From Bacteroidota bacterium (lineage in GTDB: Bacteria > Bacteroidota > Bacteroidia > Chitinophagales > JADIYW01): 41,521 bases of DNA. Within the stretch, counting starts at the first letter, position 1, and every line of letters begins with the position of its first letter. Below are positions 1 to 41,521 of this stretch, piece after piece. Made by a program: the position numbers and the translations under genes. The stretch covers positions 1 through 41,521 of the forward strand of contig JAQBNI010000119.1 of assembly GCA_028288625.1 (NCBI GenBank). The letters are read 5' to 3'. The notes beneath the pieces are model-generated. The model did not search any database, was not told the origin of the DNA, and saw only the letters and a list, made by a program, of their open reading frames with translations.

Positions 1-2256
1 AAAATCCCAATTTGGTATTTCCGACATGCCCGCATAAAACTGTTTTGAAGCTCCGTAAATTGAAGTGCTGCCGGAAACAGCTTTCGCCCGGAAATAATAA
101 ATCTGATCTGTGGAAAGCCCGGAGAGGTTTGCAGAAATATTGTGGAATAGCGTATCATTAACGGTAGCCGGAATAGCGGCAATAGTATTTCCTAATGCGG
201 GCGTGGTTCCCCATTCAAAGCTCAGCGTAACAGGACTAAAGAAATGTTTTGCATTTGCATTTAATTGCGCCGATGTGTTGTTGATATTTGAAGCATCAAG
301 CGTATTAAAAAAAGAATAGCCGATACCGGAACTGAAGGTGAGTATATCGCCGTAAAAAGTGGTGACTGTTGTTTGTCCCTTTAACCGGTAATAATATTGC
401 GTGCCTGGTATAAGGTTAGTGATATACCCCGAGATGTTATGCGGAAGCGTATCATTAACGGTCATGGGAGTTGCAAATATTTCCTGTCCGAAATTTGTAG
501 TGGTCCCATATTCAAAACTTAAGGTAACAGGCAAATTAAATTTATCGAGAAAGCCGCTCACGGTTGCAGAAGAATCTAAAATGTTAGTTGTACCGCGTGT
601 TTGAAATACGCTGAAAACAGTACCGGTATAAAAAGTCTGAATGTCGCCGTAATAAAGCTGTGAATTGTGCGTCCCTTTTATCCTGAAATAATAAATGGTA
701 TTTGGCTGCAACCCCGAAACAACGGCAGAAATATTGTGAGAAAAAGTATCACTCACATTTCCGGGAGTACCGGGTATTTCACTTCCCAGTAACGGTGATG
801 TTCCGTATTCAAACGACATGTTTAGAGAAGTGGAAAATTTATCCACTAATCCATTCAGCGTTGCACTTACGGAGCCGACGTTTGTTGCAGGAATTGTGCG
901 AATGGTATACGGCGGTATGCCTGTGAAGAAGGTGAGCGTATCTCCGTTTGCTGTGCCGGCAAGCGTTAGTGCCTGCACAAAGAAATAGTATGTTGTATTT
1001 GGTGTAAGACCAAAATTTACGGAACTCACCAGCGTAACCGTATCGCTGTTAATGCTGGTAGGATAAGAAAACTGGTAGGTGGAAAATGTTGAATCGGTTG
1101 TATAATAAAATGTATACGTGCCGGGTTCACCATGTGTATTAATTCCTGCTTTTAAAGTAACGCTTGTTGTGTCAATAAACTGCGAACCGAATGTATATGC
1201 TGTGGGAAGAATGGAAGTAGTATACACATATACAGAGCCATATTTTCCGCCGATAGCGCCGAGATTATTGCTGTAAAAATCAACGGAATTAAAATTATCA
1301 AAAGGAAATGCATTTGGAATAATGACACGCGACCAGTTTAGTCCGCCGTTGATGGTTTTCAGTACAGTAGCATGATCGCCGACGATATAACCTGTCGTGG
1401 AATTTAAGAAAGTGATATCGTTGAGAACGCCGAGAGAATCATTTCGTAAAATATTCCAGGAAGCGCCGCCATCTGTTGTGCGAAGTATTACACTTGACGA
1501 ATCCGGAAAGCCAATTCCTCCGACAATATATCCTATAGTAGCGCTGATAAATTTAACGGCATTTAGATTTTTTCGTACAGGAGAAGTGATCGTGTTCCAG
1601 TTTGCACCGCCGTTGGTTGTGCGCAAAATTGTGCCGCTGTCGCCGACTGCAGTTCCGTTGTTAGCATCAATAAAATCAATGCCTTTCAGCCAGTAGCCAT
1701 TTCTGTCGAGCATAATGCTCCACGTGCTTCCGCTGTCTGTACTTTTTAAAATTGTTTGCAGCGTATCCGTGCGGGGCACGCTTCCTCCTGCAATAAAAAC
1801 CAGTTGCGGTGTTACGTATACTATTTTATTAAATTGCCTGTTGATGGGATTTGAGACAGGCGACCATGATCTTCCACCATTCTCTGTTTTCAGTATAGTT
1901 CCGCTGTAGCCGCAGGATAAACCATGTGTAGAATCTGAGAATTCCATAGATTTGATCCAGGGCTTTATGGAATTGGTACTGAAATCCCACGTAATCCCCT
2001 TATCTGATGATAAAAAAATATCCTGCAGTGAATCATTAAATTCATTTCCTCCCCCTACAACAATATGTGTAGAATCTAAAATGCTAATTGCATTTACATG
2101 TCTTCCGCGCGGCACAAAAGAAGGATACCATTGTTGGGCGTAAGAAATTTCATTTGAAAAAAATAATAGAATGAGAATACATTTTGCAGCGTTCTTAATA
2201 ACGGGTTTTCCGAAGTGCAAGAAATTAGTGATAAGAGCGGAATAAATATTTTTCAT
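1..2256 (-). CDS. Secreted BNR/YCF48-propeller and Fn3-like repeat protein, 3' end beyond window (partial)
   Basis: An open frame of 752 codons runs from the ATG at 2256 to the left edge without a stop, so the C-terminus lies outside the window. The first 40 residues form a signal peptide (hydrophobic ILILLFF, ending near SYA). The mature part begins QQWYPSFVPRGRHVNA and continues with YCF48/BNR-type blades (repeated T-x-GG-x-x-W), then several ~95-residue Fn3-like modules with the recurring words FEYGTTP, TTYYFRIKG and YGD. It is a paralogue of the complete protein encoded at 3030-7178, with the same 40-residue leader length and the same module order up to the EIPNWDF block at the window edge. 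By analogy the missing end should carry a T9SS type A sorting domain. The role is probably cell-surface or extracellular; adhesion or polymer binding is a guess. Family is clear, exact function unknown. Confidence 0.85.
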   Translation of the reverse strand, partial: MKNIYSALITNFLHFGKPVIKNAAKCILILLFFSNEISYAQQWYPSFVPRGRHVNAISILDSTHIVVGGGNEFNDSLQDIFLSSDKGITWDFSTNSIKPWIKSMEFSDSTHGLSCGYSGTILKTENGGRSWSPVSNPINRQFNKIVYVTPQLVFIAGGSVPRTDTLQTILKSTDSGSTWSIMLDRNGYWLKGIDFIDANNGTAVGDSGTILRTTNGGANWNTITSPVRKNLNAVKFISATIGYIVGGIGFPDSSSVILRTTDGGASWNILRNDSLGVLNDITFLNSTTGYIVGDHATVLKTINGGLNWSRVIIPNAFPFDNFNSVDFYSNNLGAIGGKYGSVYVYTTSILPTAYTFGSQFIDTTSVTLKAGINTHGEPGTYTFYYTTDSTFSTYQFSYPTSINSDTVTLVSSVNFGLTPNTTYYFFVQALTLAGTANGDTLTFFTGIPPYTIRTIPATNVGSVSATLNGLVDKFSTSLNMSFEYGTSPLLGSEIPGTPGNVSDTFSHNISAVVSGLQPNTIYYFRIKGTHNSQLYYGDIQTFYTGTVFSVFQTRGTTNILDSSATVSGFLDKFNLPVTLSFEYGTTTNFGQEIFATPMTVNDTLPHNISGYITNLIPGTQYYYRLKGQTTVTTFYGDILTFSSGIGYSFFNTLDASNINNTSAQLNANAKHFFSPVTLSFEWGTTPALGNTIAAIPATVNDTLFHNISANLSGLSTDQIYYFRAKAVSGSTSIYGASKQFYAGMSEIPNWDF

Positions 2257-2343
2257 ACAAAAATTTTATGGGTTGCCAAAATATTTTAAAACTGTGAATG
2301 ACCATTCACAGTGAAATATAATTTTAACTTTTTTATTTAATCA

Positions 2344-3000
2344 TCACCTCTGGATGATTATCTTTTTACTGAAAACCCGATCCCCTTTTTTCATCACCAG
2401 TAAATAAAATCCGGGAGAAAGATCTCCTACTTCCATGTGCGCAGTATGTTCTCCTGCAGCTAATTTTATTTCTTTTATACTTTCTCCCTTAAAAGAAAAA
2501 AGTGTCACCGAACATTCTTTATTGTCTTCAAATAAATTTTCTATTATCAGACGATCCCTTGCCGGATTAGGAAATATTTTCATTCCGTCTAATTCAAACA
2601 GGTCAGGTTTGATATTGTTTACTGCGGATACAAATCCGTCAAAGCTCAGTTTATCTACAAATAATTTTGTTCCGAGATGTGCAGGGAAATTAAAACTGCT
2701 ACCCATGCGTATGTCGGCACTATCGGGTATATCTGTTACATTATAATAATTTATTGGAATGCTGAATGACGTAAAATCAGGCATAGAATCAGATTGGTTT
2801 AACGAGCCTGTACCAACCTCTACGCCATTTTTATACATGGTTATCATAATAAACATGGAATCATCCTAGAAATTTTAATGCATTCACATGTCTTCCGCGC
2901 GGCACAAAAGTGTGAAACCATTGCTCCGCATAAGCTGCATTTATAAAAAATAAAAGTGGAAATAAATATTTTAGTGAAGAGATAAAAATATTTCTCTTTA
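2344..3000 (-). pseudogene. Internally deleted relic of a third BNR/Fn3 T9SS paralogue
   Basis: Two pieces of the same protein family as the flanking genes lie here in different frames. On the minus strand, about 3000-2868 encodes a leader and the conserved mature start EQWFHTFVPRGRHVNALKFL, then hits a TGA at once. From about 2867 the frame changes to DDSMFIMITMYKNG, which aligns with the last ~170 residues of the 3030-7178 protein (GDTMRININMLKG onward), ending in the T9SS tail (FPNPARD, DLSPGFYLLVMKKG) and a stop at 2344. About 1,180 codons are missing between the two parts. No ATG is seen at the expected leader position. The ATG-initiated 170-codon frame (2856-2344) lacks a signal peptide, so a functional product is unlikely. 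Confidence 0.8.
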
Positions 3001-3029
3001 AAGAAAAAAAATCAGAGATATTTAAAGAA

Positions 3030-6000
3030 TTATTTCTGAATAGTGATTTTTTTACTGTAATTATTTTCGCCTTTTTTCATCGTTAGTACATAAAATCCCG
3101 GAGAAAGATCTCCGACTTCCATTTGTGTAGTGCGTTGTCCTGCCGGTAATTTTATTTCCCTGAGCAATTGTCCCGTAATACTGAACAGCGACAGTGAACA
3201 TACTTTATTTACATCGTATAAATTTTCAATAATAAGAAAATCTCTTGCAGGATTTGGATATACTTTCATTCCATCCAGTTGCAGCAGATCAGTTTTTGTT
3301 ATTTGCACACCTGATACAAAACCATCAAAACTTAATTTGTCAACGATGATCCTTGTTCCCGCATGTACATTATTTTTATTGCTGTAACAGCTAATCTCAA
3401 TATCAGCAGAATCGGGAATTGTTGTGCCGATATAATTTATAGGGATGCTGAATGGCGTATAATCGGGAACGGAATCTGTCTGGAAAAAATCACCGTTGCC
3501 CACTGAAGTTTTTCCTTTCAGCATATTTATATTGATACGCATTGTATCTCCCTGGGCTGGAAAGAATTTATAATAGCCGTTGAATGTCACGTGTTTTCCC
3601 CTGATAGGAAACCCGCCTTCTTTATTGTCAAGAATACCATTGTGATTGGCAAGCTCGCCTCCGATGATCAGACCTCCCGGCCAGGTTATATTAGAAATCT
3701 CCGCAGCATAATCATCCGGCGCATTAAAATATACTTTTGAAACCATATGGTTACCTGTTGCGTTAGCGCTGTCTAATGCAACATACGGGAATGTAAACCA
3801 GCTTAAAGGACTTTCTATGATAGTGGAAAACCAGCTTTCAAAGCCGCTATTGGTAAAAGTTGTATTTCCCGGGAGAAAGGAAATATCATCAATGATAAGG
3901 AAGTTGTTGAAGTACGGACTTTTCCTGTCAAATATATTGCTGGATACAAACCCTATAATAATACTATCCGGTACCAGCAGCGTATCATAATTAATTTTAT
4001 AAGATAATCTTTTAAAGGCACCGCCCGATGTTGCCGTGATGGGCTGCATTTGAAAAGTTACAGGGTTGCCATTCTTTTTCAAAATCAATAACATAAAAGC
4101 CGAATCTCCTGCTTGTATAGAATAATTTGAGAAGAATACAATGGAGTCCGGTCGTCCGGATACATTAAGTGGAACGCCACCGAAAATTCCATCGCCTATT
4201 GAGCCGTTAAGAACAATGTTTAGTGCGGATATCTTTACTGCATAATTTCCCGAATGTCCGGGCACACGTGAAAAATCACTGCTGATAAAACTCCAGCTTT
4301 TCGGAATATTTACTGTGTCCTTTTTCCAGTATTGAAAATCCCAGTTTGGAATTTCCGATCCGCCTGCATAAAACTGTTTTACATCTCCAAAAATAGTAGA
4401 GCCTCCGTTAACGCCCTTTATTCTGAAATAATAGACCTGGTCCTGAAGTAGCCCTGACAGATTTGCTGTGATATTATATACTCCGGTATCTGTTATTGAA
4501 GGTGGGTTTGCAGTGATTGAATTTCCCAACGACGGGGTGGTACCGTATTCAAAAGTTAATGTAACAGCACCCGACAAATGTCTTGCAGCAGCATTTAACT
4601 GTGCCGAGGTATTCGTAATATTTGTTGCATCACTTGTATTGAAATAGGTATAACTCAACCCGGTATGAAAAACAAGTATCTGTCCGTAAACGTACGACAA
4701 AGAAGTAATGCCTTTTAACCGGAAATAGTAAAAGGTATTGGGAATCAGGTTAATTAAATTGGCGGTCACTGTGTGTTGCAGGCTATCACTTATTGTAGAG
4801 GGGATAGCCGTTATTTCATTTCCAAAAGAAGGCGTGGTGCCATATTCAAAAGAAACCGAAGCCGGAAATTGCGCGCCGTTGATCAACCCGTTTAGTATAA
4901 AAGATGAATCGCTCACCTTTGTTGCCTGTTGTGTTTCAAATGTTGTAAAAATACTGCCGGTAAAAAAACTGAGTGTATCTCCGTAATAGGTTTCCGTATT
5001 GTGTATTGCCTTTACCCTGAAGTAATATATTTTATTCACCTGCAGGTTATGAATATTGGCAAACACAGGTTGAGAAAATGTGTCGTTAATAACATTTGGT
5101 ATGGCGGAAACTGTATTTCCAAAAGCAGGTGTTAATCCATATTCAAAAGAAACGGTAGCAGGAGGCACAATGCCGTTTATCATTCCGTTTAATGTGGCAA
5201 TGGAGTCGTATATATTTGTTGCAGGAGTTGTTTGTACCGCATCCAGGGTATTAAAAACCTCGGAATTGCTGAAGAAAGAATCGCTGTTGTGCATTCCTCT
5301 TATCCTGTAAAAATAAGTTGTGCCGGGTTGCAGATTCGTAACGGCGGCAGAAAGGCTGTGAGAAAAAGTATCGTTAACCGATGCGGGAGTTGGGGTAATT
5401 GTATTTCCGTATGCTGGTGTTGTGCCATAGTCAAAGCTTATCGTTGCCGGCACGCCAAGTTTATCTATAAATCCGTTTAGGGTTGCACCGTGCGTGGTTA
5501 TATTCGAAGCCGGGTAAACCTGTAATGGATTTTGTGTTTGAAACTGCAGAATATCTCCATAATAAAATTCACTGTTGTGTGTGCCTTTTAACCTGTAGTA
5601 ATAAGTTGTATTGGGTGTGAGGTTAGTTAAGATCCCCGTAATATTATGCAGGGAAGTATCATTGATTATCGAAGGAACAGCGGTAATTTGATTGCCCATG
5701 AAAGGAGTGGTGCCATATTCAAAACTGATCATTGTTGAGGATGGAAGTTTTTCAATTATCCCGTTTAAGTTAGCCGTAGATGGAGTGATATTATTGGCAG
5801 TTCCAGTCTGGAAAGTATAATGTTGTGCTGTTGTTCTGAAGCTTTTTATTTCACCGTTTGAAAGCCCTGCCAGCGTTCGCGTCTGGATATAAAAATAATA
5901 AATAGTGTCTGACAGTAATATCTGGTCAGTGATATTTATCTGTGCAAGAACAAGGCTGTCGCTTTTTATATCAGGCGGATAACCTGTGCCAAAAGTATAT

Positions 6001-7178
6001 GTGGCAAAAGTAGAATCAAGAGAAAAGAAAAAATTATAAGTAGCTATCTCACCATGTGTATTTACAGCTCCTATCAGTGTAAAATTTGTAGTGTCCACAA
6101 ATCTTGAACCCAATGTAAAAGCAGAAGCCAACAAAGAATTAGTATAAACATAAAGGTCTCCGAACTTGCCGCCGATCATTCCGAGGTTGTCGTTTTTAAA
6201 TTCCACACAGTTGAAATATGCGTAAGGCGCCACGTCGGGAAGAATTTGCTTTGTCCAGTTCAAACCTGCATTCGTAGTTTTCAGCACAGTTCCTTTGTTG
6301 CCCGTAATATAACCGGTGTTGGCGCTTGAAAAAGTAATATCCGTAAGGATACCCACGGAATCATCTCTTAAAATACTCCACGTCACTCCGCCGTTAGTGG
6401 TGCGCAAAATAGTACTCAGCGAATCAGGATTATCTTCTCCTCCTACAATATAACCTGTGGATGTATTTAAAAACCGTACTGCATTAAAATTCCTGTTCAC
6501 CGGTGAAATGATCTTGTTCCAGTGCGTACCGCCATCCGTGGTTCTTAAAATTGTTCCGCGGTCGCCAACTGCAACGCCGTTGTTGACATCAGAAAAATAA
6601 ATTCCTTTCAGCCAGTAGCCTGCTGTGTCGCGTACTACCGTCCAGTTGTTTCCACCATCCGTACTTTTTAAAATAGTCTGTGTCGTATCTGTACGCGGCA
6701 CACTTCCTCCCGCAATAAATAATATCTGCGGAGTTACATAAATAACTTTGTTGAATTGCCGCGTTACCGGCGCAGGTATTTGTGTCCAGAATGCAGTCGC
6801 GTTTTGTGTTTTAAAAATCTGTCCGGAATAGCCTACAGCAAATCCGGTCAGCGTATCAATAAAGGCTAAAGATTTTACCCAGGGTTTAGGCTGCGCAGTT
6901 ACATTGCCCCATTCCAATCCCTTGTTATACGATAGCCACATATCCTGGATGGAATCGTTGAATTCATTTCCTCCACCGAATAGAATGCTTTGAGGACTCA
7001 GAAACTTTAACGCATTTACATGTCTCCCGCGCGGTACAAAAGTGTGATACCATTGTTCGGCATTTGCAAGCTGTATAAACAAAGTAAAGCTCAATAAAAG
7101 ATAAAGGGAACGCATTTTTGCAATCCGGATAATTGTTACTTTAAATTTTTTCAGGAATGGTTTGTATAAAATTTGCAT
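3030..7178 (-). CDS. Large secreted BNR/YCF48-propeller, Fn3-like repeat protein with T9SS type A sorting domain
   Basis: The 1382-residue protein starts with a 40-residue leader (basic, then LYLLLSFTLFIQLANA). An internal Met at residue 22 is an alternative start, but the left paralogue has the same 40-residue leader, which favours the longer one. Residues ~41-350 hold YCF48/BNR propeller blades (STDGGNNW 172-179, TTDGGTHW 213-220, TTNGGVTW 260-267, TTNAGLNW 301-308). Residues ~360-955 are Fn3-like modules of about 95 residues built on LNG...FEYGTTP...TTYYYRLKG..YGD. Two beta-sandwich-like segments follow (EIPNWDFQYW and NSGFESWF). The final ~80 residues are a T9SS type A sorting domain (MKVYPNPARDFLIIEN ... 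DLSPGFYVLTMKKG). Expected route: Sec export, then T9SS secretion and surface attachment. It heads a tandem family on this strand. Function beyond surface exposure is not known. Confidence 0.88.
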   Translation of the reverse strand: MQILYKPFLKKFKVTIIRIAKMRSLYLLLSFTLFIQLANAEQWYHTFVPRGRHVNALKFLSPQSILFGGGNEFNDSIQDMWLSYNKGLEWGNVTAQPKPWVKSLAFIDTLTGFAVGYSGQIFKTQNATAFWTQIPAPVTRQFNKVIYVTPQILFIAGGSVPRTDTTQTILKSTDGGNNWTVVRDTAGYWLKGIYFSDVNNGVAVGDRGTILRTTDGGTHWNKIISPVNRNFNAVRFLNTSTGYIVGGEDNPDSLSTILRTTNGGVTWSILRDDSVGILTDITFSSANTGYITGNKGTVLKTTNAGLNWTKQILPDVAPYAYFNCVEFKNDNLGMIGGKFGDLYVYTNSLLASAFTLGSRFVDTTNFTLIGAVNTHGEIATYNFFFSLDSTFATYTFGTGYPPDIKSDSLVLAQINITDQILLSDTIYYFYIQTRTLAGLSNGEIKSFRTTAQHYTFQTGTANNITPSTANLNGIIEKLPSSTMISFEYGTTPFMGNQITAVPSIINDTSLHNITGILTNLTPNTTYYYRLKGTHNSEFYYGDILQFQTQNPLQVYPASNITTHGATLNGFIDKLGVPATISFDYGTTPAYGNTITPTPASVNDTFSHSLSAAVTNLQPGTTYFYRIRGMHNSDSFFSNSEVFNTLDAVQTTPATNIYDSIATLNGMINGIVPPATVSFEYGLTPAFGNTVSAIPNVINDTFSQPVFANIHNLQVNKIYYFRVKAIHNTETYYGDTLSFFTGSIFTTFETQQATKVSDSSFILNGLINGAQFPASVSFEYGTTPSFGNEITAIPSTISDSLQHTVTANLINLIPNTFYYFRLKGITSLSYVYGQILVFHTGLSYTYFNTSDATNITNTSAQLNAAARHLSGAVTLTFEYGTTPSLGNSITANPPSITDTGVYNITANLSGLLQDQVYYFRIKGVNGGSTIFGDVKQFYAGGSEIPNWDFQYWKKDTVNIPKSWSFISSDFSRVPGHSGNYAVKISALNIVLNGSIGDGIFGGVPLNVSGRPDSIVFFSNYSIQAGDSAFMLLILKKNGNPVTFQMQPITATSGGAFKRLSYKINYDTLLVPDSIIIGFVSSNIFDRKSPYFNNFLIIDDISFLPGNTTFTNSGFESWFSTIIESPLSWFTFPYVALDSANATGNHMVSKVYFNAPDDYAAEISNITWPGGLIIGGELANHNGILDNKEGGFPIRGKHVTFNGYYKFFPAQGDTMRININMLKGKTSVGNGDFFQTDSVPDYTPFSIPINYIGTTIPDSADIEISCYSNKNNVHAGTRIIVDKLSFDGFVSGVQITKTDLLQLDGMKVYPNPARDFLIIENLYDVNKVCSLSLFSITGQLLREIKLPAGQRTTQMEVGDLSPGFYVLTMKKGENNYSKKITIQK

Positions 7179-7423
7179 ATAAGGTATTTACAGGATTGAT
7201 GCTCAATTGCAGGATAAGGCTGCGTTGTTCAATATTCAGCCTTGAAAAATAAACAGAAAACTTGTGATATACAATGTTTTTTCCGCTTTCTTATCCAGAT
7301 GAAATTCAGGGCTCAAAGCAGGTAGAATTACATTAACATTGTGTGGAAGCTTTTCAGTTAAAGCTTAATCGATATCAAACAAAATACACATACATTTACC
7401 TTCTCAACAATAAAAACTACAAT

Positions 7424-9025
7424 ATGAAAAAATTATTTCTACCTTTTTTACTTGTTTTCTCTTTACAAATCTTTTCCCAATCCTTCCAAAAAACGTATGA
7501 TCTTGGAGGAGATGATTACAGCAATAATGTAAGAGTAGAACATGCTATTTTTATTTGCGGAACCACCAACAAGGTGGGCGCAGGCGGATATGACGCGATG
7601 CTCATGGCATTTGATTCCGCAACAGGAAATTTTATTTGGGAAAATCAATTCGGCGGTCCTGATGCAGAAGCAGGCAGGGCAATGACTCCCTTTGGACAAG
7701 GATTCCTGGTTGCTGGTAGTACGAAAAGCTTTTCTCCTGTTAATCATAAAAATGACATTGTCATCTCTTATATTAAAGCTCAAGCCAGTGGATATCAGGG
7801 CAGCAAGTTGTTTGGGTTTGATAGCACTGACGAAACTGCAAATGATATTCTAAACGTTGGAGATACTGCCATATACATTATAGGTCAGACGAAGGCTAAC
7901 GGGGATGGTAACCATACAAAAATGGTCATTATCAAATTAGATAACTCGGCAGACCCTGTATGGATGAAAACTTATGGATTCCCTTTTTCCAATGAAGTTG
8001 GCTTAAGGTTATTTTCAATACCAGGTTTTGGAATGATTGGCATTGGATATTCCGGCAGCGGCGGCGCAGGAATGAACGATGCATATATTGTCAATTTTGA
8101 TGAAACAACGGGGGCTGTAAGTAACCAACTTTTAATAGGGGCAGCCGGCGATGATGACGGAAGGTTCTTCGTTGTAAATAATAACCATATCATTATAGGA
8201 GGAAATACGGGAAGTACCAGTGGACCTGGTCGTCAGAATATTTTCTTAACAGCAATAAATCCAAATGATTTAAGCATAGCCTGGTCAAAAACATATGGAG
8301 GCGATTCGGCGACATCATTGCAATCCCTGCAGGTTGACCAAGTTGACGGACACCTTGTTGTAGGCGGAGTTACGAATAAGTTTGGCACAGGAGAAGCTGC
8401 TCTTTTATTTAAAGTGGATTCAGCTGATGGAAGCCCGAAATGGGCAAACCTGATTGACGGTCCCAAAGATGATTATCTTGGCGGAATACAAACGATGAAT
8501 GACGGCACGGTCATCGTTACAGGATATTCGAATTCGAGCACTGCAAATGATGTTTACCTCGCCAGAACAAATACTACAGGAGATCTGTGTAACACTACCT
8601 CTGCAGTGGCACTGGTAGTTAGAGACTTCACACCAACGATAACGGGTCCCACGATCGCTGATCACAGGGATTCAGCTGTAGCTTTTGTTGTAGCTGATAC
8701 CGGTTTCACGGCAACTGACTATACTGTAACGACCAACGATCTTTGCGCCACTACCGGGGTGAGAACCTTATCCGCAAAAGATAATTCAATTAATATTTAC
8801 CCTAATCCAACAAGCGGAAGATTATTTATTGAATCAACTTATGCATTCAGCAATATTGTGAAAATGAAGATCTATAATACGATCGGATCTGAAGTATATA
8901 CGAAAACTATTGCGGCAGGGACAAAAGATTTCAATATCGACATGTCAGGCAATCCTAAAGGGATGTACATCATTACATTTACAGATGGAACAACCATTAC
9001 CACGGCAAAGGTAAGCCTCAATTAA
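7424..9025 (+). CDS. Secreted propeller-type protein with T9SS type A sorting domain (paralogue 1 of 3)
   Basis: The frame opens at 7343, but the signal peptide MKKLFLPFLLVFSLQIFSQ starts at the ATG at 7424, as in the two following paralogues, so that start is chosen (533 aa). The body has repeated blade-like segments ending in W-x-K-T-Y-G-G or W-x-x-Q-F-G-G with GxxDDD turns, typical of SBBP-like beta-propellers. Around residues 400-440 is a linker with GPTIADHRDSA. The C-terminus is a T9SS type A sorting domain (INIYPNPTSGRLFIES ... GMYIITFTDGTTITTAKVSLN). A TACATTTA box at about 7392 resembles the Bacteroidota -7 element. The gene has its own terminator at 9045. It is the first of three tandem paralogues; function is unknown, but secretion to the surface or medium is well supported. 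Confidence 0.88.
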   Translation: MKKLFLPFLLVFSLQIFSQSFQKTYDLGGDDYSNNVRVEHAIFICGTTNKVGAGGYDAMLMAFDSATGNFIWENQFGGPDAEAGRAMTPFGQGFLVAGSTKSFSPVNHKNDIVISYIKAQASGYQGSKLFGFDSTDETANDILNVGDTAIYIIGQTKANGDGNHTKMVIIKLDNSADPVWMKTYGFPFSNEVGLRLFSIPGFGMIGIGYSGSGGAGMNDAYIVNFDETTGAVSNQLLIGAAGDDDGRFFVVNNNHIIIGGNTGSTSGPGRQNIFLTAINPNDLSIAWSKTYGGDSATSLQSLQVDQVDGHLVVGGVTNKFGTGEAALLFKVDSADGSPKWANLIDGPKDDYLGGIQTMNDGTVIVTGYSNSSTANDVYLARTNTTGDLCNTTSAVALVVRDFTPTITGPTIADHRDSAVAFVVADTGFTATDYTVTTNDLCATTGVRTLSAKDNSINIYPNPTSGRLFIESTYAFSNIVKMKIYNTIGSEVYTKTIAAGTKDFNIDMSGNPKGMYIITFTDGTTITTAKVSLN

Positions 9026-9044
9026 TTTTTTAAATTGATGATAT

Positions 9045-9075
9045 AAAAGGGAGCATTTATGTTCCCTTTTTTTTT
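9045..9075 (+). terminator. Rho-independent terminator after T9SS paralogue 1
   Basis: An 8-base stem AAAAGGGA (9045-9052) pairs with TCCCTTTT (9063-9070) around a 10-base loop and is followed by an uninterrupted T run. It lies 20 bases after the stop at 9025. Confidence 0.8.
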
Positions 9076-9164
9076 ATGCTTCAATTTCAAAGATTATTTC
9101 GATTCATTTTTTTTTAAACATTTCAGAATTTTCATTTGTTATTAACCTAATAAAAACAATAAAA

Positions 9165-10769
9165 ATGAAAAAACTTATACTACCTTTTTTACTAATCCTT
9201 TCTTCTTTACAAGGGTTTTCTCAGTCTACTTTTCAAAAATCATATGAGTTCGATGCAGATGATTATGGTAATAATATATTGGTAGACAGCAGCGGCGTAT
9301 ATGTTGCCGGCAGCACAAACAAATCAGTTGGAGGCAACTATGACGGTATGTTGATGAAATTTGATACTGCAGGAAATTTCATATGGCAATCGCAATTCGG
9401 CGGAAGCAATGATGAAGTCGGACGGGCAGTGGCTCACTTTTACAACGGCTATGTTGTTGCGGGTTCTACAAAAAGTTTTTCTACGACGGGTCTGTTGCGA
9501 GATATCATGATCTCTTATGTAGATACTGCTACAGGATACCAGGGAAGTAAGATCTTTGGTCTCGACTCCACGGATGAATTTGCGAACGACGTGATCAGTA
9601 CATTGGATAGCGGGCTGTTGATCGTCGGACAAACAAGGGTAAACAGCGATAGTGCAAAATACTGGAAAATGTTTGTCATCCGCACAAATAAACAGGCAAG
9701 CCCTTTGTGGATGAAAACTTATGGTTTCCCCTATGGCAACGATGTCGGTCTTAGAGTTATACAACTCGAACCGGGCAATTTTATAGCCATTGGTTATTCA
9801 GGTTCCGGAGGAAACGGACGCAACGATGCATACATAGTCAATTTTGACGATTCCGGAATGATCCATAATCAAATCTTACTGGGCGGTGCCGGTGATGATG
9901 ACGGTCGCTTTTTTACCTTTGCTCACAACCAGATTATTATAGGGGGCGTTGCCGGAAGTACGTTTGGCTTACCGCATAATAATATATTTCTAACCGCGCT
10001 AAATCCTGATAGCCTGACTATTCAATGGTCAAAAACATATGGCGGCGCTATTAACACAACGCTTCAGTCTTTAAACGTAGATCCAAGAGACGGGAATCTT
10101 GTGGTAGGCGGTGTGACCCCTGTTTCAGGAAATGCTATAGATGGTTTGTTGTTCAAGGTAGATTCAGCCGGGAATACCCTCTGGTCTAAAACCATAGGAA
10201 GTACGTTGGATGATTATATTCAGGGAGGAACTGTTTTAAGCGATGGCTCAAATCTCTTGGTAGGATACACCAATCCATTGGTGGGGAATGGTAATAATGT
10301 CTACATGATAAGAACAGATTCAGGAAACCTCTGTAACAATACTGCAGACTTCCTGATGGTAGAAGAAACTTTTCTCGATTCACTGATTGGTCCCACAATA
10401 GCGGATCATGTTGATTCTATCGCGCCGTTTAATAGTATAGATACTTTTTTAATAACAGCCAGCAATACAGCCGTAACAATTGATCTTTGTGCAAGTACAG
10501 GCGTACGTACATTCTCTTTTAAGGATAATAAGATCAATATTTATCCGAATCCAACAAGCGGTAAGTTAATGGTAGAATCTTCCGGTGGATGGAACAGCAA
10601 AGTAAATCTGAGCGTATACAATATGTTAGGATCGGAAATTTTACGCAGTACGATCCCGCCGCAAACAAAACAATTCTCCATAGATCTTTCATCAAGTCCG
10701 AAAGGAATGTATATCATTTCATTTAATGACGGCAGCACAATTACGACTGAAAAGATCAGTCTCAATTAA
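9165..10769 (+). CDS. Secreted propeller-type protein with T9SS type A sorting domain (paralogue 2 of 3)
   Basis: This 534-residue protein begins with the signal peptide MKKLILPFLLILSSLQGFSQ and is collinear with its two neighbours: FQKSYEFDADDYGNN, then blade words SQFGG, WMKTYGFP, GAGDDDGRFF and WSKTYGG, a Thr/Ser-rich linker with GPTIADH, and a T9SS type A domain (INIYPNPTSGKLMVES ... GMYIISFNDGSTITTEKISLN). It is expected to be exported by Sec and then by the type IX system. It sits between two terminators, so it is probably a separate transcription unit. The blades may fold as a seven-bladed propeller, but no catalytic motif is visible. Function unknown. Confidence 0.88.
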   Translation: MKKLILPFLLILSSLQGFSQSTFQKSYEFDADDYGNNILVDSSGVYVAGSTNKSVGGNYDGMLMKFDTAGNFIWQSQFGGSNDEVGRAVAHFYNGYVVAGSTKSFSTTGLLRDIMISYVDTATGYQGSKIFGLDSTDEFANDVISTLDSGLLIVGQTRVNSDSAKYWKMFVIRTNKQASPLWMKTYGFPYGNDVGLRVIQLEPGNFIAIGYSGSGGNGRNDAYIVNFDDSGMIHNQILLGGAGDDDGRFFTFAHNQIIIGGVAGSTFGLPHNNIFLTALNPDSLTIQWSKTYGGAINTTLQSLNVDPRDGNLVVGGVTPVSGNAIDGLLFKVDSAGNTLWSKTIGSTLDDYIQGGTVLSDGSNLLVGYTNPLVGNGNNVYMIRTDSGNLCNNTADFLMVEETFLDSLIGPTIADHVDSIAPFNSIDTFLITASNTAVTIDLCASTGVRTFSFKDNKINIYPNPTSGKLMVESSGGWNSKVNLSVYNMLGSEILRSTIPPQTKQFSIDLSSSPKGMYIISFNDGSTITTEKISLN

Positions 10770-10787
10770 TAAACAGTCTATTTACAT

Positions 10788-10819
10788 AAAAAAGCGGGGG
10801 TATATACTCCCGCTTTTCT
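10788..10819 (+). terminator. Rho-independent terminator after T9SS paralogue 2
   Basis: AAAAGCGGG (10790-10798) pairs perfectly with CCCGCTTTT (10809-10817) around a 10-base loop, 20 bases after the stop at 10769. Confidence 0.8.
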
Positions 10820-10888
10820 TGTAAAATGGAAGAAGTTTAAAAAAACCATTATTTTCATTTCAAATTATAAACACGATAAATTTCAATT

Positions 10889-12499
10889 ATGAAAAAATTA
10901 CTACCATCCTTTCTTTTTCTCTCTGTTTTCCTATCCTTTTCACAATCCACATTTCATAAATCCTATGATGTGGGAGCCGATGATTATGGTAATAAGGTGA
11001 TCGGAACTACACAAGGCATTTTTGTTGCAGGCAATACCAACAACAGGGCTGCAAGTGGCTACGACCAATACTTAATGAAACTTGATTCAATGGGTAATGT
11101 GAAATGGCAAACTCAATTCGGTGGTGCACAGGATGATGCAGGTTTCTCCGTTACTCCTTTCCAGGGCGGCGCGGGTTATTTGGTAGTTGGAAGCACCAAA
11201 AGTACTTCTGCCGCTCACACGAAAACTGACGCCCTGATCAGTCTTGTAGATGCAGATGGCAAATATCAGGGCAGCGCTTACTTTGGATTTGACAGCCTTT
11301 CTGACGCTGCCAACGATGTTATTTCCATCGGTGACACTGACTTCGTGATCATTGGCAATACGCAGGCGAACACGGATGGCAGTCACACTAACATGTTTGT
11401 TTCCCGGTTTGATAAAGAAGCTACACCAAGATGGTCGAGGACCTATGGAACTCCTGGTAACAACAGTACGGGTGTGCATATATTTTCTACTCCTATGGGA
11501 TTGTTTGGTGTCGGTAGATACGAACCGGGTGGTTTTAATATAGATGGCTACCTTGTTAATATAAACGATTCAACAGGTGCTATAGAAGGACAGTTGACGA
11601 TCGGCAGACCGTTTTTTGATGATGGAAGCTTTGTGACATTCACTAATAATGCTATAGTTTTTGGAGGCACTGCAGGAAGTATTGGCGGACCGAACAGAAG
11701 TAATATCGTTCTTTCAGCGATACAACCCGATTCAGCAGGATTAACACAGTTGTGGACTAAGACATACGGTGGTGATACCGCTTCGAATCTTGCTTTCTTA
11801 GTTACTGACACTTTAGATGGTAACCTCATCGTGGCTGGCAACAGGTTTCTTACTTCACCTCAATTTAGGGACCTTGGCGCGATCATATTTAAAGTAAATG
11901 CTGTGGATGGTAGTATTATGTGGTCAAAAACACTGGGTGCTGCCGAGGATGAATTAAACAGCGGTATCCTCCTGGATGATGGCTCGATTGTAGTTTCGGG
12001 TTCAACAACAGAAGGTCTCGCAGAGAGCAATGCAATGGTTGCAAGATTAACCAATGCAGGTGAAGGTTGTGGATTAGATATTTCAATTGATGCAATTGAT
12101 ATAACGGATTCTCTTACCGGACCATCCATACCAACATTAAGAGATTCTGCAGTGGTATTTCCAATGAATATGGTCAATTTAGATTCATTAGGTCATAGTG
12201 TAACCGAATTGGATCGTTGTTTACCAACATCAATAAGAACAATTACTTCAAAAGGGAACACTATAAATATTTATCCGAATCCAACAAGCGGCAGATTGGT
12301 TGTTGAATCTTCAACCGGTTGGAATACACAGGTAAAAATGAGTGTGTATGATGTGATGGGCGCTGAAGTGCTTACCAAAACCATTCAACCGAAAACAAAA
12401 GATTTCACAATAGATCTTTCCGGAAGAGCGAAAGGAATGTATATTATTTCTTTCAACGATGGAAGTACAATTACAACAGAAAAAATCAGTATCAATTAA
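10889..12499 (+). CDS. Secreted propeller-type protein with T9SS type A sorting domain (paralogue 3 of 3)
   Basis: The third tandem copy has 536 residues with signal peptide MKKLLPSFLFLSVFLSFSQ. It keeps the start of the mature protein (FHKSYDVGADDYGNKV), the blade words TQFGG, WSRTYGTPG, WTKTYGGD and WSKTLGAAEDE, and the T9SS type A tail (INIYPNPTSGRLVVES ... GMYIISFNDGSTITTEKISIN). Compared with copies 1 and 2 the middle has diverged most (for example RPFFDDGSFV where the others have AGDDDGRFF), while the sorting domain is nearly unchanged. It is followed by its own terminator and by the convergent radical SAM gene. Function unknown; secretion well supported. Confidence 0.88.
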   Translation: MKKLLPSFLFLSVFLSFSQSTFHKSYDVGADDYGNKVIGTTQGIFVAGNTNNRAASGYDQYLMKLDSMGNVKWQTQFGGAQDDAGFSVTPFQGGAGYLVVGSTKSTSAAHTKTDALISLVDADGKYQGSAYFGFDSLSDAANDVISIGDTDFVIIGNTQANTDGSHTNMFVSRFDKEATPRWSRTYGTPGNNSTGVHIFSTPMGLFGVGRYEPGGFNIDGYLVNINDSTGAIEGQLTIGRPFFDDGSFVTFTNNAIVFGGTAGSIGGPNRSNIVLSAIQPDSAGLTQLWTKTYGGDTASNLAFLVTDTLDGNLIVAGNRFLTSPQFRDLGAIIFKVNAVDGSIMWSKTLGAAEDELNSGILLDDGSIVVSGSTTEGLAESNAMVARLTNAGEGCGLDISIDAIDITDSLTGPSIPTLRDSAVVFPMNMVNLDSLGHSVTELDRCLPTSIRTITSKGNTINIYPNPTSGRLVVESSTGWNTQVKMSVYDVMGAEVLTKTIQPKTKDFTIDLSGRAKGMYIISFNDGSTITTEKISIN

Positions 12500-12520
12500 T
12501 TGATCACTGATTATAAATAA

Positions 12521-12552
12521 AAAAACGCGGGAGAGTTTCTTCCGCGTTTTTT
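12521..12552 (+). terminator. Rho-independent terminator after T9SS paralogue 3
   Basis: AAAAACGCGG (12521-12530) pairs with CCGCGTTTTT (12542-12551), and the interior GAGA/TCTT can extend the stem. A T-rich stretch follows. It lies 21 bases after the stop at 12499. Confidence 0.75.
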
Positions 12553-12567
12553 ATTTTCTATTTGTGA

Positions 12568-12598
12568 AAGATGGCATCGCTTTAAGCGATGCCATCTT
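12568..12598. repeat. Perfect 13-bp inverted repeat between convergent genes
   Basis: AAGATGGCATCGC and GCGATGCCATCTT flank a TTTAA loop, giving a very stable hairpin next to the stop of the minus-strand radical SAM gene (12600). Neither side has a clear T run, so it may protect or end the minus-strand transcript without being a textbook terminator. Confidence 0.7.
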
Positions 12599-12599
12599 G

Positions 12600-13682
12600 T
12601 TATAATTCATAAGCAAAATTCACTTCACAACCTTCAGAACAATTTGTACAGATGTCAATTTCTTTTCTTCCTCTCACTAATTTCATTCTAAAATCTTTAT
12701 ACAGATCGTTATTCCATATCTGTGAAAAGGTCTGTGTTTGCAGGTCTCCCAGCTGATGTTGCGCATCTTTATCAAAACAACACGGAACAATTTTTCCGTC
12801 CCACGTGATCACACAGCTGTGCCATAATTTCCAGCAATTATTTTCAAGGCTGTTTTTAATGGAATAAGTTCCGTCATTATTTTTTTTGTAGCGCGAATAT
12901 TTTTCTATCGTAGGAATTAATTCGTTGCCGTGCTCATATTCATACACCTGCGCCGTTTTTAAGATCACTTCATCAACACCGATTTCTTTAGCCAATGTTT
13001 TCAGTTCATCGATCTGGTGTTCATTCGGTTTCACTACAAGAAACTGAAAAATGATATAAGGCGTTTTTGCTTTTAATTCGCGTTTCCACTTTACAATATT
13101 TTTCGCGCCTTCGATCACTTTGTCGAGTTGCCCGCCAACACGGTATTGCTGGTACGTTTCCTGTGTTGTTCCGTCAATGGAAATAATTAATCTATCTAAT
13201 CCTGATTCAATTGTTTTTTTCGAAGTTGCATCATTTAAATAATGTCCGTTGGTAGAAGTTGCCGTGTAAATTTTTTTCGACCGCGCATATTGCACCATTT
13301 CTAAAAAGTTTTTGTGGAGATAAGGTTCTCCCTGGAAATAGAAAGTAAGATAGATGAGGTCGTCTGCAATTTCATTTATCGTTTTCTTAAAAAAATCTTC
13401 TTTCAGCATTCCTGTATCCCTCGTAAATGAACGCAATCCGCTCGGACATTCCGGGCAGCGAAGATTACAGGAAGTAGTGGGTTCGAACGAAATGGAAAAC
13501 GGCATGCCCAGCTGAATAGGCTTTTTAAAAATTTTTGTAAGATAGAATGATACATAGATCAAAAACATATTCCAAACTCTTCGGATCGTAAGTTTCGATA
13601 AAAAGTTAAGTGTATTTTGGGTTGATGCCGTCACTTTGTAAAGATAAGCAGAATAGAGTAGAATGCCTTCCCCCTTATTCAA
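12600..13682 (-). CDS. Radical SAM protein with SPASM-type C-terminal cluster region
   Basis: The radical SAM signature CNLRCPEC (Cys72, 76 and 79 counted from 13682) follows the conserved lead-in PFSISFEPTTS. Further motifs are FYFQGEPYLHKNF (SAM-binding GEP), STNGHYL and IISIDGTTQETYQQYR. The C-terminal third has the Cys pattern CW..WHSC, VPCCFD and ICTNCSEGC, as in SPASM proteins that bind extra Fe-S clusters. Length (~360 aa) fits the radical SAM/SPASM group that is widespread in Bacteroidota. The start is uncertain: the longest frame begins at a TTG at 13682; GTG at 13634 or ATG at 13568 are alternatives, but homologues as I recall them extend upstream of the ATG. No peptide substrate gene is evident nearby, so the reaction is unknown. 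Confidence 0.88.
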   Translation of the reverse strand: MNKGEGILLYSAYLYKVTASTQNTLNFLSKLTIRRVWNMFLIYVSFYLTKIFKKPIQLGMPFSISFEPTTSCNLRCPECPSGLRSFTRDTGMLKEDFFKKTINEIADDLIYLTFYFQGEPYLHKNFLEMVQYARSKKIYTATSTNGHYLNDATSKKTIESGLDRLIISIDGTTQETYQQYRVGGQLDKVIEGAKNIVKWKRELKAKTPYIIFQFLVVKPNEHQIDELKTLAKEIGVDEVILKTAQVYEYEHGNELIPTIEKYSRYKKNNDGTYSIKNSLENNCWKLWHSCVITWDGKIVPCCFDKDAQHQLGDLQTQTFSQIWNNDLYKDFRMKLVRGRKEIDICTNCSEGCEVNFAYEL

Positions 13683-13808
13683 GGGGATAAAGGGGGATGA
13701 GTTGAAGAACTCCCAAAGCTTTATAACACATAACGTACACCTGACTGGCGACTAAATTCAACAAATCAATAATGTGTTAGCCAATTTTCAAAATAAGTGA
13801 ATAAATTC

Positions 13809-13836
13809 TTACGACTTACGACTTACGACTCGCGAC
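13809..13836. repeat. Heptad tandem repeat (TTACGAC x3, TCGCGAC)
   Basis: Four consecutive 7-base units, TTACGAC three times and then TCGCGAC, lie 31 bases before the DUF3127 start. A partial unit (CTTACGACTT) recurs just before the CCA transferase promoter at about 36127. The period of 7 matches the other intergenic tracts in this window. Confidence 0.85.
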
Positions 13837-13867
13837 TAATATCTATCTTTACAAAAAAATAAACGAA

Positions 13868-14269
13868 ATGGAATTAAGCGGAAAAATATTCAAAGTACTT
13901 CCTTTACAGTCAGGCGAAAGTCAACGGGGAAAATGGCAGAAACAAGATGTTGTGATTGAAACGGAAAATGGAAAATTCCCCAAAAAAGTATGCGTCACGA
14001 TGTGGGGAGATCTGCTCAGCAATAATTCTTTTGAAGAAGGGAAAGATATTTCGGTAGAGTTTGATGTGGAGAGCCGCGAGTTTAACGGCAAATGGTACAC
14101 CGATGTAAAAGCCTGGAGAGTTAACCGCATCGAAGGTGGCAGTCAAAACAGCGCTGGCAACAATAATAGCAATAACAGCAACTATCAAAAGCCATCATTT
14201 AACAATGCGCCTCCTGCACCCGTAGAAAACGTTTCTGCAAGCCAGATCGATGACGATCTTCCTTTCTAG
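13868..14269 (+). CDS. DUF3127 protein with SSB-like acidic C-terminal tip
   Basis: This 133-residue protein matches the DUF3127 family: MELSGKIFKVLPLQSGES, then K-x-D-V-V-I-E-T, F-P-K-K-V-C-V-T-M-W-G-D and F-D-V-E-S-R-E-F-N-G-K-W-Y-T-D-V-K-A-W, consistent with an OB-like small beta-barrel over residues ~1-95. A low-complexity Asn/Ser/Pro linker follows and the protein ends in DDDLPF. That layout (OB-like domain, flexible linker, acidic tip ending in Pro-Phe) mirrors bacterial single-stranded DNA-binding protein. This suggests, but does not prove, a role in nucleic-acid binding and in docking SSB-tip partners. A TATCTTTA box about 15 bases upstream resembles the -7 element. Confidence 0.85.
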   Translation: MELSGKIFKVLPLQSGESQRGKWQKQDVVIETENGKFPKKVCVTMWGDLLSNNSFEEGKDISVEFDVESREFNGKWYTDVKAWRVNRIEGGSQNSAGNNNSNNSNYQKPSFNNAPPAPVENVSASQIDDDLPF

Positions 14270-14382
14270 AAAACTACTGGTAAAGTATAAATAAAACACT
14301 GACGCCGGAATTCATTTCCCGCCGTTTTTTAGCTTCAAAAACCATAAAACAAATGACTAAACCGAGCGTTTAATTTATAGTC

Positions 14383-15603
14383 ATGCCCAAGCTTTATTTT
14401 AATTCCACGCGCTATGCCGACCTCCCGTTGCATTACGGAAAAGTTCCGCCCTGGCTGGCGAACCGGATGAGTTCGCTGGGTGGCGCTATCGTCGAATCTA
14501 TCATCTTAGAATATGGAAAATCAGCTGTACTCAGTCGCCTCAGTGATCCGTTCTGGTTCCAGGCATTCGGCGCGGTACTGGGTATGGACTGGCACTCCTC
14601 GGGCATCACCACTTCTGTGATGGGTGCGCTGAAAAGAGCCATCAATCCGCGGTTTAAGGAAATGGGGATTTATATCTGCGGAGGTAAGGGTAGACATTCC
14701 AGGCAAACTCCCGCCGAGTTGATCGCTTTTTCAGAAAGAACAGGATTAAACGGTAATGATCTCGTGCGATCGAGCAGGTTAACCGCTAAAGTAGATAACA
14801 CTGCTATCCAGGATGGCTTCCAGATTTACCTTCACACTTTTATAGTTTCCGATACCGGTGAATGGACGGTAGTGCAGCAAGGCATGAACGACGCCACCGG
14901 TATGGCGCGCAGATATCACTGGCATTCCACGCAGGTGAAATCATTTGTGGAGGAACCGCATACTTTTATTTACGGACAAAACCAGGGAATTATTCTCAAT
15001 CTTTCAGACCTGCATGCTCGTGACGCAAAAAATGCGATGCTCGAAATTGTGAATGAAGATCCGGGAAAAATGCTTCCTGAAATTCAAAAAATAATCATGC
15101 CGCGCCATCATGATGTAAGGGCGAAAGATGTAAATCTGAAAAGACTCGGAAGCGTGCTTGCACTTGCACATGAAAAAGAATTGCGTGATTTTGAATCGCT
15201 GCTGCTGCTGGAAGGCGTTGGTCCGAGAACCGTGCAATCACTGGCATTGGTGAGCGAAGTGATCCATGGGACTCCTTCGCGTTTTACTGATCCTGCAAGA
15301 TTTTCTTTCGCGCATGGCGGCAAGGACGGTCACCCGTTTCCTGTTCCGACAAAAGTGTATGATGAAACAATAAGTATCCTTCGTAACTCTGTAGAAAAAG
15401 CAAAAATCGGCGAGCAGGATAAACACGCGGCGATTAAAAATCTAACCTATGTTGCGCAGTTGATCGAGCAAACTTTTGAACCCGATGAATCTCAATTCGA
15501 TAAAGTGATCGCAAGAGAAAGGCGCGATTCTTATAAGTATGGCGGAAGAACGGTTTTCGGAAAAGCTCAGCCTCCGAAGAATGATCAGCTGAGTTTGTTT
15601 TAA
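14383..15603 (+). CDS. DUF763 domain-containing protein
   Basis: The 406-residue protein is a DUF763 member: ADLPLHYGKVPPWLANRM at the start, the central ICGGKGRHSRQTPAEL, Q-D-G-F-Q-I-Y-L-H-T-F, NDATGMARRYHWHS and the helix-hairpin-helix-like LLLLEGVGPRTVQSLALVSEVIHG. The HhH-like segment (about residues 278-298) hints at DNA or nucleotide binding. The family is found in archaea and bacteria and its biochemical role is not established. The start at 14383 agrees with the usual N-terminus of the family. It follows the DUF3127 gene by 113 bases on the same strand. Confidence 0.88.
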   Translation: MPKLYFNSTRYADLPLHYGKVPPWLANRMSSLGGAIVESIILEYGKSAVLSRLSDPFWFQAFGAVLGMDWHSSGITTSVMGALKRAINPRFKEMGIYICGGKGRHSRQTPAELIAFSERTGLNGNDLVRSSRLTAKVDNTAIQDGFQIYLHTFIVSDTGEWTVVQQGMNDATGMARRYHWHSTQVKSFVEEPHTFIYGQNQGIILNLSDLHARDAKNAMLEIVNEDPGKMLPEIQKIIMPRHHDVRAKDVNLKRLGSVLALAHEKELRDFESLLLLEGVGPRTVQSLALVSEVIHGTPSRFTDPARFSFAHGGKDGHPFPVPTKVYDETISILRNSVEKAKIGEQDKHAAIKNLTYVAQLIEQTFEPDESQFDKVIARERRDSYKYGGRTVFGKAQPPKNDQLSLF

Positions 15604-15623
15604 TGTATTGAGTATTTCTATGG

Positions 15624-15723
15624 TGTCATCCTCTCGCACGCGGGGATCTCACGATATTAAGATTAATATTCACAAAAAAAGTATATTGAGCTCGTGAGAT
15701 CCTCGATCAGGTCGGGGATGACA
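15624..15723. repeat. Dispersed ~100-bp palindromic intergenic element
   Basis: TGTCATCC and GGATGACA form the outer ends, and GGGATCTCACGA (from 15643) faces TCGTGAGATCC as inner arms. The central part is AT-rich. The same ending words (GTCATC/GATGAC with GAGATC) recur at about 32040-32230, so this is a copy of a dispersed family and not a gene. Confidence 0.7.
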
Positions 15724-15806
15724 GTAGTCTGCTTCGTTAAGTGTGTCATAAATAAATACAAAACTTGCGGCATACTTGTCCGCCGGAATATTGCCGCTTG
15801 CGGCAC

Positions 15807-15906
15807 TTTAAATTTTAAAATAATTTTTTTTGTGTCTTATTTTCCTTTGCGTCTCTGCGTGAGACTCAGTTTTGCACCTCATTTAAAATTCAAAATTTAA
15901 AATTCT
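15807..15906. repeat. Heptad-phased inverted tracts upstream of the catabolic cluster
   Basis: A left tract TTTAAATTTTAAAA (from 15808) faces a right tract ATTTAAAATTCAAAATTTAA (from about 15881). Units repeat every 7 bases (ATTTAAA, ATTCAAA). Facing arms can pair around the intervening ~55 bases. The rest of the 15604-15982 spacer holds only the palindromic element and the mmsA promoter. Confidence 0.6.
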
Positions 15907-15954
15907 CTCTGTAACTAATAACCAATAACATATACCTTCCTCCCATCTTTTTTT

Positions 15955-15962
15955 TATATTTG
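15955..15962 (+). promoter_or_regulatory. Bacteroidota-type -7 promoter box before mmsA
   Basis: TATATTTG matches the Bacteroidota -7 consensus TAnnTTTG exactly and ends 20 bases before the ATG at 15983. No clear -33 TTG is seen. It would be the main promoter of the pyrimidine cluster, since the following genes are co-oriented. Confidence 0.55.
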
Positions 15963-15982
15963 TTCATAACCTACAATTAAGA

Positions 15983-17440
15983 ATGAAGTATACTGCCGTT
16001 CAGAACTACATCAACGGGCATTTTGTTACGCCCTCTACTGACAGAAAATTGGATGTGATCTCTCCGATAGATGGAAATTTATTGTCCACTGTTCCGATGT
16101 CAACTAACAACGATCTGAATGAAGCCGTAAAAGCCGCGAAAGCCGCTTTTCCAGCATGGAGCAGAACGCCGATCAAGGAAAGAGTGCAGGTATTCTTTCG
16201 TTATAAATATCTTCTTGAAAAGAATTTGAAGGAACTGGCAGAATTGTGCAGTGAAGAAAACGGGAAAACCTATAGTGAATCCGTTGCAGAAATAGAAAAA
16301 TGTATAGAGCTTACGGAGTTTGCAGTATCGTTGCCACAATTGGTTACAGGCGAAGTATTGGAAGTAAGCAAGGGAGTCGAATGCCGCACGGAACATGTAC
16401 CCATTGGCGTTGTCGCGTCTATCGTTCCTTTTAACTTTCCTGCGATGGTTCCGAACTGGACTATTCCAAATGCAATTGCTTTAGGAAATTGCATGATCAT
16501 CAAACCGTCTGAAAAAGTGCCTTTATGCTGCGGAAGATTGGCAGAGCTTTTAAAAGAAGCAGGCTTGCCGGATGGCGTATTCAATATTGTTCACGGCGAT
16601 GTGGAAATTGTGGAGGCGATCTGCGATCATCCGCATATCGAAGCGGTTTCGTTTGTCGGATCCACAAAAGTGGCGAAGCTGGTTTATCAAAGAGCAACTA
16701 AAAGTTATAAAAGATGTCTTGCACTCGGCGGAGCGAAAAATCATTTAATGGTTTTGCCTGATGCGAAGCCTGATATGACAGCGCAGAATGTCGCAGCTTC
16801 GATGAGTGGTTGCGCGGGACAGCGTTGCATGGCAGCAAGCGCGATGATAGCAGTCGGGAATGTCGACAATATTATTTCGAAGATATGTGATGAAGCGAAA
16901 AAAATTATCCCGGGAAAAAATCTCGGCGCAGTCATCAGCCAGGAATCAAAGGTGCGAATAGAAAAATATATTACGGAAGCAGAACACCAGGGCGCAAAAA
17001 TATTAGTAGACGGAAGAAATGTAACTGTTGAAGGAAAGGAGTACGGATATTATGTTGGTCCAACAGTGATAGATTATGTAACACCGGAAATGTCTGTGGC
17101 GAAGGAAGAAATTTTTGGTCCTGTCATCAGCATCATGCGTACGGAAACTGTAGATGAAGCGTTGGTGATCGAGAATGCAAATCCTTACGGCAATGCCGCG
17201 AGTGTGTTCACGCAAAACGGCGGCATGGCGCGTTACATCATCGATCGCGCAAGTGCAGGGATGATTGGCGTAAACGTGGGTGTACCGGTGCCGCGCGAGC
17301 CGTTTTCTTTTGGCGGATGGAATGAAAGTAAATTCGGCGTTGGAGATATCACCGGAAAAAGTTCAATAGAATTCTGGACGAAGCTAAAGAAGAGTACAAC
17401 GAAATGGAATCCCGAAGCGGGAGTGAACTGGATGAGTTGA
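15983..17440 (+). CDS. mmsA: CoA-acylating (methyl)malonate-semialdehyde dehydrogenase
   Basis: The 485-residue aldehyde-dehydrogenase fold protein carries the MmsA/IolA hallmarks: VPFNFPAMVPNW, the catalytic Cys282 in GCAGQRCMA, and GGAKNH (250-254 region) where ordinary aldehyde dehydrogenases carry the general-base Glu. That replacement is typical of the CoA-dependent acylating branch. Known reaction: NAD- and CoA-dependent oxidative decarboxylation of malonate or methylmalonate semialdehyde to acetyl- or propionyl-CoA. It is the first gene of the pyrimidine cluster and precedes a beta-alanine-type aminotransferase, so malonate semialdehyde to acetyl-CoA is the likely job here. It closes the route from uracil to central metabolism. 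Valine catabolism is the alternative role, but no other valine genes are present. Confidence 0.9.
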   Translation: MKYTAVQNYINGHFVTPSTDRKLDVISPIDGNLLSTVPMSTNNDLNEAVKAAKAAFPAWSRTPIKERVQVFFRYKYLLEKNLKELAELCSEENGKTYSESVAEIEKCIELTEFAVSLPQLVTGEVLEVSKGVECRTEHVPIGVVASIVPFNFPAMVPNWTIPNAIALGNCMIIKPSEKVPLCCGRLAELLKEAGLPDGVFNIVHGDVEIVEAICDHPHIEAVSFVGSTKVAKLVYQRATKSYKRCLALGGAKNHLMVLPDAKPDMTAQNVAASMSGCAGQRCMAASAMIAVGNVDNIISKICDEAKKIIPGKNLGAVISQESKVRIEKYITEAEHQGAKILVDGRNVTVEGKEYGYYVGPTVIDYVTPEMSVAKEEIFGPVISIMRTETVDEALVIENANPYGNAASVFTQNGGMARYIIDRASAGMIGVNVGVPVPREPFSFGGWNESKFGVGDITGKSSIEFWTKLKKSTTKWNPEAGVNWMS

Positions 17441-17441
17441 T

Positions 17442-17477
17442 AATGATGAATGTTTAATGATAAATGATGAATAGTCC
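17442..17477. repeat. Heptad-phased AATGATG-like tract
   Basis: Consecutive 7-base units (AATGATG, AATGTTT, AATGATA, AATGATG) follow the mmsA stop. No strong facing arm is seen on the right side of this spacer. Confidence 0.6.
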
Positions 17478-17528
17478 CTTTAGGGGATTCAGGGGTTAAC
17501 CAAATAATTAATACCTATAATTTAAAAG

Positions 17529-18875
17529 ATGTCAGATACAAAAACAATCTCACAAGCGCCGGAAATAATTAAGGACAACCAGGATTACACTTTATTTTCC
17601 TGGAGTAAACAGAAAGGTACTTCACCGATTGCTGTAAAATATGGTGAAGGCGTTTATTTATATGATTATGACGGAAAGCGTTATATCGATTTTTCTTCCG
17701 GCTTGATGAATGTAAATATTGGTCACGGCAACCAACGCGTAACCGATGCAGTGGTAAAGCAAATGCAGGAAGTTGCTTATGTAACGCCAAGCTGTGTCAC
17801 TAAAGTGCGCGGAGATCTTGGAAAAAAATTAGCCGAAATGTGTCCCGGCGATTTGAACAAAGCATTCTTCACGGTTTGCGGCGCAACGACGATTGAAAAT
17901 GCAATCAAGCTGGCGCGTATCTATACTGGTCGTCATAAAATCTTAGCACGCTATCAATCTTATCACGGTGCAACTTATGGTGTAATTTCTGCAGGCGGCG
18001 ATCCGCGTAAGTTACCTGTCGATGCACAGCAGGCGCCGAACTTTGTGCACTTTGATATTCCGAATGCATACCGCTGGGAATATGGAGAAGAAAATTTATT
18101 GAAAGATGCAGTAATGCAGTTAGAACGTGTGATCGCGTTTGAAGGTCCGGGAAATATTGCCGCTATTTTACTGGAAGGCGAATCCGGTTCTTCAGGATGT
18201 TTTAAGTATCCGGTTGGTTACATGAAAAAGTTGAGAGAGATCTGCAATAAGCATGGCATCCTTTTAATTATAGATGAAGTGATGAGTGGCTTTGGAAGAA
18301 CCGGTAAAACATTTGGTTTTGAGCATCACGATATTATTCCCGATATGATTGCGATGGCGAAAGGATTGACTTCAGGCTATCTTCCGTTCGGGTGTTTAAT
18401 GGTTTCCGATAAGATCGCTTCAACCTTTGAAGACAAGATGCTGCCACTAGGATTAACTTACTCGGCACATGCCGTTTGTTGTGCTGCTGCGCTTGAAGTA
18501 TTGAAAATATATGAAGACGATAATTTATTTGCAAATGCAGCGGAGATGGGAAAATATATCGAGCAGCGCGTGGAGGAAATGAAGGGCAAGCATAAAAGTA
18601 TCGGCGATTTTCGCAACACAGGTTTATTAGGCTGTATTGAATTAGTGAAAAACCGGGATACAAAAGAACCGATGGCGCCTTTTAATGCAAAGCCTGAAGA
18701 AATGGTGGTGATGAATAAAGTCGCGGCAAAAATAAAAGAACTCGGCATGTACACTTTTGTGCGATGGAATTTCATTTTCATTGCGCCGCCGTTATGCATC
18801 ACTAAAGAACAAATCGACGAAGGACTTGCAATCATCAGCGAAGCAATAGCGATCGCTGACGCGAATGTTGAATGA
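17529..18875 (+). CDS. Class III aminotransferase, probable beta-alanine aminotransferase
   Basis: This 448-residue PLP enzyme of the class III (omega) aminotransferase family shows the PLP ring-binding Asp249 in LLIIDEVMSGFGRTG, the Schiff-base Lys278 in MAKGLTSGYLPFG, and the substrate-side HGATYG and TYSAHAVCC motifs. Its place between a malonate-semialdehyde dehydrogenase and the dihydropyrimidinase / beta-ureidopropionase genes points to beta-alanine as amino donor, with pyruvate or 2-oxoglutarate as acceptor, giving malonate semialdehyde. The family alone does not fix the substrate: taurine, GABA and ornithine enzymes look similar, so the context decides. The last codons (NVE) read into a heptad repeat tract that begins at the stop. 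Confidence 0.85.
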   Translation: MSDTKTISQAPEIIKDNQDYTLFSWSKQKGTSPIAVKYGEGVYLYDYDGKRYIDFSSGLMNVNIGHGNQRVTDAVVKQMQEVAYVTPSCVTKVRGDLGKKLAEMCPGDLNKAFFTVCGATTIENAIKLARIYTGRHKILARYQSYHGATYGVISAGGDPRKLPVDAQQAPNFVHFDIPNAYRWEYGEENLLKDAVMQLERVIAFEGPGNIAAILLEGESGSSGCFKYPVGYMKKLREICNKHGILLIIDEVMSGFGRTGKTFGFEHHDIIPDMIAMAKGLTSGYLPFGCLMVSDKIASTFEDKMLPLGLTYSAHAVCCAAALEVLKIYEDDNLFANAAEMGKYIEQRVEEMKGKHKSIGDFRNTGLLGCIELVKNRDTKEPMAPFNAKPEEMVVMNKVAAKIKELGMYTFVRWNFIFIAPPLCITKEQIDEGLAIISEAIAIADANVE

Positions 18876-18949
18876 TAAATTTTAAATGTTGAATTATTTC
18901 TTTCGTTTCGTTTCATTTAAAATTTAGAATTCAAAATTTAAAATTTTTA
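18865..18949. repeat. Heptad-phased inverted repeat (19-bp arms)
   Basis: Left arm 18877-18895 and right arm 18928-18946 are complementary at 18 of 19 positions. Both are made of 7-base units (ATGTTGA, ATTTTAA / ATTCAAA, ATTTAAA). The loop is 32 bases. The left tract overlaps the last codons of the aminotransferase and the right one ends directly at the permease ATG (18950), leaving no room for an ordinary ribosome-binding site. Confidence 0.8.
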
Positions 18950-20422
18950 ATGTCTGAACAAAATAAAATATCATCCTCTCTCTACAGCGAAGATCTCGCG
19001 CCTGTGCCACCGGAAAAAAGAACCTGGAACACCTGGAACTATGCAGCGCTATGGATCAGCATGAGTTTATGCATTCCAACCTATATGCTCGCAAGCTCTC
19101 TCATTGAAGGCGGTATGAACTGGTGGCAAGGTATCCTTACTATATTTATCGGTAACGCAGTAGTACTAGTTCCAATGATCTTGAACGGACATGCAGGCGC
19201 GAAATACGGAATACCATTTCCGGTACTCGCGCGAGCGAGCTTCGGAACAAAGGGTGCAAATATTCCAGCCATGCTGCGCGCGATCGTGGCATGCGGATGG
19301 TTCGGCATACAAACATGGATCGGAGGATTTGCATTGTATCAGATGTTCCGCTTATGGTTTCCCGCATTGGAAACGTTACCGCAAATTTTTCCTGCATCCT
19401 GGACATTACAAACAGGACCTGCCATTTGTTTTCTTGCATTCTGGCTGCTGAATATGTATGTCGTCTATCTCGGGGTAGAAAGTATTCGCAAGCTTTTAGT
19501 CTTTAAAGCATTTTTCTTACCTGCAGCTGCTCTAGCCTTATTATTCTGGGCGATCAGCGCGGGGCATGGACTAGGACCGATCTTAAAACAACCATCGAAA
19601 TTTCATTCCACCATTGATTTCTTTCATTTCTTTTTCCCTGCATTAACAGGTATGGTGGGATTTTGGGCAACGCTGTCGCTGAATATTCCTGATTTCACGC
19701 GTTATGCAAAAAGTCAGAAAGCACAAATCGTCGGACAAGCTATTGCATTGCCGTCTTCCATGACCTTATTTTCTTTTATAGGAGTTGTGGTTACCTCAGC
19801 AACGGTCATTATTTACGGTACAACGATCTGGGATCCATTGGCATTGGCAGGAAAATTTGAAAGTAAATTATTGGTGAGTATTGCAATGATCGCGGTAGCG
19901 ATCTCTACACTTGCCACAAACATTGCAGCAAATATTGTGAGTCCTGCAAATGATTTTGCAAACCTCGCTCCGTCAAAAATTAATTTTCGCATGGGCGGAT
20001 TGATCACGGGCATCATCGGTATCCTTATTTTTCCGTGGAAACTGATTGCGGATCCGAACGGTTACATATTTACCTGGCTGGTAGGTTATTCAAGTCTACT
20101 GGGACCTGTCGGCGGCATCATGATCATCGATTATTATTTTATAAAGAGACGAGAACTGGATACCGAAAATTTATATAACCCTCACGGTATCTATAGTTTT
20201 AATAACGGCATCAATTATGCGGCGGTTGCTGCATTGCTCATCGGCATTTTACCGAATGTGCCAGGGTTCTTAGCAACTACAAAAATGATCAATACAGATG
20301 CTGTGCCACAATGGATATTAGGATTGTATAACTTCGCGTGGTTCGTGGGATTTTTTATTTCGGGATTAACTTATTATGCCATGATGCGCAATTATAAAGC
20401 TGCAGTAAAATTAGCGATATGA
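18950..20422 (+). CDS. NCS1-family nucleobase:cation symporter (likely uracil/cytosine permease)
   Basis: The 490-residue protein is an NCS1 (Mhp1/Fui1-like) transporter with about 12 membrane segments. Family motifs include the N-terminal LAPVPPEKRTWNTWNY, GAKYGIPFPVLARASFG, RAIVACGWFGIQTWIGG (substrate and cation site region), N-I-P-D-F-T-R-Y-A and A-A-N-I-V-S-P-A-N-D-F. NCS1 proteins carry pyrimidines, purines, hydantoins or allantoin with Na+ or H+. With a cytosine deaminase overlapping its stop by four bases, and uracil reduction genes downstream, cytosine/uracil uptake is the best inference; hydantoin or allantoin remain possible. Inner membrane. Confidence 0.88.
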   Translation: MSEQNKISSSLYSEDLAPVPPEKRTWNTWNYAALWISMSLCIPTYMLASSLIEGGMNWWQGILTIFIGNAVVLVPMILNGHAGAKYGIPFPVLARASFGTKGANIPAMLRAIVACGWFGIQTWIGGFALYQMFRLWFPALETLPQIFPASWTLQTGPAICFLAFWLLNMYVVYLGVESIRKLLVFKAFFLPAAALALLFWAISAGHGLGPILKQPSKFHSTIDFFHFFFPALTGMVGFWATLSLNIPDFTRYAKSQKAQIVGQAIALPSSMTLFSFIGVVVTSATVIIYGTTIWDPLALAGKFESKLLVSIAMIAVAISTLATNIAANIVSPANDFANLAPSKINFRMGGLITGIIGILIFPWKLIADPNGYIFTWLVGYSSLLGPVGGIMIIDYYFIKRRELDTENLYNPHGIYSFNNGINYAAVAALLIGILPNVPGFLATTKMINTDAVPQWILGLYNFAWFVGFFISGLTYYAMMRNYKAAVKLAI

Positions 20423-20856
20423 CAGATGAATTTATGAGAGCGGCGATCGATGAAGCGCGTACGGGATTGTCTGAAAAAGGAATTCCGATTGGCAGTGTAA
20501 TGATAAAGAACGGAGTGATTGTCGGTCGCGGGCACAACAAACGCGTGCAGGACGGCGATCCGATCACGCATGCAGAGATCGATTGTTTGCGCAATGCAGG
20601 AAGGGTTGGAAGTTATAAAGATGCAGTGTTGTATTCAACGCTCATGCCATGTTATTTATGTGCGGGCGCTGTAGTGCAGTTTGGAATTAAAAAAGTGATC
20701 GTCGGTGAATCGCAGACTTTCCCGGGTGCGAAAGAATTTATGGAATCGCATGGAGTCGAAGTGATAGACCTGAATTTAGAGGAATGTGTAAGTATGATGT
20801 CGGATTTTATTGAAAAAAATCCAACGTTATGGAATGAAGACATTGGCGAACTTTGA
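20419..20856 (+). CDS. Yeast-type (Fcy1-like) cytosine deaminase
   Basis: The 145-residue zinc deaminase has the cytidine/deoxycytidylate-deaminase-fold motifs H51-A-E53 and P-C78-Y-L-C81 (zinc ligands His51, Cys78, Cys81; proton shuttle Glu53). The G-x-G-H-N-K-R-x-Q-D-G stretch and especially the C-terminus (F-I-E-K-N-P-T-L-W-N-E-D-I-G-E) closely follow yeast cytosine deaminase Fcy1, and not the TadA tRNA deaminase or the amidohydrolase-type bacterial CodA. Reaction: cytosine + water to uracil + ammonia. The start overlaps the permease stop (ATGA), implying translational coupling, and the product feeds PreTA encoded downstream. A broader nucleobase deaminase activity cannot be excluded. Confidence 0.8.
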   Translation: MTDEFMRAAIDEARTGLSEKGIPIGSVMIKNGVIVGRGHNKRVQDGDPITHAEIDCLRNAGRVGSYKDAVLYSTLMPCYLCAGAVVQFGIKKVIVGESQTFPGAKEFMESHGVEVIDLNLEECVSMMSDFIEKNPTLWNEDIGEL

Positions 20857-20857
20857 T

Positions 20858-20890
20858 AATGTTGAATGATAAATGTTGAATGTTGAATTA
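20858..20890. repeat. Heptad-phased ATGTTGA tract
   Basis: Units ATGTTGA, ATGATAA, ATGTTGA, ATGTTGA follow each other directly after the cytosine deaminase stop. Confidence 0.75.
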
Positions 20891-20935
20891 GGGAGTGTCT
20901 GTTATGCAAGGCGGCAACCGCGAAAGAGTTAGGTT

Positions 20936-21128
20936 TATGATGTTCCCAGCGATAGAAGTAAAATCTAACGAAGCGTGGCTTTCAGCATTTGCGTTGATTT
21001 TATCTTCGGTTTTTATCGAAACAACGTGAAGATAAAAAATCGCCTTAGGACATCATAAATGCTTTTTGGTTACTTTTTGGCATCAAAAAGTTACAAATGA
21101 TCTTTTAGAAAATTATAAAGTTGAATTT
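20936..21128. repeat. Compound intergenic repeat with nested inverted repeats
   Basis: TTTATGATGT (20936) faces ACATCATAAA (21050-21059) and encloses GATTTTATCTTC / GAAGATAAAAAATC. It is followed by GTTACTTTTTGGCATC and AAAAAGTTACAAATGATC. The stretch from about 21063 to 21128 recurs before the TsaC gene at about 35332-35404, including the words ACAAATGATCTTTTAGA and GTTGAATT. In both places it is open in frame with the downstream gene and lengthens the predicted protein, so it is a mobile or dispersed repeat and not true coding sequence. Confidence 0.7.
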
Positions 21129-21134
21129 AAGACT

Positions 21135-22517
21135 ATGTCAATCTTAATAAAAAACGGAAGAGTAATTACAGCCACCGATGATTACATCGCGGATGTTTAT
21201 ATCGAAGGTGAAAAAGTAATTGCCATCGGCAAAGATCTTAATCGTACAGCAGATAAAACCATCGATGCTTCGGGAAAGCTCGTGATGCCCGGCGGCGTTG
21301 ATCCCCACGTGCATCTCGATATGCCGTTCATGGGAACGTTCTCCAGCGACAATTATGAAACGGGAACACGTGCTGCATTGTTTGGCGGTACAACAACAGT
21401 CATCGATTTTATTTTACAAACACAAGGGAAAAGTCTGCATTCCGCTTTGCATGAATGGAAAGGAAGATCAGACGGCAACGCTGTCGGCGATTACAGCTTC
21501 CATATGGCGGTTACTGATTTCAACGAAGACACAAAAAAAGAAGTGCGTGAAATGATCGAAGAAGAAGGCATCACTTCTTTCAAAACATTTATGGCGTACA
21601 AAGGTGCATTGATGATCGACGATAGACAAATGATTGGCTTGATGGAGGAAGTAAAAAAACACGGCGGTCTGATCAATGTACACGCGACCAACGGTGATAT
21701 GATCGATTACTTAATTGCGAAACACAAGTCAGAAGGAAAATTATCTCCGCTGTATCATTATCTCTCACAGCCGGAAGTAACGGAAGCAGAAGCCAGCGGA
21801 AGATTTGCGGATATGGCAAATTATACGGGCTGTCCCGGTTACATTGTTCACCTCACTTGCGAAGGCGCGCTGAACGCTGTCCGCAATGCTACACGAAGAA
21901 ATCAAAAAGTTTTTGTCGAAACTTGCATTCAATATTTAATTCTCGATGCATCGTTGTATGAGAAGGATTTTGAAGGAGCGAAATGGGTGATGAGTCCGCC
22001 GCTGCGGGAGAAAAAAGACCAGGCGACATTATGGGCGGGCATCAACCAAGGGTTAGTGAATGTTGTGGCGACGGATCATTGTCCGTTTAAATGGGAACAG
22101 AAATTAATGGGCGAAAAAGATTTTTCAAAGATTCCTAATGGGCATCCTGCCATCGAAAATCGCATGGAATTATTATTCAGCGAAGGCGTGAATAAAGGAA
22201 AGATCACTTTGAATAAATATGTGGAAGTGGCTTGCACAAATCCTGCAAAGATCTTCGGCATGTTCCCGAAAAAAGGAACGATTGCTGTTGGGAGTGATGC
22301 AGATATTATGATCTTCGATCCAAACGAAACGCATACGCTATCATCATCAACACATCATATGAATGTCGATTACTCGGCGTATGAAGGATGGGAAGTAAAA
22401 GGAAAAGTGAAAACGGTTTTGTTGCGCGGAGAAGTTGCGATTGATAATAATCAGTGCTTAATTAAAAAAGGCTACGGGCAATTTGTTAGAAGAAACAAGG
22501 TTGAAGGTAAAATTTGA
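21135..22517 (+). CDS. hydA: Dihydropyrimidinase
   Basis: The frame opens at 21066, but its first 23 codons are encoded by a dispersed repeat, so the ATG at 21135 is taken as the start (460 aa). Cyclic amidohydrolase motifs are present: the metal ligands His58 and His60 (DPHVHLDMPF), the carbamylatable Lys156 in FMAYKG, V-H-A-T-N-G-D, I-V-H-L-T-C-E-G, and T-D-H-C-P-F with the metal-binding Asp. Reaction: reversible ring opening of 5,6-dihydrouracil or dihydrothymine to N-carbamoyl-beta-alanine or its methyl homologue. It sits between the cytosine deaminase and beta-ureidopropionase genes. Hydantoinase or allantoinase alternatives are disfavoured by the FMAYKG form and by context. Confidence 0.92.
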   Translation: MSILIKNGRVITATDDYIADVYIEGEKVIAIGKDLNRTADKTIDASGKLVMPGGVDPHVHLDMPFMGTFSSDNYETGTRAALFGGTTTVIDFILQTQGKSLHSALHEWKGRSDGNAVGDYSFHMAVTDFNEDTKKEVREMIEEEGITSFKTFMAYKGALMIDDRQMIGLMEEVKKHGGLINVHATNGDMIDYLIAKHKSEGKLSPLYHYLSQPEVTEAEASGRFADMANYTGCPGYIVHLTCEGALNAVRNATRRNQKVFVETCIQYLILDASLYEKDFEGAKWVMSPPLREKKDQATLWAGINQGLVNVVATDHCPFKWEQKLMGEKDFSKIPNGHPAIENRMELLFSEGVNKGKITLNKYVEVACTNPAKIFGMFPKKGTIAVGSDADIMIFDPNETHTLSSSTHHMNVDYSAYEGWEVKGKVKTVLLRGEVAIDNNQCLIKKGYGQFVRRNKVEGKI

Positions 22518-22519
22518 TT

Positions 22520-22762
22520 TTAATGTTGTATGCTAAATGTTGGATGCAAAAATGTCGATTGCTTCAAAAGAAGCAAGGGAAACTAAGTATTGGTTAAAGT
22601 TGTTGGCGAAAAGTAAATTAGTGGATTTGGATTATTCAGAATATACAAAAAAAATCAATTACATTATTAATGTTATCACCAAGATTATCATAACCAGTCA
22701 AAGAAGCATAAAATTATAATGTCACATTCAACATACATCATTCAACATTCAACATATTAATA
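22520..22762. repeat. Heptad-armed element enclosing a truncated four-helix-bundle gene
   Basis: The left arm (22522-22546; ATGTTGT, ATGCTAA, ATGTTGG) and right arm (about 22724-22758; ACATTCA, ACATACA, TCATTCA, ACATTCA) are built of 7-base units. In the best register the arms are complementary at about 19 of 24 positions. They enclose the 3' part of a four-helix-bundle gene. The right arm ends just before the ATG of the beta-ureidopropionase gene. Confidence 0.7.
22537..22719 (+). pseudogene. N-terminally truncated four-helix-bundle (23S rRNA IVS-type) protein
   Basis: The 60-codon frame corresponds, from its sixth residue on, to the C-terminal half of the 118-residue protein encoded at 25192: KMSIASKEARETKYWLKLL against KMSIAAKEARETRYFLRIL, and ITSQRS near both ends. 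The first ~63 residues (two helices) are missing and are replaced exactly at the junction by a heptad repeat arm. Without the first helices the bundle cannot form as in the family, so this is treated as a relic inside the catabolic operon. Confidence 0.75.
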
Positions 22763-23628
22763 TGGCTAGAATTATCAAATCAGGTCTCATCCAAATGAGT
22801 TTGCCAAAAACGGAAGGCGAAGGAACCATCGCGGAAATTGTAGAAGCGATGATACAAAAACATATTCCGTTCATCGAGGAAGCAGGAAAAAAAGGAGTGC
22901 AGATCTTGTGCCTCCAGGAAATTTTTAATACGCCGTATTTCTGTCCGGGACAAGACAAGAAATGGTATGAATCCGCGGAAACTGTTCCGGGTCCAACCAC
23001 TAACCGCATGGCGGAATACGCGAAGAAATACAACATGGTGATGATCGTTCCGATCTATGAGAAGGAACAATCGGGTGTGTTGTATAACACCGCTGCAGTG
23101 ATTGATGCCGATGGAACATATCTTGGTAAGTATAGAAAAAACCATATCCCGCAGACCAGCGGTTTCTGGGAAAAGTTTTTCTTCAAGCCGGGAAATTTAG
23201 GTTATCCTGTTTTTCAAACGAAGTACGCGAAGATCGGCGTGTACATTTGTTACGATCGTCACTTTCCGGATGGCGCAAGATGTTTGGGATTGAATGGCGC
23301 GGAGATCGTCTACAATCCTTCTGCGACTGTTGCGGGTTTATCACAATATTTGTGGAAGCTTGAACAGCCTGCACACGCTGCGGCTAACGGCTATTTCATG
23401 GGCTGCATCAACCGCGTTGGAGAAGAGAAACCATGGAACCTCGGCAAGTTTTACGGATCATCTTATTTTGTAGATCCGCGCGGACAAATTTTTTCACAAG
23501 CATCGGAAGATAAAGATGAATTGCTGATTGCAGATTTCAATCTCGATATGATAGATGAAGTGAGAAGCGTGTGGCAATTTTATAGAGATCGAAGACCGGA
23601 AACGTATGGAAAGATCGTAGAACTTTAA
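22762..23628 (+). CDS. Beta-ureidopropionase (N-carbamoyl-beta-alanine amidohydrolase), nitrilase superfamily
   Basis: This 288-residue carbon-nitrogen hydrolase has the Glu-Lys-Cys triad: Glu53 in LCLQEIFNTPYF, Lys126 in GKYRKNHIP, Cys163 in YICYDRHFPD. The words around it (NTPYFCPGQD, HIPQTSGFWEKFFFKPGN, WQFYRDRRPETYG) are those of beta-ureidopropionases and related N-carbamoyl hydrolases of the eukaryotic type. Reaction: N-carbamoyl-beta-alanine to beta-alanine, CO2 and ammonia. The gene follows dihydropyrimidinase, the enzyme that makes its substrate. Only a heptad repeat arm separates the ATG from the upstream relic. N-carbamoylputrescine amidase is a close relative and the main alternative, but context favours the pyrimidine role. 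Confidence 0.88.
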   Translation: MARIIKSGLIQMSLPKTEGEGTIAEIVEAMIQKHIPFIEEAGKKGVQILCLQEIFNTPYFCPGQDKKWYESAETVPGPTTNRMAEYAKKYNMVMIVPIYEKEQSGVLYNTAAVIDADGTYLGKYRKNHIPQTSGFWEKFFFKPGNLGYPVFQTKYAKIGVYICYDRHFPDGARCLGLNGAEIVYNPSATVAGLSQYLWKLEQPAHAAANGYFMGCINRVGEEKPWNLGKFYGSSYFVDPRGQIFSQASEDKDELLIADFNLDMIDEVRSVWQFYRDRRPETYGKIVEL

Positions 23629-23630
23629 TT

Positions 23631-23737
23631 TATGTTGTATTCTAAATGTTGTATGTTGTATTAAAAGCTTTCAAAAGAGAGGAATTGTCATAACTACATA
23701 TCATACAACATTCAACATACAACATTCAACATAATAA
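23631..23737. repeat. Heptad-phased inverted repeat without an enclosed gene (17-bp arms)
   Basis: Arm 23645-23661 is complementary to 23710-23726 at 16 of 17 positions. Units are ATGTTGT and ATTCTAA on the left, and CATACAA and CATTCAA on the right, with period 7. The 48-base interior has no open frame. It lies between the beta-ureidopropionase stop and the preT start. Confidence 0.85.
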
Positions 23738-23744
23738 AAAAGGA

Positions 23745-25085
23745 ATGCCAATAGAAAATAATAGATTAACATCAGATCAGTACCAAGAGAATTTCTCCGA
23801 CATTCATCCGCCGTTTGAAACAAAGGAAGCTGCGTTGACGGAAGCAAACCGCTGCTTGTTTTGCTACGATGCGCCATGTATGAAAAGCTGTCCGACGAGT
23901 ATCAACGTTCCGAAATTCATCAAGCAGATCACAACCGATAATGTGAAAGGATCCGCACATACTATTTTTGAATCTAATATTTTAGGCGCGGGATGTTCCA
24001 GGGTTTGCCCGGTAGAAAAATTATGCGAAGGCGCTTGCGTATATAATTTAATGGACGAGACGCCGATCCATATCGCGAAGCTGCAAAGATATTCTACGGA
24101 AATGGCTTTGGAAAAAAAGTGGCCGCTGTTTATTCGCAAACCATCCAATGGAAAAAAAGTAGCCATAGTTGGCGCAGGTCCTGCGGGATTGAGCTGCGCG
24201 CATGTTTTGTCGAGAGAAGGAATAGATGTAACGGTTTATGAAAAAGAAAGCAAGGGCGGCGGGTTAATGACCTACGGTATTGCAGCATATAAAGTAACGC
24301 CTGCATTTTGCGAAGAAGAAGTAAATTATATTTTATCCATCGGAGGCATTGAAATAAAATACAACCATGAACTCGGGAAAAATATTACACTGGAAGAATT
24401 GCAGAAGAATTATGATGCGGTTTACTTAGGTTTTGGCGTTGGTGTTGCACGACAATTAAATATTCCGGGTGAAGAACTCGAAGGCGTTGTGGATGCAATC
24501 AGTTTCATTTACGATGTAAGAACGAAAGGATATGAAAATGTTCCTGTCGGTGATAAAGTCGCGGTGATCGGCATGGGCATGACCGCTATTGATGCGGCGA
24601 CGCAGGCGAGAAGGCTCGGTGCAAAAGAAGTGACATTGGTTTATAGAAGAACACAGGAAGAAATGCCATGCACGGAAGCAGAGCTCGATATTGCAATGCT
24701 CGACGAATGCAAGATAATCTGGCTCGCTGCACCGAAAGAAGTAATTGGCGGCGGAGGGAAAGTAGTTAAACTGGTTTGCAGTGTAATGAAACTTGGAGAA
24801 CCGGATGCGAGCGGCAGAAGATCGCCGGTAGAAACAGATGAAACACTTACATTGGATGTGGACATGGTCATAAAAGCAGCAGGACAAATACCATTTACGG
24901 AACTCGTAAATAAAAATTCGATTGAAAATGCAAACGGAAAAATAAAAATAAATAATACAGCAACAAACATCAAAGGTGTTTTCGCCGGCGGGGATTGCGT
25001 CAACGGCGGCAGGGAAGTTGTGGATGCAGTGCAAGCAGGAAAAGACGGAGCCTTTGAAATACTGAAGTATTTCGAAGAATTATAA
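23745..25085 (+). CDS. preT: NAD-dependent dihydropyrimidine dehydrogenase, subunit PreT
   Basis: The 446-residue flavoprotein matches PreT / GltD-like subunits. The N-terminal Fe-S domain has Cys37, 40, 45 and 49 (CLFCYDAPCMKSC) and Cys84, 88, 94 and 98 (CSRVCPVEKLCEGAC). The FAD-binding GAGPAG (143-148) and the NAD(P)-binding VIGMGMTAIDAA follow, with the closing FAD motif VFAGGDCVNGG. Known role: with PreA it forms a heterotetramer that reduces uracil or thymine with NADH to the 5,6-dihydro forms; the N-terminal half of mammalian dihydropyrimidine dehydrogenase corresponds to PreT. preA is downstream, but a four-helix-bundle element (25085-25633) separates the two subunit genes, which is unusual for an obligate complex. 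Confidence 0.92.
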   Translation: MPIENNRLTSDQYQENFSDIHPPFETKEAALTEANRCLFCYDAPCMKSCPTSINVPKFIKQITTDNVKGSAHTIFESNILGAGCSRVCPVEKLCEGACVYNLMDETPIHIAKLQRYSTEMALEKKWPLFIRKPSNGKKVAIVGAGPAGLSCAHVLSREGIDVTVYEKESKGGGLMTYGIAAYKVTPAFCEEEVNYILSIGGIEIKYNHELGKNITLEELQKNYDAVYLGFGVGVARQLNIPGEELEGVVDAISFIYDVRTKGYENVPVGDKVAVIGMGMTAIDAATQARRLGAKEVTLVYRRTQEEMPCTEAELDIAMLDECKIIWLAAPKEVIGGGGKVVKLVCSVMKLGEPDASGRRSPVETDETLTLDVDMVIKAAGQIPFTELVNKNSIENANGKIKINNTATNIKGVFAGGDCVNGGREVVDAVQAGKDGAFEILKYFEEL

Positions 25086-25633
25086 ATTTTAGATTTTAAA
25101 TTATAAATGATAGTGTGTAAATAGATTTTATGCTGGAACTTAAATGTAGATTGAACTAACTGCATCCATTCCTAATCATAAAATTAAAAAAATGAAAACA
25201 GAAAATGTTATTGTAGACATGACCTTTGACTTTGCATTACAAATTGTTGAATTGTATAAAAAATTGGTAATACAAAAAGAGTTCGTACTGTCAAAACAAT
25301 TATTAAAATGCGGCACAAGTATCGGTGCAAATGTAGAAGAAGCAATTGCAGCACAAAGCAAAAAAGATTTTATATCGAAAATGTCGATCGCAGCAAAAGA
25401 AGCACGTGAAACAAGATATTTCCTTAGAATCTTAGACCGAAGTAAGTTAGTGGATATGTGTTATACACGATACATTGAATTTGTAACGCGTATAATGAAT
25501 GTGCTGACAAAAATAGTAATGACGAGTCAGCGAAGCTTAGATAAATAACTATAAAATTAAAGAGAAGGATTAAGATTAGACGATCAGGAATTGTCTGATT
25601 TCATCTAAAATTTAAAATTTAAAATCTAAAATT
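25085..25633. repeat. 549-bp element: 24-bp near-perfect inverted repeats around a four-helix-bundle gene
   Basis: The left arm 25085-25108 and the right arm 25610-25633 are complementary at 23 of 24 positions. Both consist of 7-base units (AATTTTA, GATTTTA / TTTAAAA, TCTAAAA). Between them is the complete gene at 25192-25548. The element separates preT from preA; its left end begins at the preT stop and its right end lies five bases before the preA ATG. In RNA the arms would form a long stem. Confidence 0.85.
25192..25548 (+). CDS. Four-helix-bundle protein of the 23S rRNA intervening-sequence family
   Basis: The 118-residue protein fits the small four-helix-bundle family (TIGR02436, 'S23' or IVS proteins). 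Recognisable parts are F-A-L-Q-I-V-E-L-Y-K-K-L near the start, S-K-Q-L-L-K-C-G-T-S-I-G-A-N-V-E-E-A, the K-K-D-F-I-S-K-M-S-I-A-A-K-E-A-R-E-T-R-Y core, and the terminal helix ending T-S-Q-R-S. Such genes were first described inside intervening sequences of 23S rRNA genes; the fold is also related to the Avd accessory protein of diversity-generating retroelements. The molecular function is not established. Here it is in the sense direction inside an operon, enclosed by 24-bp inverted repeats, with a truncated relative 2.6 kb upstream. Confidence 0.88.
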   Translation: MKTENVIVDMTFDFALQIVELYKKLVIQKEFVLSKQLLKCGTSIGANVEEAIAAQSKKDFISKMSIAAKEARETRYFLRILDRSKLVDMCYTRYIEFVTRIMNVLTKIVMTSQRSLDK

Positions 25634-25638
25634 ACACA

Positions 25639-26907
25639 ATGGCAGATATAACCTCAAACTTCCTCGGCATAAAATCCCCTAACCCCTTCTGGTTAGCAAG
25701 CGCGCCGCCGACGGATAAAAAAATAAATGTCCTTCGCGCATTCGAAGCAGGCTGGGGCGGAGTGGTTTGGAAAACCTTAGGCTCGCAGGTAAAAAATGTG
25801 TCCTCGCGTTATTCAGCAGTCGACTATCACGGCAGCCGCGTCATGGGCTTCAACAACATAGAGCTCATCAGCGACCGCCCGCTCGATATCAACTTAAAAG
25901 AAATTGTGGAAGTTCTGAAATTATTTCCCGACCGCGCTATGGTCGTTTCACTCATGGCGGACAACGACCGCAAAAGCTGGCATGATATCATCGCGAAAGT
26001 AGAAGATACTGGTGCACACGGACTCGAATTAAATTTCGGATGTCCGCACGGCATGACGGAAAGAGGCATGGGCGCAGCGGTGGGACAGGATCCCGAGATC
26101 GCGCGCATGGTGGTGGAATGGGTGATGGAAAAAGCGACGATTCCCGTGATCACGAAGCTCACGCCAAATGTACATTCCGTGGTGCCGACAGGTAAGGCTG
26201 CAGTGGAAGCCGGAACAAGTGCATTGTCATTGATCAACACGATACAATCCGTTACGGGAATTAATTTAGATACGCTGGTGCCGAACCCTTATGTGGCGGG
26301 GAAGTCGGTGTTTGGCGGTTACTGCGGACCTGCGGTAAAACCGATCGCATTAAAATTCCTGACGACGATCGCGCAGGATGCAACAACATCGAAAGTGCCG
26401 GTGTCAGGAATCGGAGGGATCAGTACATGGAAGGATGCTGTTGAGTTTATGCTCCTCGGCGCGAGCAATGTGCAGGTGTGCACGGCGGCGATGAAGCACG
26501 GCTTCCGCATCGTGGAAGACATGTGCGAAGGGCTGAACAACTGGATGGATGAAAAAGGATTTAAAACGCTCGATGATTTTATCGGCAAGAGCGTAAATAA
26601 AATTGTGCACTGGGAAGATCTCGATATCAACTATCACCACATCGCGCAGATCGACCAAACCAAATGTATTCACTGCGGCTTGTGTTATATCGCGTGCGAG
26701 GATACTTCGCACCAGTCCATCAACCTCGATTTCGGCAAGCCTTACAATACCTATACGATCAAGGATGAAGAATGTGTGGGCTGCAATTTATGCGAGCTCG
26801 TTTGCCCGGTGGAAAATTGCATCACGATGGTAGAACACCGCGTTGCGCCGGAGTATGTGAACTGGATAGACTATCAGAAGTTGGGATTGCCGTTGAATGA
26901 TCATTAA
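25639..26907 (+). CDS. preA: NAD-dependent dihydropyrimidine dehydrogenase, subunit PreA
   Basis: This 422-residue FMN TIM-barrel protein with C-terminal ferredoxin domain matches PreA. Features: N-P-F-W-L-A-S-A-P-P-T, L-E-L-N-F-G-C-P-H-G-M-T-E-R-G-M-G, K-L-T-P-N-V, G-G-Y-C-G-P-A-V-K-P-I-A-L, S-G-I-G-G-I (FMN phosphate) and N-V-Q-V-C-T-A-A. Two [4Fe-4S] motifs follow: Cys343, 346, 349 and 353, and Cys379, 382, 385 and 389 (Cys394 nearby). It reduces uracil or thymine using electrons passed from PreT. The loop that in mammalian enzymes carries the general-acid Cys (ACGQD) reads A-A-V-G-Q-D here (Val148). The last 21 bases of the gene (26887-26907) are repeated at 26948-26968. Confidence 0.92.
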   Translation: MADITSNFLGIKSPNPFWLASAPPTDKKINVLRAFEAGWGGVVWKTLGSQVKNVSSRYSAVDYHGSRVMGFNNIELISDRPLDINLKEIVEVLKLFPDRAMVVSLMADNDRKSWHDIIAKVEDTGAHGLELNFGCPHGMTERGMGAAVGQDPEIARMVVEWVMEKATIPVITKLTPNVHSVVPTGKAAVEAGTSALSLINTIQSVTGINLDTLVPNPYVAGKSVFGGYCGPAVKPIALKFLTTIAQDATTSKVPVSGIGGISTWKDAVEFMLLGASNVQVCTAAMKHGFRIVEDMCEGLNNWMDEKGFKTLDDFIGKSVNKIVHWEDLDINYHHIAQIDQTKCIHCGLCYIACEDTSHQSINLDFGKPYNTYTIKDEECVGCNLCELVCPVENCITMVEHRVAPEYVNWIDYQKLGLPLNDH

Positions 26908-26968
26908 AGATTTTGGGGGTGAGTCCTCTGGACTGAAAAATTGGGTCTTGCCGTTGAATGATCATTAA
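26887..26968. repeat. Direct repeat of the preA 3' end at the edge of the accessory block
   Basis: The 21 bases 26887-26907 (preA end including its stop) recur exactly at 26948-26968, 61 bases later; the preceding TTGGG words also match. The first copy completes preA and the second stands alone before the AT-rich CHAT region. This looks like a duplicated target or attachment site. A counterpart at the other side of the block was not found. Confidence 0.75.
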
Positions 26969-27042
26969 GAACGGATTGTAAAAAATAAAAAAGAATAATA
27001 GTAAGGGTACTGTTTAAAAATAAAACTGTTAAGAATTTCCAT

Positions 27043-29223
27043 ATGATACCAAGAAAAAAATCTATCTCTGAAATAGAATATATTTTGGTAACAAAAAGAC
27101 CTAAGCTTATGACCCCAGTGCTTCCATCTCCTTCATTTAATAATGAAGTGTTTTCGTTTATAAAATACTGTCCAATAGATTTATTACAGTTAGTCAATTC
27201 AGTCCAATATTATGAGATCTCTTATTTGACCAATATTAATAATCCTCATGATTTCGGCATAATTTATAGTGACAATTTTATTGAATTTTTTATTGAACAT
27301 TTTAATCAACTAAAGATAAGAGTTTTCTTTATTGACTCAATTCTTTCAAATCCGGAAGAAATAATTACATTTTTGAAGACTCATCATTCTCCTTTGCATT
27401 TTTATAAATTAATTAATAATGATAAGAAGATAGATATCGAAAATCAAATAAAAAACGCATTTGATTTTCTTCAAAATATTTTTCTTAAATCTTCAGAAAT
27501 ATTAGAAGCGCTAAAACATCCAGAATTTTCTTTATCATTATCAGTTAATGTAAATTTTAAACCCCTCGTTTCATTTAACTACTTTAAACCAACAAGAAAT
27601 AATTTTTTTGTTATAAATTCTATTATTGGAAATTTTTACTATAAGCCAATTGAAAGTGAAGTTGAAATGAAAAATTTTTCAAAACGGGCTGAATTAAACA
27701 AAAATTCATTTGAAAGACAGGAATTATATTCGCAACAAATAAAAAATTTAGATTCTTTATTGACATTTGGTATTAATGAAGGTGTTTTGCCTTTAGTTTC
27801 ATCAATCCAACCTATATATTCTCCACTAATTTTAGTTGCACCATTTAACAATCCTGATTTTGATAAATTCATAAGTCTTCCACAAAAAGAAGCCAAAGAT
27901 ATCACATCTTTTCTTCAGGCAGAGCAGACAGAAAATTACATATCAATTGGTAAAGATGATGAAAATAATCAAGGATTAATGGGTGTAGCTTTTGGAAAAA
28001 CAATTATTGAATACTTAGACAATATATCATTCTTGCACGCATCATTTACTTTTTCTCCTACTGTAAGATTGCCAATAATGGGAAAATCAATTTATAGAGA
28101 ACTTTCTTTTTTTCGAACAAACGCATTTGCTCATTTAAATAATCATAATAATAGAAAGAATCTTCAAAAGACTATTTTAAAATTTAGTAAGATATATAAA
28201 GAGAAATGTCTTTCGGTAAAAATGGAAAAGTTGATTAGTAAACGAAATAGTCAAATTGTATTGATTTCAGATTTACCTTTGGAATGGTTAACTATTGAAG
28301 ATGTGCCATTAACGTTTACACATGATATATGCCGATTACCCACAACTTTTTATAACGGACTTATGTCAGTGTTTGCTCTTAATAATTTGTTTAAATATGT
28401 TATACCTTCAGATATTTTAAACAAAACATTAGTAATATTTGGAACAAATGAGTTAAGTTTTAGATTTACACAAGACATGTGTGTTGAACTAAGCGTGGAA
28501 TTAGGATTTACGACTGTGAGGTGTAATTCAATTCAAGATGTTCGCATAGCTATTGAAAAGTATAGACCTGAATTTCTAATTTTTGATTGTCACGGAACAT
28601 ATGATGAAAGTCTTAATAGTACGATCTTATGGATCGGAAACGAAAAATTGACCCCAGAAATAATTGTCAATAACCATATAAATGCGCCTATTATTTTTTT
28701 ATCGTCATGTGGTACGGCTCCAACATATGGTACTATTAATACCATTGCAAATGCTTTCTTTGAAACAGGAAGCTTTTCTGTTACGACAACATATCTACCG
28801 GTTGAAATATATTCTTCTTCTGTTTTATATTTACGATTATTAAATAAACTTGCGGTTGCAAGTGAAAAAGGATTTCATAAAAATTGGTTAGAGTTTGTCA
28901 GCCATATAATCCGAAGCTCATATATTATGGATAAATTTATCTTTAATAAAAATGCAAAAGTAAATGAAGAAATGATTGTGAAGAAAAATGCTGAAGTTTT
29001 AACCGATTCACTTGTGTTCGATAAAAGAAGAAATGTGTTTAAGAACATCGATACTATAATTGCAGATTTTTATAAGGATGTAGTACATCGTAAAAAGGAT
29101 ATTATCCCAGAATATCTTTTTTATAGTAACCTTGGAAGAAGTGATTTAATCTTTTTTCAAAGTTGGTTAGATAAATTTAATTCAATAGCAAAAATTGAAA
29201 ATATGCCTAAGGAATTATTTTAA
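27043..29223 (+). CDS. CHAT-domain (caspase-like) protease protein
   Basis: The 726-residue protein has a C-terminal CHAT domain: the catalytic His517 in F-L-I-F-D-C-H-G-T-Y-D and the catalytic Cys556 in I-F-L-S-S-C-G-T-A-P, spaced as in CHAT/caspase-like peptidases. N-A-F-F-E-T-G-S-F-S-V-T-T-T-Y-L-P-V follows, like the conserved (A)-x-G-(A)-x-x-V segment. About 450 N-terminal residues show no motif I recognise, with no TPR pattern, signal peptide or membrane helix. Base composition is clearly more AT-rich than the pyrimidine operon, suggesting transfer. It is convergent with a SIR2-like gene 406 bases on. CHAT proteases act in several antiphage or cell-death systems (for example with gasdermins or as Craspase), so a defence role is plausible but inferred from domain and context only. 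Confidence 0.8.
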   Translation: MIPRKKSISEIEYILVTKRPKLMTPVLPSPSFNNEVFSFIKYCPIDLLQLVNSVQYYEISYLTNINNPHDFGIIYSDNFIEFFIEHFNQLKIRVFFIDSILSNPEEIITFLKTHHSPLHFYKLINNDKKIDIENQIKNAFDFLQNIFLKSSEILEALKHPEFSLSLSVNVNFKPLVSFNYFKPTRNNFFVINSIIGNFYYKPIESEVEMKNFSKRAELNKNSFERQELYSQQIKNLDSLLTFGINEGVLPLVSSIQPIYSPLILVAPFNNPDFDKFISLPQKEAKDITSFLQAEQTENYISIGKDDENNQGLMGVAFGKTIIEYLDNISFLHASFTFSPTVRLPIMGKSIYRELSFFRTNAFAHLNNHNNRKNLQKTILKFSKIYKEKCLSVKMEKLISKRNSQIVLISDLPLEWLTIEDVPLTFTHDICRLPTTFYNGLMSVFALNNLFKYVIPSDILNKTLVIFGTNELSFRFTQDMCVELSVELGFTTVRCNSIQDVRIAIEKYRPEFLIFDCHGTYDESLNSTILWIGNEKLTPEIIVNNHINAPIIFLSSCGTAPTYGTINTIANAFFETGSFSVTTTYLPVEIYSSSVLYLRLLNKLAVASEKGFHKNWLEFVSHIIRSSYIMDKFIFNKNAKVNEEMIVKKNAEVLTDSLVFDKRRNVFKNIDTIIADFYKDVVHRKKDIIPEYLFYSNLGRSDLIFFQSWLDKFNSIAKIENMPKELF

Positions 29224-29374
29224 ATAATCTAATACGATGCATTGCAATACCAAAACATTACACACTGTCTAAACCCAACCTAGTCGCGAGAATGAGGCGT
29301 TGTTTTAGTGTTTGTTTCTCATGCCTTTATTTCACTTGTTTTAGAATTATCAAAAGTATCCTTTCCAAGAAGCC

Positions 29375-29443
29375 AAATTTCTCCTCGCCGCAACATCCTA
29401 CTCAGTTCAACATTCACAAGGCTACGTCGAAATGACATTGTGG
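29375..29443. repeat. Dispersed intergenic repeat copy (TTTCTCCTCGCC ... TCGAAATGACA)
   Basis: The copy starts with AAATTTCTCCTCGCC and ends with GGCTACGTCGAAATGACA. The same end words occur at 31450-31532, 33544-33708 and 36062-36100. The 29224-29628 spacer contains no gene, only this copy and a second partial one. Confidence 0.7.
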
Positions 29444-29489
29444 TATTTGTTGCATATTCTTTTCTATAAGTATTCCGCTAAACTCCGCA

Positions 29490-29618
29490 CACTGTCATCC
29501 CGATCCGTCATAGTGTTGGTATATTTTATAGCAAAGATTAATGCGGGAGGGATGTCACCTCTTCAATTGTATTCCTTCGAATAAGGAAAGATTTCTCCTC
29601 GGCACAACATTCTTACAG
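29490..29618. repeat. Partial dispersed repeat copy
   Basis: CTGTCATCCCGATCCGTCA (from 29490) and AAGATTTCTCCTCGGCACAA (from 29588) match the two ends of the dispersed family in opposite halves, with unrelated sequence between. It probably marks a decayed copy. Confidence 0.5.
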
Positions 29619-29628
29619 TTTCTTTCAA

Positions 29629-29766
29629 TTATTTTCCAGCCATAATATTTAATAATCCAGATTCCAATTTTGACCAGTCATCTATCCATGCTAATTTTGT
29701 AGATAAATGTTTTAAGGACGGCTCTATTAATTTTTGTGTTTCTGCATCCTTTGGTTTGGTTTTTTA
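29629..29766 (-). other. Out-of-frame true C-terminus of the SIR2-like gene
   Basis: In the frame one base off the upstream part, 43 codons read T-K-P-K-D-A-E-T-Q-K through N-I-M-A-G-K and stop at 29629. Deleting one A from the A6 run makes it continuous with the SIR2 domain. The 1084-base span is 361 codons plus one base, which fits a single-base insertion. Confidence 0.75.
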
Positions 29767-30712
29767 TCCATATATGCCTTAATATAGTTTGAGGTTTACC
29801 AGTAAAAGCCTCTAATTGTGTATTTAAATTGTCAGTACTCCAACTTAGCCATCTTCTAATATTAGGGTCAGACATGGAAAGTCCAATGAATACCATTTTA
29901 GTATTTGTTGCATGATATAAAAAACTATTTTGAGCCCAAGAATGCATAGCCCCAGCAATCTTTGTATAAGAAGTTTCTGCAAATATTAAATTATCTCTAG
30001 AGTCATCTTTATTACGTGATTTTTTCTTAGGCCTTGGGAAAATTGCTCCATGTAGATGACAAATTGGAGTTTTTATTGCACCAACTTCGAATGGCCTGAT
30101 TACTCTAACATATTTCTGAAAGTGAAAATTATAATCATTAGTTTTTAAAAAATTTTGCTTTACGCTATATATTACAAGAAAGGAATACAATAAAGAATCT
30201 GCATTAAAAGTAATTATTGTTTTAGGTTTAATTATTCCGTCCGATTCATTTAATAAAACATTCTTAAGCTGTAGTAAAGTTGAATCAGGGTATTTTTTTT
30301 CAAAAAAATCACACGCCCAAAGTAGTTGTTCTTTATTTAACCTAGTTGGATCATTAAGTAATATAGATATTGTATTTCCATGTCCCTCTTTCTCAGCTTG
30401 ATTAATTAAGTCACAATACAACTGTTCTTCAAGAATTAGATAAAAATCATTTAAACTTTTTCCAATATTTAAATAATTGTTTAAAGATGCCTGTAGCCAA
30501 CCATCTAAAGAAAATCCAATCTTAGAAGTTTCAATTACAAATTTATTTTTATCCCAATTTAAACCAAAACAAATGTTAACAACTCTCCTTGTTAATTCCA
30601 TCCAATTAGGTAAGATTTTATCACATACTCCTGCACCTAAACATAATGTCCATTCGCTATTCTTTAAATAGGCATGATATTTTTCTAAATTCAATTCTAG
30701 ACTATCATTCAT
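29678..30712 (-). CDS. SIR2-like domain protein with a one-base frameshift near the C-terminus
   Basis: The frame encodes 344 residues with SIR2_2-type motifs: C-L-G-A-G-V (24-29, NAD-binding glycines), I-I-T-F-N170-A-D, I-C-H219-L-H221-G-A-I (catalytic His region), and F-I-G-L-S-M-S-D-P-N-I-R-R-W-L (275-289). Such domains act as NAD+ hydrolases in several antiphage systems (Thoeris ThsA, DSR, SIR2-Argonaute). After Lys317 the reading frame is lost. Shifting by one base within the run of six A (minus strand, about 29761-29766) opens a frame (K-P-K-D-A-E-T-Q-K-L-I-E-P-S-L-K ... I-D-D-W) to a stop at 29629-29631, a typical family end, for about 360 residues in all. The shift may be a sequencing error, phase variation or inactivation. 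It converges on the CHAT gene and the region is AT-rich. Confidence 0.75.
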   Translation of the reverse strand: MNDSLELNLEKYHAYLKNSEWTLCLGAGVCDKILPNWMELTRRVVNICFGLNWDKNKFVIETSKIGFSLDGWLQASLNNYLNIGKSLNDFYLILEEQLYCDLINQAEKEGHGNTISILLNDPTRLNKEQLLWACDFFEKKYPDSTLLQLKNVLLNESDGIIKPKTIITFNADSLLYSFLVIYSVKQNFLKTNDYNFHFQKYVRVIRPFEVGAIKTPICHLHGAIFPRPKKKSRNKDDSRDNLIFAETSYTKIAGAMHSWAQNSFLYHATNTKMVFIGLSMSDPNIRRWLSWSTDNLNTQLEAFTGKPQTILRHIWIKNQTKGCRNTKINRAVLKTFIYKISMDR

Positions 30713-30901
30713 AATGGATACGCATTACTAAATAAAAAACACATAACTAAATTGTAATATAATTCTTTTCTTCCCAGAAAAATGTTTGATACTTTCTCTT
30801 ACTAACGAAATTATTAATAAATGAATCTAAATACACTCCATATGAATGAAAAAAGATTTAAAGCACGCAGTAATAACACTTTACTAAACATAAAAAGACA
30901 T

Positions 30902-31011
30902 GTTATAAACACTTTTCCACAACTTTTCCACGGGATTTTCGCTCAAATTTATTAACATTTTGATTTTCACGTCATAAACAATGTGTTCCACGGTTACACG
31001 GTTTGTCCACA
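30902..31011. other. Cluster of DnaA-box-like nonamers in AT-rich spacer
   Basis: TTTTCCACA (30913-30921), TTTTCCACG (30924-30932), TGTTCCACG (30984-30992) and TTGTCCACA (31003-31011) are each one to three changes from the DnaA box TTATCCACA and share one orientation. The 30713-31082 spacer holds no gene. An origin or a DnaA-bound site is possible; chance in an AT-rich stretch is not excluded. Confidence 0.35.
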
Positions 31012-31082
31012 TCCTTTAGTTGCCATTATAACGTTTTCATCTATTGCAAGGAAGTTCTAATAACACGAAATTTACCTGTAAT

Positions 31083-31111
31083 TAAAAAAGCCTACTGATA
31101 AACAGCAGGCT
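31083..31111 (-). terminator. Minus-strand Rho-independent terminator left of the tRNA-like gene
   Basis: Read on the minus strand, AGCCTGCTG (31111-31103) pairs with CAGTAGGCT (31097-31089) with one mismatch and is followed by six T. No minus-strand gene that it would serve is visible to the right. Confidence 0.6.
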
Positions 31112-31123
31112 AATTGAAACTCA

Positions 31124-31194
31124 CGGTCGGTAGCTTAATGGATAGAGCTCGGTAGACTAAGCCGAAGATGTAGGTTTGACTCCTACCTGACCTA
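31124..31194 (+). tRNA. Degenerate tRNA-like gene
   Basis: A cloverleaf can be drawn. Acceptor CGGTCGG (31124-31130) pairs with CTGACCT (31187-31193) except at the first pair. The D arm is GCTT...GAGC with the typical AATGGATA loop. The anticodon stem TCGGT/GCCGA closes the loop AGACTAA. The T arm is GTAGG/CCTAC with loop TTTGACT. D and T arms look genuine, but position 33 is G instead of the invariant U, base 26 is missing, and the anticodon would read ACT in a body without the long variable arm of a serine tRNA. A strong terminator follows at once. It is either a decayed tRNA (perhaps an integration-site remnant) or an odd functional one. Confidence 0.45.
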
Positions 31195-31196
31195 TA

Positions 31197-31230
31197 AGTC
31201 CCCGCAGTTCGTAGCTGCGGGGGCTTTTTT
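31197..31230 (+). terminator. Strong Rho-independent terminator after the tRNA-like gene
   Basis: CCCCGCAG (31200-31207) pairs perfectly with CTGCGGGG (31215-31222) around TTCGTAG, followed by six T (31225-31230). Confidence 0.85.
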
Positions 31231-31445
31231 GTTCTTCAAATGTAAGTAAAATTCATTTCCCTGTGTTTTAAAAACACAATTCTTACAAGAGAATTTTTAG
31301 ACAATTATAATGCACATTGTGGATACGAAGACACAAAGCAATTACCCACACTGGCGCGAGTCTTCCGACGTAGGAGGGCTACGCGTGTCTATAAAAATCT
31401 AGCAGTCTCTGACTGCATTAAAAAAACATATATTCTTCAAACAAG

Positions 31446-31532
31446 GCAAGTTTTCTCCTCGCCACAACATCCTCCTAAGTTCAACACCCACTTGGCTGCG
31501 TCTCCGAAGGAGTCCTTTGGACGAAATGACAG
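31446..31532. repeat. Dispersed intergenic repeat copy
   Basis: The copy begins GCAAGTTTTCTCCTCGCCAC and ends GACGAAATGACAGTAGTAGT, with an internal GGAGTCCTTTGGAC. It belongs to the same family as 29375-29443. The rest of the 31231-31647 spacer shows a short hairpin (GCAGTC TCT GACTGC at 31402-31416) but no gene. Confidence 0.65.
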
Positions 31533-31647
31533 TAGTAGTGGGTTAATTAAAGTGAAATCAATATCAACTACATCCGGTAACGTTATCATATAACAGACTT
31601 ATCGTTTAGTGTAACAGAAATGCGGGAAAAAAGCCGTAAATTGAGTG

Positions 31648-32031
31648 ATGTTTAAAGATCAAAATTTATATTACCCGGTTTGGCGAAAATATGCGCCTGT
31701 TTTGCAGCTTCAGTTAAAGAATGCCGTAAACGGTGATAAAGAGATCACCATGTTTAAGAAAGAATTTGCCATCCATGGCAATAAGAATCTTACAGATTAC
31801 TCTTTCAGACTTGAAATTCAGAATGGTACTGTGATCAGCAATACAGGTGCAACTGTTGTTGCCAGGGATCTGTGCGATATTCTGAGAGAAAATAAGGTAA
31901 TTGCTTCCTTACTCGAGATGAACCATTATCATATTGAATTAGGTAAGGATTTTGTTTTAAGAATTAATATCAAATCTAATGATGCAGAGTTGGCTGTTTC
32001 GGTTACAGCTGAAGAAGCGGTAGAAGTCTAG
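31648..32031 (+). CDS. Uncharacterised small protein
   Basis: I do not recognise this protein (127 residues from the ATG at 31648; a GTG directly before it at 31645 is an alternative). It has no signal peptide or membrane segment and reads as a soluble mixed alpha/beta protein. The middle, F-R-L-E-I-Q-N-G-T-V-I-S-N-T-G-A-T-V-V-A-R-D-L, followed by the helix-like D-I-L-R-E-N-K-V-I-A-S-L-L-E and the strand F-V-L-R-I-N-I-K, suggests a compact beta-rich fold with an acidic tail. Its codon use resembles the chromosomal genes more than the AT-rich CHAT gene. It stands alone between two repeat-filled spacers. Confidence 0.6.
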   Translation: MFKDQNLYYPVWRKYAPVLQLQLKNAVNGDKEITMFKKEFAIHGNKNLTDYSFRLEIQNGTVISNTGATVVARDLCDILRENKVIASLLEMNHYHIELGKDFVLRINIKSNDAELAVSVTAEEAVEV

Positions 32032-32035
32032 TACT

Positions 32036-32234
32036 ACTGCTGTCATCCCGCTCCACCACTACTGTCATCCCGAACCACCGGGAGCAATAGTACAACATTG
32101 TATAAAAGATATTCGGCGAGGGATCTTGCCCTTTACAGAAGACATTCGGTTGAATACAATTGCAAAATTTTACACCACACTATTAGCAGTATGCTTAATG
32201 TCATGAGATCCCCGCTTTCGCGAGGATGACGGCG
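32036..32234. repeat. Dispersed palindromic repeat cluster (GTCATCC / GGATGAC)
   Basis: Two TGTCATCCCG words (about 32041 and 32067) on the left face CATGAGATCCCCGCTTTCGCG and AGGATGACGG (32203-32232) on the right. It is the same family as the 15624-15723 element. No gene lies in this spacer. Confidence 0.6.
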
Positions 32235-32241
32235 CTATTAC

Positions 32242-32889
32242 TTAACTCTTCCACATATACGCCAGTGAAACGCCGAATGATTTCCATTTTGGATTGGGCT
32301 GACCGGACTCTACTGTTTTATATTGTTTGATCATGCCGATATGGTAATTGAATGCAAGATCTATCATACCATGTTTTCCAATATACATCGCACCGCCGCC
32401 TGTAGCGATACCGGCGTCAAACCGCTTATTGGGGAGGTTCGCAAAATAAAGTCGCGTGGTTTGTTTTTTTCCGTCCACCGGTTTTTCGATATCCTTCACA
32501 CCGATGTCAACAGTAGCATATCCGCCGCCGGTTGCATAAATGAAAAAATGTTCCCTTCCGTAACCCACCTTAAAAACCATCGGTACTTCCGCCTGCATAT
32601 ATCTTCTTATACGATAACTTGCACCGTCATTATATTTCAATCCCTTCATCGAGAAATTTACTTCGGGCGCAAACGCGATATAATTATTGATCCTCTTAAG
32701 AATCGTTATTCCAGCCTCGGGACCGAGATATAATTTTTTATTGGCGTTGAAAGCATCCGTTGCAGCGGCATCTCCACCCGACGGTTTCAGCGTCGAAAAT
32801 GTTCCCTGTAATTTAAATCCGACATACGGACCTTCAGCATGCGCACTACACAGGAATAGTGCAAAAAATATTGCGAATAAACTTCTCAT
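32242..32889 (-). CDS. Outer-membrane beta-barrel (porin-family/PorT-like) protein
   Basis: The 215-residue protein has a signal peptide (MRSLFAIFFALFLCSAHA) followed by alternating amphipathic strands with frequent Gly and aromatic residues: YVGFKLQGTFSTL, LGPEAGITIL, YIAFAPEVNFSMKGLKY, QAEVPMVFKVGYG, FFIYATGGGYATVDIG, MIDLAFNYHIGM and FGVSLAYMW at the end. The pattern fits the eight-stranded outer-membrane beta-barrel domain families common in Bacteroidota. It is expected in the outer membrane. No partner gene is evident and the substrate is unknown. Confidence 0.75.
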   Translation of the reverse strand: MRSLFAIFFALFLCSAHAEGPYVGFKLQGTFSTLKPSGGDAAATDAFNANKKLYLGPEAGITILKRINNYIAFAPEVNFSMKGLKYNDGASYRIRRYMQAEVPMVFKVGYGREHFFIYATGGGYATVDIGVKDIEKPVDGKKQTTRLYFANLPNKRFDAGIATGGGAMYIGKHGMIDLAFNYHIGMIKQYKTVESGQPNPKWKSFGVSLAYMWKS

Positions 32890-33056
32890 AAATTAAAATT
32901 ATTGTGCGTTACTACAACGAAATTAAGCAGGATATAGTGCCTGTATTAATGCATTTTATCCACGGATATTTAAAACTTAAGAGTATTTAAGAATTGTATA
33001 ATTAAAATTGATATAAGACAAGCGGATCTATTGATAAATGGTAAGTTTTCCTCCAT

Positions 33057-33145
33057 GTCATTTCGAGGTGCGTCATGCAATTGTTGAATTTTGTAATAAG
33101 AATACGCTCCGAGAAACCTCGCCTTCTTATGAAAATGCACACCGT
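33057..33145. repeat. Dispersed repeat copy left of the GIY-YIG gene
   Basis: TGTCATTTCGAGGTGCG (from 33058) and GAGAAACCTCGCCTTCTTAT (from 33111) followed by ACCGTTGAAATG match parts of the 33544-33708 element (TGTCATTTCGA, GAGAAACCTCGC, ACCGTTGAAA). Confidence 0.7.
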
Positions 33146-33163
33146 TGAAATGAAATTGTGGTT

Positions 33164-33457
33164 TTATTCATTCGGTACATTGATCGTGTTCCAATCAGGA
33201 TTTATCGTTTTTATTAAATTTTCTTTTTTCTCCCTTCTCCATTTTTTTAATTGCTTTTCTCTATCAATGGCATGCATGACGTCATTGAATTCTTCATAGT
33301 AGATAAGGTTGTAACAAAAATAAGATCCGGTGAATGTTTTTTTATTGCCGCGGTTTTCTCTATGCTCCGACATTCTCCTTGCAAGGTTATTCGACATGCC
33401 AATATATAAGACTGTTTTATTAGGATTAGTCGAGATATAAACAAAGTATTTTTTCAT
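33164..33457 (-). CDS. Small GIY-YIG (UPF0213/URI-type) nuclease-domain protein
   Basis: The 97-residue single-domain protein matches the GIY-YIG superfamily. The first strand is KKYFVYISTN (the VYI in place of GIY), then V-L-Y-I-G-M-S-N-N-L-A-R-R-M-S-E-H-R, with the YIG-type Y-I-G, the catalytic Arg in the helix, and E-H-R. Y-Y-E-E-F-N-D-V and the basic helix R-E-K-Q-L-K-K-W-R-R-E-K-K follow. Such stand-alone proteins are numerous in Bacteroidota; their cellular role is unclear. It is bracketed by two copies of the TGTCATTTCGA-type repeat, so gene and repeats may form or share a mobile unit. Confidence 0.88.
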   Translation of the reverse strand: MKKYFVYISTNPNKTVLYIGMSNNLARRMSEHRENRGNKKTFTGSYFCYNLIYYEEFNDVMHAIDREKQLKKWRREKKENLIKTINPDWNTINVPNE

Positions 33458-33543
33458 CTATCATTGAGAGACATTAATGATTGCAATTCCATAAAATCAA
33501 AATTAATTTTTTAATTTATTGTACTGTTTGAAGCACCACAAAC

Positions 33544-33708
33544 TGTCATTTCGACACAGCACAGTAATCTTGCAAATTAAGTATTTTGATTCTGAGAGGA
33601 GAAACCTCGCTTTTTTATAAAAATACGTACCGTTGAAAAAAGGCAAGGTTTCTCCTTGCCACATTATTTTTCTCAATGCAGCATTTTCATGGCTGTGTCG
33701 AAATGACA
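33544..33708. repeat. 165-bp MITE-like element with perfect 17-bp terminal inverted repeats
   Basis: The terminal 17 bases TGTCATTTCGACACAGC (33544-33560) and GCTGTGTCGAAATGACA (33692-33708) are perfect inverted repeats. An inner pair, GGAGAAACCTCGC and GCAAGGTTTCTCC, is nearly so. Flanking ACCAC/GTGGT also pair. There is no open frame inside. The 33458-33817 spacer holds nothing else recognisable. Confidence 0.85.
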
Positions 33709-33817
33709 GGAGTGGTATTAATGATAATTGGTGGTATAGAATAAAATCATAACTTTATTAGCGAATGTTTATACACAGAATACAATATTATTTATAGCTT
33801 TCTTTCTAAAAAATACC

Positions 33818-35272
33818 ATGTCAGAAAAAATACCTCATTACGATGTGATCGTGGTTGGCGCGGGGCTCTCCGGCATTGGCGCCGCATATCACCTGCAGGC
33901 AAAATGCCCGGATAAAAAAATTACCGTTCTCGAAGCGCGCTCGTCCATTGGCGGCACGTGGGATTTATTCAGGTATCCCGGCATCCGATCCGATTCGGAT
34001 ATGTATACACTCGGTTTCTCTTTCAACCCATGGAAGGAACCGGAAGCCATCGCAGACGGTCCTGCAATTCTCAACTATATAAAAGACACCGCTGCAAAAT
34101 TCGGCATCGACAAAAAAATTAAGTTCAATCACAAAGTAGCAGATGCATCCTGGTCGGACAGTGAAAAAATGTGGACGCTGAAAATAGCGAAGCATGAAGA
34201 CGTGCAGCACGAAGTTTTAAAATGCAATTTCATCTTTATGTGCAGCGGTTATTATGATTATGAGAATGGATACGCACCCGAGTTCAAGGGTAGTGAATCG
34301 TTCAACGGAAAAATTATTCATCCGCAGAAATGGGATACTTCTACCAACTACGAAAATAAAAAAGTAATCATCATCGGCAGCGGCGCCACCGCCGTTACCC
34401 TCGTTCCTGAAATGGCAAAGAAGGCGAAAAAGGTCACCATGCTGCAGCGCTCTCCTTCGTATGTGATCAGCATACCGGGAGAAGATCCGGTAGCGCCGCT
34501 TGTCAAAAAATTCCTTCCTCCTAAAGCAAGTTATGATGTGATCCGGTGGAAGAACATCCTGCTCGCGCTGGGTTTTTACAATGCTTCCCGCAAGTGGCCG
34601 AATGCCATTAAGCGATTTATCATGACGGGTGTTCAAAAGGAATTGGGCAGCGACTACGATATGAAACATTTCAACCCGTCGTACAAGCCGTGGGATCAGC
34701 GTTTGTGCGTCGTGCCGGATGCGAATCTTTTTAAATCCATAAAAAGCGGCAAGGCGGAGGTCGTGACGGATACGATTAAAAATTTTACACCCGGCGGCAT
34801 CCTGCTTAATTCCGGACGCGAGCTTGAAGCCGACATTATTGTAACGGCTACCGGTTTGCGCATGCAATTGCTCGGCGGTATGACGATACACATCAACGGC
34901 AAGCCGGTAGAAGTGAGCAAGGTGCATGTGTACCGCGGAGTGATGCTGAGCGATGTTCCGAATTTTGCGATTGCCGTCGGTTACACCAACGCGTCGTGGA
35001 CACTGAAGTGCGACCTCAACTGCCATTTCGTTACAAAGCTGCTGAACTATATGGATCAGAAAAAATATACGGTTTGCATTCCGCGCTTTGACAGTTCTGT
35101 ATATCAGTCTGGACCATTACTGGATTTTAATTCCGGCTATGTAAACCGCGCGGTGGATCACCTTCCGAAACAAGGTTCCGAAGCGCCGTGGAAAGTGCAT
35201 CAAAATTATTTACGCGATACGTTATCACTTAAAATGTCAGGAATGAATGATAAGGTTTTGGAGTACAAATAA
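33818..35272 (+). CDS. Flavin-containing / Baeyer-Villiger-type monooxygenase (EthA-like)
   Basis: The 484-residue enzyme has two Rossmann motifs, G-A-G-L-S-G (14-19, FAD) and G-S-G-A-T-A (187-192, NADPH). Between them is the fingerprint F-N-G-K-I-I-H168-P-Q-K-W172-D, which fits the FxGxxxHxxxW(P/D) signature of type I Baeyer-Villiger and related FMO enzymes. I-G-G-T-W-D-L-F-R-Y-P-G-I-R-S-D-S-D-M-Y-T-L-G-F is also characteristic, and overall it resembles mycobacterial EthA. Expected reaction: NADPH- and O2-dependent oxygenation of a ketone, sulfide or amine, in the cytoplasm. The native substrate cannot be deduced. It is monocistronic; the downstream gene is separated by a dispersed repeat. 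Confidence 0.88.
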   Translation: MSEKIPHYDVIVVGAGLSGIGAAYHLQAKCPDKKITVLEARSSIGGTWDLFRYPGIRSDSDMYTLGFSFNPWKEPEAIADGPAILNYIKDTAAKFGIDKKIKFNHKVADASWSDSEKMWTLKIAKHEDVQHEVLKCNFIFMCSGYYDYENGYAPEFKGSESFNGKIIHPQKWDTSTNYENKKVIIIGSGATAVTLVPEMAKKAKKVTMLQRSPSYVISIPGEDPVAPLVKKFLPPKASYDVIRWKNILLALGFYNASRKWPNAIKRFIMTGVQKELGSDYDMKHFNPSYKPWDQRLCVVPDANLFKSIKSGKAEVVTDTIKNFTPGGILLNSGRELEADIIVTATGLRMQLLGGMTIHINGKPVEVSKVHVYRGVMLSDVPNFAIAVGYTNASWTLKCDLNCHFVTKLLNYMDQKKYTVCIPRFDSSVYQSGPLLDFNSGYVNRAVDHLPKQGSEAPWKVHQNYLRDTLSLKMSGMNDKVLEYK

Positions 35273-35331
35273 AATAATTTTTAAAACGGCGAGCTAGCGT
35301 TGCTACGGCGTAGACGCATCGTTTTGCCTTG

Positions 35332-35404
35332 TCTTTTTGGTTACTTTTTTTGACTAAGAAAAAAAGTGACAAATGATCTTTTAGATAATAAGGTTGAATT
35401 GAGT
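35332..35404. repeat. Dispersed repeat shared with the dihydropyrimidinase leader
   Basis: TTTTTGGTTACTTTTT, AAAAAGTGACAAATGATC and TTTTAGATAATAAGGTTGAA match the block at about 21063-21128. The T-rich and A-rich halves form a hairpin. Here it supplies a GTG start and about 11 codons to the predicted TsaC frame. Confidence 0.7.
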
Positions 35405-35962
35405 ATCAATAACGACATACAAGAAACAGTTTCCCATTTACAAAAAGGAAATATCATCCTCTATCCCACTGATACGATCTGGGGACTCGGTTGCGATGCA
35501 ACAAACGAAGATGCTATTGAAAAAATATTTTCGATCAAGCAGCGCTCAAAAGAAAAGAATTTAATTGTGCTGATGGATTCTGTTGAAATGCTTCGCCGGT
35601 ATGTAGATATAAATAAAGATATTGAAAACCAGGTTTCATCATTAGAAGTACCGACAACAGTAATATATGATGATCCGAAAGATCTGCCGCGAAAAATTAT
35701 CAGCGATGTCAATACAATGGCGATCAGGATCACGAAACATGAATTTTGTAAACAATTAATTGCTGCATTCGGAAAACCACTGATCAGTACTTCTGCAAAT
35801 ATTTCCGGTGAAGCACATCCAATCTATTTTGAAGATATTTCTGAAGAGATAAAAAATAAAGTTGATTTTATTGTTCCGAAGGAATACGATACTTCCGCTT
35901 ACAAACAGCCTTCCCGTTTAATAAAAATTTTACCGGATAATACGATAGATTTTTTGCGATGA
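35366..35962 (+). CDS. tsaC: L-threonylcarbamoyladenylate synthase (YrdC/Sua5 family)
   Basis: The protein has the YrdC fold signature: K-G-N-I-I-L-Y-P-T-D-T-I-W-G-L-G-C-D-A-T (ATP/threonine site), K-Q-R-S-K-E-K-N-L (the KxR basic motif) and P-L-I-S-T-S-A-N-I-S-G. At up to 198 residues it is the short TsaC form without the Sua5 C-terminal domain. It makes threonylcarbamoyl-AMP from threonine, bicarbonate and ATP, the first step of t6A formation at tRNA position 37. The GTG at 35366 lies in a dispersed repeat; TTG at 35399, preceded by AAGG, is a more natural start and matches usual N-termini. With CCA transferase and MiaA it makes a tRNA-maturation neighbourhood. Confidence 0.88.
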   Translation: MTNDLLDNKVELSINNDIQETVSHLQKGNIILYPTDTIWGLGCDATNEDAIEKIFSIKQRSKEKNLIVLMDSVEMLRRYVDINKDIENQVSSLEVPTTVIYDDPKDLPRKIISDVNTMAIRITKHEFCKQLIAAFGKPLISTSANISGEAHPIYFEDISEEIKNKVDFIVPKEYDTSAYKQPSRLIKILPDNTIDFLR

Positions 35963-35989
35963 TCTCAATTCCCCGTAACACAATTACAA

Positions 35990-36110
35990 TTCTTGTCGGG
36001 ATTATTACGTCACTGCGTTCCTCATAATGACGGCGCTCATAACGGATCGCAATGAGAGCGCGTCATTTCGATCCGCCTTCGGCGGAGAGAAATCCCGAAT
36101 AGTTTCGCAC
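35990..36110. repeat. Dispersed repeat fragments before the CCA transferase gene
   Basis: Words of the dispersed family occur here: GTCACTGCGTTCCTCATAAT followed by GACGGCGC (36010-36038), and GCGTCATTTCGATCCGCC with TTCGGCGGAGAGAAATCCC (36059-36096). TCCGCC/GGCGGA form a small hairpin. Confidence 0.6.
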
Positions 36111-36144
36111 TTGCATTTCATTTATAACTTACGACTTCTTCCCT

Positions 36145-36152
36145 TATCTTTG
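36145..36152 (+). promoter_or_regulatory. Bacteroidota -7 box almost on top of the CCA transferase start
   Basis: TATCTTTG is an exact TAnnTTTG match and ends five bases before the ATG at 36158. A start of transcription at the usual distance would fall at or next to the ATG, giving a leaderless or near-leaderless message. Confidence 0.55.
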
Positions 36153-36157
36153 CACCA

Positions 36158-37603
36158 ATGCCTTTAAAACTGACCAATAGAGAAAAAGAACTGCTGCAGG
36201 TAGTAGCGGAAAGTGCCGACGAACTGAAGGTAAACGCTTATGCAGTCGGTGGTTTCGTTCGTGATAAAATTTTAAAACGGGACAGCAAGGATATTGATAT
36301 TGTATGTGTCGGAAGCGGGATAGAACTCGCTAAAACAGTAGCACATAAAATCTCAAATGATAAAACACTAAACGGCGCACGAAAACCTTTCGTCAGTTAT
36401 TTTAAAAATTTCGGAACCGCACAGATCAAACTGGAAGATTTGGATCTTGAGTTTGTAGGTGCGAGAAAAGAATCCTATCGAAGAGACAGCAGGAAACCGA
36501 TCGTTGAAGATGGTACCCTGGAAAACGACCAGGACCGAAGAGATTTTACGATCAATGCGCTGGCAGTTCATCTTTCTAAAAATGAATTTACGGAGATCAT
36601 CGATTCTTTTAATGGATTGGAAGATCTGAAAAACGGCATCATTCGTACACCGTTGGATCCTGCGATAACATTTGACGATGATCCGCTGAGAATGCTGCGT
36701 GCCATCCGTTTTGCTTCGCAATTGGGATTCAAGATCGAAGAAAAAACATACCATGCAATCGAGCCCTTGGCACCAAGGTTAAAAATTATTTCGCAGGAAA
36801 GAGTCATTGATGAGCTGAATAAAATTATTTTATCAAAGAAACCTTCCGTCGGATTTAAATTATTATTCGATACAAAATTATTGCACCAGTTTTTTCCGGA
36901 GATGGTGCGACTGCAAGGTGTTTCTGTCCAGGATAATTACGGTCATAAGGATAATTTTTATCATACGCTGAAAGTACTCGATAATTTATCTGAGCACACA
37001 GACGACTTGTATTTGCGTTGGGCTGCTATACTCCACGACATTGCAAAACCGAATACACAGCGCCTGGAAGAAGGTCACGGATGGACATTTCACGGGCATG
37101 AAGTGGTAGGCGCAAAGATGGTTCCGAAAATATTCAACCGGTTGAAATTACCGCTGGACGACCGAATGAAGTTTGTACAGAAATTAGTCATGCTGCATTT
37201 GCGTCCCATCTCTCTAACAAAAGAAAATATTACGGATTCCGCGATCAGAAGAATTTTATTTGATGCAGGGGACGACCTGGAAAGCCTGTTAATGCTCTGC
37301 GAGGCAGACATTACTTCAAAAAATGAAGAGAAAGTAAAAAGATACAAAGCCAATTTAAAACTCGTTAAGCAAAAGATAAAAGAAGTAGAAGAGCGGGATC
37401 ATATCCGCAACTGGCAGCCACCGATCGATGGTGAGATCATTATGAAAACATTTCATATTAAGCCTTGCAAAGAAGTAGGCAAAATAAAGAACGCGATCAA
37501 GGATGCTATCCTCGACGGAGAAATAAAAAACGACCATGATGAAGCGTATACTCTTATGCTGAAGCTGGGGAAAGAAATGGGGTTAAGAAATGTTGAATTA
37601 TAA
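36158..37603 (+). CDS. CCA tRNA nucleotidyltransferase / poly(A) polymerase family with HD domain
   Basis: The 481-residue class II nucleotidyltransferase shows G-G-F-V-R-D (32-37), the catalytic K-D-I-D-I-V (44-49), the R-R-D-F-T-I-N-A-L-A motif and D-D-D-P-L-R-M-L-R-A-I-R-F-A for nucleotide selection. A C-terminal HD hydrolase domain follows (H-T-L-K-V-L, L-H-D-I-A-K, F-H-G-H-E). Expected job: adding or repairing the 3' CCA of tRNA, with possible phosphatase or phosphodiesterase activity of the HD part. The last codons (R-N-V-E-L) lie in the left arm of a heptad inverted repeat shared with miaA. A poly(A) polymerase role is less likely in this phylum. Confidence 0.9.
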   Translation: MPLKLTNREKELLQVVAESADELKVNAYAVGGFVRDKILKRDSKDIDIVCVGSGIELAKTVAHKISNDKTLNGARKPFVSYFKNFGTAQIKLEDLDLEFVGARKESYRRDSRKPIVEDGTLENDQDRRDFTINALAVHLSKNEFTEIIDSFNGLEDLKNGIIRTPLDPAITFDDDPLRMLRAIRFASQLGFKIEEKTYHAIEPLAPRLKIISQERVIDELNKIILSKKPSVGFKLLFDTKLLHQFFPEMVRLQGVSVQDNYGHKDNFYHTLKVLDNLSEHTDDLYLRWAAILHDIAKPNTQRLEEGHGWTFHGHEVVGAKMVPKIFNRLKLPLDDRMKFVQKLVMLHLRPISLTKENITDSAIRRILFDAGDDLESLLMLCEADITSKNEEKVKRYKANLKLVKQKIKEVEERDHIRNWQPPIDGEIIMKTFHIKPCKEVGKIKNAIKDAILDGEIKNDHDEAYTLMLKLGKEMGLRNVEL

Positions 37604-37674
37604 ATGTTGAATTTTAAATTATATCGATGGACTCCCGGCATTCAATATTCAACATTCAACATTCAAAATTTCTT
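37585..37674. repeat. Heptad inverted repeat whose arms are coding (CCA transferase end, MiaA start)
   Basis: Arm 37585-37620 and arm 37639-37674 are complementary at about 29 of 36 positions, in 7-base units (ATGTTGA, ATTATAA / ATTCAAT, ATTCAAC), with an 18-base loop. The left arm contains the last codons and stop of the CCA transferase; the right arm encodes S-I-F-N-I-Q-H-S-K-F-L of MiaA. Confidence 0.85.
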
Positions 37675-38565
37675 ATCATCATTGCCGGACCCACGGCTGT
37701 TGGAAAGACTCACATCGCCATTGAAGTAGCGAAACATTTTCAAGCAGAAATTATTTCCGCGGATTCGCGACAACTATTTAAAGAACTGGATATCGGTGTT
37801 GCGCGCCCGGGCGAAGAGGAATTGAAAGAAATAAAACATCATTTCATAGCTAATAAAAGCATTCACGAATATGTTTCTGCCGGAGAATATGAAAGGGAAG
37901 TAATTGATTTACTGGATAAATTATTTAAAGAGCAAAATGTAGTTGTGATGTGCGGTGGAACAGGATTCTATATTGATGCGGTGTGTAACGGCTTTGATGA
38001 AATTCCGGATGTAGATGAAAAGATCCGGGAAGAGTTGAATGCAACTTTTCGCAATGAAGGTATTGGCGTTTTACAGGAAAAACTAAAACAACTCGATACC
38101 GATACCTATAACAATATGGATATTCAAAATTCACAGCGTGTGATCCGCGCATTGGAAGTTTGCATAGGAACGGGGAAGCCACTTTCATTTTTCAAACAAA
38201 AAAGAAAATTGGATCGTTCTTTCATTCCTATAAAAATTTGTTTGAATACCGACCGGGAGAAACTGTATCAAAACATAGACCAGCGTGTTGATACAATGAT
38301 AAAAAATGGTTTGACAGAAGAAGCAAGATCAGTTTATCCCTTCAAAGAAAATAATGCATTGCAAACTGTGGGATATAAAGAATTATTCGATCACTTTGAA
38401 AATAAAATAACTTTGGAGGAAGCGATCAGCAAAATAAAACAAAATACGCGAAACTATGCAAAGCGCCAGATCTCGTGGTTTAAAAGAGATAAGGATTACA
38501 AATGGTTTGATTCGAATGATTGCTCTCTAATTATAAAATACATTGATGAATTTATTAAGCAATGA
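37627..38565 (+). CDS. miaA: tRNA dimethylallyltransferase
   Basis: The 312-residue enzyme has the P-loop A-G-P-T-A-V-G-K-T (20-28), S-A-D-S-R-Q (substrate Asp), G-G-T-G-F-Y-I-D-A, S-Q-R-V-I-R-A-L-E-V, T-V-G-Y-K-E and T-R-N-Y-A-K-R-Q-I-S-W-F-K-R, all MiaA hallmarks. It adds the dimethylallyl group to A37 of tRNAs reading UNN codons. The first ~15 residues (MDSRHSIFNIQHSKF) are unlike other MiaA N-termini and are encoded by the right arm of a heptad repeat; no other ATG precedes the P-loop strand, so the repeat appears to supply the start. The stop overlaps the next start by four bases. Confidence 0.93.
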   Translation: MDSRHSIFNIQHSKFLIIIAGPTAVGKTHIAIEVAKHFQAEIISADSRQLFKELDIGVARPGEEELKEIKHHFIANKSIHEYVSAGEYEREVIDLLDKLFKEQNVVVMCGGTGFYIDAVCNGFDEIPDVDEKIREELNATFRNEGIGVLQEKLKQLDTDTYNNMDIQNSQRVIRALEVCIGTGKPLSFFKQKRKLDRSFIPIKICLNTDREKLYQNIDQRVDTMIKNGLTEEARSVYPFKENNALQTVGYKELFDHFENKITLEEAISKIKQNTRNYAKRQISWFKRDKDYKWFDSNDCSLIIKYIDEFIKQ

Positions 38566-39068
38566 CGAGGATTGGAATAATATCAGATACACATGGTTAC
38601 TTAGACGAGCAGGTCTTTGAATATTTTAAAGATGTGGATATGATCTGGCATGGCGGAGATATCGGCACACCCGAAGTTACAGACAGACTGAAAAAATTTA
38701 AGCCATTGATAGCAGTACACGGAAATATCGATGGACATGAATTGCGCGCTGAATTTCCACAGGATCAGTTATTCAAAATTGAGGATTGTAAAATTCTCAT
38801 CACGCATATTGCAGGCGCTGTAGGCAAATATAATACGCATGTAAATGCATTAATCACGCGTGAAAAGCCTGATATTTTAGTTTGCGGTCACTCGCATATT
38901 GTAAAAGTAATGAAGGATCCGAAATACGGTTTTCTGCACATCAACCCGGGTGCTGCAGGTGTTTACGGCTTTCATAAAGTGAGAACAATAATCAGGTTTA
39001 GTATAGAAAATAATAAACCGCAAAAAATGGAATTGATCGAACTGAGTTTGAGAGGAAAGATCAGTTAA
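38562..39068 (+). CDS. YfcE/MJ0936-type metallophosphoesterase
   Basis: The 168-residue calcineurin-like phosphoesterase has the metal motifs I-S-D9-T-H11-G, W-H-G-G-D-I-G, V-H-G-N-I-D, I-T-H and C-G-H-S-H, giving the usual two-metal site. Length matches the YfcE/MJ0936 family, which shows phosphodiesterase activity in vitro with unknown physiological substrate. The start codon overlaps the miaA stop (ATGA), implying co-translation. Its 3' end overlaps the convergent lipoprotein gene by eight bases. Confidence 0.9.
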   Translation: MTRIGIISDTHGYLDEQVFEYFKDVDMIWHGGDIGTPEVTDRLKKFKPLIAVHGNIDGHELRAEFPQDQLFKIEDCKILITHIAGAVGKYNTHVNALITREKPDILVCGHSHIVKVMKDPKYGFLHINPGAAGVYGFHKVRTIIRFSIENNKPQKMELIELSLRGKIS

Positions 39069-39426
39069 CTACTTTGAGATAGATCCCTTTGGAAGGCGGG
39101 AAATCATACAACATACACACTGCACAATCGTTGCGCGCCTGCGCTGCCGTGATCACCCGGAAATAAAATTCATTTCCTGCAGTTAAGTTATCGGGGAATT
39201 CACATTTATTAATTACGTATGCAGCATGTTCTATCGTGTCGCTGCCTTTCACCCATGTATCGCCAAGAGAAAAAGAAGCCGCATCCAGGATCTGGATCGC
39301 AGTACTCGCGCAAGTGATCCTGATCACTTTTCCTTTTATTTTCGGACCTGCAGTGCCGCCGCCATTGGATAATGGTGTACATCCAAACAATAATACGGAT
39401 AGCATGATGAGCAATGCAATTTTCAT
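39061..39426 (-). CDS. Small putative lipoprotein
   Basis: The 121-residue protein begins with a lipoprotein signal (MKIALLIMLSVLLFGC, lipobox L-F-G-C16, then a Ser/Gly-rich tether). The rest has five more cysteines (C-A-S-T, K-C-E-F, D-C-A-V-C) and strand-rich segments such as K-G-K-V-I-R-I-T and E-F-Y-F-R-V-I. I do not recognise the family. It should be anchored in a membrane facing the periplasm or surface. Its stop lies inside the end of the convergent phosphoesterase gene. Confidence 0.75.
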   Translation of the reverse strand: MKIALLIMLSVLLFGCTPLSNGGGTAGPKIKGKVIRITCASTAIQILDAASFSLGDTWVKGSDTIEHAAYVINKCEFPDNLTAGNEFYFRVITAAQARNDCAVCMLYDFPPSKGIYLKVVN

Positions 39427-39507
39427 AAAGTAAAGTTATTAATTTTATGAATAAAAATCAATCTCATAATTAATGAGAATCTCCTTAACTTCATTTAAAA
39501 TAAGTAT

Positions 39508-40491
39508 ATGAAAAAATTTCTTTGGCTGATATTTTTTACCAGCAACATAATAGGAATCCATGCACAGGCAATAAAGAAACACGAACGGCTGGCGCACACA
39601 TTTTCTATTGTTGCACGCGATGAAAAAACAGGAGAGATGGCTGTGGGTGTACAATCACATTATTTTAATGTGGGAACTGCAGTGCCATGGGGTGAAGCCG
39701 GTGTTGGCGTTGTAGCTACACAAGCATTTGTAAACAGGTCATTTGGTCCGCGCGGATTAGAATTAATGAAACAGGGAAAATCACCACAAGAGGCATTGGA
39801 TATTTTAATACAAGCAGATACCGGGAGAGAAGTTCGGCAGGTTGCGCTGCTTGATACTTTTGGAAGAGTGGCAACACACACGGGCAAAAATTGTATTGTA
39901 TTTGCAGGACAAAAAAACGGTCCGAATTTTTCTGTACAGGCAAACATGATGTTGAATGATAAAGTAATTCCTGCAATGGAACTCGCCTGGAAAAATAATG
40001 CGTTCCAACCTTTAGCAGAAAGAGTTGTTGAAGTGATGAAAGCGGCTCAAGTTGCGGGCGGCGATATTCGCGGACAACAGTCTGCCGCATTGCTCGTTGT
40101 AAATCCTAGAAGTACCGGTAAATCCTGGCAGGATAGAGTGATGGATTTGCGGGTTGAAGATAACAAGCAGCCGATTAAGGAATTGGAAAGGCTGGTAAAA
40201 ATAAGCCGTGCTTATGACCATATGGATAAGGGTGATCTGCTGATGGAGAAAAATGATATGAAGGGTGCGATGGAAGAATACAATGCTTCTATGAGATTGA
40301 ACCCTTCTAATTTTGAAATGCAATACTGGACTGCAATTACATTAGCGAATAATAAACACGTCGATAAGGCTGTAGAATTATTACAAAAAATTTATGTGAA
40401 AGATCCTAATTGGAGAGAACTCACAAAGCGCCTTCCGAAATGCGGATTGCTTACTGTTACGCCTGCGGAATTTCAAAAACTCGTGAAATAA
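39508..40491 (+). CDS. DUF1028 protein with C-terminal TPR-like region
   Basis: The 327-residue protein starts with a signal peptide (MKKFLWLIFFTSNIIGIHAQ). Residues ~30-225 match DUF1028: A-H-T-F-S-I-V-A-R-D, G-E-M-A-V-G-V-Q-S-H, G-V-G-V-V-A-T-Q-A, N-F-S-V-Q-A-N-M-M and A-G-G-D-I-R-G-Q-Q-S-A-A-L-L-V-V. The fold is Ntn-hydrolase-like, and the HTFSIVARD strand begins right after the mature N-terminal part, but no autocleavage site is established. Residues ~235-300 form TPR-like helices (G-D-L-L-M-E-K-N-D-M-K-G-A-M-E-E-Y-N-A-S-M-R-L-N-P). Probably periplasmic; the substrate is unknown. Confidence 0.88.
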   Translation: MKKFLWLIFFTSNIIGIHAQAIKKHERLAHTFSIVARDEKTGEMAVGVQSHYFNVGTAVPWGEAGVGVVATQAFVNRSFGPRGLELMKQGKSPQEALDILIQADTGREVRQVALLDTFGRVATHTGKNCIVFAGQKNGPNFSVQANMMLNDKVIPAMELAWKNNAFQPLAERVVEVMKAAQVAGGDIRGQQSAALLVVNPRSTGKSWQDRVMDLRVEDNKQPIKELERLVKISRAYDHMDKGDLLMEKNDMKGAMEEYNASMRLNPSNFEMQYWTAITLANNKHVDKAVELLQKIYVKDPNWRELTKRLPKCGLLTVTPAEFQKLVK

Positions 40492-40496
40492 AAAGA

Positions 40497-40739
40497 ATGA
40501 AAAGAATATTTGCCAAAATAGTTATTGCAATTGCATTTGGAATATTGATAGGCGATCTCGCAGGCACGCACGCAAACGTTCATGAGATAAATACAAAGCT
40601 GAGATACAAGCCGGAGGGTGTTAAAGTTGAAAAGCAATTTCACAGGAAGACAGCGTTGATCAGCGGTGCTATTACAATAGTTATTGCAGGCATCATTTTA
40701 TTGATACCGGAATTCAAAAGAAAAAAGCAAAGAAAATAA
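40497..40739 (+). CDS. Small membrane protein
   Basis: The 80-residue protein (start ATG at 40497, only five bases after the DUF1028 stop) has two hydrophobic segments, I-F-A-K-I-V-I-A-I-A-F-G-I-L-I-G near the N-terminus and A-L-I-S-G-A-I-T-I-V-I-A-G-I-I-L-L-I, with a basic tail. A longer frame begins at 40410 inside the upstream gene and is not used. The tight spacing suggests co-expression with the DUF1028 protein. Family not recognised. Confidence 0.65.
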   Translation: MKRIFAKIVIAIAFGILIGDLAGTHANVHEINTKLRYKPEGVKVEKQFHRKTALISGAITIVIAGIILLIPEFKRKKQRK

Positions 40740-40756
40740 AAATGATTTTAAAAGGA

Positions 40757-40788
40757 AAACACCTGCTATGATGAGCAGGTGTTCTCTC
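40757..40788. terminator. Bidirectional terminator between convergent genes
   Basis: AACACCTGCT (40758-40767) pairs perfectly with AGCAGGTGTT (40774-40783) around ATGATG, with T-rich sequence to the right and A-rich sequence to the left. It can serve both the small membrane protein gene and the DUF4382 gene. Confidence 0.75.
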
Positions 40789-40806
40789 TTAAACTTTTTC
40801 TGATCA

Positions 40807-41521
40807 TTAAAAGTTTACAGTACCGATGTCAGTAGTTTGTCCTGTAGTAACAATAATGTTATTTACAGTGATAGGATTTAGCGTGCCAGGCGTAATAGAT
40901 ACTGAATAAGTACCGGAAGGAAGTCCCATTAATTTGAACTCTCCTTCATGATTTACATAAGTAGAAAAAGATCCTTGTGTGGAAGTCGCTGTTACGACTG
41001 CCAGTAAATGTTCAGGCTGTACTCTGCCCTTGATAGATCCGTGAACGGAAGCTTCCACAACACGGATAACAGGTTTTAATTTGTAAGTGCCGTTTCCTTC
41101 GCGCACTATGGATTTGTCAGCATCAAAGTCGAGCAATACATTCATTGGCATACCATGTTGCAGGTGATGATTGACTTTGATCTTTAATCCGACTTCGCCT
41201 CCGCCGGGTATTTCCAGGGGATAAGTGATTCCGTTTACAACAACCGTATTGTTTGGTCCGAGGATCAGCCTGATATGTTCAATATGCGTTGCTGTAACGG
41301 CAGCAGATGCAATCAATACATTCAATCCGTTTGACAAATCAAGCAAATTATAAATGTGTGGGGTAACGTTTATTAAAATGCTGCTGTCGTTGTCAATCAC
41401 ATTATGGTCGTCGTCGTGATGATGCCCATGCCAATGATGTTCATGCCATTCATGATCGTCCTCATCAACAATTAATTCGATACCGCGAACATCAATATTT
41501 ACGGCATCGTAATTACCGGGG
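40807..41521 (-). CDS. DUF4382 domain-containing protein, 5' end beyond window (partial)
   Basis: The frame runs from the right edge to the stop at 40807 (238 codons visible). An internal GTG at 41400 is not the true start: upstream codons read P-G-N-Y-D-A-V-N-I-D-V-R-G-I-E-L, the typical DUF4382 opening after a lipoprotein or signal segment. DUF4382 motifs continue with L-L-D-L-S-N-G-L, I-E-H-I-R-L-I-L-G-P-N-N and L-L-D-F-D-A-D-K-S-I-V. A carboxypeptidase-regulatory-like beta-sandwich closes the protein (S-I-K-G-R-V-Q-P ... G-E-F-K-L-M-G-L-P-S-G-T-Y-S-V-S-I). An unusual His/Asp-rich stretch (about 41405-41460) may bind metal. Probably a cell-envelope protein of unknown role. Confidence 0.85.
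   Translation of the reverse strand, partial: PGNYDAVNIDVRGIELIVDEDDHEWHEHHWHGHHHDDDHNVIDNDSSILINVTPHIYNLLDLSNGLNVLIASAAVTATHIEHIRLILGPNNTVVVNGITYPLEIPGGGEVGLKIKVNHHLQHGMPMNVLLDFDADKSIVREGNGTYKLKPVIRVVEASVHGSIKGRVQPEHLLAVVTATSTQGSFSTYVNHEGEFKLMGLPSGTYSVSITPGTLNPITVNNIIVTTGQTTDIGTVNF

Follow-up and report, generated by a model that had tools for sequence, protein, structure and literature searches.

We consider it likely that positions 25085-25633 of the window (the whole 41,521-nt stretch of Bacteroidota DNA analysed here) are one copy of a widespread single-gene mobile element of ~0.4-0.6 kb, which we call the IVP element. Each end of the element is an arm of roughly four tandem heptads, inverted with respect to the other, and the element fills the stop-to-start gaps of operons in the sense orientation, where it would be expressed from the host transcript. 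In the full model to which this judgement applies, the five subunits of the IVP protein would each recognise one heptad of the element's own arms by its repeated core. The protein would also take part in mobility; as no catalytic domain is known in it, an enzyme of the host or another one supplied in trans would probably act alongside it. Within the mRNA, the two arms would pair into a closed stem-loop whose base sets the upstream stop and the downstream start a few nucleotides apart, and the host operon would tolerate the insertion through this folded-out stem, whether or not RNase III cleaves it. Gene-less heptad hairpins would be non-autonomous or deleted derivatives.

The first-pass annotation had described inverted arms that bracket a complete gene between preT and preA of a protein-coding operon, and this description held throughout. 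The arms lie 501 nt apart, and the gene between them (PF05635, E=5e-22; TIGR02436, E=3.7e-25) is the only sizeable open reading frame of the element. The features concerned, with the other heptad structures of the window, are:

23745-25085, + strand, preT-like gene, the upstream host; its stop codon touches the left arm
25085-25108, left arm, quasi-heptad array AATTTTAGATTTTAAATTATAAAT, complementary to the right arm at 23 of 24 positions
25192-25548, + strand, IVP gene for a four-helix-bundle protein of 118 aa (PF05635, TIGR02436; clade 1)
25610-25633, right arm, reverse complement of the left arm; array at about 25598-25638
25639-26907, + strand, preA-like gene, the downstream host; starts 5 nt past the right arm
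22519-22759, + strand, second IVP element, decayed, 2.5 kb upstream in the same operon
23632-23736, gene-less heptad hairpin, arms 23632-23655 and 23702-23725, heptad ATGTTGT
18863-18955, gene-less heptad hairpin (AATGTTG/AATTTTA) in another intergenic gap
37576-37683, gene-less heptad hairpin with 44-nt arms and a 20-nt loop

The final base of the preT stop codon, at 25085, is common to the gene and the left arm. Both arms consist of tandem heptads, a feature absent from the earlier annotation, and the left array reaches beyond its paired part, covering about 25075-25114. Three neighbouring gaps of the preT-preA operon each hold a heptad structure: the element, the decayed element and, at the third junction, between a ureidopropionase-like gene and preT, the gene-less hairpin at 23632-23736. 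In the decayed copy a truncated IVP ORF (22537-22719) is accompanied by arms at about 22519-22546 and 22723-22759 (heptad AATGTTG) whose score of 12 is weak. Elsewhere in the window, at 33543-33709, the two arms of a perfect 18-nt inverted repeat (CTGTCATTTCGACACAGC) are 131 nt apart.

The left arm is 96% A+T (23 of 24 bases), as might be expected if an AT-rich genome simply yielded AT-rich inverted repeats. However, the arm pairing score of 21.5 was reached in 0 of 4000 second-order Markov shuffles (shuffle maximum 16.5), and relatives in the cross-phylum set have arms of ordinary base composition in an unchanged layout; chance is therefore refuted by the shuffles, and by the comparison of both locus sets below with mismatched flanks, to the point of being extremely improbable. 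Among the flanks of 256 genes shorter than 700 nt (0.9 Mb of genome), the element's score ranks third, and PF05635 genes account for five of the seven top scores. An Rfam scan of the window returned one tRNA only, a low-scoring match (38.9 bits) at 31124-31194, with no rRNA and no intron family at gathering score, and rRNA was likewise absent from the 19 least-coding relatives scanned. Intron or riboswitch identity was rejected on the window scan, and anti-phage defence was set aside with 0 PADLOC matches.

We then examined the arms across genomes. The source genome (G000) contains nine PF05635 matches, the window gene and eight others, and eight of the nine lie inside inverted arms (L005 has none; the remnant L009 is weakly armed, with a score of 12). 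Each armed locus has its own heptad: GTCGTAA, GTTTGCA, AAGGTAT, ATAGTCA, ATTTTAA, GATGAAT, GAATTAT and AATGTTG. At least one PF05635 gene was found in 36 of the 41 genomes searched of this order. Loci with enough flank numbered 185 (94 of this order and 91 from many phyla and viral contigs), and their arms were scored against mismatched flank pairs, with the 95th and 99th percentiles of the latter as thresholds. Arms exceeded the 95th percentile at 149 of the 185 loci. In the order set, the mean own-arm score was 16.1 versus 9.1 for mismatched flanks (72 loci above the 95th percentile, 52 above the 99th); in the cross-phylum and viral set it was 19.5 versus 8.8 (77 and 55 loci, respectively). 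Identity at lag 7 within arms was 0.62 and 0.71 in the two sets versus about 0.25, and, where measured, lags 14 and 21 also gave high values; some elements, judged by eye, have period 8 instead. The median element is 458 bp long, with a median of 4.3 heptads per arm.

The heptad core follows the protein. Clade 1 proteins, the window copy included, have arms of AATKNNN and clade 3 proteins have WAGTNNN, and protein clade predicts heptad core with a Fisher p of 1.5e-11 (a statistic that ignores phylogeny). Between pairs at different sites, arm similarity was 6.76 at protein identity of at least 50% versus 4.68 below 35% (non-independent pairs). The window protein is a relative of PDB 2RLD; this structure and 2GSC, the solved relatives, have five chains each, and a title cited by PMC3936711 presents Xcc0516 (2GSC) as an assembly of five four-helix units. 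We infer that one IVP subunit may read one heptad. Terminal sequence varies between copies within one genome, unlike the ends of ordinary transposons. Among Flavobacterium orthologs, a copy's own arms are no better matched than swapped arms (permutation p 0.24), which gives no support to a rapid, concerted change of the arm pair.

Related species differ in what occupies the same junction. At tgt-lptG, G005 and G006 carry the element, and in five congeners (G000-G004) the two genes are separated by a clean 11-47 nt. At the metH junction, within one genus, we found an IVP element in G000, G002 and G004 (the G002 copy without clear arms), a GxxExxY (PDDEXK) gene inside inverted ACGGATT-type arms in G001 (L320), a chimeric ORF with an IVP start fused to a GxxExxY end in G005 (L322), a gene-less hairpin in G007 and a clean gap in G006. 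At gmk-nadD of Flavobacterium, ten species carry an IVP element, most of the other species read carry a gene-less hairpin of GxxExxY type and two carry gene-less heptad hairpins. At preT-preA, the closest relative with this gene pair (G057, preA 86% identical) has no IVP gene; its gap is short and repetitive. Presence and absence at the same site in relatives, the pattern by which transposable elements are recognised, was thus found at tgt-lptG, metH and gmk-nadD. Because one junction may, depending on the species, be clean or hold an IVP element, a gene-less hairpin or a GxxExxY element, mobility of IVP elements is well supported by these comparisons; the earlier suggestion of a small mobile element is also supported by dispersed multiple copies per genome and by arms that travel with the protein clade. 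Insertion is the simplest reading of the site differences, by parsimony, since all comparisons are between species: no same-species empty site or target-site duplication was found, and the nearest empty sites belong to other, too diverged species. As a separate observation, the gene-less hairpins that replace the IVP element at gmk-nadD in Flavobacterium (L380, L383-L393, L398, L401 and L408) are ~110 nt long and have CACAAAG/GCAGAG-type arms. One clade-3 IVP protein had 0 matches among phage records; the plasmid matches came mainly from cyanobacteria and had diverged too far for a comparison of empty sites. Two viral contigs (L281 and L283) are 99.6% identical, and one has two tandem IVP copies sharing a fused heptad array, which could be a recent duplication or a misassembly.

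IVP elements occupy stop-to-start gaps, with the left arm starting a median of 2 nt after the stop and the right arm ending a median of 11 nt before the ATG, and element and both neighbours are co-directional in 133 loci versus 11 in which the element is opposite. Comparison between copies shows the IVP protein to be under purifying selection, with dN/dS of about 0.1-0.2 (simple counting, dS often near saturation). Selection on the protein and sense orientation within operons would also suit a beneficial small host regulator whose arms serve as an attenuator or autoregulatory site and whose mobility is ordinary gene gain and loss only, as would the median heptad number per arm, which is about equal to the subunit number of the ring. 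We regard such a regulator as quite improbable, given that host operons are unrelated, copies are many per genome and in part decayed, and the same sites are held by GxxExxY elements. The stop/start polarity of the arrays was set aside as a sign of strand-specific function, because inward-pointing ends at gap edges produce polarity anyway.

The predicted mRNA fold pairs the two arms (z -3.4). Since the arms pair in this fold and lie at the stop and the start, the folded stem would juxtapose the two codons, a bridging that is the geometry of a predicted fold, and RNA-level processing of the element, as the first-pass annotation proposed, is plausible from the same model. A retromobile route would go further: RNase III would cut the stem-loop out of the transcript, the IVP protein would bind it, and a reverse transcriptase acting in trans would copy it before its reinsertion into intercistronic gaps. 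Arm pairing in the fold, the strong sense-strand bias and the significant similarity of one IVP clade to the Avd protein of diversity-generating retroelements (9e-12, below the model's cut-off) all point this way; yet selection alone also yields a sense bias and a reverse transcriptase is absent beside the element, and we think this route unlikely.

Gene-less heptad arrays are abundant in the source genome, where they are several times commoner than gene-bearing ones. Within 0.9 Mb we counted 59 intergenic period-7 arrays (other periods 0-3, except for 10 at period 8) and 11 hairpins whose loops measure 20-100 nt, three of them in the window, versus none in a Markov control. In the congener G001, which lacks PF05635 genes, 0.77 Mb contained 8 arrays and none of these heptad hairpins. 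Across the 41 genomes, matches to the period-7 pattern numbered 0-4 in the five without PF05635 and had a median of 37 where there were at least three genes; a period-9 control gave about none. Array count and IVP gene count showed a significant raw correlation that was gone after crude subtraction of element arms, and because of this loss we use only the near-absence in IVP-free genomes as evidence, which suggests that gene-less arrays depend on the IVP gene. The earlier annotation had stated that arms occurring equally often without a four-helix-bundle gene, with no RNA cleavage seen, would count against it. In part this is what we found: gene-less hairpins are common, but arrays are nearly absent from relatives without PF05635 genes, a distribution that fits derivatives better than independence.

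Alternatively, the hairpins may have come first, as host intercistronic structures for translation coupling or mRNA stability into whose loops the IVP and GxxExxY genes were inserted as cargo, on the model of rRNA intervening sequences that insert at helix tips. The excess of gene-less over gene-bearing arrays, the closing of hairpins against stop and start codons and the gene-less hairpins at metH and gmk-nadD in some species are consistent with this order of events. It does not sit well with a heptad core that tracks the IVP clade, with the scarcity of period-7 matches in the five IVP-free relatives or with element-free junctions that are usually plain short gaps, and we give it a low probability. 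We continue to read the gene-less hairpins as derivatives of the mobile element.

To our knowledge, the widespread PF05635 'four helix bundle' genes have no assigned function. rRNA intervening sequences have been known since 1993, and insertions in the rRNA of CPR bacteria that encode the same domain are also known. The first-pass annotation likened the element to rRNA intervening sequences, and for those of 23S rRNA the resemblance is real: the protein family is common to both, the ends are complementary and the size is about equal. In Leptospira and Coxiella, intervening sequences with an S23/IVP ORF are about 430 nt long, patchy and suspected to be mobile, and that of Coxiella has a 28-bp stem formed from its complementary ends (PMC4990558). 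Intervening sequences of 23S rRNA are also characterised by removal through RNase III with no religation. Both kinds encode an S23/IVP four-helix-bundle protein between termini able to form a stem, but the IVP element lies between protein-coding genes and outside any rRNA helix, has many copies per genome and gene-less derivatives, and has clade-specific heptad arms (the heptads being read in operon copies). We do not file it as a 23S rRNA intervening sequence because its location is not in rRNA. Tentatively, and with less confidence than for the model above, rRNA intervening sequences might be members that landed in rRNA, within a class of minimal mobile elements that spans phyla and lacks any recognisable transposase. 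Its pentameric nucleic-acid-binding protein would read terminal heptad arrays by period and core, in preference to a fixed sequence and with one subunit on each heptad, and would spread both itself and gene-less hairpins through stop-to-start gaps of operons; the paired arms would keep the operon translatable. If rRNA intervening sequences do belong to the same class, the decades-old question of their protein's role becomes directly testable, and a source may be at hand for many heptanucleotide repeats of bacterial gaps that are so far unexplained.

Other known systems share parts of this layout. REP/REPIN-RAYT systems and MITEs also combine a repeat-framed gene with dispersed gene-less hairpins in one genome; the IVP element, in contrast, has no Y1/HUH or other transposase gene, and its repeats vary from copy to copy, with core and period alone kept. 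Avd has a homologous four-helix bundle, but the match is weak, under the model's cut-off and confined to a protein of the other clade, and the neighbours here are preT and preA, with no adjacent reverse transcriptase as in a diversity-generating retroelement. Group I and II introns differ in having an intron core, none of which was detected by covariance models in the window. The TAACTGA arrays of Beggiatoaceae likewise have period 7 and are intergenic and near start codons, but are reported as direct repeats of a single fixed heptad; that paper does not use the terms S23, four helix or intervening (PMC4679880). No description of intercistronic IVP elements with heptad arms was found in the literature searched, which covers few subscription journals. 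The IVP element seems to be a mobile element of a very small and largely overlooked kind. Its heptad arms provide the PF05635 family with a defined unit and lead to two testable predictions: that an IVP protein binds the heptads of its own clade, and that, owing to the arms, an insertion between stop and start does not silence the downstream gene.

The GxxExxY (PF13366) genes are also single small genes within short-period inverted arms (CACAAAG-type) and use the same insertion junctions. Their protein is of PDDEXK fold, and their arms, present at roughly half of the tested loci, differ in having a period of 8-9 and a more conserved sequence, so that the class is related to IVP elements in layout only. 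A GNAT-like gene with GC-rich inverted flanks (L136) was dropped from consideration, its flanks being without heptads. At 19260-19862 of L139, an EVE-domain-like ORF (start MNYWLMKSEPDV) lies between AGTCGTA-type heptad arrays.
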